Source: Methanobacteriota archaeon (lineage in GTDB: Archaea > Halobacteriota > Methanosarcinia > Methanosarcinales > Methanosarcinaceae). Taken from it: 55,961 nt of DNA. Shown here in pieces: positions 1-55,961 of the stretch. Positions within the stretch are counted from its first letter, which is position 1; every line of letters begins with the position of its first letter. Under the pieces are notes generated by a model. The model saw nothing but the letters and a program-made list of their open reading frames with translations. It did not search any database and was not told the origin of the DNA. The position numbers were made by a program, and so were the translations under genes. The stretch is from positions 1-55,961 of the forward strand of contig JASGVX010000058.1 in NCBI GenBank assembly GCA_030054735.1, in the 5' to 3' direction.

Positions 1-203
1 TTCGGCAGGTCGACATTTAATTTCTCATAATCTTTGTTGATGCCGATTTTGAAATAATACGCAGTATTTGTACGTAACTTTCAGGTTTACATATGATCAA
101 TTAATAATATCTCATACTAAACTTTTATGAAAAAATGGCCCAGTATTTATATATGTGGTGATAGTTGAACCACATGTTAACCAACTTTTAATCTCATTTC
201 TAG
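1..203 (-). repeat. Miniature element R1, truncated copy at left edge
   Basis: This matches the reverse complement of the full R1 copy at 234-511. It starts inside the terminal repeat (TTCGGCAGGTCGACATT) and ends abruptly near 203 in TCTCATTTCTAGCC, where element R2 begins. No protein is encoded. The same orientation and content recur at the right edge of the window (55759-55961). Confidence 0.8.
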
Positions 204-653
204 CCTGAGTTCCCAAAATTTAAGCGCATAAATCCTACATTCGGCAGGTCGACATTAATAATCAGAATATTTTTCTTGATGGCGTTTTATGGTATCACCT
301 GGCTAGAAATGAGATTGAGAGTTGGTTAACATGTGGCTCAACTATCACCACATATATAAACACTGGATCATTTTTTCATAAAAGTTTAGTATGAGATATT
401 ATTAATTGATCATATGTAAACCTGAAAGTTACGTACAAATACTATGTATTATTTCAAAATCGGCATCAACAAAAATTATGAAAAATTAAATGTCGACCTG
501 CCGAATGTAGGATAAATCTAATTTCACTAATCTACTATGTCAGATGATTATTATTTTTAATTAGAACTCATTATTCATGCGCTTAAGTTTAAGCACATAA
601 TAGGATATCAGAAGAACCTTATGCGCTTAAAAAGGCGGAAGTTAGGTTTCAGG
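204..653 (+). repeat. Miniature element R2, interrupted by R1
   Basis: About 166 bp of R2 (204-233 plus 518-653) is split by the R1 insertion at 234-511. The uninterrupted relative lies at 48733-48899 (167 bp). Both copies begin CCTGAGTTCCCAAAATTTAAG and end near GGAAGTTAGGTT.TCAGG. Inner inverted repeats TTAAGCGCATAA and TTATGCGCTTAA suggest a miniature inverted-repeat element. No coding capacity is seen. Confidence 0.75.
234..511 (+). mobile_element. Miniature inverted-repeat element R1, complete copy
   Basis: A 278-bp element with perfect 23-bp terminal inverted repeats that start CCTACATTCGGCAGGTCG. It is flanked by the 6-bp direct repeat ATAAAT at 228-233 and 512-517, a clear target-site duplication. 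The R2 copy at 48733 carries the site with a single ATAAAT and no insert. It encodes no transposase, so it must have been mobilised in trans. Other copies are at 1-203, 25806-25957 and 55759-55961. Confidence 0.9.
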
Positions 654-680
654 GCGTTCGAACTTTTCTTTTTTAACCTT

Positions 681-1658
681 TCACAGCCTTCCAGGAAGTA
701 AAATTCCCACGATACAGAAAACAGAAGTCAATAGAAACATTGCATAGGTTGCCTGTTTTTCAGTTAATCTGTAATAATAAGGCAGGACCCACTTAAGAGT
801 AAGCGGATTAGGAACTTCCAGAGTGCCGTCTTCCCTGACCTTCCCAAACTTGACATCAGGATATTTTTTAATTTTCCAGTAGACATACATCAAAAAATTG
901 ACTGTATGCGGGATCAGCATAATAAAACCGCTTATGATAAAGCCCTGTATAACAATAATAGTCCCGATAGCTGCCCCTACGGTAAGTGACCCTACATTTC
1001 CCCAGAAAACCCTTGCAGGGTACTGTTCGTAAAGATAAAACCCAATTGTAGCTCCTGTTATAGCAACAGCGAATATTATATTCTCAACGTCTTTAATCAA
1101 AACCGACTTTATCATCAGCGAAGCAAGAACAATTATGGCTAGTCCAGAAGAAAGCCCATTGTACCCGGAGTGCATGTTAACGAGATTTGACGTGACAAGC
1201 ACATAGGTAGGGACAATGAATTGCAGGTAAAGGATTCCAAGTTCCAGGTCTCCAACACGTGGGAGAGTAAGCGCAGTATGAGTTGCGTATTGAATCAGGG
1301 GATAGGAACAGTAGTACATAATCAACAACTTGGATGCCCTTCCAATATTGATCATATCATCAAGGATGCCAAAAAGCCCGAATAGTGCAATGACAATCAT
1401 TGCGACATAGTTTGTGGATGTAAACTTGAAAAAAAGGGAGTTCATGGACATAGAAAGCATTGCAATCAGCAGAATTATAGTTCCCCCACGGTCTGCCACC
1501 ATTGGCTGATTCTTTTTATAAACATCCCTGGCTACAATATTGTTTTCGGTCAGCTTTTTGATAAAGTACGGCATTGAAGCTGCAGTTGCTATTAATGGAA
1601 CAAGGAAATTGCTTGTAAACATAATGTTTTGGAAGAACGACTCTGAACTCAATATCAT
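681..1658 (-). CDS. UDP-GlcNAc:dolichyl-phosphate GlcNAc-1-P transferase family (GT4/MraY-like)
   Basis: A polytopic membrane enzyme of 325 residues, probably transferring a GlcNAc-1-phosphate type sugar phosphate to a polyprenyl phosphate carrier on the cytoplasmic face. Visible signatures are FGILDD (about residues 93-98, the Mg-binding DD), NMHSGYNGLSSG (about 158-169), FWGNVGSLTVG (about 217-227) and the loop IPHTVNF (about 247-253). The NxxxGxNGL form resembles eukaryotic Alg7/DPAGT1 more than bacterial MraY. The length fits the family. The start has GGTGAAGG just upstream. A role in S-layer N-glycosylation, feeding the AglB encoded at 9.6 kb, is an inference from family and not from operon linkage. 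It stands alone between the R2 element and a divergent VanZ-like gene. Confidence 0.8.
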   Translation of the reverse strand: MILSSESFFQNIMFTSNFLVPLIATAASMPYFIKKLTENNIVARDVYKKNQPMVADRGGTIILLIAMLSMSMNSLFFKFTSTNYVAMIVIALFGLFGILDDMINIGRASKLLIMYYCSYPLIQYATHTALTLPRVGDLELGILYLQFIVPTYVLVTSNLVNMHSGYNGLSSGLAIIVLASLMIKSVLIKDVENIIFAVAITGATIGFYLYEQYPARVFWGNVGSLTVGAAIGTIIVIQGFIISGFIMLIPHTVNFLMYVYWKIKKYPDVKFGKVREDGTLEVPNPLTLKWVLPYYYRLTEKQATYAMFLLTSVFCIVGILLPGRL

Positions 1659-2044
1659 TTTTTACTTTCCTTCACCACTGAATATCATATTCTGACGCAA
1701 AAGCAAAGCTTAGGTTTTAACCTTAAAAAATCAGTCTAAGTTTTAAAGTCTAATTTAATGCCTAATAATAGAAATACTTATCGAAAATATTAATTAGAAG
1801 CTGCTTCTGACTCGGGATAGAAAACCACTACAACGAATTTTGAGACTATCTTCTGTTTTAATCATATAATTTAATGTTTTGTCTTGAACCTTATGATTTT
1901 TTGACATTATTCATTTTACCAAAATGAAATATCTCGATGCAATATGTTTTGTGTAAAAACACTGTATTAATTAGCAGGATCTGTCAAATTTGGATTAAAA
2001 CAAAGAGTTTAAATCCCGTAAATCTCATAAAGTTTAGAGATCAA

Positions 2045-2554
2045 ATGTTAAAACTTGAGAAATCCCGTTTTATTATCATAATTACCGTTTTATACGCGAT
2101 TATGGTTTTTTATTTATCAGTTAGCGCCAGCATAGGAGATCTCAAACATTTCCTCAAAACAGATCTGTGCAATCCAATTAGAGATATCCTTCTGGCCAAT
2201 GATCTCTCTTCTGTGCTAAAATTTTTGGTTGCTTCACTACATGCTGTTCAGGATGCATCCATAGACCCAGCACATGTAGGGATTTACTTTGGACTTGGAG
2301 TCCTACTGTATTTTGTACTTTTAACTTCAAAAAAACCGACACTTGTGAGATACTCAGCAATCTACGCAGTATGCATTGGAACTGCTTACGGCATACTGAA
2401 TGAGGTATTTCAGAGTTTCCTGCCGTACCGTACTGCAAGTGTGACAGATGCTATTTCAAATCTCATAGGGCTCGTACTTGCACAGATTTTCGTAATCCTT
2501 TTTGTTCTGGCATTAAAAGCGGTCATGAAGAAAAAAATCTTGAAGGGCCAGTAG
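2045..2554 (+). CDS. VanZ-like family membrane protein
   Basis: A small membrane protein with an N-terminal helix (residues about 8-26) and three further hydrophobic segments. The VanZ pattern is present: a His followed by YFGLG (DPAHVGIYFGLG), then NEVFQSFLPYRTASVTDAISNLIG, which carries the conserved E-x-x-Q, D and N-x-x-G positions. The reading frame stays open upstream to 1937, but those 36 residues are poorly hydrophobic, so I prefer the ATG at 2045 (169 aa). The physiological role of archaeal VanZ-like proteins is unknown. The gene is divergent from the sugar-phosphate transferase and convergent with iorB. Confidence 0.75.
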   Translation: MLKLEKSRFIIIITVLYAIMVFYLSVSASIGDLKHFLKTDLCNPIRDILLANDLSSVLKFLVASLHAVQDASIDPAHVGIYFGLGVLLYFVLLTSKKPTLVRYSAIYAVCIGTAYGILNEVFQSFLPYRTASVTDAISNLIGLVLAQIFVILFVLALKAVMKKKILKGQ

Positions 2555-2642
2555 ATTAAAATTAAAAAATTAAAGGTTAAAAAATAGGAAAAGTGAGGGG
2601 CCTCTCACTTTAAGAGAAAATAAAATCTCTGTTTCCCTTCGT

Positions 2643-3245
2643 TTAACTTTCCTCTATATTCCTTCTTCCAATTTCAAAAGCTCTGACATTAATCTCGATA
2701 GTCTTCTGCGGCACAAGTGCCTTTACACTCTCAAGCAGGGCTTCTTTCGGAACTGGTAAATACCCAGAGACTGCCCCGACCATTACAACATTCATTGCAA
2801 ACCTGCTGCCGGCTTCATAAGCCAGTTCATCAGCATTAAAGGCTTTAAGCAGATATTTTTCAGAAAGGGCATCAAGGATTTCCTCTACATCAGGATACTT
2901 TGCAAGGCCTGAACTAACGCTTACAGGGATTATTGGATGCGTGTTTACTATAATTACTCCTCCGTCCTTCAGGAAATCGAGATACCTGACCGCTTCCATG
3001 GGCTCAAGGGCAAGCATAATATCTGCGCCCTTTTTAGGGATCATTGACCCGAGATCAGTTCCCAGCCTTATATGGTTTACAACCGAGCCTCCGCGCTGCG
3101 CCATGCCGTGTGTCTCTGCTGCCCGGATAGAAAGCCCTGAAACAACTGCGGCTTTTCCAATGATGTCCGAAGCAAGAATTGCACCCTGCCCGCCAACTCC
3201 CGTAATAAGGAGGTCGAGTTTCTTTTCTCCTGCTCTCCCGCTCAT
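2643..3245 (-). CDS. iorB: Indolepyruvate:ferredoxin oxidoreductase beta subunit
   Basis: The 200-residue gamma-domain-like subunit of IOR, which oxidatively decarboxylates aryl pyruvates to aryl-acetyl-CoA with ferredoxin as acceptor (reversible in methanogens). The N-terminus ITGVGGQGAILASDIIG (about 14-30) is the typical GxGGQG motif of 2-oxoacid oxidoreductase gamma domains, followed by ETHGMAQRGGSV (about 44-55). The ATG overlaps the iorA stop in an ATGA arrangement, and its ribosome site GGAGGTGA lies within the last codons of iorA, so the two are translationally coupled and probably made in equal amounts. Confidence 0.93.
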   Translation of the reverse strand: MSGRAGEKKLDLLITGVGGQGAILASDIIGKAAVVSGLSIRAAETHGMAQRGGSVVNHIRLGTDLGSMIPKKGADIMLALEPMEAVRYLDFLKDGGVIIVNTHPIIPVSVSSGLAKYPDVEEILDALSEKYLLKAFNADELAYEAGSRFAMNVVMVGAVSGYLPVPKEALLESVKALVPQKTIEINVRAFEIGRRNIEES

Positions 3246-5044
3246 CTCTTCACCTCCGTGATAGCTTCAAACTTGCATATCTGTGCACAAACCCCACACC
3301 CACTGCATAGGGAAGTAATAATAGCGCATTTGTTTTCTTCATCAAATTCGATTGCCGGGCAGCCAAACTTAATGCATTGCTTGCATCCTTCACATTTTTC
3401 AGGGTCAACGGTATATGGGACCCGCCTGATCCCTGCCCTTTTGCCTGAGATCACGCAGGGCTGTTTTGCAATAATCACAGATGTCCCTTCAAAGTCCTTT
3501 GCGGTTTTGAAAGCTTTCTGAGTCTCTTCAAGCTTGTAGGGGTCAACGACAGTTACTGACCCAACACCCATAGCTTTGCAGAGTTCTGCAAGCGAAACCT
3601 CAACTGTGGGCTCTCCTGTAACTGTATAGCCAACTCCAGGGTTTGGCTGATGGCCAGTCATTGCTGTGATACGGTTGTCAAGAATAGTAACCGTTATATT
3701 GGCTTTGTTGAAAACTGCATTTAAGAGAGAGTTCATGCCTGTATGGAAAAAGGTTGAGTCCCCAATAGAACAGCAGATAGGGCGCTTTTCCCCTGCATGA
3801 TAAAGCCCGGAAGCTATACTTATGCTTGAACCCATACAGAGAGTGGTCTCAACAGTTCCGCTCTGGATTCCAAGAGTATAGCAACCGATGTCACTCGGGT
3901 AAATAGCATCATTTCCAAATACTTTTTTCATGGAATAGAAAGTAGCCCTGTGGGAACATCCAGCACAGAGAGCAGGCGGGCGCGGGGCAAGTTCAAGGGA
4001 AAGCTTTTCAGAATCGGATTCAATATCCAGGTCAAAAGCTTTCTTCAGGGCGTCAAGGAAAGCGCTTATGTCCAATTCTCCTTCCCGCGAAACATAAGCG
4101 CTGGTTTTTCCAAGAATAGAGGCTAGAATGCCGGACTCCTGGGCAATCATTTTTACCTGTTCTTCAACAACAGGTTCAAGCTCCTCAAAAATGAGGACTG
4201 TTTCGACGGTCTCAAGCAGTTTCAGGATAAGTTTTTTCGGGACAGGATAGGTCCCTATCTTCAGGAAAGAAGCTTCAAGCCCGAGCTCCTGCAGAGCCTC
4301 TTTTGCATAAACAGATGCTATCCCTGCACCTATTACCCCCAGCTTTGCTCCGGATTTGAGCTCAAGGGAATTCCAGGGAGACTCTGCAAGTGCATCCTCC
4401 ATTGGCTGCTGGATAGAAAGGATCTGGGTGTGGCGGGCGCGGGCATTCTTGGGCAGCATAACCCAGCGGTCGAGAAGTTTTTCGAAATGAGGAGCCGGTT
4501 TTTTAACAGGGATTTCACCGAGCTCGATATCCGACTTTCCATGCGAAATTCTGGTAGTTGGCCTGAAAATTACAGGAACTTCGAACTTTTCCGAAAACTC
4601 AAAAGCATAGGGAAGCATATCTTTGGCTTCCTGGGGGGTTGAAGGGTCAAAACAGGGAAGAAGGGCAAACTGGGCATAGCGCCGTGTATCCTGCTCATTC
4701 TGGGACGAGTGGCAGGATGGGTCATCAGCAACGATTACGATCAGCCCGCCTTTTGTGCCTGTATAAGTAAGGGTCATAAAAGGGTCAGCTGCAACATTTA
4801 ACCCAACATGCTTCATTGTCACGGCAGACCTGACCCCTGACCATGCAGCTCCGACTGCAACTTCCATTGCAACCTTTTCGTTAACCGACCATTCTATATG
4901 GTAGTCCCGGTCCCTGCGGGAGGCAAGAGTGTCTATAATCTCCGAAGAAGGAGTCCCGGGATAGCCTGCAATAACCTGCACGCCGCCTTCGAGAAGCCCA
5001 CGAGCAATAGCCGCGTTTCCAAGCATATACTCACGCGTTGTCAT
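3242..5044 (-). CDS. iorA: Indolepyruvate:ferredoxin oxidoreductase alpha subunit
   Basis: The large (600 aa) thiamine-diphosphate and iron-sulfur subunit of IOR. The N-terminal domain begins near GNAAIARGLLEGG; the TPP-binding region is GDSTFFHTGMNS with a downstream LDN. The C-terminus is a two-cluster ferredoxin: CEGCKQCIKFGCP (first Cys near residue 551) and CSGCGVCAQIC. An upstream in-frame start at 5086 exists, but the ATG at 5044 is preceded by GGAGATC and begins with the family's usual N-terminus, so I use it. It is first in the iorA-iorB operon. Likely roles are reductive synthesis of aromatic amino acids from aryl acids or aromatic degradation; the sequence does not decide the direction. 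Confidence 0.93.
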   Translation of the reverse strand: MTTREYMLGNAAIARGLLEGGVQVIAGYPGTPSSEIIDTLASRRDRDYHIEWSVNEKVAMEVAVGAAWSGVRSAVTMKHVGLNVAADPFMTLTYTGTKGGLIVIVADDPSCHSSQNEQDTRRYAQFALLPCFDPSTPQEAKDMLPYAFEFSEKFEVPVIFRPTTRISHGKSDIELGEIPVKKPAPHFEKLLDRWVMLPKNARARHTQILSIQQPMEDALAESPWNSLELKSGAKLGVIGAGIASVYAKEALQELGLEASFLKIGTYPVPKKLILKLLETVETVLIFEELEPVVEEQVKMIAQESGILASILGKTSAYVSREGELDISAFLDALKKAFDLDIESDSEKLSLELAPRPPALCAGCSHRATFYSMKKVFGNDAIYPSDIGCYTLGIQSGTVETTLCMGSSISIASGLYHAGEKRPICCSIGDSTFFHTGMNSLLNAVFNKANITVTILDNRITAMTGHQPNPGVGYTVTGEPTVEVSLAELCKAMGVGSVTVVDPYKLEETQKAFKTAKDFEGTSVIIAKQPCVISGKRAGIRRVPYTVDPEKCEGCKQCIKFGCPAIEFDEENKCAIITSLCSGCGVCAQICKFEAITEVKR

Positions 5045-5495
5045 AATAAGATCTCCACATTTTAAACAATAAAACGCAACTGTCATAACAATTTAAATTC
5101 AGTTCTCTATCAATCAGTGTTAATAAATCAGAAGTCCAGGGAAAGACAGTTCTGGAAAGCAAAACCTGCTGTCTGCAAACTAAGTTAAACTTTTGTATTA
5201 TTCAAATAACACGATCAATAATATACTTTCGGATCAAAGGTTAGTTGGCAATTCACAAGAAAAGATGCAAGGATAAAATTCATGCATTTTTTAGATACTT
5301 AAATTACGTGTTTATTAGACACTTGAGAATTGAGGCAGAACCAGATAGTTCTTCAAGATTTTTAAGTATTTTCAATATCTGTAGCCACATAAATTTTGAA
5401 TATTCAGTCCTGGAACTCTATCACAAAATACTTTCACCCCGCTTGGCGGAGCTTAATAAGCACGGAAGTAGTTTTTAGGGTTAGAGGTGAACACA
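5045..5495. other. Intergenic region upstream of iorA and the 47-codon ORF
   Basis: 451 bp, AT-rich, holding the divergent promoters expected for iorA (minus) and the small ORF at 5496 (plus). A 77-codon open frame at 5245-5478 has no good ribosome site and no recognisable family, so I do not call it. No repeats shared with the rest of the window were seen. Confidence 0.4.
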
Positions 5496-5639
5496 ATGGA
5501 AGAGATATTCAAAGGATTGCTTGAACGTGCTCAGTACTATGAACAGTTTGAGAGCTTCAGAAACACGGCCATTTCCGGGAAAATCGAGGAAATGTCGGGG
5601 ATGGATCTGAGAATGAAAGTTTCAGTGCCAGACATGTAA
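5496..5639 (+). CDS. Small protein of 47 residues, unknown function
   Basis: A short open frame starting at an ATG preceded by GAGGTGA with 5-nt spacing, close to the ideal archaeal ribosome site. The product begins MEEIFKGLLERAQYYEQFE and is mostly predicted helical, acidic and soluble, with an odd methionine-rich tail (MSGMDLRM...PDM). No domain is recognised. It stands alone before 330 bp of A-rich sequence and a pseudogene. It could be a genuine small protein or the retained N-terminus of a lost gene; the ribosome site is the main support. Confidence 0.45.
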   Translation: MEEIFKGLLERAQYYEQFESFRNTAISGKIEEMSGMDLRMKVSVPDM

Positions 5640-5970
5640 AAACAGAGCTGAATCAACAGTTGTATTGGAAATAATGTATCTTGAGTTGTATTAAGAATAA
5701 TGTATCTTGAATAGTAAACCAAATAGTAAAAGCTGCAAAATCTCTAAAAAGGCGGAATATTGAGATTTTCTTCTCAACAAAAAAATTAAAAGAATAAGGA
5801 AGAGGAAATAGAAAAAATAGAAAGATAGCTAACAGGACTAAAAAATTAACAAGATCAGACAGCTTAAAACAGAAATTTAATTTAGAAGAAGCAGGTGTTA
5901 AATATAAGAAATAGAGGAGGAGTGGGGGGTATAAAATTATTGATTAAAATCGAATCTGGAAATTATTTTT
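5640..5970. other. A-rich intergenic stretch
   Basis: About 330 bp, strongly purine-rich on the plus strand from 5740 to 5930, with many stops in all frames. I see no gene, RNA or repeat in it. Confidence 0.4.
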
Positions 5971-6270
5971 CTACCTTTTCATATCTTCCACAAAGTCCTG
6001 ACCCAGTTCCACTTTATAGAAGTTTCACCAGGGAGCTCCATTAACAATACTCTGGTGATCTTGAGGGAAGCTTTTTCTGACTCACTTTCAAGTCCAGTAC
6101 ATGCCCGCCTGCATTTCTGTAATCTATGATTAAGTGAAATTGGTATCCTGACACATTTGCACCTTTCACATACTCCGGAGTCCTGAATCCTGCAGAAGAG
6201 ATAAATCCTATGCGATGTCTCGTCTCGATACCCGTATACAGATTCCTGTTTTACAGGTTCTGCATAATAT
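5971..6270 (-). pseudogene. Decayed alpha-acetolactate decarboxylase (C-terminal part)
   Basis: Reading the minus strand, one frame gives GFISSAGFRTPEYVKG, NVSGYQFHLIIDYRNAGG and GGHVLDLKV, which matches the C-terminal half of alpha-acetolactate decarboxylase including the metal-binding His of the YxFHxI and GGHVLD motifs. A stop follows near 6037; after shifts the sequence resumes as FYKVELGQDFVEDMKR before a stop at 5971. The N-terminal half is missing, replaced by the 3' end of the dehydrogenase gene at 6287. The enzyme would convert acetolactate to acetoin. Frameshifts and missing N-terminus make it non-functional. Confidence 0.7.
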
Positions 6271-6286
6271 GACTTACAGGAATATT

Positions 6287-7279
6287 TTACAGGTTCTGTA
6301 TTATATATTTTGCAACCGCATGTCCAAGTTCTGCCGTGCTTGCTTTGCCACCCAGGTCAGGAGTAATTATCTTTTTCTGAATGACATCGGCTATCGCGTC
6401 ATCAATAATCCGGGCTTCGGGTTTGCCCATCCAATCAAGCAGCATTTTCACGCAGATGATTGCAGCAAGAGGGTTTGAAATTCCTTTTCCTGCAATATCA
6501 GGCGCACTCCCATGTACAGGTTCAAAAAAGGCATATTTTTTCCCTATATTGGCGCTCGGGACAAGCCCAAGGCTTCCTACAAGGGCTGCACACATATCGC
6601 TTAGAATATCTCCGAAAATATTGGTCGTGACCACAACATCATACTTTTCGGGGTGCATCATAAGGTTGTAAGCCATGGAATCAACAAGCATATCATTATA
6701 CTCAACTCCGCAAGCACCAGCAGTTTGCCTGCAAACATCAAGGAAAAGTTTGTCGGACTTCAGGACATTGGATTTATGGACAATGGTTAATTTCTTGGAT
6801 CTTTTTTTTGCAAGCTGGCAGGCATATTCTGCAATTCTCTCAGAGCCCTTACGGGTAACTACCCTCTTTGTCCAGGAAATCTCAGTACCTATTTCTTCGA
6901 TTCCCGAATAGAGCCCCTCAGTATTTTCCCTGACAATTATAAAATCAAAATCGTTTCTTCCGGTAACGCCTACTATACCAGGAAGAGGTTTTACAGGCCG
7001 GACATTGGCATAGAGGTCCAGCTCCTTTCTAATGCTAAGAAGTATACTTTTATAACCTGGGTCAGGCACGGTGCTAATCGCTCCAAAAAGGACAGCATCA
7101 CATTTTTTTATAGTTTCTATGTCTTCTTCCGACATAGCAGTCCCTGTTCTCTCCCACCTTAGATAGCCGAGTTCCAGGGGTACTTTTTCAAGCTCAAGCC
7201 CAAAAGCATCCAGAACCTCTAAAGCTGCGGGAATTACTTCCCTGCCAATCCCATCACCTTCGATTACTGCCAGTTTCAT
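6287..7279 (-). CDS. aksF: Homoisocitrate/3-isopropylmalate dehydrogenase family, probably AksF-type
   Basis: A 330-residue NAD-dependent beta-decarboxylating dehydrogenase. It opens with the family GDGIGREV, has the substrate helix IRKELDLYANVRPVKPL (about 87-103), RENTEGLYSGIEE, the catalytic Lys/Tyr region VVTRKGSERIAEYA, the metal ligands in NIFGDILSD (about 221-229) and the nucleotide loop EPVHGSAPDIAGKG. The second paralogue (23686-24813) sits beside the leuD-type gene, while this one shares a minus-strand run with the YLRT-type small subunit at 8950. I therefore infer that it acts in the 2-oxoacid chain elongation leading to coenzyme B. Leucine-pathway LeuB activity cannot be excluded. 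Ribosome site is weak. Confidence 0.75.
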   Translation of the reverse strand: MKLAVIEGDGIGREVIPAALEVLDAFGLELEKVPLELGYLRWERTGTAMSEEDIETIKKCDAVLFGAISTVPDPGYKSILLSIRKELDLYANVRPVKPLPGIVGVTGRNDFDFIIVRENTEGLYSGIEEIGTEISWTKRVVTRKGSERIAEYACQLAKKRSKKLTIVHKSNVLKSDKLFLDVCRQTAGACGVEYNDMLVDSMAYNLMMHPEKYDVVVTTNIFGDILSDMCAALVGSLGLVPSANIGKKYAFFEPVHGSAPDIAGKGISNPLAAIICVKMLLDWMGKPEARIIDDAIADVIQKKIITPDLGGKASTAELGHAVAKYIIQNL

Positions 7280-7344
7280 GCTACTGCATCTATGGCTATA
7301 GCTATATGAATCTGGCGCAACTTTCTCATGTTTTTAATTGTATT

Positions 7345-7905
7345 TTAGATCCAGAGCATCTGTTCGGCAAGGATTTTTCCGCCAAGCCCTATAAGGATTA
7401 GCCCGCCGAGGATTTCAACCTCGTGTTCAAAGAAATGACCTATCCTGTATCCGAGAATTGCCCCGCAAAAAGACAAGACAAAAGTTACACAGCCTATGAT
7501 AATTACGGGCTCAAAGATAGGTGTCCCAAGAAAAGCAAAGCTTATGCCCACTGCAAGGGCGTCTATGCTTGTTGCAACTGCTAAAAGGAAAAGTACGGAG
7601 TAGTTAAGAGAGTTTACCTTTCCGTCCGGGTCCCCGTAAAGAGCCTCATAGATCATTTTTCCCCCAATAAAACTCAGGAGACTAAATGCAATCCAGGGAG
7701 CATAGTCCGAAACAAAACCGCTTACTGTACTCCCCCCAACCCAGCCCAGAACAGGCATCAGAGCCTGAAAGCTTCCGAAAAATATAGCCAGTTTAAGGGC
7801 ATCAATGACCTTAAAAGGCCGGACTGTAGTGCCGCTCGACATGGAAACTGCAAAAGCATCCATTGCAAGCCCGAGCCCTAAAAGGAGATTTGTTAGAAAA
7901 GACAT
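7345..7905 (-). CDS. mntP: Manganese efflux pump MntP
   Basis: A 186-residue, six-helix membrane protein of the MntP (former UPF0059/DUF204) family, exporting Mn(II). The two repeated halves each carry the signature acid: GLGLAMDAFAVSMSSG (about 11-26) and ATSIDALAVGISFAFLG (about 110-126). Length is normal. A strong GGAGGTGGAAT ribosome site precedes the ATG. It lies 65 bp upstream of the dehydrogenase and 80 bp downstream of an unknown protein, all on the minus strand. In bacteria mntP is often Mn-regulated by a riboswitch or MntR; I see neither here. Confidence 0.9.
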   Translation of the reverse strand: MSFLTNLLLGLGLAMDAFAVSMSSGTTVRPFKVIDALKLAIFFGSFQALMPVLGWVGGSTVSGFVSDYAPWIAFSLLSFIGGKMIYEALYGDPDGKVNSLNYSVLFLLAVATSIDALAVGISFAFLGTPIFEPVIIIGCVTFVLSFCGAILGYRIGHFFEHEVEILGGLILIGLGGKILAEQMLWI

Positions 7906-7985
7906 CGAAAAGTTATTCCACCTCCGTTTTTTTACATGAGTTTCGTATAATAAGTGACCGGCCCTTAAAGTTTTTCTTGCTGCAT

Positions 7986-8858
7986 TTACTGCTTCTGCAG
8001 TGAACTGTCTTCATTCCTGAGTCGGGTTACAAGCATTCTTATCGCTTCAGAAACCTGGTATTCCGATGCTCCCCAGTGAACAACAGCTCCTTCAAAACCG
8101 GAGATATTTACAAGCCCCGATTTCTCAGACCTGCAGCAGCGCGTAATAAAAGGTTTTGAAGGCACGACTATTTCGGATTTAAAAGGGCAGATATTTATGA
8201 AAGAATACTCAAGTTCGGGAAAAAGCATCTCAAAAAGAGTTTTTGAGATCTCACATCCTACAAGCAGGTGCCCGTCTTCGCTAAGAGTATCTGAGTCCAG
8301 GCATTTGCCTTCAAGCCCCGATGCACTGCATGGAAAAACAGTTCGTTCTCCTTCAAAACGCCTGAGGTCAATAACATTTTCAGTAAACCTGACCTGCAGG
8401 TCTCCGAAAATCCCGCTGGCTTCAAGCCTCCTTAAGACCTGGGAAAGCCAGGAAGGCTCAGGAGGGGCAAGATCAAGAATTTCTATTTCAAGAATGTCTG
8501 AGGGGTCAGGCTCATGAACAAATGTAACATGCCTGTCCACACCCGTAAAAATAACAGTGTTCACTTTACCTGTGCAGAGTTTTGCTGCGGTTTCAATCAG
8601 GAGAGAACGGTCTTTTATATTTAATTCTCTGCCATATTTGACAACCTCTTCTCCTGAAGCGATCGGCTCGAGGGCTTCAACCTTTCTAAGAAGCCCGTCC
8701 CCACTCTTTCTAACAAGGTAAACTGCATATTCACTGCCGGTCTCGGGATTCTCTCTTTCTTCGACCAGGTAGTCTGTAAGGAAATAAATAAGCTCCCCAG
8801 TGCCTGCAGGAAGTGCCTTTGTTACTCCCACATATTTGTACTCATATGGAAAGATCAT
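7986..8858 (-). CDS. Conserved archaeal protein of unknown function (290 aa)
   Basis: I do not recognise a characterised domain. The product is soluble, without signal peptide or membrane segments, and looks like a mixed alpha/beta protein. The N-terminus is MIFPYEYKYVGVTKALP. The second half is rich in cysteine: FPCSASGLEGKC (about 174-185), a GCEIS, an ICPFKSE and a TRCCRSEKSG segment, which could bind a metal or cluster, although no regular CxxC spacing is present. It probably belongs to a methanogen-restricted DUF family. It sits between the homoaconitase small subunit and mntP on the same strand with short gaps, so co-transcription is likely. The start ATG at 8858 has only a weak ribosome site. 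Confidence 0.6.
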   Translation of the reverse strand: MIFPYEYKYVGVTKALPAGTGELIYFLTDYLVEERENPETGSEYAVYLVRKSGDGLLRKVEALEPIASGEEVVKYGRELNIKDRSLLIETAAKLCTGKVNTVIFTGVDRHVTFVHEPDPSDILEIEILDLAPPEPSWLSQVLRRLEASGIFGDLQVRFTENVIDLRRFEGERTVFPCSASGLEGKCLDSDTLSEDGHLLVGCEISKTLFEMLFPELEYSFINICPFKSEIVVPSKPFITRCCRSEKSGLVNISGFEGAVVHWGASEYQVSEAIRMLVTRLRNEDSSLQKQ

Positions 8859-8949
8859 AAATATCGGTTGTTTATGCTGTTAATGAGTTGATAGGGTCAC
8901 TCTATTGGTCGTGTGGCATAGGTAAAATAATTGTTATTACTCTGAGATG

Positions 8950-9456
8950 TTAAACTGGTCCTTCTTTCTGCTGGCCCTGGACTTTCTTTCTATGGGCAAC
9001 AAGCCCGCCGTCGGTCAAGATCTCAAGAAGGAAGTCAGGCAGCTTGTTCCCTTTGAAAGTGCCTTTTCCGGGAACTTTGACCTCACCTTTAAGCAGGTCA
9101 ACTTCGATTTCTTCCCCTTCCTCGCATTCAATGTAAGCTTCTATCAGGGGGAGCCCCACGTTAATTGCATTTCTGAAAAAGATCCTTGCAAAAGACTTTG
9201 CCACAACACAGGCTATTCCAGCGTGCTTTAAAGCAAGAGGGGCCTGCTCTCTTGAGGACCCACACCCGAAATTGTCCCCTGCGACAATAATATCTCCGGG
9301 TTTTACTTTCTTTGAGAACTCAGGGTCAATACCTTCCATTGCATGAGCCGCAAAAACCTGCATATCCTTTGTCCTCAGGTACTTTCCCGGAATAATTACA
9401 TCAGTATCTATATCGTTTCCAAATTTCCAGACCCGGCCTTTAATAGGAATTTCCAT
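8950..9456 (-). CDS. hacB: Homoaconitase small subunit (LeuD/HacB-like, YLRT loop)
   Basis: A 168-residue swivelling small subunit of the aconitase superfamily. The order [18 protein letters not shown], then YLRT at residues 26-29, then [14 protein letters not shown] and [15 protein letters not shown] is diagnostic. In methanogens the loop YLRT marks homoaconitase, which hydrates and isomerises homocitrate-type tricarboxylates on the path to 2-oxosuberate and coenzyme B; isopropylmalate isomerases have a hydrophobic residue instead of Arg. The paralogue at 24909 has YLIF. I use the ATG at 9456, spaced 5 nt after GTGAT, rather than the GTG one codon earlier. The large subunit is not in the window. 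Confidence 0.85.
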
Positions 9457-9622
9457 CACATATCACTGCGAAGTAGTTTTTTTAATAGTATATTTAGGTA
9501 GCGGGTATAAAAAGAAAAAATAGAGGAGAAATTAAAGAGTAGAAGAAAAAACAGATGTGAAATAGTACCTGACCCACATCTTACTGCTTTAGCTTTTACT
9601 TCTAAACCGAATTATACTATCT

Positions 9623-12148
9623 TCAGACCTTTACTTCTTCTCCTTTTAATACTGCTTCTTCACTTACCCTTACTTCTCTGGTCGTATTTCCATAGCTTAC
9701 GACATAAGCACCTGCCGGGGCAGTATCAAACTGGGTTTCCCCTGGAATAGGACCTTCGGTAGAATAAGGCACTGTAAACTCATACTTGCCTTCAGAATCT
9801 GAAGTTGTAGACTGAGAATACTCAAAAGTCCTGCCCTGGCCTGTTAAAATAGTAGTTTTTATGTTAACGGCCTCGTTGGGGGAAGCTGTTCCTGTAATTT
9901 TTGCACCTTTGACAAATTCGAAAATCTTGACAAAGCCAGTATCTACTTCAGGAATATTGCTTTTATAAAGGAAATTATAGATCTGTTTATACGTGACTTC
10001 TCCGTGGGTCTTATAAGCCCAGGTCTCATAGACAAGACGGTACTGTTTCAAACCGTTTCCATCGAGAATATGTAGCCTCGATTCCATAGAGTTAAAGTAA
10101 CGTGTGGAAGGAATGTACTGATAGCCGCTTCCTGTCCAGTAGGGCGCCATATATCCTTCGGTATCAAGAGTCCACTCAGGCATTGCACCAAAGATATCTA
10201 CAGCCATCTTCTTATCGGAAACAATGTAACGAGCTCCCATTTTATCCGGATCAGGGTGAACAGCATCGAGCACTGCAGTTGCTTCTTCTTCGGACTGGGC
10301 AGTGAAAAAGGGCGCAGCACCAGGCATGTTTGTTTCGTTAATGCTTACCCTGCGCCCTCCAATACCAGCCTGGAAAGGATTGGCGTTTGGCATCCTGTGG
10401 CCAATTGTTTCTATATAGTGCCCATAGTCCCACCAGGACATTACACCATATGCAGTATCTGGATACTGGAAAAGCTCTCCGGTTTTGGGAGCTTCATAGA
10501 TGGCATTATAATCCATCCCTGGGTCAGGGGTATTGGATTTGAGCCACAGACAAGCTTCTATCCATGTACCATCAGGATCGCTTGAACCAGTTGATTGCAT
10601 CATTGCGGCTCCATATGCTGGATAGATAAGAGTAGCTGTGATGGCCAGGATAACAATAATCTGCTCTATTCTGACAAACTTCAAGAAACCCGGAAAATCT
10701 GCAGGTGATTTTACAGTGGTTTTAAACTTCTCATTGAGCTGGTTCCATTTTGCCTTTTCAAGCAGCAGGCCTCCCAGATAAGCACTGAGAATTGCTACAT
10801 TTATAGAGTAATAATACGCAAAACGGTTCTGCCCGTAAATTGCAAAGAGCATAAAAATACTCCATATCAGAACCAGCAGTTCTTCAGGTTTTGCTTTCCT
10901 GAATACGCTCACGAGAAGAATAAGCATTCCAAGTAATGAGGCAAAAAAACCTGAGGCTGTAAAGTTACTGTAGGCTCTCGATAGAGTGAAACTACCACCA
11001 TAATAAAACATAGAGCTAACTTCACCGATTGTAGAGGGTCCACCTGTATGAACTCGAAACACGGTAGCTGGAGTGCTTAAGAGAAGGGAATAAATGGATG
11101 GTGATACAATTTTTGTTGCAAGCAGTCCCAGAACTCCGATTGCGAGTATTGCCAGAGGATAGTAGTAAGCTTTCAGCTTTCTATTATTAAATTCTCTTTC
11201 TAAAAAGCTCAAAGCGGCAAAGCCTACCATTAAGCCAAGAGAAGTTGCAACATGAAAAATTGAATAATAGTACTTTGAGAAACCCATCTCAGGGTGGACA
11301 AATGGGAGTATAAGTATTGTACTTACCAGAAATGTGCTTATACCAGTAAACCCAAGGTAATCACTTGACTCGCCACGGAAATTATCAAGGACATACTGGA
11401 ATATGGCATAAATCATAATGGCCAGTAAGAAAAGAGGAGCTCCAGGCCACGAAAGCTGATATGCCGAATACATGACACCAGCAATAACGGAATAAATCAG
11501 CGGCTCTTTAATGACAGATAGATTTTTATTAAATACATCTTCAAAATGAAGTTCTTTTTTCTTTGCAGTAATTATTGCCAGCATGAAAAACATCATGAAG
11601 AAAGTGCTGAACAAAGATTCAGCCACATGATGGTCTGTAATACCGATCAATGAACGTTGTAAAAACTGCCCGGGTGCAAAAGCGATTAAAATTGCAGCAA
11701 TTATACCTGTTTTACGGCCTCCGAGATATTTGCCGATGTAATAAACAGGGATAACTGTAAAGGCTCCTAAAACTGCAGGGAAGTAAGCTCCTATGGTATC
11801 AATCAGGTTCTGGCTTGGATTACCCAGTCCCAGAACAAGAGATGTTATGGCCATCATCTGGTCATAAAGAGGACCAAAATGGATATAGCTACCGTAAGGA
11901 TAGCAGGTCATGGGGTTGAAAAACATCCTGTTAGGGTAGTTTTCAAGGAGGACATTTAAGGTCCGCATATGGTACCAGGCGTCATTACTCATGAACCTTA
12001 CAAACCCATTGGATAAAAACACAGAATCATGAGGACGTGTTCTGATCCAGAAGGCCATAAAACCAATTATCGCAATTGCCAGAGTGTAAGGCAAGCTGGA
12101 TTTTATTTTAGACTTAAACTTTGATACAGGATGATTATCAGAATTCAT
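9623..12148 (-). CDS. aglB: Dolichyl-phosphooligosaccharide-protein glycotransferase (STT3/AglB)
   Basis: The catalytic oligosaccharyltransferase (841 aa) that moves the lipid-linked glycan to Asn in N-x-S/T sequons outside the membrane. The N-terminal half carries about 13 membrane helices. The first acidic motif is NDAWYHMR (about 55-62), the second lies in GITDHHVAES (about 172-181), and the signature WWDYGH is at 572-577 in a soluble domain. The C-terminal ~100 residues form a beta-rich domain (TGTASPNEAVNIKTT onward). AAGGGA precedes the ATG. A decayed second copy of its 5' end lies directly upstream, showing a former tandem duplication as found in some Methanosarcina genomes. It likely glycosylates S-layer proteins. 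Confidence 0.95.
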   Translation of the reverse strand: MNSDNHPVSKFKSKIKSSLPYTLAIAIIGFMAFWIRTRPHDSVFLSNGFVRFMSNDAWYHMRTLNVLLENYPNRMFFNPMTCYPYGSYIHFGPLYDQMMAITSLVLGLGNPSQNLIDTIGAYFPAVLGAFTVIPVYYIGKYLGGRKTGIIAAILIAFAPGQFLQRSLIGITDHHVAESLFSTFFMMFFMLAIITAKKKELHFEDVFNKNLSVIKEPLIYSVIAGVMYSAYQLSWPGAPLFLLAIMIYAIFQYVLDNFRGESSDYLGFTGISTFLVSTILILPFVHPEMGFSKYYYSIFHVATSLGLMVGFAALSFLEREFNNRKLKAYYYPLAILAIGVLGLLATKIVSPSIYSLLLSTPATVFRVHTGGPSTIGEVSSMFYYGGSFTLSRAYSNFTASGFFASLLGMLILLVSVFRKAKPEELLVLIWSIFMLFAIYGQNRFAYYYSINVAILSAYLGGLLLEKAKWNQLNEKFKTTVKSPADFPGFLKFVRIEQIIVILAITATLIYPAYGAAMMQSTGSSDPDGTWIEACLWLKSNTPDPGMDYNAIYEAPKTGELFQYPDTAYGVMSWWDYGHYIETIGHRMPNANPFQAGIGGRRVSINETNMPGAAPFFTAQSEEEATAVLDAVHPDPDKMGARYIVSDKKMAVDIFGAMPEWTLDTEGYMAPYWTGSGYQYIPSTRYFNSMESRLHILDGNGLKQYRLVYETWAYKTHGEVTYKQIYNFLYKSNIPEVDTGFVKIFEFVKGAKITGTASPNEAVNIKTTILTGQGRTFEYSQSTTSDSEGKYEFTVPYSTEGPIPGETQFDTAPAGAYVVSYGNTTREVRVSEEAVLKGEEVKV

Positions 12149-12297
12149 AGTCGTTCCCTTTGAGAAGTAAATTTTTGCAATCTATATGATTTATGTTAAA
12201 ATAAAGGAAAACAGATTATATTAATCAATATGATGTTTATAATTATATCCCAGTTTTGGTCTTATTACATAACTTTTTTATCCCCACTGAGAGGGCA

Positions 12298-12527
12298 GCT
12301 TTCAGGATAGAAAAGATAGTTTTCAAGAAGAATATTTAAAGTCCGCATGTAGTACCAGGGACTATTGCCCTAAACCTTAGAAACCCACTGGCTAAAAATA
12401 CATAATCAAAGAGACGTATTCTAATCCATTGGGCTGCAAAACCAGTTATCGTAGCAGCCAGAATATAAGACAAGCTGGACTTTATTTTAGATTTAAACGT
12501 TGTTTCAGGATGAGCCTGATAAATCAT
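12298..12527 (-). pseudogene. Decayed N-terminal fragment of a second aglB
   Basis: From an ATG at 12527, preceded by AAGGGA as in the intact gene, the frame reads TTFKSKIKSSLSYILAATI and GFLRF, aligned to the AglB N-terminus (KFKSKIKSSLPYTLAIAI, GFVRF). After a frameshift, WYYMRTLNILLENY matches WYHMRTLNVLLENY. The homology stops near 12298. The rest of the gene, including all catalytic motifs, is gone. It is the relic of a tandem duplicate on the same strand as aglB. Confidence 0.85.
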
Positions 12528-12746
12528 AATAATCCCTTTCAGGAGTTTTTGTAATAGGTACAAAATTACTAGATATAATTTGTATGGGAAATTAAGCAGA
12601 TTTTTTTCTAACCGGCTTTCTCAAAGGCAATAATGCATTTTCTAAAAGATCTTCAATATACACAATTGCATCTGGAGAAAAACGAAACATTCAATATATT
12701 TTTTTATAGTATTTTAAATTAGCGGATATGTTTAAGACATAAGAGC

Positions 12747-12971
12747 AGGTTGTCTCAAAACACCTGGACAAGAGGCTGGCTTGAAGATCAGCGTAAAGCT
12801 GGAGAAAAATCTCTTGAAATCAAAGTTCGTGGCGACTATCATCAGGTTTATCGCTCTACGAGTAGATATGACAAAAATATCAAGAAGGGTCGCAAAGTTT
12901 CAGTTTACCTCGCAGACTTGACAAAGAGTATGGCTTTATACCCAAAGGTGAGAGACCTAAAATTAATATGA
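12747..12971 (+). pseudogene. Transposase N-terminal relic with adjacent terminal-repeat sequence
   Basis: An open frame of about 73 codons reads GDYHQVYRSTSRYDKNIKKG and KVSVYLADLTKS, resembling the N-terminus of IS4/IS1634-type transposases in which a lysine-rich strand precedes a short helix. It ends at a stop after 12971 and nothing downstream continues it convincingly. The sequence GGTTGTCTCAAAAC at about 12748 resembles the terminal repeat of the R4 elements (GGCTGTCTCAAAAC), hinting that this may be a relic of their parent insertion sequence. Family assignment is tentative. Confidence 0.45.
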
Positions 12972-13172
12972 TACCTGTGCCTCGTTCTATCAGCAACTTG
13001 TCAGGAGCGGAAAAAAGATCCTTAACTCCATATCTCTTTCAATCGATCTGAGAAACACGTTGCAATAATTGCCACAAAAAGAACTGATTGAATCCCTTTC
13101 TATTCTCTGCAGAGAGCTTCTATGACTCTTTTGCCAGTCGCGCTACTGTAGCTCTGTGCAGAGCAATTTTCA

Positions 13173-13994
13173 TCAAATGAAAGCTTGGTAGTAATCGCCT
13201 TTTTCTATGACTTTTACTGGAAGAGAGAAAAGTTCTGAAAGATTAGCATCTGTAAGAGTTTCCTCCTTTTTCCCGTCTTTAAGGATTTTCCCATCTTTTA
13301 TAAGGATTACACGCTTTATTTCAGGAATAATATCTTCAAGGGCATGTGTGACAAGAATGACACTTTTTCCTGAACCTGCAATTTTCCTGACGCTTTCACG
13401 GAAGCTATGAAGGGCTCTCAGGTCAAGGCTGGTTGTGGGTTCATCTAAAATAAGGGCTTCCGGGTCATGAACAAGGGCTCTCCCTATAAGTACTCTCCTG
13501 GATTCTCCTGTTGAAAGCTCGCACATCAACCTGTCTGCCAGGTGGGATATCTCGAGAAATTCAAGCACTTCCCTTGCTTTTGTCTCCATTTCAGGGGTGA
13601 CTTCATGGTTATAGTAAATGCCTATGCTGCTGAAAAACCCTGAGAGAATTACATCAAAGACCTTTACCTGACGGAAATAAGTCTGCTGAAGATCTCCGGA
13701 GACGATTCCTAGTAATCTTCGGAGCTCAAAAACGTGCCAAGTCTCTTTTCCCATAATATTCAAGACAAGCCCGTTTACTGATGCAAGAGGATGATATTCC
13801 TTTGTAAATGTCTTGATCAGGGAAGACTTCCCAGAGCCGTTAGGCCCTATGATTGCAATATGCTCTCCCTGCTCTATTGAGAGAGAGATGGAATCAAGGA
13901 TCTTTCTTCCACCCAGGATAACGTTTACGTTTTTTAATTCAAGCAGGAAGGAAGACTCATTCCTCTCTGGAGGGGTTGTTGTTTGCTGGGTCAT
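13173..13994 (-). CDS. ABC transporter ATP-binding protein
   Basis: A 273-residue ABC ATPase. Walker A is GPNGSGKSS (about 50-58), the signature is LSTGESRRVL (about 162-171), and Walker B is ALILDEPTTSLD, with the switch His in LVTHALEDI. A Q-loop is less clear (GDLQQTYF). No permease or binding-protein gene is adjacent, so it is an orphan; related orphan ATPases are often annotated as molybdate-type, but the substrate cannot be read from the sequence. It is flanked upstream by a small inverted-repeat element and downstream by the transposase relic. Usual length. Confidence 0.85.
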   Translation of the reverse strand: MTQQTTTPPERNESSFLLELKNVNVILGGRKILDSISLSIEQGEHIAIIGPNGSGKSSLIKTFTKEYHPLASVNGLVLNIMGKETWHVFELRRLLGIVSGDLQQTYFRQVKVFDVILSGFFSSIGIYYNHEVTPEMETKAREVLEFLEISHLADRLMCELSTGESRRVLIGRALVHDPEALILDEPTTSLDLRALHSFRESVRKIAGSGKSVILVTHALEDIIPEIKRVILIKDGKILKDGKKEETLTDANLSELFSLPVKVIEKGDYYQAFI

Positions 13995-14061
13995 TTTATC
14001 ATCAATTCAGAAGTTAACTGAGGTTTTGTCACTTTCTATCAAATTCCTTATTTTTCAATAA

Positions 14062-14180
14062 TAGGTCGTGTCCCTGAATTAGAGATCAACTCTGGAAAAG
14101 CGAGCACATCCCATATATTCGATGAATATATTAAGAGATTCTTATGTTTTCGATTTTCAATGATTCAGACCCACGACCTA
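14062..14180. repeat. Small inverted-repeat element (119 bp)
   Basis: Ends are imperfect inverted repeats: TAGGTCGTGTCCCTGAATT at the left and the reverse complement TAGGTCGTGGGTCTGAATC at the right (15 of 19 match). No coding capacity. Only one copy is in this window, so mobility is inferred from the terminal repeats. Confidence 0.5.
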
Positions 14181-14220
14181 AAATCTGTGCAATATGTTTT
14201 CTATTATATGTTTTCTATTA

Positions 14221-14341
14221 AGGAATAGTTGAAATATGACTTCAAGTTTTCACTTTGCTAATGGCTCTATAATTGCACTTCCCAATATCATTAATGACAA
14301 TATGGGGTATAAGTGTTTGAAATTAAATTTTCACCATTCCT
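14221..14341 (+). repeat. 121-bp repeat R5, copy 1
   Basis: Starts AGGAATAGTTGAAATATGAC and ends TTTTCACCATTCCT, with short inverted ends (AGGAAT/ATTCCT). A copy of exactly the same length lies in the same orientation at 17435-17555, with roughly 85-90% identity. Could be a miniature element or a conserved untranslated RNA; both copies lie upstream of plus-strand genes. Confidence 0.75.
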
Positions 14342-14474
14342 AAGAGATATGCGTCAAACAAAACAGAATATTCTGAGGACTTTAGTCTGGGGATTATATG
14401 ATGCCCTTCATTGACCTATCTATCAGTTTTCAAAATGAGAAAAATAACGAGTCGTACTTGCCAGAGGAGTCTAG

Positions 14475-15275
14475 ATGCCGGTAATATCCATAATAGGGTG
14501 CAGGATCTTCGAAGACGAGATAATGCACCTCCTTGAAAATGATCCTGAGATTAAAGAAGTGCTTGTAGTAGAAAACAAAGACTGCGAAGGTATTGTGAGA
14601 AAAATGACAGAAGCAGGACTCGAATACAGCGTCCTTTCCCCTGAGGAGATAGCAAAAAAACCTGCAGGGGAAAATAAAGGCCTGACCCTGATAGTTTATA
14701 TGCTTGAGCTTGCCCTTCATGCAATTCCTGAAAACCTTAAAAAAACTGTTTATTCAAAAGTTGAACTTATGGCTCCCTGCTCGGATGGAGTCCTGCTCTT
14801 TTACGGGCTTTGCGGAAACGTGCTCGGAGAAATTGAAGAAGACTTCAAAACCATGGACTGCAGGGTCTGCGTCCTGAAAGAAGAAAACGGAGAAATCGTT
14901 GACGACTGCATAGGTGCCGTATTAGGGGGAAGGGAGCAGTACCTGGAAGCCCTGAAAAGTTTCAGAGGGGTTGGCACCTTTTTCCTGACGCCCATGTGGG
15001 CTGTAAACTGGAGGGAGATGGTCAGAACCGCAGGCCTGAGCCGGGACCCGGACGATATAACTATGTCGAAGTTTATCTTTGATTATGCGGGCTACAAAAG
15101 AGTTGCAAAGATAAACACGGGACTTGCTTATGAAAAAGATTTTGATGCCTGTGTAAAAGAATTCTCCACACTCTTTGAGTTTGAAATCACAGAACTCGAA
15201 GGGACTTTACAACTTGTAGAAAATTGTTACGCAAAAACAAAAGCCTCAGTACTGGACACCTGCACTCACACCTGA
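14475..15275 (+). CDS. DUF1638 domain protein
   Basis: A 266-residue soluble protein of the DUF1638 family, common in methanogens and often near methyltransferase or corrinoid genes. It opens with ISIIGCRIFEDEI and has several conserved cysteines: MAPCSDGVLLFYGLCGN (about 97-113), DCRVCVL (about 127-133), and DDCIGAVLGG (about 142-151), then FFLTPMWAVNW. The cysteines suggest metal or corrinoid binding, but no function is established. Start supported by GAGGAG eight bases upstream. It is flanked by the first 121-bp repeat and by a decayed region. Confidence 0.75.
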   Translation: MPVISIIGCRIFEDEIMHLLENDPEIKEVLVVENKDCEGIVRKMTEAGLEYSVLSPEEIAKKPAGENKGLTLIVYMLELALHAIPENLKKTVYSKVELMAPCSDGVLLFYGLCGNVLGEIEEDFKTMDCRVCVLKEENGEIVDDCIGAVLGGREQYLEALKSFRGVGTFFLTPMWAVNWREMVRTAGLSRDPDDITMSKFIFDYAGYKRVAKINTGLAYEKDFDACVKEFSTLFEFEITELEGTLQLVENCYAKTKASVLDTCTHT

Positions 15276-15568
15276 ACTTAAAAATCAGAAATAGAAGATT
15301 TATTTTCAGACTTCCTATCAGCCCTTTAGTTTTTTTAAGATCATTTTCATTCATTTATTTTGATATTTGTTCGCTTATTTGTTCGGTTAGTTCACAGCTG
15401 GCTAACCACCAGCAGCATCCACTGGCCTCGAAGGAAAAAAGCAATGAGAGCAAGATCTGGGAGATTCGTCAACATCAGTTTCCTTTGTCAATTAATACAT
15501 ATTAATATTCACAGGCAAATTTAAAATAAACACAAAATTTAGCGGCAAAAGACCCAGGGGATCAGGAG

Positions 15569-15890
15569 TTGGGAAACCATTTAATAATCATTGCCGGAGA
15601 AGAGGAAGGTCCTGCATCATACAATATGGACGGATCTGGAACGTCATCCATGAAGAGGCGCATACCCTTGCGGCTCTTTTTCACTCCGGAAAACTTAAAG
15701 CAAAAGAAGATACATAGGTCTTTATTGGTGTCCATATTTCGGGAACTGGGGCGCAGACAGAAACTGTTCTTTGAACATAATTACAAATATGGATGGGCTT
15801 GCCCATCTCAGCATTGACGGGGAACTGGAAGAAAAGGCTGAAAGCCCTTGAAAACCAGGGCATTAAAGTCTTCACTGGAAAAGGCTGAAA
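15569..15890 (+). pseudogene. Possible decayed coding region before galT
   Basis: No single frame is convincing, but pieces in different frames look protein-like: HEEAHTLAALFHSGKLKAKED followed after a stop by FIGVHISGTGAQTETVL, then MDGLAHLSIDGELEEKAES in another frame and ALENQGIKVFTG. Stops and shifts separate them. I do not recognise the family. The 15276-15568 stretch before it holds no gene that I can support. Confidence 0.3.
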
Positions 15891-15935
15891 GTGGCAAAAA
15901 ACAGACTGAGAGGGACAGGCTGGAGTATTACGAAA

Positions 15936-16940
15936 ATGTCAGAGATCAGAAAGCATTATTTCCTCCACGAGTACTGTATAATTGCCGAAGAGAGGGCTAA
16001 AAGGCCCTCGGATTTTACAGAGGCAGCCGGAGGCCCCGAAAAAAACAGTTCTGAGAAATGCGTTTTTTGCGGAGGGAATGAGGAAAAAACGCCGCCTGCA
16101 AATGCAGTTTACAGGAATGGAGAGACCTTTTCCGACAGCCTGGAAAAAAGAATAAAAGACTGGGATTTCCGCTGTTTTCCAAATCTTTATCCTGCACTTT
16201 CTCCTGCTTCACCCATCCCAGAATCCTGTGAAAAAGACCCCAAAGTTATTCCGGGATTCGGCTTTCATGAAGTTATAGTTGAGTCCCCTGTGCACGGGAA
16301 AAAACTGGAGGATTTTTCCGATGCCGAAATATCAGGACTTATGAAGGTCTACAGGGACAGAGTATGCCATTACGCGGCTCATGAGAATATCTCTTACGTT
16401 TCCCTGTTCAAAAACTCCGGAAAAGCCGCAGGCGCTTCCCAGGTTCATCCCCACAGCCAGCTCATAGCACTTCCAGTTTGCCCCCAGGTTATTGAAAGGG
16501 AGCTGACAGCCATAAGAGATTCACAAAAATGCCCTTACTGCACTCTCCTTAAAAAAGAAAAAACCTCGCCGCGCCTAATCCTTGAAAATAGTGATTTCAT
16601 AGCTTTTGCTCCATATTATTCAAGTGTGCCTTTTGAGGTCTGGATTCTTCCGGAAAAACACATAAGTTTTCTTGGAGAACTTAATCCAGTACTCCTTTTT
16701 GCTCTGGGGAAAATATTAAGAGACCTGCTCAAAAGTTACACAAAAGTACTTGGAGACCTGCCCTATAACCATATCTTCTATCAGCTTTTTGAAACTCCAG
16801 AGTACCACCTGAACCTCAGGTTAATGCCCCGGCTTTCTACAGCTGCGGGGTTTGAACTTAACACGGGCATTTACATTAATACTGTTTCTCCGGAAAAGGC
16901 CGCCGCATACCTCAGAGGGGACATGCCCCCGGATAAATGA
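15936..16940 (+). CDS. galT: Galactose-1-phosphate uridylyltransferase (HIT superfamily)
   Basis: A 334-residue GalT-type nucleotidyltransferase exchanging UMP between UDP-glucose and a hexose-1-phosphate. The active-site HxHxQ is present as VHPHSQLIALP, with the nucleophilic His in the middle; CVFCGG near the N-terminus and CPYC in the second half are likely zinc ligands, and a second HIT-like half ends in EYHLNLRLMPR. An upstream in-frame GTG at 15891 exists, but MSEIRKHYFLHEYCIIAEER is the usual family start, with GGAG upstream of the ATG at 15936. The neighbouring GT4 enzyme suggests a role in sugar-nucleotide or polysaccharide metabolism. In archaea the exact sugar is not settled. Confidence 0.88.
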   Translation: MSEIRKHYFLHEYCIIAEERAKRPSDFTEAAGGPEKNSSEKCVFCGGNEEKTPPANAVYRNGETFSDSLEKRIKDWDFRCFPNLYPALSPASPIPESCEKDPKVIPGFGFHEVIVESPVHGKKLEDFSDAEISGLMKVYRDRVCHYAAHENISYVSLFKNSGKAAGASQVHPHSQLIALPVCPQVIERELTAIRDSQKCPYCTLLKKEKTSPRLILENSDFIAFAPYYSSVPFEVWILPEKHISFLGELNPVLLFALGKILRDLLKSYTKVLGDLPYNHIFYQLFETPEYHLNLRLMPRLSTAAGFELNTGIYINTVSPEKAAAYLRGDMPPDK

Positions 16941-17245
16941 ACTGCTCAGTATAAATCATAGAGGGAGATTATTATTCTCAGAATTATTTTCCAGCAGAAA
17001 CATGTGGAAAAAACCAGAGATACGTTTATCTACAATAAATAAGGAATAAATAAAGGGAAGTATAGAGATTGTGTATTAAATATTGAAAACTGCCCTATAA
17101 CTGACTCTCTGCAGATATCTGCAAAAAAATAACATTTTTTCTGCTATTGTTTTTTGAGAATTATTCAAAAATTTTCATTAATTGTCTTGGTTGAAGCTTT
17201 GGGAATGAAAATAGAAAGTATTTCAATGAAGGTAAAAGGTAGAAA

Positions 17246-17355
17246 AATTCGGGAATTTCGAAAATACATTTTTGAGTGACCCGGGTGTATTTAAGAAAAA
17301 CGATAGCAGAAGATTTTGTGAAAAATTGAAGGACATCTGCAGAAAGCCGGCTATA
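17246..17355 (+). repeat. Repeat R6, copy 1
   Basis: About 110 bp whose reverse complement recurs at 39373-39481 just after gltX. Shared blocks include CGAAAATACATTTTTGAGT, AAAAACGATAGCA and GACATCTGC.GAAAGCCGG. A TCTGCTATTG at 17140 is inverted relative to CGATAGCAGA at 17301, so the element may extend further left. Confidence 0.65.
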
Positions 17356-17434
17356 AATGGGAGTGTATGTTGATAAGGCCTGTTCTAAAAAGAGTACGTT
17401 AAGGATTATAAGAAGAATACGTACAGAATAATTA

Positions 17435-17555
17435 AGGAATGGTTGAAATATGACTTCAAGTTTTCACTTTGGGAATGGTTCTATAATTGCACTTCACAAC
17501 ATCATTTATGTCAATGCAGGGTATAAGTCTTTGAAATAAAATTTGCACCATTCCT
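17435..17555 (+). repeat. 121-bp repeat R5, copy 2
   Basis: Same length and orientation as the copy at 14221-14341. Begins AGGAATGGTTGAAATATGAC and ends TTTGCACCATTCCT, so the inverted ends are AGGAATGGT and ACCATTCCT. Located 148 bp upstream of the GT4 gene. Confidence 0.75.
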
Positions 17556-17702
17556 GAGGAAAGGCCCAAACCTTAGTTTACCAATCTGGAAATTATCTTA
17601 TCAAGTAAACTGAAGGGTTTGAACAGCAGAGGCTGGGGGAAGGACTGTAACTTTAGCAATTGTAGTATCTTTCAGTTTGACAATAAAGGAACAAGTGAGT
17701 CT

Positions 17703-18866
17703 ATGAGAAAGATTCGAATAGGAATGTTTAGTTGGGAAAGTTTGTATTCAATACGCGTTGGAGGGATTTCGCCTCATGTATCCGAACTCTCTGAGGCTAT
17801 TGCAGCTGAGGGGCATGAGCTTCATCTTTTTACCCGTGAATATGAAAACAGCGATGAAGTGATCAATGGAGTTCACTACCACAGGACTGCATTCGACCGG
17901 ACCGGAGGAATAGTGGAACAGATGAACAGGATGTGCGACGCTATGTATTGCCGGTTCCTGGATGTCCGGGAGAGGGTGGGAGAGTTTGATATCCTCCACG
18001 GGCACGACTGGCACCCTGTAAACGTTCTCTGCAGAATAAAAGCCCAGTTCGGGCTGCCTTTTGTGCTGACCTTCCACAGTACAGAATGGGGGCGCAACGG
18101 AAACCTGCACAGAGACTGGTGGGAGGCAAAAGAAATTTCGCACAGGGAATGGCTTGGAGGCTATGAAGCTTCTGATGTAATTGTAACTTCCACAGTTTTA
18201 AAAGAGGAAATCCAGCACATATATAAAATTCCCGATTACAAGCTATGGGAGATTCCCAATGGAATAAATGTGGGGAAAATAAAAAGGGACGTTGATCCCG
18301 GAACAATAAAAAAGCAATACGGAATTCATCCCTGCCTTCCTGTAGTGCTTTTTACAGGAAGGATGTCATATCAGAAAGGGCCTGACCTGCTGGTTGAAGC
18401 TGCAGCAAAAGTCTTGAGGAAAAGAGATGCCCAATTTGTGCTCATAGGAGAAGGAGAGATGCGAGCTCAATGTGAAAACCAGGCTTACAGGCTTGGGATT
18501 GGAAATTCCTGCAATTTCCTTGGTTATGCCCCGGACAATACTGTTATAGACTGGTTCAATGCCTGTGACCTTGTTTGCGTCCCGAGCCGAAACGAACCTT
18601 TCGGAATAGTCGTGCTTGAGGCATGGGATGCAAAGAAACCCGTAGTTGCAAGCGATGCAGTCTCCCTTGTTGAGAACTTCAAGACAGGAATCATTGTTAA
18701 TAAAGAGCCCTCTTCTATTGCCTGGGGCCTCAATTATGTACTTGAGGGGCTTGGCCGCAACAGGATGGGAGAGAAAGGATACGACCTCCTGAAAAAAAGA
18801 CATAATTGGGAGACCATAGCTAAAAAGACCCTTGAAGTATATGAGAAGGTTACGGAAAAAAAATGA
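17703..18866 (+). CDS. GT4-family glycosyltransferase (glycogen-synthase-like)
   Basis: A 387-residue GT-B enzyme. The N-terminal domain begins IGMFSWESLYSIRVGGISPH, with the glycine-rich acceptor loop of GT4/GT5 enzymes; DILHGHDWHPV and TFHSTEWGRNG follow. The C-terminal nucleotide-sugar domain has LFTGRMSYQKGPDLLVEA and the E-x7-E motif NEPFGIVVLE. The GGISPH loop and HGHDW are reminiscent of glycogen synthases, but the substrate is not certain. The ATG at 17703 follows GTGAG; the open frame upstream lacks family features. galT is 760 bp upstream. Confidence 0.82.
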   Translation: MRKIRIGMFSWESLYSIRVGGISPHVSELSEAIAAEGHELHLFTREYENSDEVINGVHYHRTAFDRTGGIVEQMNRMCDAMYCRFLDVRERVGEFDILHGHDWHPVNVLCRIKAQFGLPFVLTFHSTEWGRNGNLHRDWWEAKEISHREWLGGYEASDVIVTSTVLKEEIQHIYKIPDYKLWEIPNGINVGKIKRDVDPGTIKKQYGIHPCLPVVLFTGRMSYQKGPDLLVEAAAKVLRKRDAQFVLIGEGEMRAQCENQAYRLGIGNSCNFLGYAPDNTVIDWFNACDLVCVPSRNEPFGIVVLEAWDAKKPVVASDAVSLVENFKTGIIVNKEPSSIAWGLNYVLEGLGRNRMGEKGYDLLKKRHNWETIAKKTLEVYEKVTEKK

Positions 18867-18921
18867 ATGGCTAAAAATAATCGTATTTTCTTGTTTGGCT
18901 GCGGTAATTTCAAAGATTTTC

Positions 18922-18937
18922 GTAACTATTCAGCCTA
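18922..18937. repeat. Solitary R3 terminal repeat
   Basis: GTAACTATTCAGCCTA matches the ends of the R3 elements at 26011 and 55367. No partner end is found nearby, so it is a relic. Confidence 0.5.
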
Positions 18938-19020
18938 TTTATTATTCTATATGATTTTTTAGCTCCCTCAATCGTTGTTCGGAACTACAACAGCAAAACG
19001 GGACTACTGAATGAAGAATA

Positions 19021-19056
19021 AGGTATTTCTATAGAAATAGGTATTTCTATAGAAAT
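19021..19056. promoter_or_regulatory. Two perfect tandem copies of an 18-bp palindromic site
   Basis: AGGTATTTCTATAGAAAT occurs twice head to tail without mismatch. Each copy contains the perfect 14-bp palindrome ATTTCTATAGAAAT. The 18-bp spacing is just under two helical turns, as seen for operators bound by dimeric regulators. It lies about 445 bp upstream of alaS and 155 bp after the GT4 gene. Regulatory function is inferred only from symmetry. Confidence 0.4.
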
Positions 19057-19275
19057 GTTTCTAATAGTTAAGATCCGTAAGTGTGGGCCTGTTTAAATAT
19101 AAATTATTATGCGACATTATTATGTTATATTATTATATATTTCATCAGTATTATGTAAACTTATATTGAAACGCATATGAAATTCTTCGAATAACAGGCA
19201 CAAAAAATGAAAGTACCTGGAAGCACTTTCATGCTAAATAATTAGCTGTAAAAAGTTTATTAATACACAAGCCCA

Positions 19276-19331
19276 CATGATTTCACTAACATGATTTCAC
19301 TAACATGATTTCACTAACATGATCTCACTAT
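19276..19331. repeat. 14-bp tandem repeat, four units
   Basis: CATGATTTCACTAA is repeated three times exactly and a fourth time with two changes (CATGATCTCACTAT). Located 170 bp upstream of alaS. Confidence 0.85.
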
Positions 19332-19500
19332 TAATGAGATTGATTTCATATCGCTGTACCTAAAAATTAACGGAAAAACTCGATAATAGATCATCATATA
19401 TGGCTGAAACCCCTGAAACGGTTGCGCTGGGACAATTCTGCTTTCTATTTACCTCAAAATACAGCAGGGCAGACCGCACCCACCATCCGGAGAGATTACT

Positions 19501-22278
19501 ATGCTTGAAGATGAGTATCAACTTGATTTTTTCAACAACAACGGTTTCGTCCGGAAGCAGTGCCAGAACTGCGGCAAATTCTTCTGGACACGTGACCCTG
19601 AAAGAAATACATGTGGAGATGCACCCTGTGATCCTTATTCCTTCATAGGGAGCCCTGTGTTTTCCAGGGAATTTAATATCTCAGAGATGCGCGAGTATTA
19701 CCTTTCCTTCTTTGAAGCAAGAGAGCATACAAGGATTAACAGGTATCCTGTGGTCGCTCGCTGGAGAGACGATATCTACCTTACCATAGCCTCAATTGCA
19801 GACTTCCAGCCCTTTGTAACTTCAGGGCAGGTAGCTCCACCTGCAAACCCCCTGACAATTTCCCAGCCCTGCATCAGGTTAAATGACCTTGACTCCGTGG
19901 GCAGAAGCGGGCGCCACCTGACAAACTTTGAAATGATGGCTCATCACGCTTTCAACAAAAAGGACAATGAAATTTACTGGAAGGAACACACCCTGGAACT
20001 CTGTGATGAGCTGTTAAACTCTCTTAAAGTAAACCCCCTTGCCGTAACTTATAAAGAAGAGCCCTGGGCAGGTGGAGGCAATGCTGGGCCCTGCGTAGAG
20101 GTCATTGTGCACGGGCTTGAACTTGCAACCCTTGTCTTCATGAGCTTGAAGACAGACAAAAAAGGAGATATCCAGATTAAAGGTGAGACCTACTCAAAGA
20201 TGGACAACTATATCGTGGACACAGGATACGGTCTTGAGCGTTTTGTCTGGGCTTCCAGGGGTTCTCCTACAATTTATGATGCCCTTTTCCCGGGAATAGT
20301 AAACGAACTCATGGGGCTTGCAGGGCTTGAACACAAACTGGACAACTCCGAATATGCAAACATTCTTGCGCAAAACGCCCGTCTTGCAGGGTTTATGGAT
20401 GTCAGTGAAAAGGCAAACCTGATGGAACTCAGGAAAAATGTTGCTTCCAGCATAGGAATGACAGTGGACAAACTCTCGGCTATTATGGAGCCCGTAGAAA
20501 AGGTCTATGCAATCACTGACCACACCCGTTGCCTGACCTTTATGCTCGGGGACGGAATCATTCCTTCCAATGTCAAAGCAGGATACCTGGCACGCCTCGT
20601 CCTGAGAAGGACGCTGAACATGATGAAAGACCTTGGTATCAGGACCCCGATCTCAGAAATTATGGACATGCACATAAAGAACATGCCCGAGTACCCTGAG
20701 TTCAGGAAAAACTTCTCTGTCATTCAGGATATCCTGGAATCCGAAGAGGAAAAGTTCAACGCTACAATGGAAAGAGGGCGCAGGATCATTCAGAAATCTG
20801 CATCCCATTTCAAGAAGACAGGAGGAAATATTCCTCTTTCCCAGTTAACCGAACTCTATGACTCACATGGAATTCCTCCCGAAATGGCAAAAAATGTTGC
20901 AGCCGAAATAGGAGTGGGTGTAGAGTTCCCTGACAATTTCTATTCTATCATTGGCGAGCTGCACAACAAGGCTGAAGAAAAGGAAGAAGAGCTAATTCCT
21001 TTTGCAGAAAGGCTTAAGCATCTACCAAAGACCAAGCGCCGTTTCTATGATGAGCCCACACGTCTGGAATTCGAGGCGGTTGTCCTCGATGTGTTTGACA
21101 ACAATGTCGTTCTGGACAACACCTTCTTCTATGCGGAAGGTGGAGGGCAGCCTGCGGATATCGGAACTATCATTGCTGAAGACAATATGTACAAAGTCAT
21201 GGATGTTCAGGTCTATGACGGTGTAATAGTACATACAATTGACAATCCAGGCAGAGAGCTTGGGATTTCCAAAGGCGAGATGATCACCGGTAAGGTAGAT
21301 GAAAGGCGCAGGATGGCTCTTGCAAGGCACCACACTGCAACCCATATCGTAAATGACGCTGCCAGAAAAATTCTCGGAAAACATATCTGGCAGGCTGGTG
21401 CCCAAAAATTCGAGAACCATTCAAGGCTTGACCTGTCCCATTACAAACACATCTCCACACAGGAAATAAGGCAGATCGAGCTTCTGGCTAACCGCATTGT
21501 TATGGAAAACAAGCGTGTGAGTACGGAGTGGTTGCCAAGGACTGAAGCCGAGCAGGTATACGGCTTTGGGCTTTACCAGGGTGGAGTACCTCCAGGAGAA
21601 AAGATAAGGATTGTAAAGGTAGGAGACGATGTTGAAGCCTGCGCTGGAACTCACTGTATTAGCACAGGAATCGTCGGGCCTATCAAAATCCTGAGGACCG
21701 AGAGGATTCAGGACGGCGTGGAGAGGGTCGAATTTGCAGCCGGAAATGCAGCTGTTCTTGCCATGCAAAATATCGAATCTCTACTCGTTGATTCCGCAAA
21801 GACCCTGAGCGTGCCTCCTGAACACCTCCCATTAAGTGTGGAGCGTTTCTTTGGGGAATGGAAAGACCTGAAGAAGGAAAATGAAAGGCTCAAAGAAGAA
21901 CTTGCCCGTTCCAGAGTCTACAGGATGCTTGGGGATGCTATTGAGATTGCAGGCCTCAGGGTTGTCTCCGAACAAATTTCAGGAGCTGATTCCCTCGAAC
22001 TCCAGAAGATAGCTACAGAACTCCTCAAAAATGAAAACGTGGTTGCACTTCTTGCAAGCGACTTTGAAGGGGTAAAGCTTGTAGCAGCGGCCGGAGAAAA
22101 ATCCATAACGTGTGGAATCAATGCCGGAAACCTCGTACGTGAGATGTCAAAGATCGTAGGCGGAGGCGGAGGAGGAAAGCCTGCCCTTGCAATGGGCGGG
22201 GGAACTGACCCCAGAAGGATTCAGGAAGCTCTTGCAAAAGGGCTTGAACTCGTGAAAGATGCCTTCAAAGAAGCTTGA
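19501..22278 (+). CDS. alaS: Alanyl-tRNA synthetase (archaeal type)
   Basis: A 925-residue class II synthetase that charges tRNA-Ala. The N-terminal archaeal extension has a zinc-like cluster (CQNCGKFFWT, NTCGDAPC, about 17-42). The aminoacylation core follows, then the editing domain with HHTATHIVNDAA (about 617-628) and CAGTHC (about 716-721), a coiled-coil (EWKDLKKENERLKEELARSR, about 783-802), and the C-Ala domain with the glycine-rich GGGGGGKPALAMGGG near the end. GGAGA precedes the ATG. Complete; no editing residues are missing. Confidence 0.97.
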   Translation: MLEDEYQLDFFNNNGFVRKQCQNCGKFFWTRDPERNTCGDAPCDPYSFIGSPVFSREFNISEMREYYLSFFEAREHTRINRYPVVARWRDDIYLTIASIADFQPFVTSGQVAPPANPLTISQPCIRLNDLDSVGRSGRHLTNFEMMAHHAFNKKDNEIYWKEHTLELCDELLNSLKVNPLAVTYKEEPWAGGGNAGPCVEVIVHGLELATLVFMSLKTDKKGDIQIKGETYSKMDNYIVDTGYGLERFVWASRGSPTIYDALFPGIVNELMGLAGLEHKLDNSEYANILAQNARLAGFMDVSEKANLMELRKNVASSIGMTVDKLSAIMEPVEKVYAITDHTRCLTFMLGDGIIPSNVKAGYLARLVLRRTLNMMKDLGIRTPISEIMDMHIKNMPEYPEFRKNFSVIQDILESEEEKFNATMERGRRIIQKSASHFKKTGGNIPLSQLTELYDSHGIPPEMAKNVAAEIGVGVEFPDNFYSIIGELHNKAEEKEEELIPFAERLKHLPKTKRRFYDEPTRLEFEAVVLDVFDNNVVLDNTFFYAEGGGQPADIGTIIAEDNMYKVMDVQVYDGVIVHTIDNPGRELGISKGEMITGKVDERRRMALARHHTATHIVNDAARKILGKHIWQAGAQKFENHSRLDLSHYKHISTQEIRQIELLANRIVMENKRVSTEWLPRTEAEQVYGFGLYQGGVPPGEKIRIVKVGDDVEACAGTHCISTGIVGPIKILRTERIQDGVERVEFAAGNAAVLAMQNIESLLVDSAKTLSVPPEHLPLSVERFFGEWKDLKKENERLKEELARSRVYRMLGDAIEIAGLRVVSEQISGADSLELQKIATELLKNENVVALLASDFEGVKLVAAAGEKSITCGINAGNLVREMSKIVGGGGGGKPALAMGGGTDPRRIQEALAKGLELVKDAFKEA

Positions 22279-22419
22279 AAGTCTGGCTGACTATCAATCC
22301 GATCAACCAGCTAGCATATCTATCAAAGAAAGCCAATTAATGAGCTTCAATTAAATTATATTGAGTCTAAAAATCAAAAAAGAGAAGCTGGGTTTAAATC
22401 CCGCTTCGTTTCCTTTTTT

Positions 22420-23460
22420 TCAGTCCTTAAAAAGCACTTCGCAAAGGATCGCAGTTCCTCCTTTCACAAAAAGGTGTACGGTCTTTTTTCCTTTAAGCCT
22501 TTTTTCCACTTCATTTCGGACTTCCCAGTACTCTTCAGGTTTTACGCCTGCCCTGAGTACGACACTTCCAACGTTCATGCCCTTCAGGAATTTATTGATC
22601 TTGCGGGGTTCAAAGGGACAGACCTTCAGAACGAGGTAGTGATTTTTGATCATTGCCTGCTTTATCATGGCTTCCGAGGTCAGTAAAAGCCTCTTTTTGT
22701 CAACCCTGAATAACTCGAAAGCTCCCATAAAAGGTCCTGCCATCTGCATCATGGTTCTAACAAGTTCAGGAATCAGCTCTGCTGCAAGAACAGAAGGCTC
22801 GGGTTCATAGGCAAAGAGTTTCATCTTTTCCGTCTCCCTTATCTGAGGGAGGAATCCATACTTTGGAACCAGCCCTTCTCCTGCAGGAAGAGCTACGGCT
22901 AGCCGATCATTCTGTTTTAGTCCTCCAAAGTAAAGGGTCAGGCGGTTGAGCTGTCCGTCCAGGGAAATGTACTCTTTTTCGCAGTCAAAAGTAATCCTTT
23001 CCAGCGGCATCTGGGGTGGGGCTTCGAAGGCAAAATTTTTCGTCTTTTCCCCATAAGCTGAAAGCACATTTGGGATTGCGGGTAGAAGACAGGAGACCAG
23101 TCTTTCTTTTTCTTCGGCAGGGCGGTAGGGATCAGAAAATACCACATCAACTGCCGGGATCTGCTCTATAATTTTCGGGTCAAGGGCGTCCCCGCAGATG
23201 AATTTCACGTTGTCAAGCCCGTACATCGCACAGTTCTTTTTTGCATATTCTATTTTCTTAGGGTCGATTTCCACTGCGTATACGGACTCGCACTGCTGCG
23301 CAAAAAAGATTGTTTGTCCTCCTATTCCGCAGCTGATATCAGCAAGAGTCCTGCATTTCAGGCGCTCTGCCCTGTAGCGGGCGATAGGCTCAGGTGTTGC
23401 AAAGCGCACACTTTCTTGATCCCCATGCAGGGGCTTTTCAAATTGCTTTTTCCGTGCCAC
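22420..23460 (-). CDS. Class I SAM-dependent methyltransferase with THUMP-like C-terminal domain
   Basis: A 346-residue protein. The methyltransferase core has the SAM loop LADISCGIGGQTIFF (about 38-52), AVEIDPKKIEYAKKN (motif II), FICGDALD and the catalytic-type motif VVFSDPYRP (about 110-118). The C-terminal ~120 residues (from about KKRLLLTSEA) resemble the THUMP-like domain found in related methyltransferases, and suggest an RNA substrate; this is inferred. The predicted start is GTG, with only a weak TGATC ribosome site. It follows leuD-leuB on the same strand with a 225-bp gap. Confidence 0.75.
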   Translation of the reverse strand: MARKKQFEKPLHGDQESVRFATPEPIARYRAERLKCRTLADISCGIGGQTIFFAQQCESVYAVEIDPKKIEYAKKNCAMYGLDNVKFICGDALDPKIIEQIPAVDVVFSDPYRPAEEKERLVSCLLPAIPNVLSAYGEKTKNFAFEAPPQMPLERITFDCEKEYISLDGQLNRLTLYFGGLKQNDRLAVALPAGEGLVPKYGFLPQIRETEKMKLFAYEPEPSVLAAELIPELVRTMMQMAGPFMGAFELFRVDKKRLLLTSEAMIKQAMIKNHYLVLKVCPFEPRKINKFLKGMNVGSVVLRAGVKPEEYWEVRNEVEKRLKGKKTVHLFVKGGTAILCEVLFKD

Positions 23461-23685
23461 GTCGATCAGATGAGTACTAGGAGGTTTATGTGATTTAAAG
23501 GCAACTGAAAAAGAAGAGTTACTGAACTTCCCGAGTCCAGGCTTTTTTTAACAGGCTTATTGGGAAACTCTTATTGAAGGAATTAACACTGGTGTGGAAT
23601 TGCTTAACGATCCTGCAGAGCCAAAAAAACTAAATCAGATTTTTAGATTAATCAGAAAAGAAAATGTAATGGAGGGAGATTTGAA

Positions 23686-24813
23686 TTATTCTCCCTTTAC
23701 TATCCTTGCAATGTCGTTTCCAAGATCTGAGGTTGTGTTCTTGCCACCCATATCGAAGGTTTTTACTTTGCCGTCCAGGATATTTTTCTGGATTGCATTG
23801 ACTATGGCGTCGGCAGCTTCTTTTTCTCCGAGCTGTTCTATGAGCATTGCACCTGCCCAGATTGTGGCAATAGGGTTGACTTTATTCTGGCCCTTATATT
23901 TCGGGGCTGAACCGTGGATGGGCTCGAACATGCTTGTGCCTTTTGGGTTGATGTTTCCGCCGGGAGCAAGGCCGAGGCCGCCCTGGATCATGGCTCCAAG
24001 GTCGGTGATGATATCTCCGAACATGTTCGGGGTTACGACCACATCAAACCATTCAGGGTTTTTCACAAACCACATTGTAATGGCGTCAACGAAGCTGAAG
24101 TCTGTAGTAACGCCGGGGTGCTTTTCAGCAACCGCATTGAATTCTTCTCTCCAGAAGCCGTAGATGTCGGAAAGGACATTTGCCTTATCAACAGATGAGA
24201 CGTGTTTTTTCCGGTTTTCGGAAAGGTCAAAAGCGTATTCGATGACCCTTTTTGTGCCCTCTTTGGAGATAAGACCGATCTGGTACCCGATTTCCTCGCT
24301 GTCGGTATCGATATCAAGGCCGAATTTTGCGGAGTAGAGGGCCCTTTTGACTTCAAGGAGGGCTTTGCTCTCTCCTTTTTTTGCCCTGCCGCCGATGCCT
24401 ATGTAGAAGTCCTCGGTGTTTTCCCTTACAACGACAAAGTCGATATCTTTTGAGGTCTTGTCTTTTAGCGGGGTCCAGACGCCCTCAAGGAGTTTTATCG
24501 GGCGCAGGTTGATGTACTCATCAAAGTAAAAGCGCGCAGTTAATAAGATTCCCTTTTCAAGGACACCAGTGGCAATTCTTGGGTCTCCAATGGATCCGAG
24601 GTAAATGGCAGAGTAGCCGGATAATTCCTTTAAGGTGTCTTCTGAGATCAGCTCGCCTGTTTCCAGGTAGTGGTCTGCTCCTTGCGGGTATTCAATCCAT
24701 TCTACATCAAAACCGAATCTTTCGCCTGCGGCATCAATTACTTTTCTGCCTTCGGTGATTATTTCTGGGCCTATCCCGTCGCCGGGGAGGACTGGAACTT
24801 TATACTGCGTCAT
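23686..24813 (-). CDS. leuB: 3-Isopropylmalate dehydrogenase family (LeuB-like)
   Basis: A 375-residue beta-decarboxylating dehydrogenase, longer than the paralogue at 6287. It has [10 protein letters not shown], the substrate segment [42 protein letters not shown], metal ligands in [11 protein letters not shown] and the NAD loop [12 protein letters not shown]. The substrate helix ([11 protein letters not shown]) differs from typical LeuB (LLxIRxxLDLY) and resembles the malate/tartrate-dehydrogenase-like branch. Adjacency to a YLIF-type leuD, with 95 bp between them, argues for leucine synthesis. Isocitrate or other 2-hydroxyacid activity remains possible. GGAGTGC precedes the ATG. Confidence 0.8.
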
Positions 24814-24908
24814 GTTTGCACTCCTTTTTAATTTTCAGGCAAAATTGCCTTTTTATTGCGAGATGTCAAGCGTGGGCGTGGCCGGTCTTTTGACAGTTTT
24901 CCTGCTTC

Positions 24909-25397
24909 TCAACGCTCAGAGACCAGTTTTCGGGCATAATCTATAAGCCCTCCCTCATCCACGATCTCGCGGACGAAATCCGGAAGGGGGATTGCCTGAT
25001 AGGTCTCTCCTTTTGTTTTGTTTTGTATGACCCCTGTTGAAAGCTCTACTTCAAGCTCGTCTCCGTCATCTATTCTGTCCGTTTCCGGGCATTCAAGGAC
25101 CGGAATTCCGATATTGATTGCGTTCCTGAAAAAGATCCTTGCAAAAGACTTTGCGATCACACAGGATACCTTTGACCCTTTAAGGGCAAGAGGTGCATGT
25201 TCACGCGAGGATCCGCAGCCGAAATTACTTCCTGCAACCACGATGTCATTTTCGTGAACATTTTTTGCGAAGTCAGGGCGTACACCTTCAAATGTATACT
25301 TAGCAAGCTCTCCAGGGGTATTGAAAATCAGGTACCTTCCGGGTATTACTGCGTCCGTATCCACGTCATCTCCGAATTTCCAGGCTCTTCCTTTCAT
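24909..25397 (-). CDS. leuD: 3-Isopropylmalate dehydratase small subunit
   Basis: A 162-residue aconitase-family swivel subunit: [22 protein letters not shown] at 22-25, [15 protein letters not shown] and [15 protein letters not shown]. The hydrophobic residue at the third loop position, where the paralogue at 8950 has Arg, favours isopropylmalate over homocitrate as substrate. The frame is open to 25445, but the ATG at 25397 has GGTGAT just upstream and begins with the conserved KGRAWKFG. First gene of a leuD-leuB unit; the large subunit (LeuC) is elsewhere. Confidence 0.88.
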
Positions 25398-25583
25398 GAA
25401 ATCACCAGTTATTTGCTTTATTAAATGCTGTTGATAAATGTTCACAGCCTGTAACTCAGCTAAACTTACAGGGTTGAAGTATAACAGGTAATGTTTAAAT
25501 TATTTTCTGATAGGATATAAAATAGGTTGACAAATCCCTCATCTCAGGTCTTTTTTCAGGAAAACTTTAAAAAACAATATTCC

Positions 25584-25651
25584 AGGATGTCTCAAAACTC
25601 AAACAATTTCTACAATTGGATAATGAGATACGTTAAATTTAAAAATCATGA
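25584..25651 (+). repeat. Miniature element R4, left end only
   Basis: AGGATGTCTCAAAACTCAAA continues through ATTTCTACAATTGGATAATG as in the R4 copies at 46130 and 49683, but the homology stops near 25651 and no right end is found. It overlaps a 107-codon open frame that I regard as spurious. Confidence 0.7.
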
Positions 25652-25805
25652 TAGTATAGTTCAGCATGAAGTCTCTTACAATTTTAACGCAGATGATCAA
25701 AAATCCTTACTGCATCCAGAATGCATAATGAATTATGCACACACATATGGAGGTGCCAATATCAGGTGCATTTCCTGTGGGAATACTGTGCACAATGGGA
25801 TAGAT

Positions 25806-25957
25806 CCTACATTCGGCAGGTCGACATTAAAATCAGAACATTTTTCTTGATGTCGTTTTATGCTATCCCCTAGCTAGAAATGAGATTGAAAGTTGCTTAA
25901 CATGTGGCTCAACTATCACCACATATATAAATACTGGATCATTTTCTCATAAATTTT
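25806..25957 (+). repeat. Miniature element R1, truncated copy
   Basis: Starts with the R1 terminal repeat CCTACATTCGGCAGGTCG and follows the element for about 150 bp (CTAGAAATGAGATTGA, CTCAACTATCACCACATATA), then diverges after TTTTCTCATAAA. The right terminal repeat is missing. Confidence 0.8.
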
Positions 25958-26010
25958 TGAAGTGTGTAATTCTGAAACATAATTTTCAGGAGAAAAATCC
26001 TTAATGAATC

Positions 26011-26206
26011 GTAACTATTCAGCCTATTAAAACAGGTCTGCTGATATTGATTCTAATGAAAATGAGGAAACCGAGAATTAACTTATGAACAATGAGAAAA
26101 CACAGTCAAACACCAGCAGTCAAAGAAAATCAATTTAGAAAAATTTGTCTATGGGATATTAGTAAAGATGGCTATTGAGGTTGTTTTATATAGGCTGAAT
26201 AGTTAC
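26011..26206 (+). mobile_element. Miniature inverted-repeat element R3, complete copy
   Basis: 196 bp with terminal repeats GTAACTATTCAGCCTAT and ATAGGCTGAATAGTTAC. A second copy of 195 bp lies in the opposite orientation at 55367-55561; both share the internal block GAGAATTAACTTATGAACAA. No coding capacity. Confidence 0.85.
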
Positions 26207-26491
26207 AATGTATCTAAAGTTTTTTCTACATATGTTATAAGGTCTCATCAAAAATCTTCAGCTCTCCAGCAAGACAACTTTACTCTCGCTTCTATTTTTA
26301 CATGTTCGTGTTAGAAATGGCATAATTTTAATATTACTTTATTAATATGATCTATTATATTTCAATTATACTAACTTAAAATAATATTGGTTCTGACCTA
26401 TATTCAGTTCTCTTATTGTAATGCAGGTCCCTATCATCATTAATTTGTAAATTTTAAAAATCTGAATTCAACTCACAAAAACCCTTAAATT

Positions 26492-27541
26492 ATGATTGCC
26501 ATGATAAATGCACCAAGACTTATTGCATGGGAACTAACTGCGGGCTGCAACCTGAACTGTGTGCACTGCAGAGGGGCTTCCACCTCCCTGGTTCCCGAAG
26601 GTGAGCTTACAACCGAAGAAGCAAAGCACTTCATTGACGAAGTTGTAGAGTTCGGAAAACCCATCCTCATCCTGAGCGGAGGCGAACCTCTAACCAGGCC
26701 TGACGTTTTTGAAATTGCACGCTACGGCACTGACTCCGGGCTTCGCGTAGTGCTTGCAACAAACGGGACCCTCCTGACTCCTGAGCTTGTGAAAAAATTA
26801 AGAGATGCTGGGGTGCAGAGGTTGAGCATCAGCCTTGACGGAGCGACTGCAAAAACCCATGATGAGTTCCGCGGCATGCCTGGAGCTTTTGACAGGACTC
26901 TTGAAGGTATCGAAGTCCTCCAGAAAGCGGATTTCCCTTTTCAGATCAACACAACGATTTCAAGGCGCAACCTTGAAGAGATCCCAGGGACCTTTGAGCT
27001 TGCAAAAGAACTCGGAGCGGTGGCATACCATGTATTTTTCCTTGTGCCAACAGGCAGGGGAGAAGAGTCTGATGAGGTTTCCCCGGCAGACTACGAGCGC
27101 GTCCTGAACTGGTTCTATGAGATGCAGAAAGAATCAAAAATTCAACTAAAAGCGACCTGCGCTCCTCATTATTTCAGAATCATGCGCCAGCGGGCAAAAA
27201 AAGAAGGGATCGAGATATCCGTAAAAACCCACGGCTACGAAGCCATGACAAAGGGCTGCCTTGGAGGAACAGGGTTCTGTTTCGTATCAAGCATCGGACA
27301 GGTCTATCCCTGCGGCTACCTTCCCGTGCTTGCAGGAAACATAAGGGAAGAGCCTTTCAAAGAGGTCTGGGAAAACTCCGAGGTATTCAGGAAATTGAGA
27401 AACCCAGAAGAGCTTAAAGGAAAGTGCGGGATATGTGAATACAAAAAAGTCTGTGCAGGCTGCAGGGCAAGAGCCTATGCTGCTACAGGCGACTATCTCG
27501 AAGAAGAGCCTTACTGCATATACAGGCCCGGAAAAAAGTGA
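26492..27541 (+). CDS. ahbD: Radical SAM heme synthase AhbD (Fe-coproporphyrin III decarboxylase)
   Basis: A 349-residue radical SAM protein. The SAM-cluster motif is CNLNCVHC (Cys 19, 23, 26), followed by LSGGEPL. The C-terminus has a SPASM/Twitch-like set: [17 protein letters not shown], then [19 protein letters not shown] and a last Cys in EPYC. In the alternative heme pathway AhbD oxidatively decarboxylates the two propionates of Fe-coproporphyrin III to give heme b. AhbC, which deacetylates didecarboxysiroheme, is a close relative and is the main alternative. The gene opens the tetrapyrrole cluster and ends in overlap with ahbA, as in M. barkeri where the gene next to ahbAB is ahbD. Two ATGs (26492, 26501) are possible; neither has a strong ribosome site. 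Confidence 0.8.
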
Positions 27542-27552
27542 TCGTGATAGAG

Positions 27553-28101
27553 ATGATTGAAATTGAAGATTACAAAAATCGGCTCCAGAAAGAGGATGTG
27601 GATTTTACCTGTGAAATGGAGCCCGATGACGGAGAAGTTACGGAAATCGAACTTGACGAGACCGACAAGAGGATACTCAACCTGATCCAGCAGGAAGTCC
27701 CCCTCGAAGTCGAACCTTTTGCCAGGTTAGGGGAGATTCTCGAACTTCCTGAAACTGAGGTTATTGAAAGGCTGCGAGAACTCAAGAGGAAAGGAGCGGT
27801 AAGAAGGATAGGCCCTATCCTCAGCACAAGAAACATGGGCGGCGTAAGCACTCTTGTAGCCCTGAAAGTTCCCGAATCCCGCATAGAGGAAATTGCTAAT
27901 TTTATTAATGAGTATCCAGAAGTCTCCCATAATTATCTTAGAAGTGCTGCGAAATATAACCTCTGGTTTACGCTTTCTGCTCAAAATAAAAGCAGACTTG
28001 AGAAAATTATAGGTGAAATTCGGGAAAAAACCGGCTGCCTCCTGCTTGATCTCCCTGCAAAACGCCTGTTTAAGATCCAGGTGAAGTTTGATATCAGGTG
28101 A
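27553..28101 (+). CDS. ahbA: Siroheme decarboxylase subunit AhbA
   Basis: A Lrp/AsnC-fold protein of 182 residues acting with AhbB to decarboxylate siroheme to 12,18-didecarboxysiroheme. Winged-helix part: [17 protein letters not shown], then [20 protein letters not shown]; the RAM-like part has [11 protein letters not shown], where the His is typical of siroheme binding. An acidic N-terminal extension of about 30 residues precedes the helix-turn-helix. A GTG at 27538 overlaps the ahbD stop and could be the start instead; the ATG at 27553 also has GTGAT close upstream. Overlaps ahbB. Confidence 0.88.
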
Positions 28102-28106
28102 AAAAA

Positions 28107-28565
28107 ATGGATAAAACGGATGTAAAACTGCTCAGGCTCGTTCAGGATGGAATTCCTATCAGTCACTCCCCTTTCAAAGAGTTTGCTGCCGAGCTTGGGA
28201 TCAGCGAGCAGGAATTTGTTGACAGGCTTAAAAGCCTTCGGAAAGCCGGAAAAATACGGCGATTTGCAGCTTCTATCGGGCACAGGGCCATAGGAATAAC
28301 AGCCAATGCAATGTGCGTCTGGAATGTCCCTGATGAGCAGATAGAAAGAGCAGGGAAGATTATGGCTGAATTTCCCGAAGTTACTCACTGCTATGAGCGC
28401 CCACGTTATCCTGACTGGCAGTACAACCTGTTTACAATGGTCCATTCATATACCCCCGAAGACTGCGAAAAAGTAGCTGAGAGAATTTCGAAAGCTACCG
28501 GAATTAAGGACTACACCCTTTTCTTCAGTGAAAAGGAGTTCAAAAAAACCGGAGTCAGGCTTTAA
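28107..28565 (+). CDS. ahbB: Siroheme decarboxylase subunit AhbB
   Basis: Partner of AhbA (152 residues), same Lrp-like fold: MDKTDVKLLRLVQDGIPI, SLRKAGKIRRFAASIGHRAI and EFPEVTHCYERPRYPDWQYN, whose His/Tyr region aligns with AhbA. The pair form a heterodimeric enzyme despite looking like transcription factors. The frame overlaps the ahbA stop through a GTG at 28098; GGTGA placed 6 nt before the ATG at 28107 makes that the likelier start. Its 3' end is followed 40 bp later by sirC. Confidence 0.88.
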   Translation: MDKTDVKLLRLVQDGIPISHSPFKEFAAELGISEQEFVDRLKSLRKAGKIRRFAASIGHRAIGITANAMCVWNVPDEQIERAGKIMAEFPEVTHCYERPRYPDWQYNLFTMVHSYTPEDCEKVAERISKATGIKDYTLFFSEKEFKKTGVRL

Positions 28566-28605
28566 AGGATCCTGGTCAATTCATCTTGTTTCGAGGTCCC
28601 TGAAA

Positions 28606-29337
28606 ATGGCTGAAACAAACAATTTTCTCCCACTAATGCTTGACCTTTCAGGAAAGAAAATAGTGATTTTCGGAGGCGGGTCTGTCGGAGAGCGCAAAGC
28701 TGAACTTTTCTGCGGCTGCGCGGACACCATTGTAGTCAGCCTTGACTTTTCCGAACGGCTGCACGAACTTGAAGCTTCAGGGCAGGTCAGGCTGTCCAGG
28801 CTTGACCTTACGGCAGCAGAGGACTCTGAACTACGGGAAATTATCTCAGGGGCTTTTCTTGTTATCCCTGCAACCAGCAATTTCGAACTTAACCGGAAGA
28901 TCACTGATATTGCAGGGGAAAGCGATATTTTGATTAATCAGGTGGATGATTTAGGTAGTGTCGTAATCCCATCTGTCATCAAAAGAGGAGACCTCGTTAT
29001 AGGGATTTCCACTCTTGGGCACAGCCCCGCGGTTTCGAAATACACTCGCAGGCAGATAGAAGGTGTGATAACTCCTGAATATTCCGATATGATCCGGCTT
29101 CAGGACGAACTTAGGAGTTACCTTAAACTGAATGTAAAAGAGCAGAAGAAAAGAAAAGCAGTTCTCTGGAAAGTCCTCGAAAGTGAAAACGTCTGGAAAG
29201 GCTTTTCCGAATCATATGAAAAAGCAGCAGAAGAAGCATATACAATAATTTTGGATAATCTCGAAAATTTCGAACAATTATCCTTTAATGGAAACAGATT
29301 GGTCACAAATGACCGAGGATTTCCAGACAAAGTTTAA
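28606..29337 (+). CDS. sirC: Precorrin-2 dehydrogenase (siroheme synthase N-terminal type)
   Basis: A 243-residue Met8/CysG_N-like enzyme oxidising precorrin-2 to sirohydrochlorin with NAD. The dinucleotide motif is IVIFGGGSVGERKAELF (about 19-35); then PATSNFELNRKI, NQVDDLGSVVIPSV and the typical SPAVSKYTRRQIE. No SUMT domain is fused, so methylation and perhaps chelation need other proteins. The open frame starts earlier (28528, overlapping ahbB), but GAGGTC before the ATG at 28606 and the family start support the shorter form. The product feeds siroheme/heme and coenzyme F430 and possibly cobalamin. Confidence 0.88.
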   Translation: MAETNNFLPLMLDLSGKKIVIFGGGSVGERKAELFCGCADTIVVSLDFSERLHELEASGQVRLSRLDLTAAEDSELREIISGAFLVIPATSNFELNRKITDIAGESDILINQVDDLGSVVIPSVIKRGDLVIGISTLGHSPAVSKYTRRQIEGVITPEYSDMIRLQDELRSYLKLNVKEQKKRKAVLWKVLESENVWKGFSESYEKAAEEAYTIILDNLENFEQLSFNGNRLVTNDRGFPDKV

Positions 29338-29360
29338 TCTACAATATATTGTATTATATT

Positions 29361-29420
29361 TTATAGTATTGTATTACAATTTATAGTATTATATTACAAT
29401 TTATAGTATTGTATTACAAT
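29361..29420. repeat. 20-bp tandem repeat upstream of hemA, three units
   Basis: TTATAGTATTGTATTACAAT occurs three times head to tail (the middle unit differs at one base), preceded by a related degenerate unit. It ends 50 bp before the hemA start, so it probably lies in or next to the promoter. Confidence 0.85.
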
Positions 29421-29470
29421 TTCTCATATATTCATTCTATTTCCGAATTCATTCCATCAGGAGGCTCTCT

Positions 29471-30811
29471 GTGATAGAAATTTCAAGTATGATTATATCC
29501 CATAAAAAAGCAAAAGTTGAGGAAATGGAGTCCGCCTGGCACGGAGATCTGGACGGGCTTCTCCATAACCTGTACAACCATGAGTATGTGTACGAGTGCG
29601 TCGTCTTAAAAACCTGCAACCGTGTTGAAATCTACGTTGTTTCCCCAAAAAACAGCAGTGTACTTGTCTCTTTTGCAAAAGAAATGGGAGCTTCCACCCA
29701 AATCATTGACTTTTACAGTCATGACGAGACCCTGGAACACCTGCTCAGGCTTGCAGGCGGGCTCGAATCCATGATTGTAGGAGAAGACCAGATCCTTGGC
29801 CAGATAAAGGACCTCTACACTTATTCAAAAAAAGCCGGAACCACAGGCAAGATCCTTGATACGGCTTTTGAAAAAGCCATTCAGGTAGGCAAAAGGATCA
29901 GGAACGAGACCCGGATCAATAAAGGTTCGGTATCCATAGGTTCTGCGGCTGTAGACCTCGCAGAAGATATCTTTGGGGGACTTACAGGAAAATCCGTGCT
30001 TGTAATAGGTGCAGGAGAAATAGGAGTCCTGGTCGCAAAAGCTCTTGCCGAAAAGGACATAGAAGCTATATACATTGCTAACCGCACATATAAAAAAGCC
30101 CAAGAAATCGCCTGCGAGCTCGGAGGGCATGCGGTCAGGCTTGATGATATACAGAGTTATCTCCCTGGCGCTGATGTCGTGATCAGCGGCACAGGAGCTC
30201 CCCATTATGTCCTTACGCGGAAAATTGTTGAAGAAGCCATAAAAGGTAGGGAAAGAAAGCTCCTTCTTATCGACATCGCAAACCCAAGGGATATTGAGGA
30301 ATCGGTTGCTGAGCTTGAAAATGTTGAACTCTGCAATATCGACAACCTCAGGGTCATAAGTGATAGGACCCTGAAGATGCGGAAAGAAGAGGCAAAAAAG
30401 GCTGAAGCGATTATTCAGGAAGAAATCAAGCTTTTAAATATTCAGTACAAGCGCCAGAAAGCCGATAATTTGATTTCCGAGCTTTACAAGCAGGTCTATG
30501 ACATCCGTATAAGGGAACGGAATAAAGCGGTCAACCGGCTCAGTGCTTATCATACTATAGGGGATATCGAAATCAGGGTGCTTGATGACCTTACTCATTC
30601 GATTGTTAACAAGATCCTGGGCGAACCCACAAAAGTACTCCGCCTGGCTGCAGAACTCGGAAACGAAGAGTTCCTTGATGTGGTTTCAAGAGTCTTCTGC
30701 CTTGATATGGACAAAGTAAAGTTTGAAAAAACAAAACAGTCAAAGTTTGACCATATAAAACCAGCAAAAGAACAGGCTGCGCTTAAAGAGGAGCACGCCG
30801 TAAAAGATTAA
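29471..30811 (+). CDS. hemA: Glutamyl-tRNA reductase
   Basis: First committed step of C5 tetrapyrrole synthesis: Glu-tRNA to glutamate-1-semialdehyde with NADPH. The nucleophilic Cys is at 49 in LKTCNRVEIY. GGLESMIVGEDQILGQ (about 97-112) and the Rossmann motif VIGAGEIGVLVAKAL (about 177-191) follow; the C-terminal dimerisation helix is present. At 446 residues it has normal length plus a charged tail. Start is GTG, with AGGAGG at optimal spacing. The 133-bp gap before it, with a tandem repeat, suggests its own promoter. Glu-tRNA is supplied by gltX at the end of the same gene run. Confidence 0.96.
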   Translation: MIEISSMIISHKKAKVEEMESAWHGDLDGLLHNLYNHEYVYECVVLKTCNRVEIYVVSPKNSSVLVSFAKEMGASTQIIDFYSHDETLEHLLRLAGGLESMIVGEDQILGQIKDLYTYSKKAGTTGKILDTAFEKAIQVGKRIRNETRINKGSVSIGSAAVDLAEDIFGGLTGKSVLVIGAGEIGVLVAKALAEKDIEAIYIANRTYKKAQEIACELGGHAVRLDDIQSYLPGADVVISGTGAPHYVLTRKIVEEAIKGRERKLLLIDIANPRDIEESVAELENVELCNIDNLRVISDRTLKMRKEEAKKAEAIIQEEIKLLNIQYKRQKADNLISELYKQVYDIRIRERNKAVNRLSAYHTIGDIEIRVLDDLTHSIVNKILGEPTKVLRLAAELGNEEFLDVVSRVFCLDMDKVKFEKTKQSKFDHIKPAKEQAALKEEHAVKD

Positions 30812-30928
30812 AGTTGAAACATAACGGAAAATTGTAGCAATATCGCAGGCAGAAATAATTTTTAGATTAAAGAAATTCGCAGGTAATACATTTCCTATTT
30901 CTACATTTCTTATTTCAGGAGTGATCAC

Positions 30929-31903
30929 ATGTTTCCAGAACTCAGGTTGAGAAGGTTGAGAAAAGGTAAAATCAAGGACCTTGTGCGTGAGACAACTTTA
31001 TCCGTGGACGACCTGGTCATGCCCATTTTTGTGAACGAGAATATTGATTCCCCTGTTGAGATATCTTCCATGCCAGGAATATACAACCTCCCTCTCTCTG
31101 AGCTTGCAAAAGAGGCAAAAGAGATTGCAGACCTTGGGATTCCCGCAGTTATCCTTTTTGGTGTTCCCGCATACAAGGACGCGGAGGGCAGCTCTTCCTG
31201 TGGGGAAAACGATGTGGTCCAGGAAGCTGTAAGGAGGATAAAAGCCAAACTCGGAGAGAGACTCGTGGTGATAACGGACATCTGCATGTGTGAATTTACA
31301 AGCCACGGTCACTGCGGAATAGTTGACTTTGAAACTAAAGAAATCCTTAACGACCCTACTCTTGAAGTCCTGGGAAAGATCGCTGTCAGCCACGCAAAAG
31401 CCGGAGCCGACATGGTAGCTCCATCGGGAATGATGGACGGAATGGTAGCCGCAATCCGTGAAGCTCTTGATTTCAGCGGATTTGAGAATCTTCCCATTAT
31501 GTCCTATGCTGCAAAATACCACTCCTCTTTCTACGGGCCTTTCAGGGAAGCAGCCGAATCCGGTTACTCCTTTGGAGACCGCTCGACCTACCAGATGGAC
31601 CCTGGAAACAGCGATGAAGCTATCAGGGAAGTAACCCTTGATGTGGCAGAAGGAGCGGATATCCTTATGGTAAAGCCTGCTCTTTCTTACCTGGATATCG
31701 TGTACAGGGTCAAGAGCGAGTTTGGCATGCCGACAGCCGCATACAACGTGAGCGGGGAATATTCCATGATAAAAGCCGCAGCAGCAAACGGCTGGATTGA
31801 TGAGAAAAAAGCTATTTACGAGTCCCTTATTTCCATAAAGAGAGCGGGTGCGGATATTATAATTACTTACTTTGCAAAAGATGCTGCAAGAATGCTAAAA
31901 TAA
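30929..31903 (+). CDS. hemB: Delta-aminolevulinic acid dehydratase (porphobilinogen synthase)
   Basis: Condenses two 5-aminolevulinates to porphobilinogen; 324 residues. Zn-binding cysteines are C119, C121 and C129 in [15 protein letters not shown], so it is the zinc-dependent type. Schiff-base lysines lie in [15 protein letters not shown] and [12 protein letters not shown] very strong GGAGTGATCAC ribosome site precedes the ATG. Follows hemA by 117 bp. Confidence 0.97.
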
Positions 31904-32230
31904 CAGCTTTTTACAGGCATTCCTGTTTTTAAGGGGATTCAATCAGTTTTTCTTCTCCCCTCCTTTTTATTTTGTTTTTAAGCCTGCCTGTTAATTTTGT
32001 CCGTGTTCAATCATCATAATTACCTGTATACCTTTATTATACTGCCTCTATCAACAACTGCTTAATAGGGGAAGGTTCTGTTATAAGGATAATAAAGAAC
32101 ACAGAATAGAGCACTAGCTCAATCCAGAGCTTCGTTATAATTCAGAATAACGAAGCCTCTTCAACTTGATTTCAATTAAATTCACTTACATCTCCTTTAT
32201 CAAACGTTTAAGTTCATCTGGTGAGAATTC
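31904..32230. other. Intergenic region between hemB and hemL
   Basis: 327 bp. A GC-containing inverted repeat (TTACAGGCATTCCTGTTTTTAA) just after the hemB stop, followed by a T-rich run, could terminate hemB transcripts. The rest is AT-rich, and could carry a hemL promoter. No gene. Confidence 0.4.
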
Positions 32231-33505
32231 ATGGTATCTGAAATTACACTTGATAAGTCCAGAAAAATGTATGAGAAAGCAAAAACCCTTATTCCGGGCG
32301 GGGTTAGCAGCCCGGTGAGAGCAATTAAGCCCTATCCTTTCTATACCGCTTCTGCAAATGGTTCAAGGATAAAGGACCTTGACGGAAATGAGTATATTGA
32401 CTATTGCCTTGCCTATGGTCCTGCTATCCTCGGGCACAACCACCCGGTAATAAAAGAAGCAATCAAACAGCAGCTTGACAATGGCTGGCTTTATGGGACT
32501 CCTACCGAGCTTGAAGTGACCCTTGCGGAAAAGGTTGCAGGCTATTATCCCAGCATTGATATGCTCCGCTTTGTATCTACAGGCACGGAAGCCACTATGA
32601 GCGCCCTCCGCCTTGCCCGCGGCTTTACACGCAGAAATAAATTCATCAAGATTGAAGGCGGGTTTCACGGAGCTCATGATGCTGTTCTCGTAAAGGCAGG
32701 TTCTGGAGCCACAAGCCTTGGAGAGCCTGACTCCCTTGGCATTCCTGCGGATTTTACGAAATATACCCTGCAGGCTCCTTACAATGATATTGAAACAATG
32801 ACATCGCTTGTGGAAAAGAATAAGGACGACCTTGCAGCATTGATCATAGAACCTGTGCTCGGGAACATAGGTCCTGTTCTGCCACTACCCGGATACCTGA
32901 AAGAGCTCAGAAAACTTACGAAAGAAAACGATGTACTCCTCATTTTCGATGAAGTTATTACCGGGTTCAGGCTTGCAATGGGCGGGGCACAGGAATACTT
33001 CGGAGTCGTGCCTGACATGACCACTCTCGGGAAGGTCGTTGGTGGAGGGCTGCCCATAGGAGTTTTCGGAGGCAAGCGTGAAATTATGGAAATGATCGCA
33101 CCTTCAGGACCTGTTTATCAGGCAGGGACTTTCAGCGGAAGCCCGTGTTCAGTGGCTGCTGGCATTGCTATGCTTGACTACCTTAAAGAAAATAATATTC
33201 ACGAAAAACTGAATTCGGTCGGGGATTACATGAGGACCGTACTTTCAGAAACCATTGAGGATGAAGGGCTTGACTACAGCGTATGCGGAATTGCTTCCAT
33301 GTTCAAGATATTCTTCGGGAAAGAGCCGCAGAACTACCAGGAGGTCCTTAAATGTGATAAGGAAGGCTACCTTGCTTTCTTCCACAGGATGCTTGCAAGC
33401 GGTGTTTTCCTGCCTCCGTCCCAGTTTGAAACCAACTTTATATCTGCAGCCCACAGCGATGTAGATATTGAAAAGACCCTTGAAGCTTATGCGGAAAATC
33501 TCTGA
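32231..33505 (+). CDS. hemL: Glutamate-1-semialdehyde 2,1-aminomutase
   Basis: PLP enzyme (424 aa) converting glutamate-1-semialdehyde to 5-aminolevulinate. [12 protein letters not shown] near the N-terminus, [27 protein letters not shown] and the PLP lysine K268 in [14 protein letters not shown] are all present. Start has GGTGAG upstream. It completes the C5 route with HemA. Confidence 0.97.
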
Positions 33506-33583
33506 GGGCTTAGCTCTGAGGGTTTATATCTTTGAGAACTTATATCTCCAGGATTTATGCTTGAAAACGTTTGAGGATTCTAC

Positions 33584-34537
33584 ATGATAATAGGTAGCCG
33601 GGGCAGCCAGCTTGCACTTGCCCAGACCAGGAATGTTGCATCCCTTCTTAAAGAAGAGGGCGTTGAAACCAGCATTAAGATTATAAAAACCATTGGGGAC
33701 AGGTTTACTGACCGCCCCCTGCATGCCATATCCGGAGGGGTCGGGGCTTTTGTCCGGGAGCTGGACGATGTCATGCTTGCAGGAGAAATTGACATTGCTG
33801 TCCATTCTATGAAGGATATGCCCACAGTCCGTCCGAAGGCACTTCCGACTGTTGCAGTTCTGGAGCGAGATACGCCTTTTGATATTCTAATCACTTATGA
33901 CGGAACGCCTCTAGATGAGCTTCCCGAGCAGTCCATAATAGGCACCAGTTCCCTGAGGAGGACTGCCCAGATAAAGCGCTACAGGCCTGACCTTATTACC
34001 CAGGAACTCAGGGGCAATATTGACACCAGACTCAGAAAACTTAAAGAAGGGCAGTATGATGGAATTCTGCTCGCAAAAGCTGGGCTCGAACGGATGGGCT
34101 GGGAGATTGAGGGAGAAATCCTTTCCCCTGACTTTTTCTGCCCTTCCCCTAACCAGGGCACGGTTGCAGTGGTAACAAGAGCAGGTATTGAAGCTGAAGC
34201 CGCAGTTTCCAGGCTTGACCATAGCGAGAGTCGGATAGTTACTGAAATCGAACGCGTCCTTATTTCCAAACTCGGCGGAGGCTGTACAACCCCTGTAGCT
34301 TCATACGCCGAAATTATGCCCAATAAAAAAGAAATCCATGTCCGGGCTGAAGTCCTTTCCCTTGACGGCAGGGAAGCTGTCGGGATAAACGAAATTATCC
34401 CCATGTGTGGGGGAATTGAAAAAGCCATGGAACTCGGGCACAGGCTTGTGGAGATGGGCGGCAAGAAACTGGCTGAAGAAGCGCTCCTTCAGATTTCCAA
34501 AAATGCATGTGATCCTGGGGACAATTACGATAATTGA
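33584..34537 (+). CDS. hemC: Porphobilinogen deaminase (hydroxymethylbilane synthase)
   Basis: Polymerises four porphobilinogens; 317 residues. Typical IGSRGSQLALAQT start, SSLRRTAQI, ELRGNIDTRLRKL, and the dipyrromethane-cofactor Cys234 in GGGCTTPVASY. GAGGAT upstream of the ATG. Directly followed by pyrD after 38 bp. HemD, which would cyclise the product, is not in the window. Confidence 0.97.
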   Translation: MIIGSRGSQLALAQTRNVASLLKEEGVETSIKIIKTIGDRFTDRPLHAISGGVGAFVRELDDVMLAGEIDIAVHSMKDMPTVRPKALPTVAVLERDTPFDILITYDGTPLDELPEQSIIGTSSLRRTAQIKRYRPDLITQELRGNIDTRLRKLKEGQYDGILLAKAGLERMGWEIEGEILSPDFFCPSPNQGTVAVVTRAGIEAEAAVSRLDHSESRIVTEIERVLISKLGGGCTTPVASYAEIMPNKKEIHVRAEVLSLDGREAVGINEIIPMCGGIEKAMELGHRLVEMGGKKLAEEALLQISKNACDPGDNYDN

Positions 34538-34575
34538 TGCAGAAACTGCCTGCGGGCAGGAAACGGAGTTATGTG

Positions 34576-35481
34576 ATGTATACACTCACCGGACTTAAAT
34601 TAAAAAATCCTGCAATTCTTGCAGCCGGAGTGCTCGGGACAAGCGGCGCTTCCCTCTGCAGGGTCGTACGTGTTGGGAGAGCAGGTGCAGTTGTGACCAA
34701 ATCCATAGGTCCTCTTCCCAAGACCGGACATCCCAACCCCAGCATGGTCAAGCTGGACTGCGGCTTTTTAAATGCCATGGGGCTTCCGAACCCTTCCTAC
34801 CCCGACTTCCTTCAGGAGCTCGAATTTGCAAAAAAGAACTCTGATGCTCCGGTAATTGCAAGCATTTTCGGTGGGACTCCTTCCGAATTTGCGGAGGTTG
34901 CTGAGGGTCTGCTCCCTGCAAAACCTGACGCTTTCGAACTTAATGTGAGCTGTCCCCATGCCGAGGGTTATGGAGCTGCAATAGGTTCAAACCCCTGCAT
35001 TGTTGAGGCAGTTACGGCAGCCGTTAAGGACGTTGTTAATGTCCCTGTCTGGGTCAAGCTGACTCCCAATGTTTCAGATATTGCATCCATTGGAAATGCA
35101 GCAGAATCCGGGGGCGCAAATGCCGTCGTTGCGATCAACACAGTAAAAGGAATGGCTATTGATATTGAATCAGGATACCCTGTCCTTGGAAACCGTTCTG
35201 GAGGGCTTTCCGGAAAAGCTGTCAAACCCGTAGCTGTCAAATGCATTTACGACCTCTACACTGCTCTTGAAATTCCTGTAATTGGCGTAGGAGGTGTTTC
35301 TTCCTGGGAAGACGCTGTAGAAATGATGATGGCAGGAGCAGCAGCTGTCCAGGTCGGGTCTGCGGTATATGACAGGGTCGATATATTCTCTGAGATAAGT
35401 ACAGGAATAGAAGCCTTCCTCAAGAGAAAAGGCTATTCGGATATAAAGAAAATCATTGGGCTTGCCCACGAGATGGTCTGA
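34576..35481 (+). CDS. pyrD: Dihydroorotate dehydrogenase, class 1B catalytic subunit
   Basis: FMN enzyme (301 aa) oxidising dihydroorotate to orotate. [19 protein letters not shown], the catalytic Cys126 in [21 protein letters not shown], and [10 protein letters not shown] for phosphate binding are seen. The Cys (not Ser) base and the pyrK neighbour make it class 1B, using NAD and an iron-sulfur partner. The frame is open from 34534, but GGAG upstream of the ATG at 34576 and the family start [12 protein letters not shown] support this site. Its stop overlaps the pyrK start (TGATG). Confidence 0.95.
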
Positions 35482-36260
35482 TGCTTCCTCTTAATGCTAC
35501 AATAACACATATAATTGAAGAATCACCTCTGATCAGGACTTTTTTCTTTGACCACGAGTTTGGGGATATGGAGCCAGGCCAGTTTGTAATGGTCTGGGTC
35601 AGGGGTGTGGATGAGGTCCCTATGGGCCTCTCCGGAAAAAATTCCATAACCGTCCAGAAGATAGGCGAGGCTACTTCAAAGCTTTTTGAGTTAAAAGAAG
35701 GAGATTCTTTCGGGCTTCGGGGCCCTTTTGGAAAGGGTTTTACGCTTCCTGCTAAAGGTGAAAAGGTTCTTCTTATAGCCGGAGGGGTCGGAGCTGTTCC
35801 CCTGCTTCCCTATGCTGAGGCAGCCTGCGCGATAGGTGCAGAAGCAAACACTCTTATTGGGGCAAGGAGTTCAGAATACCTGCTTTTTGAAGGGCGCTTC
35901 GAAGCTCTGGGAAAGGTTTATATCTCTACAGACGACGGTTCAAAAGGAGTTAAAGGGTTTGCGGTTGACGCCCTCAGAAGCCTTAATCTTGCAGCCTATG
36001 ACAGAATTGCTGTCTGCGGGCCTGAAAGGATGATGGCTTCGGTTTTCAGTCTCCTTGAAGAGAGAAAGGTTATCGAGAAAACAGAGTTCAGCCTGCACCG
36101 CTATTTTAAATGCGGCATCGGAGTCTGCGGTGCATGCTGCATAGACCCATCAGGGCTTAGAGTCTGCAAGGACGGACCTGTATTTTCCGGTGTTCAACTC
36201 ATTGGATCTGAACTGGGAAAATATTCACGGGATGCCAGTGGGCGAAGAGTTAAAATTTAA
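35481..36260 (+). CDS. pyrK: Dihydroorotate dehydrogenase electron transfer subunit
   Basis: The FAD/2Fe-2S subunit (259 aa) passing electrons from PyrD to NAD. FAD-binding beta-barrel near the N-terminus ([10 protein letters not shown]), nucleotide-binding [17 protein letters not shown], and the cluster Cys 211, 216, 219 and 229 in [19 protein letters not shown]. One-base overlap with pyrD indicates coupled translation. Confidence 0.95.
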
Positions 36261-36337
36261 GTTTAGATATATCCTTTAAAAAAATGACAGAAAGCGGGTA
36301 AAAAGCTCTGCGAAAATAGGACGAGGAAGGCAAAGAT

Positions 36338-37072
36338 ATGATTGGCAGGTTCAGGTCAGGAGATACTGTATTTTATGGAGAAATCGAAGGCGGACGGGTA
36401 TATCCCAATGGAGGGACTTCTTCAGGAACATTTGAACTCTCGGAACTTCGCGTTCTACCTCCTTCATTCCCCTCTAAAATTATCTGTGTTGGCCTGAACT
36501 ATAAGGACCACGCAGAAGAGTTTTCCATGGAACTCCCCGAAACTCCTGTCCTCTTTTTAAAACCTCCATCTGCCGTAATAGGGCATGGAGACAAGATTAT
36601 CTACCCTGCGTCCAGTTCAAGAATAGATTATGAAGCTGAACTTGCAGTCGTGATAGGAAAGCGCTGTAAAAATATTTCAGCCGAAAAAGCCGAAGATGTC
36701 ATTGCAGGCTATACCTGTTTCAATGATGTGACTGCACGTGACCTTCAGCGAAAAGACGGGCAGTGGACAAGGGCAAAGAGTTTTGATAGCTTTGCAGCTC
36801 TCGGCCCATATATAGTCTCAACGGAAGAAATTGATATTTCCGATGCAAAGATTTCATGCAGGGTAAACGGGGAAACAAAACAGGCATCAAGTACTTCAAA
36901 CCTGATTTTTGACATTCCCTATCTTATTGAGTTTATTACCGAGATTATGACCCTGGAAGTAGGAGACGTGATAGCTACCGGGACACCCTCCGGAGTTGGA
37001 GAACTTCATAGGGGAGACATAGTGGAAGTTGAGGTCCAGGGGATAGGCACACTTAGAAATGAGGTTGTCTGA
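36338..37072 (+). CDS. Fumarylacetoacetate hydrolase family protein
   Basis: A 244-residue FAH-fold enzyme. KIICVGLNYKDHAEE, the metal ligands in DYEAELAVVIGK and FNDVTARDLQ, and the late GDVIATGTPSGVG motif are complete. In bacteria such proteins act on acylpyruvates, oxaloacetate (decarboxylase/tautomerase) or hydroxyphenylacetate degradation products. In a methanogen without aromatic degradation genes nearby, oxaloacetate or acylpyruvate repair is plausible but unproven. GAGGAAGG before the ATG. Overlaps the next small gene by 1 base. Confidence 0.85.
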   Translation: MIGRFRSGDTVFYGEIEGGRVYPNGGTSSGTFELSELRVLPPSFPSKIICVGLNYKDHAEEFSMELPETPVLFLKPPSAVIGHGDKIIYPASSSRIDYEAELAVVIGKRCKNISAEKAEDVIAGYTCFNDVTARDLQRKDGQWTRAKSFDSFAALGPYIVSTEEIDISDAKISCRVNGETKQASSTSNLIFDIPYLIEFITEIMTLEVGDVIATGTPSGVGELHRGDIVEVEVQGIGTLRNEVV

Positions 37073-37377
37073 TGATGCTCGAGAATATCATAAGCGAACT
37101 TGAACTTACAGAGCGCCACCTGATTGTGCTCAGGAAGGTAATCGAAGAAAGCCCTATAGGAATCCTTAAACTTGCAGAAGTTACAGGGATGCAGAACCAT
37201 AAGGTACGCTATTCTCTCAGGGTCCTTGAACAAGCAAACCTTATTAAACCTTCAGCTCAGGGCGCTGTTCCAGGGGATGCAGTCCCCAGGTTCCTTCAGG
37301 ACTTTGAACAGGAAATTAACAGGATCAATGAAAAAGTATCCCGAATACGGGAAATTGGAGCTTCCATTCCAAACTAA
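37072..37377 (+). CDS. Small winged-helix DNA-binding protein (101 aa)
   Basis: Two adjacent ATG codons overlap the stop of the FAH gene (TGATG). The product has a winged-helix-like core: RHLIVLRKVIEESPIGILKL, AEVTGMQNHKVRYSLRVLE and QANLIKPS, followed by a charged C-terminal helix (EQEINRINEKVSRIREIG) likely to dimerise. It may regulate this operon; no target site can be shown. Translational coupling to the FAH gene suggests that the two are needed together. Confidence 0.75.
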   Translation: MMLENIISELELTERHLIVLRKVIEESPIGILKLAEVTGMQNHKVRYSLRVLEQANLIKPSAQGAVPGDAVPRFLQDFEQEINRINEKVSRIREIGASIPN

Positions 37378-37617
37378 GTGCTGTAATTCCTCTAAGTCTT
37401 TCCCGAATATGTTTTTTGCTATCAGGCCCTTCTTCTGAAGTTTTGGGCTTCGGTGACTTTTTATAATCTAATTTACATGCTTTCCGCAATCATAGAATTC
37501 GGTGAATCTTGTGGAGCTGTACACTTTCTAGTGGGTTTATCCATCAGTTAAAATTATATAATATTTTCATATAGCTTAATAAATATTTGATTAAAGTTGA
37601 TATCTGGAGAAGCTTCT

Positions 37618-39333
37618 ATGACCTTAAGTCCTGAAGATATTAAAATAATTGAAAAATATGCTCTTCAAAATGCTGTAAAATACGGAAAACCCCCCCAGCC
37701 TAAAGCTGTCATGGGGAAAGTTATGGGGGAATGCCCACAATTAAGGGCTGACCCAAATGGGGTATCTGCTGCTCTTGAAAATATTGTTTCAGAAATTGCT
37801 AAAGGAAGCCCTGAAGCCTGGGAATCCCGGCTTTCGGAAATTGCTCCAGAGCTTATAGAAGCGCTGAGTGTAAAGAAAGAGCCTGACAAAGGCTTAAAAC
37901 CCCTCGAAGGAGCCGAAAACGGTAAAGTTGCAATGCGCTTTGCCCCAAACCCTAATGGACCAGGAACCCTGGGCAGTTCAAGGGGTATGATAGTAAATTC
38001 TGAGTATGTGAAAATGTATAAGGGTAAGTTTATACTGCGTTTTGACGATACCGACCCTGATATAAAACGTCCCATGCTTGAAGCCTATGACTGGTACCTG
38101 GACGACTTCAAATGGCTTGGGGTTGTGCCTGACCAGGTTGTCTGTGCATCTGATCATTTCCCCATCTATTATGATTATGCAAGAAAACTAATCGAGATGG
38201 ACAAAGCTTATGTCTGTTTTTGCAAAGGGGAAGACTTCAAACAGTTAAAGGACGCAATGAAGGCCTGCCCGCATAGGGACAGAAGCCCTGAAGAAAACCT
38301 CGTGCACTGGGATAAGATGCTTGCTGGGGAATATGAAGACCAGCAGGCTGTACTGCGTATCAAGACAGATATAAAGCATAAAGACCCGGCACTTCGGGAC
38401 TGGGGTGCATTCAGGATAAGAAAGATATCTCACCCCCGACCTGAAATAGGAAACAAATACGTTGTCTGGCCCCTTCTTGACTTTGCAGGCGCTATCGAGG
38501 ACCACGAGCTCGGCATGACCCATATCATCCGCGGCAAAGACCTTTTAGACAGCGAAAAGCGGCAGGGCTACATCTACAAATACTTCGGCTGGACATACCC
38601 AAAAACAACCCACTGGGGCAGGGTCAAGATCTTCGAGTTCGGGAAGTTCAGCACAAGCACACTCCGGAAAGCTATAGAAGCCGGAGAGTACAGCGGCTGG
38701 GACGACCCCCGCCTGCCAACAATAAGGGCAATCAGACGCCGTGGAATAAAGGCGGAAGCCCTCAGGAAATTTATGATTGAAATGGGAGTCGGGATGACCG
38801 ATGTTAGTATCAGCATGGAGTCTCTCTATGCCGAGAACCGTAAAATCGTAGACCCTATTGCAAACCGCTATTTCTTTGTCTGGGACCCTCTGGAGCTTGA
38901 AATTACAGATATGGAGCCTGTAGTCGCAAAGGTCTCCCGTCATCCCACAGACCATGCAAGAGGGATGAGGGAAATCCCCGTAGAAAATAAGGTCCTTGTA
39001 TGCTCCGAGGACATTGAAAAGCTCAATGTAGGCTCTGTCCTCCGCTTAAAAGACCTCTGCAACGTTGAAATTACATCTCTTTCCCCGCTGCAGGCAAAAC
39101 TTTCCGAGACCTCACTCGAAGACCTCAAAAAAGAAAAAGGAAAAATCATTCACTGGATACCTGTTAACGGAATCCCTGTAAAGGTGCGCGGGCCGGATGG
39201 CGATATAGAAGGAACAGGAGAACACGGAATCGAGAACGAACTTGATAATATAGTCCAGTTTGAGCGTTTCGGCTTCTGCAGGATTGATGCCGTAAACGGA
39301 AAAGAAGTCGTGGCGTATTTCGCACACAAATAA
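37618..39333 (+). CDS. gltX: Glutamyl-tRNA synthetase (archaeal non-discriminating-type lineage)
   Basis: Class I synthetase (571 aa) of the archaeal GluRS/GlnRS-like type. The HIGH-equivalent region is RFAPNPNGPGTLGSSRG, followed by FILRFDDTDPDIKRP; the KMSKS-equivalent is FGKFSTSTLRKAI; the C-terminal anticodon domain is beta-rich. Its Glu-tRNA serves translation, Gln-tRNA formation by amidotransferase, and HemA, which may explain the location after the hem genes. The ATG at 37618 follows GGAG; the TTG at 37597 is in frame but less likely. TATA-like sequence (TTATATAATATTTT) at about 37554 suggests an own promoter. Confidence 0.96.
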   Translation: MTLSPEDIKIIEKYALQNAVKYGKPPQPKAVMGKVMGECPQLRADPNGVSAALENIVSEIAKGSPEAWESRLSEIAPELIEALSVKKEPDKGLKPLEGAENGKVAMRFAPNPNGPGTLGSSRGMIVNSEYVKMYKGKFILRFDDTDPDIKRPMLEAYDWYLDDFKWLGVVPDQVVCASDHFPIYYDYARKLIEMDKAYVCFCKGEDFKQLKDAMKACPHRDRSPEENLVHWDKMLAGEYEDQQAVLRIKTDIKHKDPALRDWGAFRIRKISHPRPEIGNKYVVWPLLDFAGAIEDHELGMTHIIRGKDLLDSEKRQGYIYKYFGWTYPKTTHWGRVKIFEFGKFSTSTLRKAIEAGEYSGWDDPRLPTIRAIRRRGIKAEALRKFMIEMGVGMTDVSISMESLYAENRKIVDPIANRYFFVWDPLELEITDMEPVVAKVSRHPTDHARGMREIPVENKVLVCSEDIEKLNVGSVLRLKDLCNVEITSLSPLQAKLSETSLEDLKKEKGKIIHWIPVNGIPVKVRGPDGDIEGTGEHGIENELDNIVQFERFGFCRIDAVNGKEVVAYFAHK

Positions 39334-39372
39334 TCATGGGAAAGAAAAGGGGCATAAAACTGCCCTTTTTCT

Positions 39373-39481
39373 TTATCCGGCTTTCCGCAGATGTCCTCCT
39401 ATTTTTCACAATTTCTCTTGCTATCGTTTTTCTGAAATACACCCGGTCTACTCAAAAATGTATTTTCGAAAAATCCAATTT
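39373..39481 (-). repeat. Repeat R6, copy 2
   Basis: Reverse complement of 17246-17355, located 40 bp after the gltX stop. Shared blocks: CTATCGTTTTTCT, AAATACACCCGG, CTCAAAAATGTATTTTCGAA. It forms most of the 234-bp gap between gltX and the convergent beta-helix gene. Confidence 0.65.
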
Positions 39482-39567
39482 ATTCTGGAGTTCGCTCCAG
39501 CTCAGTTCAGGATTTTCTTCAGTTTTTCTGTGTTTTGTCCCGGTAAACCCTGATTTATTCTCTTTCT

Positions 39568-40671
39568 TTATCTTCTCCGCGTCAGGAAATAAGCCGCTCC
39601 TGCTAGCAGGACTGTAAATCCAATACCCGGTGCGGGGGCTCCTTTTTCTTCTGGAACTTCTGTTTCATTAGTTTTATTTCCTTCCACTGCTGTTTCGTTT
39701 TCTTCTGCCCCACTTTCTACAGAAGCCGCAGTCTCATTTTCTGCCTCTTCAATGGCTGCCATGCCATCTTTATAAGCTTTGGCATCCAGCTTGCTTTCAA
39801 GGGCTTTGACAGCACTCGGGACTTTTGGGAAGAGCGGGGAATTATCGGATCCGCCTCCTGCTATATTATATGAAGCATCACATATTCCATTGCTGTTTTC
39901 ATCTATGCAGGTCTCGCTGTAGCCAGTACCTTCAAGGTCTGCCCAGAAATTTCCGCCGATATATGGGCCCTTGATAAGGTTACTTTTGACTGTAAGGGTA
40001 CTCTGCCAGATATTGTCTGCGTTTTCGGCGTTATCTTCGACGTTTTCGGCGTTTTTGAAGTAATTATTAAAGAAAATATTCCTGCTGCTTTTTTTAAGGG
40101 AAACTCCGGGTCCGTAGTTATAAGCAATAAGGTTGTCCTGGATCGTGTTTGAGTTCGAGCCTTCGAACTTTATCCCGACTCCGTTCAGGGTTACGGTATT
40201 CCCGTTTATGTTATTGTTTTCTGCATTCTGCAGAAGAATCCCGCATTCTGAATTTTGCACCCTGTTATTGTTAATATAGCAGTTCCTGGCTCCTGTTAGT
40301 AAAATACCTTCTTTTTCCGAGTTTTCTACCCCAAAACCGCTGAAAGTTACCCTCTCTGCAGTTATTTCTACGGCACTTTCTGCAGGATCAGCTGGCTCTA
40401 CAATTGTATTTTTAGGATTTCTCGAGTCAGACCAGATCCTCACCTGTTTTTCTATTTTGAGGTTTTCAACATAAGTTCCAGGGCTTACAAAAATAGTATC
40501 TCCTGCATTTGCAGCATCTACAGCAGCCTGTATTCTAGTATAGCCTCCTTCTGCTTCAGGGTCCACATTTAAATTTGCTGCAGAAGCGGCAGAAGATGTG
40601 AATATGACTGCCAGAATAAGGACAGCTATTATTTTTAACGCCTTTGAGTCCTTCCCTTTTGTATTTTCCAT
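39568..40671 (-). CDS. Secreted NosD-like right-handed beta-helix protein with C-terminal anchor
   Basis: A 367-residue exported protein. Signal peptide around residues 13-33 (IIAVLILAVIFTSSAASA). Then a pectate-lyase/NosD-type repeat region: YTRIQAAVDAANAGDTIFV, followed by rungs such as NNINGNTVTLNGVGI and SNTIQDNLIAYNYGPGV. A low-complexity Glu/Asn/Thr linker (about 300-340) leads to PGIGFTVLLAGAAYFLTRRR, a PGF-CTERM-like tripartite tail (proline-glycine motif, hydrophobic helix, arginines), which suggests processing and lipid anchoring to the cell surface. Function is probably in the envelope; substrate unknown. Confidence 0.8.
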   Translation of the reverse strand: MENTKGKDSKALKIIAVLILAVIFTSSAASAANLNVDPEAEGGYTRIQAAVDAANAGDTIFVSPGTYVENLKIEKQVRIWSDSRNPKNTIVEPADPAESAVEITAERVTFSGFGVENSEKEGILLTGARNCYINNNRVQNSECGILLQNAENNNINGNTVTLNGVGIKFEGSNSNTIQDNLIAYNYGPGVSLKKSSRNIFFNNYFKNAENVEDNAENADNIWQSTLTVKSNLIKGPYIGGNFWADLEGTGYSETCIDENSNGICDASYNIAGGGSDNSPLFPKVPSAVKALESKLDAKAYKDGMAAIEEAENETAASVESGAEENETAVEGNKTNETEVPEEKGAPAPGIGFTVLLAGAAYFLTRRR

Positions 40672-41396
40672 TTTTAGTTCTCCTTTTACTCTTCTATTTA
40701 TTTATGATCTCTTCATTTTGTTTTATCTGTTTAAAATCTTCTATTACTTCTTTCCCTAATTATATTCATATTACAGAAACAAATATTATTTCTTTTTTAG
40801 AAATAAAATAGTTTTGTTTTATATATTTAAATTATCCAGTATTTATTAAGAAAAAGATCTTGTCTGAAAAGATATGTCTTTGGAATCATAATTTATGAAC
40901 AATTATTCTTGAAAACTAAGGGTATAAGAAACTACCTTAAAAATAAAACCAATTCTAGATTTGTATAATGAAAAGTGTTGATTTTAAATATAGACTGTAA
41001 ATTTATTACATAGTGTAAATTTATTACATCGGACTTATTTGCTCTACATATAATAATCAAACACATTAGACATGGTATTTAAAATATGCTTTTCGGCATT
41101 TAACGGTTTAATACTACCGTTTTTCAGTTCAAATGCACAGGTGAATGTCCTTATTGTAGAATCAAACTTAATTTTAAGACATAGGATTAGATAAAAATAA
41201 CGAATTTGTTTAAACTGACAGTGATTAAGAGCTTTGTGTTCACTAACAGCCTTTAATCATAGCTAAATTTCGAAACATAATGCTCTTAAACCTGACTAAC
41301 TGTAAGGAGCCTATTCATAAATACTGAAGCCATAAAGTAAAAGCTAAAAACCTTATATCTGAATTGTTTTATTATAGTCTCAAATGGAGGCTTAAA
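40672..41396. other. Divergent intergenic region, 725 bp
   Basis: AT-rich, no gene. It separates the beta-helix gene from rpa and must hold both promoters. An 18-bp motif containing TGTAAATTTATTACAT, itself nearly palindromic, occurs twice in tandem at 40994-41029. No shared repeat family was seen. Confidence 0.5.
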
Positions 41397-42758
41397 ATGG
41401 ATGAAAAAATCGCGCCCCACCTTGAAGAGCTAACCAGGGCGCTTGGAGATCTTGAAAAAACTGGCATCCGTGCAGAGTTTGATAAGCTTCTTGCTTTTCG
41501 CGTATCACCTGAGGTTGCAAAGGAGACAATACTCCGCAGGTACGGTGGAAAAAGAAAAATTATAAAAGTAAAAGACCTTTCAGTTTCCCTTAAAAATTTT
41601 GAAATAACAGGCAGAATACTGGACATAGGAGAAAAGGAACTCCGTCCTCAGGAAGGAGTTAAGGAAGGACCTTCTAAGCTGTATACAGGAGTTCTTGCAG
41701 ATGAAACGGGCCCTGTCATGTTTTCTTCCTGGAAAGAACTGCCAGGTTCGGTAGGAGATGTAATCAATATCAAAAATGCCTATACCCGCCTCTGGCAAAA
41801 CAGGATCAGGCTCTCTATTGGAGAACAGTCTCTGGTATCTAAAATATATGACTCTTCTCTCCCCCAGCTTTCCGAACTTTCCAAAACCCCTGCAAAAAAA
41901 TTAATTGACATAGGTGCTGCAGATTACTCCATAAGCACCACTGCCTGCGTAGTTCAGCTTTCCCACAGGGAAGTCCCTGTCAGGGGCAAGCAGTCAAAAG
42001 TGATTTCCGGTGTTCTTGCAGACGAGACCGCCAGGCTGCCTTTCACTGCCTGGATTAAACTTCCGGGGATTGACATAGGAAGCATAATCAGGATAGAAAG
42101 AGCCCAGGTCCACATGTTCAGGGGAATGCCTTCAATCAATCTGGTCAGCAGCACTAAAGTTTCTTCAGTCAGTTCTGAAGAAGCTGAAAACCTTGCATTC
42201 ACTTTTGAATCCGCTGCAAAAGACCCGGCTCCTCTGAAAATTGAAGAAATAGCCTCAAGGGACAGTATGTTCGATGTAATTACCTCAGGTAATGTCATTT
42301 CCGTCAGGCCGGGCTCTGGAATAATTTCCCGCTGCTCCGAATGCAGCCGTGTAATTCAGAAAGCAAACTGCAGGGTGCACGGCAAGGTGGAGGGCGTAAG
42401 GGACATGAGGATCAAAGCTGTACTGGATGACGGGACAGAGTCAATGTCGGTTATGTTTCCAAGGGAGCTTGCAGAAACTATCTACGGGAAAACACTTGAA
42501 GAAGCTGAACAGCTCATGTTTTCTGATATCTCTAAAGATGCTGTTTACGAAGACCTGAGGCGGTTCCTTACAGGCCGCTACCTGGCAGTACGCGGTAACT
42601 CCTCATATGGAGAATATGGTGTTTCTTTTGTTGCAGAAAGTGCCTGGGTGCCTGAAGATGACATCGCTGTCAGGGTTGTTGAGCTATTACGCAGGCTCGG
42701 ACCGGATGAAGAAGACCAGGGCTCAGAATTTTCCGGGGGAGGGATAAACCTTGCTTAA
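41397..42758 (+). CDS. rpa: Replication protein A, single-stranded DNA-binding (OB folds plus zinc finger)
   Basis: A 453-residue archaeal RPA (COG1599 type). Two OB-fold regions are visible (KVKDLSVSLKNFEITGRI onward and YSISTTACVVQLSHREVP onward), and the zinc finger C-x2-C-x8-C-x2-H is CSECSRVIQKANCRVH. This layout corresponds to the shorter RPA2/RPA3-like proteins of Methanosarcina rather than to the four-OB RPA1. It binds ssDNA in replication and repair. The ATG at 41397 follows GGAGG; an earlier frame start at 41364 is less likely. Its end overlaps the next gene by 8 bp. Confidence 0.9.
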   Translation: MDEKIAPHLEELTRALGDLEKTGIRAEFDKLLAFRVSPEVAKETILRRYGGKRKIIKVKDLSVSLKNFEITGRILDIGEKELRPQEGVKEGPSKLYTGVLADETGPVMFSSWKELPGSVGDVINIKNAYTRLWQNRIRLSIGEQSLVSKIYDSSLPQLSELSKTPAKKLIDIGAADYSISTTACVVQLSHREVPVRGKQSKVISGVLADETARLPFTAWIKLPGIDIGSIIRIERAQVHMFRGMPSINLVSSTKVSSVSSEEAENLAFTFESAAKDPAPLKIEEIASRDSMFDVITSGNVISVRPGSGIISRCSECSRVIQKANCRVHGKVEGVRDMRIKAVLDDGTESMSVMFPRELAETIYGKTLEEAEQLMFSDISKDAVYEDLRRFLTGRYLAVRGNSSYGEYGVSFVAESAWVPEDDIAVRVVELLRRLGPDEEDQGSEFSGGGINLA

Positions 42759-43620
42759 GCGGGAAGTCGCAAAAAGGGTTTTTGCAAAGGAATTTGAAGC
42801 CTGCAGGGAACTTGAAAAGTCAGAAAGACCTGCATATGAAACCGCGGATTCAAAAACCCCCAACTTTCTTATCAGCCCTCTGGGGCTTATTCTCAACCGT
42901 GTTTTTATAGCAGGCGTTCTTACCGAACTTGACAGCATAGGCATTCAAAACGATATGTGGAAAGCACGGATAGCTGACCCCACCGGGGCTTTTACGGTAT
43001 ATGCAGGGCAGTTTCAGCCTGATGCTTCTATTTTCTTTTCAACGGTCCAGGTCCCTGCTTTCATAGCTCTCACGGGAAAAGCCCGAGTTTACGAGCCCGA
43101 ACCAGGTTCGGTTTTTATATCTATACGGGCAGAAGAGGTAAATGTGGTGGGGGAAGATATCCGCAACAGATGGGTTCTTGATACTGCGGAACAGACCATT
43201 GACAGGCTTGAGGCTTTTTCGGATGCACTTGTAAGTAGGTACCGAGGAGAGACACTCCGAGAATACCTGCTTGACAGGGGGGCTTCTGAAGAGCTTGCGG
43301 AAGGTATTTCCATTGCCATTGAAAGGGAAGGTGCTCCCCAGGAATTTGCAAAGCAGCTAAGGATTTCTATCAGGGAATGGATCAGAACTCTTAATCTTGA
43401 ATCTGAAGATACAGCAAAAGCCAGGGCTGACCAGAAAGAGTTCGTGCTTGAACTGCTCAGGGAAATGGAAGGTGGCAAAGGAATTGATTATGCCATTTTT
43501 GTAGACACTGCAGTCTCAAGAGGTGTTCCTGAAGAAACAGTAGAAGAAGTTGTCCTCTCTCTTCTTGCAGGGGGGCAGTGCTACGAGCCGAAAATCGGAA
43601 TTATAAAGCTTGTAGCTTAA
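42751..43620 (+). CDS. RPA-associated protein (COG3390 type)
   Basis: A 289-residue partner protein co-encoded with RPA in many euryarchaea. Its N-terminal part contains an OB-like domain (FIAGVLTELDSIGIQNDMWK, ARIADPTGAFTVYAGQF), and the C-terminal half is helical and acidic. The start is TTG within the end of rpa, with GGAGGGAT upstream, so translation is coupled. In haloarchaea such proteins are co-transcribed with and bind their cognate RPA; I infer the same here. Confidence 0.88.
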   Translation: MLKREVAKRVFAKEFEACRELEKSERPAYETADSKTPNFLISPLGLILNRVFIAGVLTELDSIGIQNDMWKARIADPTGAFTVYAGQFQPDASIFFSTVQVPAFIALTGKARVYEPEPGSVFISIRAEEVNVVGEDIRNRWVLDTAEQTIDRLEAFSDALVSRYRGETLREYLLDRGASEELAEGISIAIEREGAPQEFAKQLRISIREWIRTLNLESEDTAKARADQKEFVLELLREMEGGKGIDYAIFVDTAVSRGVPEETVEEVVLSLLAGGQCYEPKIGIIKLVA

Positions 43621-43762
43621 TTTACAGAGTAGAGCGATTATTTCGAAAATGAAGGATTCCCAACTAAAAACATGTGACAACGCTTAAGTGTGATTAAGTT
43701 GATTGGTATTCTTTGTTAAAATTAGCATCTCACGTTTATCGTATTTATCTGGAGAAATTAAG

Positions 43763-45343
43763 ATGAAAGTATTAGTCAGTGATTCACTCTCTAATGAAGG
43801 TTTGGAGATTCTAAAAGAACACTTTAATGTTGATGTCTGCACCGGGCTCTCGGAAGACGAGCTGGTGGAAAAGATCAAAAGCTACGATGCTCTTGTAATA
43901 CGCAGCGGTACCCAGGTTACACAGAGAATAATTGAGGCCGCAGACAAACTGAAAATTATAGGAAGGGCAGGAGTCGGAGTCGATAATGTCGATGTGGATG
44001 CTGCCACAAAAAAAGGTATCATTGTAACCAATGCTCCCGAAGGGAACATGATTTCGGCAGCAGAACACACAATTGCTATGATGATGGCAATGTCGAGGAA
44101 CATCCCTCAGGCCAATGCTTCCCTGAAATCCAAAGAGTGGAAACGCAGTAAATTCATGGGAGTTGAGGTAAAGGGCAAGACTCTGGGAATTATAGGGCTT
44201 GGAAGGATAGGGTCTGAAGTCGCAAAGAGGGCTGCAGGGCTTGAAATGAAACTTATGGGACACGATCCTTTCATTTCCGAGAAGAGGGCTGTGGAACTTG
44301 GAGTCAAGCTGGGTACGGTTAACGAGATCGCAAAAGAGGCTGACTACATCACAGTACACACACCCCTTATAAAGGAAACCAGGAATATTCTCGATGATGA
44401 GCAGTTTGGTCTTATGAAGAAGGGAGTCAGGATTCTCAACTGCGCACGCGGCGGCATTATTAACGAAGAAGCCCTTGAAAGAGCCCTTGAAAGCGGCAAA
44501 GTAGGCGCCGCCGCAATTGACGTGTTTGTCGAAGAACCTCCTTTTGACAGCCCTCTCCTCGGCCATGACAATGTAATCGTAACCCCTCACCTCGGTGCTT
44601 CCACAGAGGAAGCTCAGGTTAATGTTGCAATTGATATTGCCAATGAGGTTGTTTCCGTTCTTTCCGGCGGGCCTGCAAAGAACGCAATCAATATCCCCTC
44701 CGTAAAGCCAGAAGCTATGGCAGTCCTTGCCCCATATATCAGGCTTGCAGAAATCATGGGTAAAATTTCAGGCCAGCTCGTAGACGGCAACTACGAAAAG
44801 GTAGAAATAAGATACAACGGAGAGATTTCCGGAAGAGATACAAGGTCTCTTACGGTTTCTGCCCTCAAAGGACTTCTTGAAATGGCCCTCGGTTCCGGGG
44901 TAAACTACGTCAATGCTCCAGCCCTTGCAAAATCCAGAAAGATAGCAGTTGTGGAAAGCAAGTCTGAATCTGCAGAGGAGTATTCTTCCACTATGAGCAT
45001 CAAACTTACCAGCGCAGAAACTACAAAGCAGGTTGCAGGGACTGTTGTTGGGGATGAGCCAAAGATTGTTTCCATTGATGAAGACAGAGTAGACATCTTC
45101 CCGGCAGGCCGTATGATTTTTGCAAAACACATTAACAAGCCCAACGTAATAGGGCCCTGCTGCTTGGTACTTGGTAAAAACAACATCAACATCTCAGGCA
45201 TGCAGGTGGGAAGATCAGAAGTTGGAGGCGTTACCATGATGGTCCTTAACGTTGACTCCTATGTTTCTGATGCTATCCTTGATGAGGTCGGCCAGGTCCC
45301 TGGTATTCTCAGTGCCAAGCTTGTGACCCTTCTGACTTCATAA
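43763..45343 (+). CDS. serA: D-3-phosphoglycerate dehydrogenase
   Basis: First step of serine synthesis, oxidising 3-phosphoglycerate with NAD. 526 residues: MKVLVSDSLSNEGLEIL start, IGRAGVGVDNVDVDAA, NAD motif LGIIGLGRIGSEVA (about 141-154), catalytic Arg/Glu region NCARGGIINEEAL and His in TPHLGASTEEAQ. The C-terminus has the allosteric-substrate-binding region and an ACT domain (IGPCCLVLGKNNINISGMQV), the likely serine-feedback site. The ATG at 43763 follows GGAG; the longer frame from 43703 adds an unconserved extension. Confidence 0.96.
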   Translation: MKVLVSDSLSNEGLEILKEHFNVDVCTGLSEDELVEKIKSYDALVIRSGTQVTQRIIEAADKLKIIGRAGVGVDNVDVDAATKKGIIVTNAPEGNMISAAEHTIAMMMAMSRNIPQANASLKSKEWKRSKFMGVEVKGKTLGIIGLGRIGSEVAKRAAGLEMKLMGHDPFISEKRAVELGVKLGTVNEIAKEADYITVHTPLIKETRNILDDEQFGLMKKGVRILNCARGGIINEEALERALESGKVGAAAIDVFVEEPPFDSPLLGHDNVIVTPHLGASTEEAQVNVAIDIANEVVSVLSGGPAKNAINIPSVKPEAMAVLAPYIRLAEIMGKISGQLVDGNYEKVEIRYNGEISGRDTRSLTVSALKGLLEMALGSGVNYVNAPALAKSRKIAVVESKSESAEEYSSTMSIKLTSAETTKQVAGTVVGDEPKIVSIDEDRVDIFPAGRMIFAKHINKPNVIGPCCLVLGKNNINISGMQVGRSEVGGVTMMVLNVDSYVSDAILDEVGQVPGILSAKLVTLLTS

Positions 45344-45516
45344 GTAAACTGCAGTTAAGGATAATTCCAAAAAATATCTCTTTCCGGTGCAGGTTAATTT
45401 TTCTGTGCCGGAAACATTTACTTTTCCTGGTGTTTATCCAGATCTGAAACTGCATTTTGGTGGGACTATTATACTATACTATCTTTGCAGATGAGATTAT
45501 TCTTCGAGGTTTGTGA

Positions 45517-46032
45517 ATGGAAGAACTTAAAAATGTTGTTTCGGCCCCTTTTAAGAAAAGTCTTGCAGCTTCCCTACCGGAAAATAAATTTGAGTTTTCC
45601 CTTGCTTATGACCTGAAATGGTTTTCCCTGGAAACCGCTTCTGAGGTAAAGAACCGGGCCCTTGAAGCAGGTCTGCTTTCTATGAAGGATGGTGTAATCA
45701 TACCCTGTTTTGATGTTGATAGTGTCCGGATCCCCCATGCTTATAAGCCTCCTGAGAATTTTCTTGAACTCAAAGAGAAAACCGGAAAATCAGGAAATTC
45801 TTCTGTGGGCCGCCGGGAAGATATCTCCTTTGAACAGATCCTCGACTTTATTTCCGCAGATACAGGAATAATCAAGCAAAGGCTTGTTTCCGAGATTAAT
45901 TCCATGCAGGAGCAGCTCTCCTATCTTGTAGATATCAGGATAGTGGCACTTATAGTGGCAAAGAAGTTTGGGTGCAGGATAGAAGGGCTACTTGATAAGG
46001 TTTCCAGAGCTGTTCTTGGTTATTCTTATTAA
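45517..46032 (+). CDS. DUF2240 family protein
   Basis: A 171-residue soluble archaeal protein. It opens with KNVVSAPFKKSLAASLPEN, includes a winged-helix-like segment (FEFSLAYDLKWFSLETASE, VKNRALEAGLLSMKDGVIIP), a variable linker and a helical C-terminus (EQLSYLVDIRIVALIVAKKF). The family is conserved in euryarchaea without a known function; a nucleic-acid role is a guess. GAGGTTTGTG upstream of the ATG. Separated from serA by 170 bp. Confidence 0.75.
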   Translation: MEELKNVVSAPFKKSLAASLPENKFEFSLAYDLKWFSLETASEVKNRALEAGLLSMKDGVIIPCFDVDSVRIPHAYKPPENFLELKEKTGKSGNSSVGRREDISFEQILDFISADTGIIKQRLVSEINSMQEQLSYLVDIRIVALIVAKKFGCRIEGLLDKVSRAVLGYSY

Positions 46033-46129
46033 CTGAGTGGTAATGGGTTTGAGTTATTGAAAATTATTAGTAGCGTCTCTTATATGTCTCAAACATGAAA
46101 ATATACTCGCTTTTGCAGAAATGATTAAT

Positions 46130-46290
46130 ACAGGCTGTCTTAAAAAAAAGTTAATTCTACAATAGTGTCAATTTTTTCCATACAAGGTTAATTTATGTCT
46201 AAATTTCTCTATTTTAACTGGGTTTGTTTTTAAAGTTAACGTACCACATTATCCAATTGTAGAAATGGTTTGAGTTTTGAGACAGCTTGT
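46130..46290 (-). mobile_element. Miniature inverted-repeat element R4, copy 1
   Basis: About 160 bp with ends ACAGGCTGTCTTAAAA and TTTTGAGACAGCTTGT. It is the reverse orientation of the copy at 49683-49844; the shared inner block is ATTTCTACAATTGGATAATG. No coding capacity. It lies just after the DUF2240 gene. Confidence 0.85.
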
Positions 46291-46303
46291 CCTGTAATAA
46301 GTT

Positions 46304-47101
46304 TTATTCTCTGTAGATTCCTTCTCCTGTAATAAGTTTTCCTTCAACCTGGATCCAACCTTCCTGCGGACCCAAAAGCCGGATAGAAATTCTATCATTA
46401 TAGAAATTAGAATGCCACTCTAAAATCCCCCACGCATTTCCGCCACCCGACTCGACAGAAATATAAACCTCGGTATCAGGAGACGTATCATAATGCGCAT
46501 ATACTAAGCTTTCATAATCAAAATATGCAGGCTTTATACGCTCAGAAGGAGGACTTATTGGGTCTTTTGTTCCTAGATTGTTTTTGGGCAAAAGCACGGC
46601 CTCATTGCCAACAGGAAATCTGGTATTAATTAGATTGTTAGCTATTACCGAGGTCTCGAACTTTATTGGAATCAGAACAGGGGTTTTTTCCGAGTATTCA
46701 TTGGACTCCACACCCACCTTCGGGACTTCATCTTCAATAATCTTCGATCCAGGCTCAGTAGTCACAGGAAGGGAATGGTAAACCGGTTTAATTTCAGCAG
46801 CCTCTATTTTTAACATTAACCCGTGCTCTGTATCCTCAAGGCTAAGATCCAAATTTGAAGGTTTATTGTAACAATCTCCACTCACCATCTTCATTCCAAT
46901 CTCGGATTTATTTTCAAAAACCGGGACAGGCAAATATAATGTTACATTTTTCAGGGTGCTCTTTGTTTCTATAGATATACTGTACTCATGTCCACTACTC
47001 AAACTGTCATCATACATTTTTTCCAGATACATTGAACCCAGCCCATACAAAAGGAGAACAAATAAGGCAAAACCTACAAAAATGCTTGTCTTTCTGTTCA
47101 T
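46304..47101 (-). CDS. Membrane-anchored extracellular protein of unknown function (265 aa)
   Basis: The N-terminus MNRKTSIFVGFALFVLLLYG is a single membrane anchor or uncleaved signal. The rest is hydrophilic and beta-rich (EYSISIETKSTLKNVTLYLP, ISVESGGGNAWGILEW), with one Cys and no recognised domain. It looks like an exported protein whose body faces outward. The gene is isolated between the R4 element and an IS relic. Base composition is similar to its neighbours. GGAG occurs upstream of the ATG. Confidence 0.65.
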   Translation of the reverse strand: MNRKTSIFVGFALFVLLLYGLGSMYLEKMYDDSLSSGHEYSISIETKSTLKNVTLYLPVPVFENKSEIGMKMVSGDCYNKPSNLDLSLEDTEHGLMLKIEAAEIKPVYHSLPVTTEPGSKIIEDEVPKVGVESNEYSEKTPVLIPIKFETSVIANNLINTRFPVGNEAVLLPKNNLGTKDPISPPSERIKPAYFDYESLVYAHYDTSPDTEVYISVESGGGNAWGILEWHSNFYNDRISIRLLGPQEGWIQVEGKLITGEGIYRE

Positions 47102-47289
47102 TGTCAGCTACTCCACACCTAAAAATTTAATACAGTTACGTAAGGAAGATATTAAAATCTTACGTAATTTAATCTGAAAGAATAATCCTGCATTTTGTTA
47201 GATGGTATTAAACGAGTTTCAAGACGAAAACTAAGTAAGTAGAAATACATTATTTATTGGCAAGGCATATGAAGACATATTGTTTATTA

Positions 47290-47345
47290 CTATGGGAGCG
47301 CAGAGGGCCACGAATACCCTGACCTTTAGGTCGGGGATGAAGTGA
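47290..47345 (+). pseudogene. Relic of IS605-type tnpB 3' end with hairpin
   Basis: The short frame MGAQRATNTLTFRSGMK ends at a stop, in the manner of IS605-family tnpB 3' ends. It contains the hairpin CCCTGACC-TTTA-GGTCGGGG (47317-47336), the type of stem found at the right end of these elements, where the tnpB mRNA 3' end acts as omega RNA. Nothing of the TnpB nuclease domain remains upstream. Confidence 0.5.
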
Positions 47346-47451
47346 ACCCTCGCTGGCTGTTTTGTATTCGCTTAAACTGTATCAATCATCGTTTTTTTGT
47401 AAAATGAGTTTTTTTGACACCATAGCCACAGGTGGTTCCAGCTACCTATGG

Positions 47452-47539
47452 CTAGTGTCGTGTCAGTCATCAAGGATTATACGATTTTTAATCATTGTAA
47501 TTGAATATATACGACATTTTAACGCTGACGCAACACTAG
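47452..47539. repeat. Small inverted-repeat element (88 bp)
   Basis: Left end CTAGTGTCGTGTCAG and right end reverse complement CTAGTGTTGCGTCAG match at 13 of 15 positions. It sits next to the tnpA relic. Single copy in the window. Confidence 0.4.
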
Positions 47540-47570
47540 GATGTGATATGCGTTGGAATTGCGCAGTTTT

Positions 47571-48013
47571 AGTCATGGCTATGGTCAGATTACCTAGCAC
47601 ATCGTATTGGTGCCTAAGTATCGATACAAGATATTCTACAATAAACGAGTTAAAAAGGATTGCGAGTTATATTCCACAATATTTGCACAGAGAATGGCTA
47701 CAAAATTCATGCTCTGGAACTTGTAGATAATCATGTTCACCTGTTCTTGGAATTCCACCCAAGCACCTCTCTATCAGAGGTGGTTCAATACTTGAAAGGA
47801 GGCAGTTCTTAAAGATTGTTCAAGCTTCATCCTGAACTGAGAACACGATATTGGGGTGGAAGTCTATGGTCAAGTGGTAAATTCTATCGATCCGTTGGAA
47901 ATGTAACTGCTGACACAATCAAGCACTATATTAAGGAGTCGCAGGGAAAACCGAAAACAGAGGTTCAATCACATAGATTAAAGTCTAGGCAACGGAGAAT
48001 TAACGAGTTCTAA
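47571..48013 (+). pseudogene. IS200/IS605-family transposase TnpA, frameshifted
   Basis: Pieces in successive frames rebuild a TnpA: HIVLVPKYRYKIFYNKRVKK, then after a frameshift LVDNHVHLFLEFHPSTSLSE with the HUH nuclease motif HVH, then a TAA in place of a codon in YLKGGSS-stop-RLFKLHPELRTRYWGGSLW, and the catalytic-Tyr helix TIKHYIKESQG. At least one shift and two stops make it inactive. Y1-type single-strand transposases of this family cut subterminal hairpins. Confidence 0.8.
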
Positions 48014-48029
48014 GTGCCAGAATAACCGG

Positions 48030-48080
48030 GCGGGCGGCCCATCAGCATACCCCATCCTTTTGTGTGGGGTGGCCGCCCGC
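48030..48080. terminator. Strong nested hairpin after the tnpA relic
   Basis: Perfect outer stem GCGGGCGGCC / GGCCGCCCGC (48030-48039 with 48071-48080) and an inner stem ACCCCAT / GTGGGGT (48049-48055 with 48064-48070), followed by TTTGATTTTTTTATT. It could be the right-end hairpin of the IS200/IS605 relic, or act as a terminator; the position just after tnpA favours the first. Confidence 0.6.
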
Positions 48081-48274
48081 AGTTTGATTTTTTTATTATT
48101 GTCTAAATGATTAATAGATTTTAATAAATATAAATAAGTATCATATGTTTCTTTGTACTTTACTAACATAAGTTTCTACACCTGAGCAGACTCTCAGTTA
48201 TTTATATAATGCGTGCAAAACAATTGTAATAATATAAGATCTCGTTTTTCAGTTTTAATTTCAAGAGGTAAACC

Positions 48275-48637
48275 ATGAGACCAAAGGTCAATTTCACAAG
48301 TTTTGGTTCAATTACTGTAGAAGGAGAGACTTTTGATTACGATATTCTTATCCGCCTTGACGGCAGGGTAGAAAAACGGGAAAAAATGCTTTCAAAAGAA
48401 AAGTATGGGACTTCCCATAAAATTTCTCTTGAAGAAGCTGAGCATATATACGAGGAAGGGACAGAAAAAATCATCATAGGGACAGGACAGACAGGTTTTG
48501 TAGAACTTTCTGAGGAAGCTGAAGATTTTTTCAGGGGAAACAAATGCGGGGTCGAACTTTTCCCGACTCTCTGGGCAGTTGAGCGATGGAATGAAATAGA
48601 GGGCAGGGTTTCTGCAATGTTTCATGTAACCTGCTAA
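48275..48637 (+). CDS. Mth938-like domain protein
   Basis: A 120-residue single-domain protein of the Mth938/COG1504 type. The conserved features are TSFGSITVEGETFDYDILI near the N-terminus, KIIIGTGQTGFVELSEEA and the FFRGNKCGVELFPTLWAVERW segment. Structures of this fold exist, but no function is established in archaea. AGAGGT upstream of the ATG. It stands alone between the IS relic and the R2 element, so it gives no operon clue. Confidence 0.85.
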   Translation: MRPKVNFTSFGSITVEGETFDYDILIRLDGRVEKREKMLSKEKYGTSHKISLEEAEHIYEEGTEKIIIGTGQTGFVELSEEAEDFFRGNKCGVELFPTLWAVERWNEIEGRVSAMFHVTC

Positions 48638-48732
48638 AAGAGCTATATCCTGCAGTTAACTTGCATACCTTTTTTTTCTATTTTTTGTCCATTCATTTGT
48701 TCCAGTTATTTTTCCCAGTCGTTTTCTTTATA

Positions 48733-48899
48733 CCTGAGTTCCCAAAATTTAAGCGCATAAATCTAATTTCACTAATCTACTATGTCAGATGGTTGTTATT
48801 TTTAATTAGAACTTATAATTCATGCGCTAAAGTTTAAGCACATAATAGGATATCAGAAGAACCTTATGCGCTTAAAAAGGTGGAAGTTAGGTTATCAGG
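48733..48899 (+). repeat. Miniature element R2, uninterrupted copy
   Basis: 167 bp matching 204-233 plus 518-653. It carries the site GCGCATAAATCTAATTTCAC without the R1 insertion, i.e. the empty site. Begins CCTGAGTTCCC and ends TTATCAGG. Confidence 0.85.
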
Positions 48900-48919
48900 C
48901 TAGATGCACGTATACTTGT

Positions 48920-49553
48920 TCAAATACTTCCACCCCAGTGCTTTTTACCCGTATCCCCATTATTAGTTTCCTTAATATGTATTTCTATCTGAGGGAAGAG
49001 GAATTCAATTCCTTTTCTGCTGTACGTCTCAAAGATCCCTATAATTAGATTATTCTTTTCAGTTCCAATGTCTCTGGTCTTTTCCAAGGCTCTGAGATGC
49101 ATATTTATGTAAGAGTTGGTAAGTTCGATTGTGACTACTAAAGGCTCGGGGTCCTGGAGTAAAAAGAGGGTGTCCCCTCATAGGGTCAAGTGCTATCTTA
49201 ATAGTTTTTTCGACTATCTGAAGAGTAGCTAAAACCCACATCAATGGAAGTACGTCTTGTAGGCATGCGGGTCATATTGACTATTAACTTCTCTAGAAAA
49301 GCTGATTAGAGATTGTTATTTATTGGTTGTAAGGAGTACTGTTTACATAATCCCTACTGACATTACTTTTCCTGTCTGCCCATTTACAGCAACCATTTCT
49401 CCCATGTCAACGGGTCTTGTTGAAGCAACCCATAACCCGGCGGCTATGTTCATAAATGTGTCCTTCATATCAAGGCTCAGTACCAGGCCTATAACTGTAG
49501 AAAGTCTGCCACATAACTGTCCACATCAAAACCGAGGCTCTTTAAAAATACCA
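48920..49553 (-). pseudogene. Decayed MscS-family mechanosensitive channel
   Basis: Minus-strand fragments in three frames rebuild an MscS core and C-terminus: FLKSLGFDVDSYVADFLQL, then MKDTFMNIAAGLWVASTRPV, VNGQTGKVMSVGIM followed by a stop and TVLLTTNK, then MPTRRTSIDVGFSYSSD, and LVVTIELTNSYINMHLRALEK running to FPQIEIHIKETNNG. Several frameshifts and stops separate them, and the first membrane helices are missing. The 3' end abuts element R2 and the 5' side lies close to element R4. Confidence 0.85.
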
Positions 49554-49682
49554 GCGTAACTATGATATATAGAAGGATTACTCAGAAAATGTGTAAGAAA
49601 TTGAGTTGTAAGGTCAGTAGTTTTGTTTTCCCAATTCCTTTCCTGAAAATACATATAAGAAGTTTTGCTAAAACAAACCCTG

Positions 49683-49844
49683 ACAGGCTGTCTCAAAACT
49701 CAAACCATTTCTACAATTGGATAATGAGAACCGTTAACTTTAAAAACATGACCCCTTAAAACAGAGAGATTTAGATGTGAATTAACCTTAGAGTAGAAAA
49801 AATTGACACAATTGTAGAATTAACTTTAGTTTTGAGACAGCCTG
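49683..49844 (+). mobile_element. Miniature inverted-repeat element R4, copy 2
   Basis: About 160 bp from ACAGGCTGTCTCAAAACT to AGTTTTGAGACAGCCTG, perfect terminal repeats of at least 16 bp. Opposite orientation to 46130-46290. Non-coding. Confidence 0.88.
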
Positions 49845-49902
49845 AATACTTAGTTTTTTTCTCCGGGAACATTGTTTCAGAGTTAAACCAATTTTCTGTG
49901 AA

Positions 49903-50205
49903 TTGATACAGTGCTGTTGGTTAACTGACTCTCTTTTTACTTATATTGTGATGAGGCAAAGTCCTATGAGCCGAGCGCTTTATATTGCACCTGAGAGGGC
50001 GGTAAGTGCGAGTGAGGAGCAGAGAAATCCAGAAATTAAAATATATTCACATCAGGGCCACGATTCTGTAACATCTCTGATGCATTACCAGAGCCTGAGT
50101 TTTACTGATTATAAGCTCAGGGACATAAAGGAGAGGCTTACTGAGCGGGGAATTCTTCAACAGCATGGAATTATAAAATACGGAATGCAACAGGACTGCC
50201 AATAA
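49903..50205 (+). pseudogene. Possible integrase C-terminal fragment
   Basis: An open frame of 100 codons whose second half (SHQGHDSVTSLMHYQSLSFT, then DIKERLTERGIL) resembles the C-terminal end of Methanosarcina site-specific tyrosine recombinases (GH...S...T..YQ.L pattern with the catalytic Tyr). The upstream R-H-x-x-R parts are absent and the N-terminus is not protein-like. I treat it as a recombinase scrap; it could be chance. Confidence 0.3.
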
Positions 50206-50263
50206 AATTTAAAAAATAAGGGGAATTAACCCCTGTAGAAGATGTTTTTTGTAATCTTTTTTG

Positions 50264-52354
50264 TTATCTTACCACAAAGGTCTTTGCACCGAATTTAACT
50301 CTTACTCCTCTGCCTGTTAAGTAGCAGAGGTACAGGCTGCTGATTACTACCACTTTTATTGTCGTATAGATCAATACATATGGTATCAGCATTAGTAATA
50401 ATCTTTTATCTGTGGTAAAGAATGGCCCAATAAATATAAGATACAGCAGTATAGAGAAGGCAATATACAGTATTCCAGTCATCACTACTAATGGGATGTT
50501 ATCATACTGAAGGATAAAGTACGGTATTGACATGATCAGGATTATAGAGCAGATTCCCGTAATATATCCTGAGTAGTTGAATATCATCCAGAGGTTTCTC
50601 ACTGCCCATTTCTTATGGAGCCTCCATACTTGGAGATTTCCGTACCACCATCTCTTTCTTTGTTTATACCACCCTCGAAGAGTCTCAGGCGCGTTCGTGT
50701 AAACTATTGCTTTTGGTTCTTGAATTATCTTCATGGAGTTTTTAAGAACCTTGATGGTAAAATCTGAATCTTCAACGATAGTTTCGTTACTGAATCGAAC
50801 CACGTCACATACTCTGCGCCTGACAGCAGTAAGAGGACCAGGGCATACGAGAATACTGTCGGACAAACCCTGAAGATGGCGGACAATTTCCTGTTCTATG
50901 CGGTATTCAATCATCTGGAAATACTTCATGATTCGTTTTTTTCCGTGACCTTCATGAATAAAAACATTTCCTGCAACCATATGGGCTTCTTTATTCTCAT
51001 TGAGACTTTTCAGCAAAGAACTCACCGCATTTGGTGCCATATACGAATCTGAATCCGTAAAGACCAGAATATCTCCTTTTGCAATCTCAATCGCTTTATT
51101 TAAAGCGTTTGCTTTTCCTCCATTAATTTTCAGATCGAGAAGTTTTACAGGATATTTTGAAATTATCTCTGCGGTTCGGTCACTGGACCCGTCATTAACA
51201 GCGATTACTTCCATTTTTCCTTTATAGTCCTGGTTAAGGATGGATTCGAGGCATTTGCCTATTGATTTCTCTTCATTATAAGCCGGGACTATAATGGAGA
51301 CTAACATAGGATCTTTCTGTTCAGTATCTTTTGGTTCTTTACCATATTTAAGTAAGTATTTAGTCTGTCCCCTCTTCTTTTGCCACTCCGATAATACCTT
51401 CCACATCACAAAGAATGTAAGTGGCAACAATGAAGTTATGATAAAGAACCAGAAGTATACCTCCATTATTTTATTGACATTTATACTTCCGATAGCAGGG
51501 TTATCGCTTTTCCCTGCTCCTGCAGGGATAATTGAAAATCCAACCTGTCCTACAGATTCATACTGGGTTAACTGGGCCATGTCGTGGATTACTCCTGCTT
51601 GTGTATTCACCTCAATATCGTCTACCCTGATTGTGATATTCATCTTATTAGTCGATGATAAGTGATCAGTGATAAACTGCTTTGTATATGGATTCCAGTC
51701 CTGTACATGGAGCAGAATGGTTGTCGGATTCTCCTCTTTTATTTGCTCAGAAGCCCACAGGAAACGTGGGTCTTCAAAACTTTCCATTGTACGCCAGTTC
51801 CATGTATATTCGTTTCTAAAGGCCCCGTCCGTTTCCAAAACAGGCAAATAAGTTGAGATCCCATTGCTCTCTATTTCCTGCTTTAAGGACGCATCTATTA
51901 CTCCATTAATGGGTTCAAGCGGGAGGATGAATGCTACAGGGACAATTCCTGCTTTTTCAAAGACCTGCTTTCCCCTTTCTATGTTTTCTTTTATCTGCAA
52001 TGGTGTTAAAGTTGAATAGTCTTCGTGCATCCATCCATGAATTGCCATAAGAACTCCTTTATCCTGCGCATTCTTCAGTGCATTGAGGAGTTCCTGTTCC
52101 TCTAGAATTGTTATACTTTTGGATGTGCCATCGTTTAAGTGGTTATATCCTGTATAGAGGAATAATCCCACAAAAACGGTGATTGATACAGCCAGAAGTA
52201 ATGAGGTAATCGGTATACATTTATTTATAAGACGATTGCCGGATAATTCCGAAAACTTTTTCTCTTTCTTCTCTTCTCGTCCAAATACGATATCTTGATG
52301 CACTACATTTATTCTATGAATTTTTGCAAAATCTCCGATAGGTCTCTTAATCAT
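50264..52354 (-). CDS. Membrane GT2 glycosyltransferase with N-terminal deacetylase-like domain
   Basis: A 696-residue protein. A membrane helix at about 46-68 precedes an extracellular-type domain (about 80-290) with HGWMH (106-110) and RVDDIE (233-238), motifs of NodB/DUF2334-like deacetylases. A second helix (about 299-319) leads to a processive GT2 domain: SIIVPAYNEEKSIGKCLESI, NDGSSD (387-392), TDSDS (433-437), the ED pair (528-529) and QRKRW (565-569) as in hyaluronan, cellulose and poly-GlcNAc synthases. Three or four helices close the protein. It probably makes and exports a surface polysaccharide and perhaps deacetylates it. The start follows a run of seven G. It is monocistronic. 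Confidence 0.85.
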   Translation of the reverse strand: MIKRPIGDFAKIHRINVVHQDIVFGREEKKEKKFSELSGNRLINKCIPITSLLLAVSITVFVGLFLYTGYNHLNDGTSKSITILEEQELLNALKNAQDKGVLMAIHGWMHEDYSTLTPLQIKENIERGKQVFEKAGIVPVAFILPLEPINGVIDASLKQEIESNGISTYLPVLETDGAFRNEYTWNWRTMESFEDPRFLWASEQIKEENPTTILLHVQDWNPYTKQFITDHLSSTNKMNITIRVDDIEVNTQAGVIHDMAQLTQYESVGQVGFSIIPAGAGKSDNPAIGSINVNKIMEVYFWFFIITSLLPLTFFVMWKVLSEWQKKRGQTKYLLKYGKEPKDTEQKDPMLVSIIVPAYNEEKSIGKCLESILNQDYKGKMEVIAVNDGSSDRTAEIISKYPVKLLDLKINGGKANALNKAIEIAKGDILVFTDSDSYMAPNAVSSLLKSLNENKEAHMVAGNVFIHEGHGKKRIMKYFQMIEYRIEQEIVRHLQGLSDSILVCPGPLTAVRRRVCDVVRFSNETIVEDSDFTIKVLKNSMKIIQEPKAIVYTNAPETLRGWYKQRKRWWYGNLQVWRLHKKWAVRNLWMIFNYSGYITGICSIILIMSIPYFILQYDNIPLVVMTGILYIAFSILLYLIFIGPFFTTDKRLLLMLIPYVLIYTTIKVVVISSLYLCYLTGRGVRVKFGAKTFVVR

Positions 52355-52432
52355 AACAACCCCCCCAAACCCTACTCCATCTAGTTGCTTGATAGCTAAC
52401 AGAAATTAAATGGAGATTTCAAATGATGTTAT

Positions 52433-52549
52433 TAGGACTTACGCAGTTGAATTGAAAACCACGAGCGGAAGTGATTTAACTGTATAAACTCAAATAATGT
52501 TGATGAGCCCGCATGTGTCTGATTTTATATTTCAAGTGCGTAAGTCCTA
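52433..52549. repeat. Small inverted-repeat element (117 bp)
   Basis: Ends TAGGACTTACGCAGTTGAA and TTCAAGTGCGTAAGTCCTA are nearly perfect inverted repeats. Between them there is no open frame. It lies just upstream of the GT2 gene. Single copy in the window. Confidence 0.75.
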
Positions 52550-52637
52550 TTTTTATTTAAGTTGGTTTTATTTTTTAATTGTTTTAGGTTAAAGGAAAAA
52601 GTAAAGAAATTTTATTTTTCCCGATGAAACTGGACAA

Positions 52638-52793
52638 TTATACAGATACAAAGGAAGAAACTTTCCCTCTCTTCACTTTTCCCTGAGCGGCTGAAAGGCA
52701 CTCAAGTGTACAGTAAATTGCCTTTTCCTCCACCCTTTTCTGGACTACGAATTCATGCCCACAAATTGGACAAGTTTTATTTATATATTCCAT
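52638..52793 (-). CDS. Small zinc-ribbon-like protein (51 aa)
   Basis: A short frame starting MEYINKTCPICGHEFVVQKR with CPIC (Cys 8 and 11) and a second pair in YCTLECLSAAQGK (Cys 28 and 32), giving a four-Cys zinc site of the pattern C-x2-C-x16-C-x3-C. The tail is basic. GGTGGAAAAT lies just before the ATG, a good archaeal ribosome site. Such proteins are common in archaea, and mostly uncharacterised. It is a solitary gene between the 117-bp element and the tRNA region. Confidence 0.7.
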   Translation of the reverse strand: MEYINKTCPICGHEFVVQKRVEEKAIYCTLECLSAAQGKVKRGKVSSFVSV

Positions 52794-53221
52794 ATTTTCC
52801 ACCACTCTCTTTTTCTCTTTACTATCAAGTACTTTAATAATCGTACTTCGAGATGTAGTATGTTATATTTCCAATATATAGTTATCTCATTAAACTAATA
52901 TTAGTTAGATAGTATTCCAAAAACCTGATGCTATAACATTGAGGTGATGAATTACAAAATGAATAGGCCATTAGAGATTGGTTTACTCTAATTAACCTGA
53001 GCCCATTACAGAAAAATATTGATTTTTGAAAAATACTGCGGAATGTGGGATAAAAAACGATATCTATACATAAAAGAGAAGTTTCCAGAATATCAGATGA
53101 ATATAGGAAAAAATACTTTATTTGGGGAATAAAGAAGTGTGAAGAGTGCCCACATTAGCGTAATCTATAAATATTTGAAAATACATTCTGAGTTCCGCTT
53201 AATATGAGAATAATAATGCGT
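52794..53221. other. Intergenic region upstream of tRNA-Lys
   Basis: 428 bp, AT-rich. GAGGTGATG at about 52941 looks like a ribosome site, but the frames after it stop after 10-14 codons. The final 60 bp holds the tRNA promoter. No other feature. Confidence 0.4.
53166..53176 (+). promoter_or_regulatory. TATA-like element for tRNA-Lys
   Basis: TCTATAAATAT lies about 50 bp before the tRNA 5' end, in a sequence context typical of archaeal stable-RNA promoters. Inferred from position and sequence only. Confidence 0.4.
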
Positions 53222-53295
53222 GGGCCCGTAGCTTAGTCAGGCAGAGCGATGGACTCTTAATCCATAGGCCGGGGGTTCAAATCCCTTCGGGCCCG
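53222..53295 (+). tRNA. tRNA-Lys (anticodon CTT)
   Basis: A 74-nt cloverleaf: acceptor GGGCCCG paired with CGGGCCC, D-arm GCTT...GAGC, anticodon stem ATGGA/TCCAT around the loop CTCTTAA (anticodon CTT), and T-arm GGGGGTTCAAATCCCTT. The CCA end is not encoded. No intron. Confidence 0.95.
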
Positions 53296-53743
53296 CTAAT
53301 CTCAGATTACTCCTTTGGTAATTTTCTCATTTCTCTTTTGGTGATTTTCTCTTTTAGAAAGTGTTCTTTTCATATATCTTTTTGAAATCTTACTCAACCT
53401 TTATTTAAAACCTACTTGCTTAAGCTTTTTCTGATCCTTCTACTCACTCATCTCAGTATTGCCTGAAAAATTGTGCCACACTAAGTGTAGCACTCTAAGA
53501 GGTCTCTCAAACTTCAGCCACAAAAGAAAAGCTGTCAGCTAAAAGATTAACAGCTAAGAGCTTATATTCACCAAAAAGCTGATCAGTTTAAAGAGACAAA
53601 CCCGAGCGGAAGGAAGAAGTTATCAATCAGAAAAGACAAAAAATAAAAAACACAAATGACATTCTTCAATTAAGAGGCACGAAAAATGAAAGCATATACA
53701 TATTTTCATACAAAAAAAAGAAGAAAAATGGAGTGCAACCCTG
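53296..53743. other. Intergenic region after tRNA-Lys
   Basis: 448 bp, T-rich immediately after the tRNA and A-rich further on. A short palindrome, CACTAAGTG, lies near 53483. No gene, tRNA or shared repeat is seen. Confidence 0.4.
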
Positions 53744-53914
53744 ATGCCAAAAGTAAGCGTGGAAATTCCTCAGGAACTCCTGGATGACCTCAACAAGCAT
53801 GTGGGAGATAACAAGAAGTTCGTAAGTCAATCAGATGCTATCAGAACTTCTATTCGTAAAATGCTGGATATGATGGATGAAATAGATAGAAGGCACGGAA
53901 GGTTGAATGAGTAA
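53744..53914 (+). CDS. Ribbon-helix-helix DNA-binding protein (56 aa)
   Basis: A small CopG/MetJ-type regulator. KVSVEIPQELLDDLNKHVG gives the beta strand and first helix, FVSQSDAIRTSIRKML the second, followed by an acidic/basic tail DEIDRRHGRLNE. Length fits a stand-alone dimeric ribbon-helix-helix protein. GGAGTGC lies 10 nt before the ATG. No toxin-like ORF is adjacent, so an antitoxin role is not supported; a regulator is more likely. Nearest genes are tRNA-Lys and the convergent methionine synthase. Confidence 0.8.
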   Translation: MPKVSVEIPQELLDDLNKHVGDNKKFVSQSDAIRTSIRKMLDMMDEIDRRHGRLNE

Positions 53915-54230
53915 ATTGATATTCGCTCATGAACAAAATTCTAAAACTCACAATAGATTATCTAAAAATATAGTCTAATATATAAATAGAATACAAACCT
54001 GGCTAAAAATCTTGTCCGGCCAAACCTCTTCAACTGGAAAACTGTCAGAAAATAGCACCCCTTTATTTCTACTGTGCACTGGTATCAGTTGACTAATTTC
54101 ATTAGATTTCGAAAGTCAGGTAGCGTTTCCACTGGAAAAAAGGAGAACTGAATATAGTCCAGAAAATTCTTGCTCAGAGAATTCTTTAAGAATTTCTGCC
54201 TGATTTGTCAAAAAGAAAAGGTTTTCAGGG
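53915..54230. other. Convergent intergenic gap
   Basis: 316 bp between the ribbon-helix-helix gene and the methionine synthase 3' end. AT-rich, no gene or shared repeat. Confidence 0.4.
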
Positions 54231-55265
54231 TTAGAGATTTTCCCTGAAATTCTTGATACCCTGCGCAACGTTCGAAAGCAGGGTAAAAGCTATCTTCTGG
54301 GTAGGCCATGAGCCCAGACCACAGTCAGGACCCACATATTTAATCTGGCTGCCAAAAGATCTGTAAGCCTGCTTCAACCTTTTTGCAATCACATCCGGGG
54401 TTTCAAGCTCAGAAACGATTTCAGGCATGTACTGCTGATCTTTCCAGATATTGGTACAGTACTTTTCATTGAGAATTCCCGCAAGGGAAAAGATATCCGT
54501 TCTTGCAATACCGAGCCTCAGGAATGAATCGGTATCATCAAGCATTTTTTTGTCAATAAGCTTCAGGTAGGAAGGATTGGCAGCAGATTCCACACCTATC
54601 ACATTGATTGTAGGGGTCTCGCAGGCATAATGATAATAGAGGGGGGAATGAAGATGGATCTCTACATCAGCTCCCCATTTGCTCGCTGCCCTGGAAGCTT
54701 CGCTAAAGGCAGAGATAATGTCGTTTTCGTCAAAGGAGAGTTCAGGGTTCAATCCTATACTTGGCTCGTCAATAGAAACAGTTGCGATCTTAAAGTGTTT
54801 TGCAGATTTCATCGAGTTTAGGACGAACTTGTTTATGCTTTTTGCTAAGAGAGAATATATGTCCGCATAGCGCGTACCCCCAAACTCTTTCAGGTAAAGT
54901 TCTGTTGGGCCGGTCACACAGATTCGGACTTTTAAGGTCTCCCCAAATTTTTCTTTATAGGCTTTTGCTACCGTTTCTATAGCCTCAAGCTCTTCGATCC
55001 TTGCACATTCCAGTTTTACATCAAAAGGACCTTCAGTGCAGTCCGAATCCCGGATAACTTTCAGGAACTGCTCATTCATGTCCTGATATTGGGGATAAGT
55101 AGGAACATCTACGCCTGCATCGATTTTCTGCTGAAAGGCATCATTGATTACAGAAAAAAGTTTCTCATCTTCTGCTCTCGTTTTGAAGGCGTTCTGGATC
55201 CATTCCTTGCTGACCCACTCAGGTAGGGGGTAGCTTCCTATATCGTCAAAGATAATTTCCTGCAT
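54231..55265 (-). CDS. Cobalamin-independent-type methionine synthase core (archaeal MetE-like)
   Basis: A 344-residue protein corresponding to the C-terminal catalytic domain of MetE; archaeal forms lack the N-terminal folate-binding half, and are thought to take the methyl group from a methyl-corrinoid protein. DIGSYPLP at the start, VTGPTELYLKEFGG, SIDEPSIGLNPEL, the zinc ligands in EIHLHSPLYY and GPDCGLGSWP are present. Homocysteine is the acceptor. The methyl donor in this lineage is inferred. No corrinoid protein gene is next to it. AGAGG is found 20 bp upstream of the ATG. Confidence 0.85.
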   Translation of the reverse strand: MQEIIFDDIGSYPLPEWVSKEWIQNAFKTRAEDEKLFSVINDAFQQKIDAGVDVPTYPQYQDMNEQFLKVIRDSDCTEGPFDVKLECARIEELEAIETVAKAYKEKFGETLKVRICVTGPTELYLKEFGGTRYADIYSLLAKSINKFVLNSMKSAKHFKIATVSIDEPSIGLNPELSFDENDIISAFSEASRAASKWGADVEIHLHSPLYYHYACETPTINVIGVESAANPSYLKLIDKKMLDDTDSFLRLGIARTDIFSLAGILNEKYCTNIWKDQQYMPEIVSELETPDVIAKRLKQAYRSFGSQIKYVGPDCGLGSWPTQKIAFTLLSNVAQGIKNFRENL

Positions 55266-55366
55266 GCTCTCTGGTAGACCTCTAAGAATTTATCATTATT
55301 GGAAAACAAAAAAATTATAAAAAAAGAGATGAGAAGTGCCAAGAGAGCATTTTCTCAAAGGAAAAC

Positions 55367-55561
55367 GTAACTATTCAGTCTATATAAAACAACATCAATA
55401 GGAATCTTTACCAATATTCAATAAACAAATTTCTGTGTTTTGAGTTTCTTTGACTGCTGGCTATTGACTGTGTTTTCTCATTGTTCATAAGTTAATTCTC
55501 GGTTTCCTTGATTTCATTAGAATCAATTCAATAGAGATGTTTTGATAGGCTGAATAGTTAC
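55367..55561 (-). mobile_element. Miniature inverted-repeat element R3, copy 2
   Basis: 195 bp, GTAACTATTCAGTCTAT to ATAGGCTGAATAGTTAC, in the opposite orientation to 26011-26206. Shared inner block: TTGTTCATAAGTTAATTCTC. Located 100 bp upstream of the methionine synthase start. Confidence 0.85.
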
Positions 55562-55758
55562 AGGAAAACAATTAATTTATTCATCCATTGACACAATGCC
55601 AAAATCTAGTGATAACCATAAAAATCAAAAGTCACTAGATTTTGAATATGGCACAATTCTTTGAGCATGACATATTGACCTGTGCCAGAAGAGCTTGAAT
55701 ATTGAGTTTGATCCAAAATTGAATTCTGCAGGTGAATTCAAGATTTCAATCAAAAAAT

Positions 55759-55961
55759 CCCACATTCGGCAGGTCGACATTTAATTTTCATAATTTCTAT
55801 TGATGGTGATTTTGAAATAATATATAGTATTTGCACGTAACTTTTAGGTTTACATATAATCAATTAATAATATCTCATACGAAACTTTTATGAAAAAATG
55901 ATTCAGTATTTAGATATGTGGTGATAGTTGAACCAGATGTTAACCAACTTTTAATCTCATT
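55759..55961 (-). repeat. Miniature element R1, copy running off the right edge
   Basis: Begins CCCACATTCGGCAGGTCG and follows R1 in the same orientation as the left-edge copy (1-203) up to the last base of the window. The other end lies outside. Confidence 0.85.

Follow-up and report, generated by a model that had tools for sequence, protein, structure and literature searches.

The window analyzed here is the entire contig C58 (55,961 nucleotides) of a 2.88-Mb draft genome divided in 149 contigs. Near its left edge lies a 278-bp element, R1, whose terminal inverted repeats are perfect over 23 bp and which is flanked on both sides by ATAAAT. It interrupts a copy of a second repeat, R2. The features of the locus and the other copies found in the window are the following:

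1..203, minus strand: R1 "copy 0", with an inner end short by about 68 bp where R2 starts
204..646, plus strand: R2 copy A, a 159-bp MITE (CCTGAGTTCCC..GGAAGTTAGG) split by R1 and the duplicated target
228..233, no strand: left copy of the target duplication, ATAAAT (flank reading, empty site)
234..511, plus strand: R1, an intact MITE of 278 bp without gene (repeats, empty site, ORF list)
234..256, plus strand: left terminal inverted repeat of R1, CCTACATTCGGCAGGTCGACATT, the same sequence as at the left end of IS1634-family elements in this genome (end search)
324..336, plus strand: internal motif GGTTAACATGTGG, R1 positions 91-103 (family conservation)
411..423, plus strand: internal motif CATATGTAAACCT, R1 positions 178-190 (family conservation)
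489..511, minus strand: right terminal inverted repeat of R1, the same 23 bp (end search)
512..517, no strand: right copy of the target duplication, ATAAAT (flank reading, empty site)
about 25806..25958, plus strand: partial R1 with one intact end
48733..48891, plus strand: R2 copy B, unsplit, an empty site with one ATAAAT
55759..55961, minus strand: R1 copy ending at the contig end

A MITE inserted in another MITE

When positions 234-517 are excised, the remaining pieces (204-233 and 518-646) form a 159-bp R2 that aligns over its full length with R2 copy B, where a single ATAAAT stands at the same place. The ends, the flanks, and this realignment bear out the proposal of the initial annotation that a 278-bp element with perfect 23-bp repeats was inserted in R2, and that the same window holds the intact empty site. 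The end of R2 copy B had been placed at 48899, but the alignment gives 48891. The window ORF list contains no ORF of at least 100 aa overlapping R1. The element is an imperfect palindrome from end to end, and the 19-mer of its end has 4 occurrences in the window, where 0.04 would be expected by chance. R1 is a MITE: it is short and non-coding, and it has inverted ends, constant boundaries, a target duplication, an empty site, and dispersed copies.

The left piece of R2 adjoins R1 copy 0, which lies in the opposite orientation, resulting in the order R1/R2/R1 at this locus. The two flanks of this R2 (TTCTAG and TTTCAG) match at four of six bases, and R2 may have inserted into copy 0. The outer 6 bp of copy 0 fall past the edge of the contig, and bases 1-127 of the window are an exact reverse overlap with the start of contig C137. 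Hence, the left edge of the window is an assembly break within R1.

The R1 and R2 families

We searched the whole genome with R1, as had been suggested, and found about 40 long copies and 133 ends (at most 3 mismatches). A reversed control pattern of the end had no match across the same genome. The paired ends of full copies are 275-289 bp apart. The divergence of copies is 3-9% from the consensus and about 9% (median) between one copy and another, which indicates that most insertions are not brand new. Relatives of R1 are present in 25 of 31 Methanosarcina genomes, the best full-length ones being 70-85% identical. No exact match to the R1 end was found in viral contigs, and among named records the extended end sequence is carried only by Methanosarcina sp. 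Ant1, which supports the genus given in the initial annotation.

An exact target duplication of 5-7 bp was identified at 20 of the 43 elements checked (6 bp in twelve, 5 bp in seven, and 7 bp in one), leaving 23 without one. For comparison, randomly re-paired flanks gave a mean of 0.97 duplications and a maximum of 6 in 5000 shuffles. Within the window's genome, 18 of 25 full copies have no exact duplication, and the copies lacking it include diverged, nested, and rearranged ones. The initial annotation expected all copies to share one set of boundaries and a 6-bp duplication. The boundaries of full copies do agree and 6 bp is the commonest length, as for ATAAAT here, but the range of the family is 5-7 bp and some copies lack a 6-bp duplication. 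Two atypical copies were also observed. The full R1 at C24:1680-2188 (L114), without target duplication, is surrounded by tandem end fragments: one side has two additional tandem copies of its first 75 bp, and the other side an additional 83-bp right end. The 150-bp element at C9:132-281 (L215) has both R1 ends and corresponds to an internally deleted R1.

Apart from the ends, the best conserved part of the R1 family is a pair of inner motifs at R1 positions 91-103 and 178-190, which are inverted partners. These motifs, GGTTAAC(A/G)TGTG and CATATGTAAACC, are placed symmetrically at about 90 bp from the ends of R1, and their conservation across species nearly equals that of the ends. They might be additional, putative protein-binding sites. 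We considered remnants of IS ends as their source and rejected it: the likeness to the right end is weak (2 of 200 simulated sequences did as well), and that to the left end is not significant.

The other MITE family, R2, has about 41 matches across the window's genome and likewise shows 6-bp duplications (AATAAG, TTGTCA, TTATAT, TTTCAA, GTACTA, GTCTAA, and CATAAT). The initial annotation took R2 to be older than this R1 insertion, which holds for the pair in the window, since this R1 is younger than this R2 copy. The age order does not extend to other pairs: in the mirror case, an R2 at C37:39881-40040 lies inside an R1 copy (C37:39612-40137; L037 995-1520) with the duplication GTTAAC. With insertions of R1 into R2 in the window and of R2 into R1 in C37, neither whole family is shown to be older. 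A third short palindrome, of about 79 bp and with ends CTAGTGTCGYGTCAG, splits an R2 copy at C62:16661-16739 (L115), and seemingly the same one splits an R1 copy at C43 after position 11373 (L038).

IS1634-family elements and the ends of R1

The comparison of the R1 ends with those of full insertion sequences, also called for at the outset, led to the IS1634 family as the partner transposase. In seven places of the window's genome, a transposase gene starts behind an R1-type left end, and its reading frame matches DUF4277 and NF033559 (IS1634). Full IS elements of sister genomes measure 1719-1729 bp and have ends of the form CCTAnnTTCGGCAGGT(A/T)AAC, with the core CCTAnnTTCGGCAGGT..AC in common with R1. 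Those with both flanks readable have 6-bp duplications as a rule. Their transposases score 390-402 bits with NF033559 (cut-off of 100) and contain the domains DUF4277 and DDE_Tnp_1. The IS1634 family is characterized by an AT-rich duplication of 5-6 bp. The duplications found here are of 6 bp in the relatives, 6-7 bp in the genome's own split copies, and 5-7 bp in R1.

On the left, recent IS copies of the window's genome have the R1 end in its full 23 bp. This IS subgroup is represented in the genome by fragments, with copies split across contig ends and no full IS assembled. Breaks of this kind would be expected if the copies were nearly identical. Several R1 and IS contig ends overlap in the same way as the left edge of the window, which makes assembly the probable reason why IS copies are missing. 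An intact transposase gene is presumably present in this genome. Pairing left and right IS ends by identical flanks, with a script, gave C96-C39 (GTATAT), C24-C67 (TTAGAG), and C59-C102 (TTAGAA); a fourth pair, C99-C111, with the 7-bp flank CTATTAA, was read from the printed flanks. The right ends of all four pairs are of the canonical type, and each pair is most readily taken for a recently inserted IS copy that joins this right end to a left end of the R1 type. Hence, hybrid-ended copies appear to have transposed, which suggests that their transposase uses the R1 end. Such use would be the strongest sequence evidence that R1 is moved by the same enzyme. In genomes G010 and G011, there are about 20-30 R1-like matches, yet the IS1634 partner is present only as fragments or distant relatives; these MITEs may have outlasted their partner or may use another transposase.

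The data point very strongly to R1 being a non-autonomous cut-and-paste MITE, moved in trans by an IS1634-family DDE transposase of the same genome. Weighing against this reading are the 18 full copies with no exact duplication, the IS being assembled only in pieces, and genomes that, like G010 and G011, are rich in R1 relatives but poor in close, unbroken IS copies. The IS1634-family transposase would recognize the terminal CCTACATTCGGCAGGT..AC, excise R1, and insert it at an AT-rich site with a stagger of 5-7 bp (mostly 6), and repair of the staggered gap would leave the direct duplication. At this locus, R1 would have landed in R2, a second MITE family with an equal duplication length. The ends, duplications, empty site, and copy number were read directly from the DNA, as were the ends shared with the IS and the IS end flanked by duplications. 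The action of the IS1634 enzyme on R1 in trans is what we infer from the identity of the ends. Cut-and-paste chemistry is known for the IS1634 family, and R1 would follow it.

How the IS came to have an R1 end can be addressed by comparison. In other genomes, the left ends of the IS are GGTAAAC nearly throughout, with GGTTAAC in one diverged element, and the right ends are GGTTAAC, with GGTTGAC in one. In R1-like MITEs, both ends read GGTCGACATT. Only in the window's genome does the left end of the IS carry GGTCGACATT and a 5-base deletion, as in R1. In the best IS copies, 30 of 31 bases equal the R1 consensus, after which ordinary IS sequence resumes. In a tree of the coding starts, the IS copies of the window's genome branch beside those of G009 and G025, which have GGTAAAC left ends (support is low, 0.18, for the exact sister position and 0.90 for the group). 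The acquisition of a MITE end by the IS seems the simplest account. The retention of an ancestral end is less simple, because other lineages would then need repeated parallel change. On balance, we lean towards the hypothesis that the IS of this lineage swapped its left tip (the outer about 25-30 bp) for that of the MITE by gene conversion or recombination, and that the hybrid then multiplied.

Origin of R1 and known relatives

Could R1 have arisen from the IS of today simply by internal deletion, with both ends still shared? Its ends match those of the IS, and the stretch of the IS from the left end to the transposase start codon aligns with R1 positions 1-76 at about 75-77%. However, both ends of R1 carry GTCGACATT, whereas the right end of the IS is GTTAACG. 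Furthermore, R1 is palindromic throughout, with positions 77 to about 250 lacking clear homology to the IS, and the interior of the IS was accordingly rejected as the source of the middle of R1. We thus regard this origin as unlikely. R1 is better explained by the inverted duplication of one IS end, or by an old independent origin, than by a simple deletion. The resemblance of positions 1-76 to the left end of the IS, together with a right end that is also of the left type, suggests an inverted duplication, an origin we hold loosely because the similarity between R1 and the IS comes partly from the swapped tip.

It is very improbable that R1 is no parasite but a structured RNA or regulatory repeat that host selection maintains. 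Its fold-back is strong (z about -7.5, on both strands), its inner motifs are conserved, and it occurs across the genus, but the fold is a consequence of the palindrome, no Rfam family reaches the gathering score over R1, and the copies are scattered over variable sites, show duplications, and also occur within other repeats, as transposition would produce. In the Rfam scan of the window, one tRNA was the sole match at gathering score. Sub-threshold matches to miRNA families were discarded, as they are weak, lie across the R1/R2 junctions, and reflect the palindromy. Finally, an artefact of repeat assembly is hardly credible as the cause of the nesting, even though both edges of the window lie within R1 copies and exact 127-mers are common to contig ends, since R1 234-511 is internal to the contig, is identical to no other copy (best match of 94-95%), and has its exact empty site elsewhere in the contig.

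IS1634-linked MITEs of Methanosarcina were reported in 2013 (PMC3852290). Table 4 of that study lists a 247-bp MITE of ISMba11 in M. barkeri (23 copies, IR 20, DR 6) and a 249-bp MITE of ISMac10 in M. acetivorans (15 copies, IR 18, DR 0), both linked to IS of the IS1634 family. The ISMba11 MITE is like R1 in its genus, IS1634-family partner, multiple copies, inverted repeats of about 20 bp, and 6-bp direct repeats, and differs from it in length (247 against 278 bp) and inverted repeats (20 against 23 bp). The ISMac10 MITE shares with R1 the genus, the IS family, and the size class, but it is 249 bp long, against 278 bp, and no direct repeat was reported for it. Compared by published description only, R1 may be the ISMba11/ISMac10 MITE family in another species. 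The transposases of the family have also been described, including WP_011306730 of M. barkeri, and a peptide of the M. barkeri transposase binds the archaeal sliding clamp (PMC4549789). The Methanosarcina IS1634 elements (NF033559; DUF4277 and DDE_Tnp_1) and the relatives identified here have the transposase family, the end core, and the duplication length in common. Unlike these IS, R1 has no transposase gene, and the IS copies of the window's genome have the R1-type GTCGACATT at their left end. Hence, MITEs linked to IS1634 in Methanosarcina are already known, and the one unusual detail seems to be an IS with the end of its own MITE.

For a MITE family of high copy number found across most of Methanosarcina, these results establish the ends, the target duplication, and the enzyme that is its partner. 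They aid annotation and explain the assembly breaks at R1-type repeats. If the end swap is true, it would be a natural experiment in which an IS1634 transposase accepts the end of a MITE, and it would mean that an autonomous element can receive sequence back from its non-autonomous partner.
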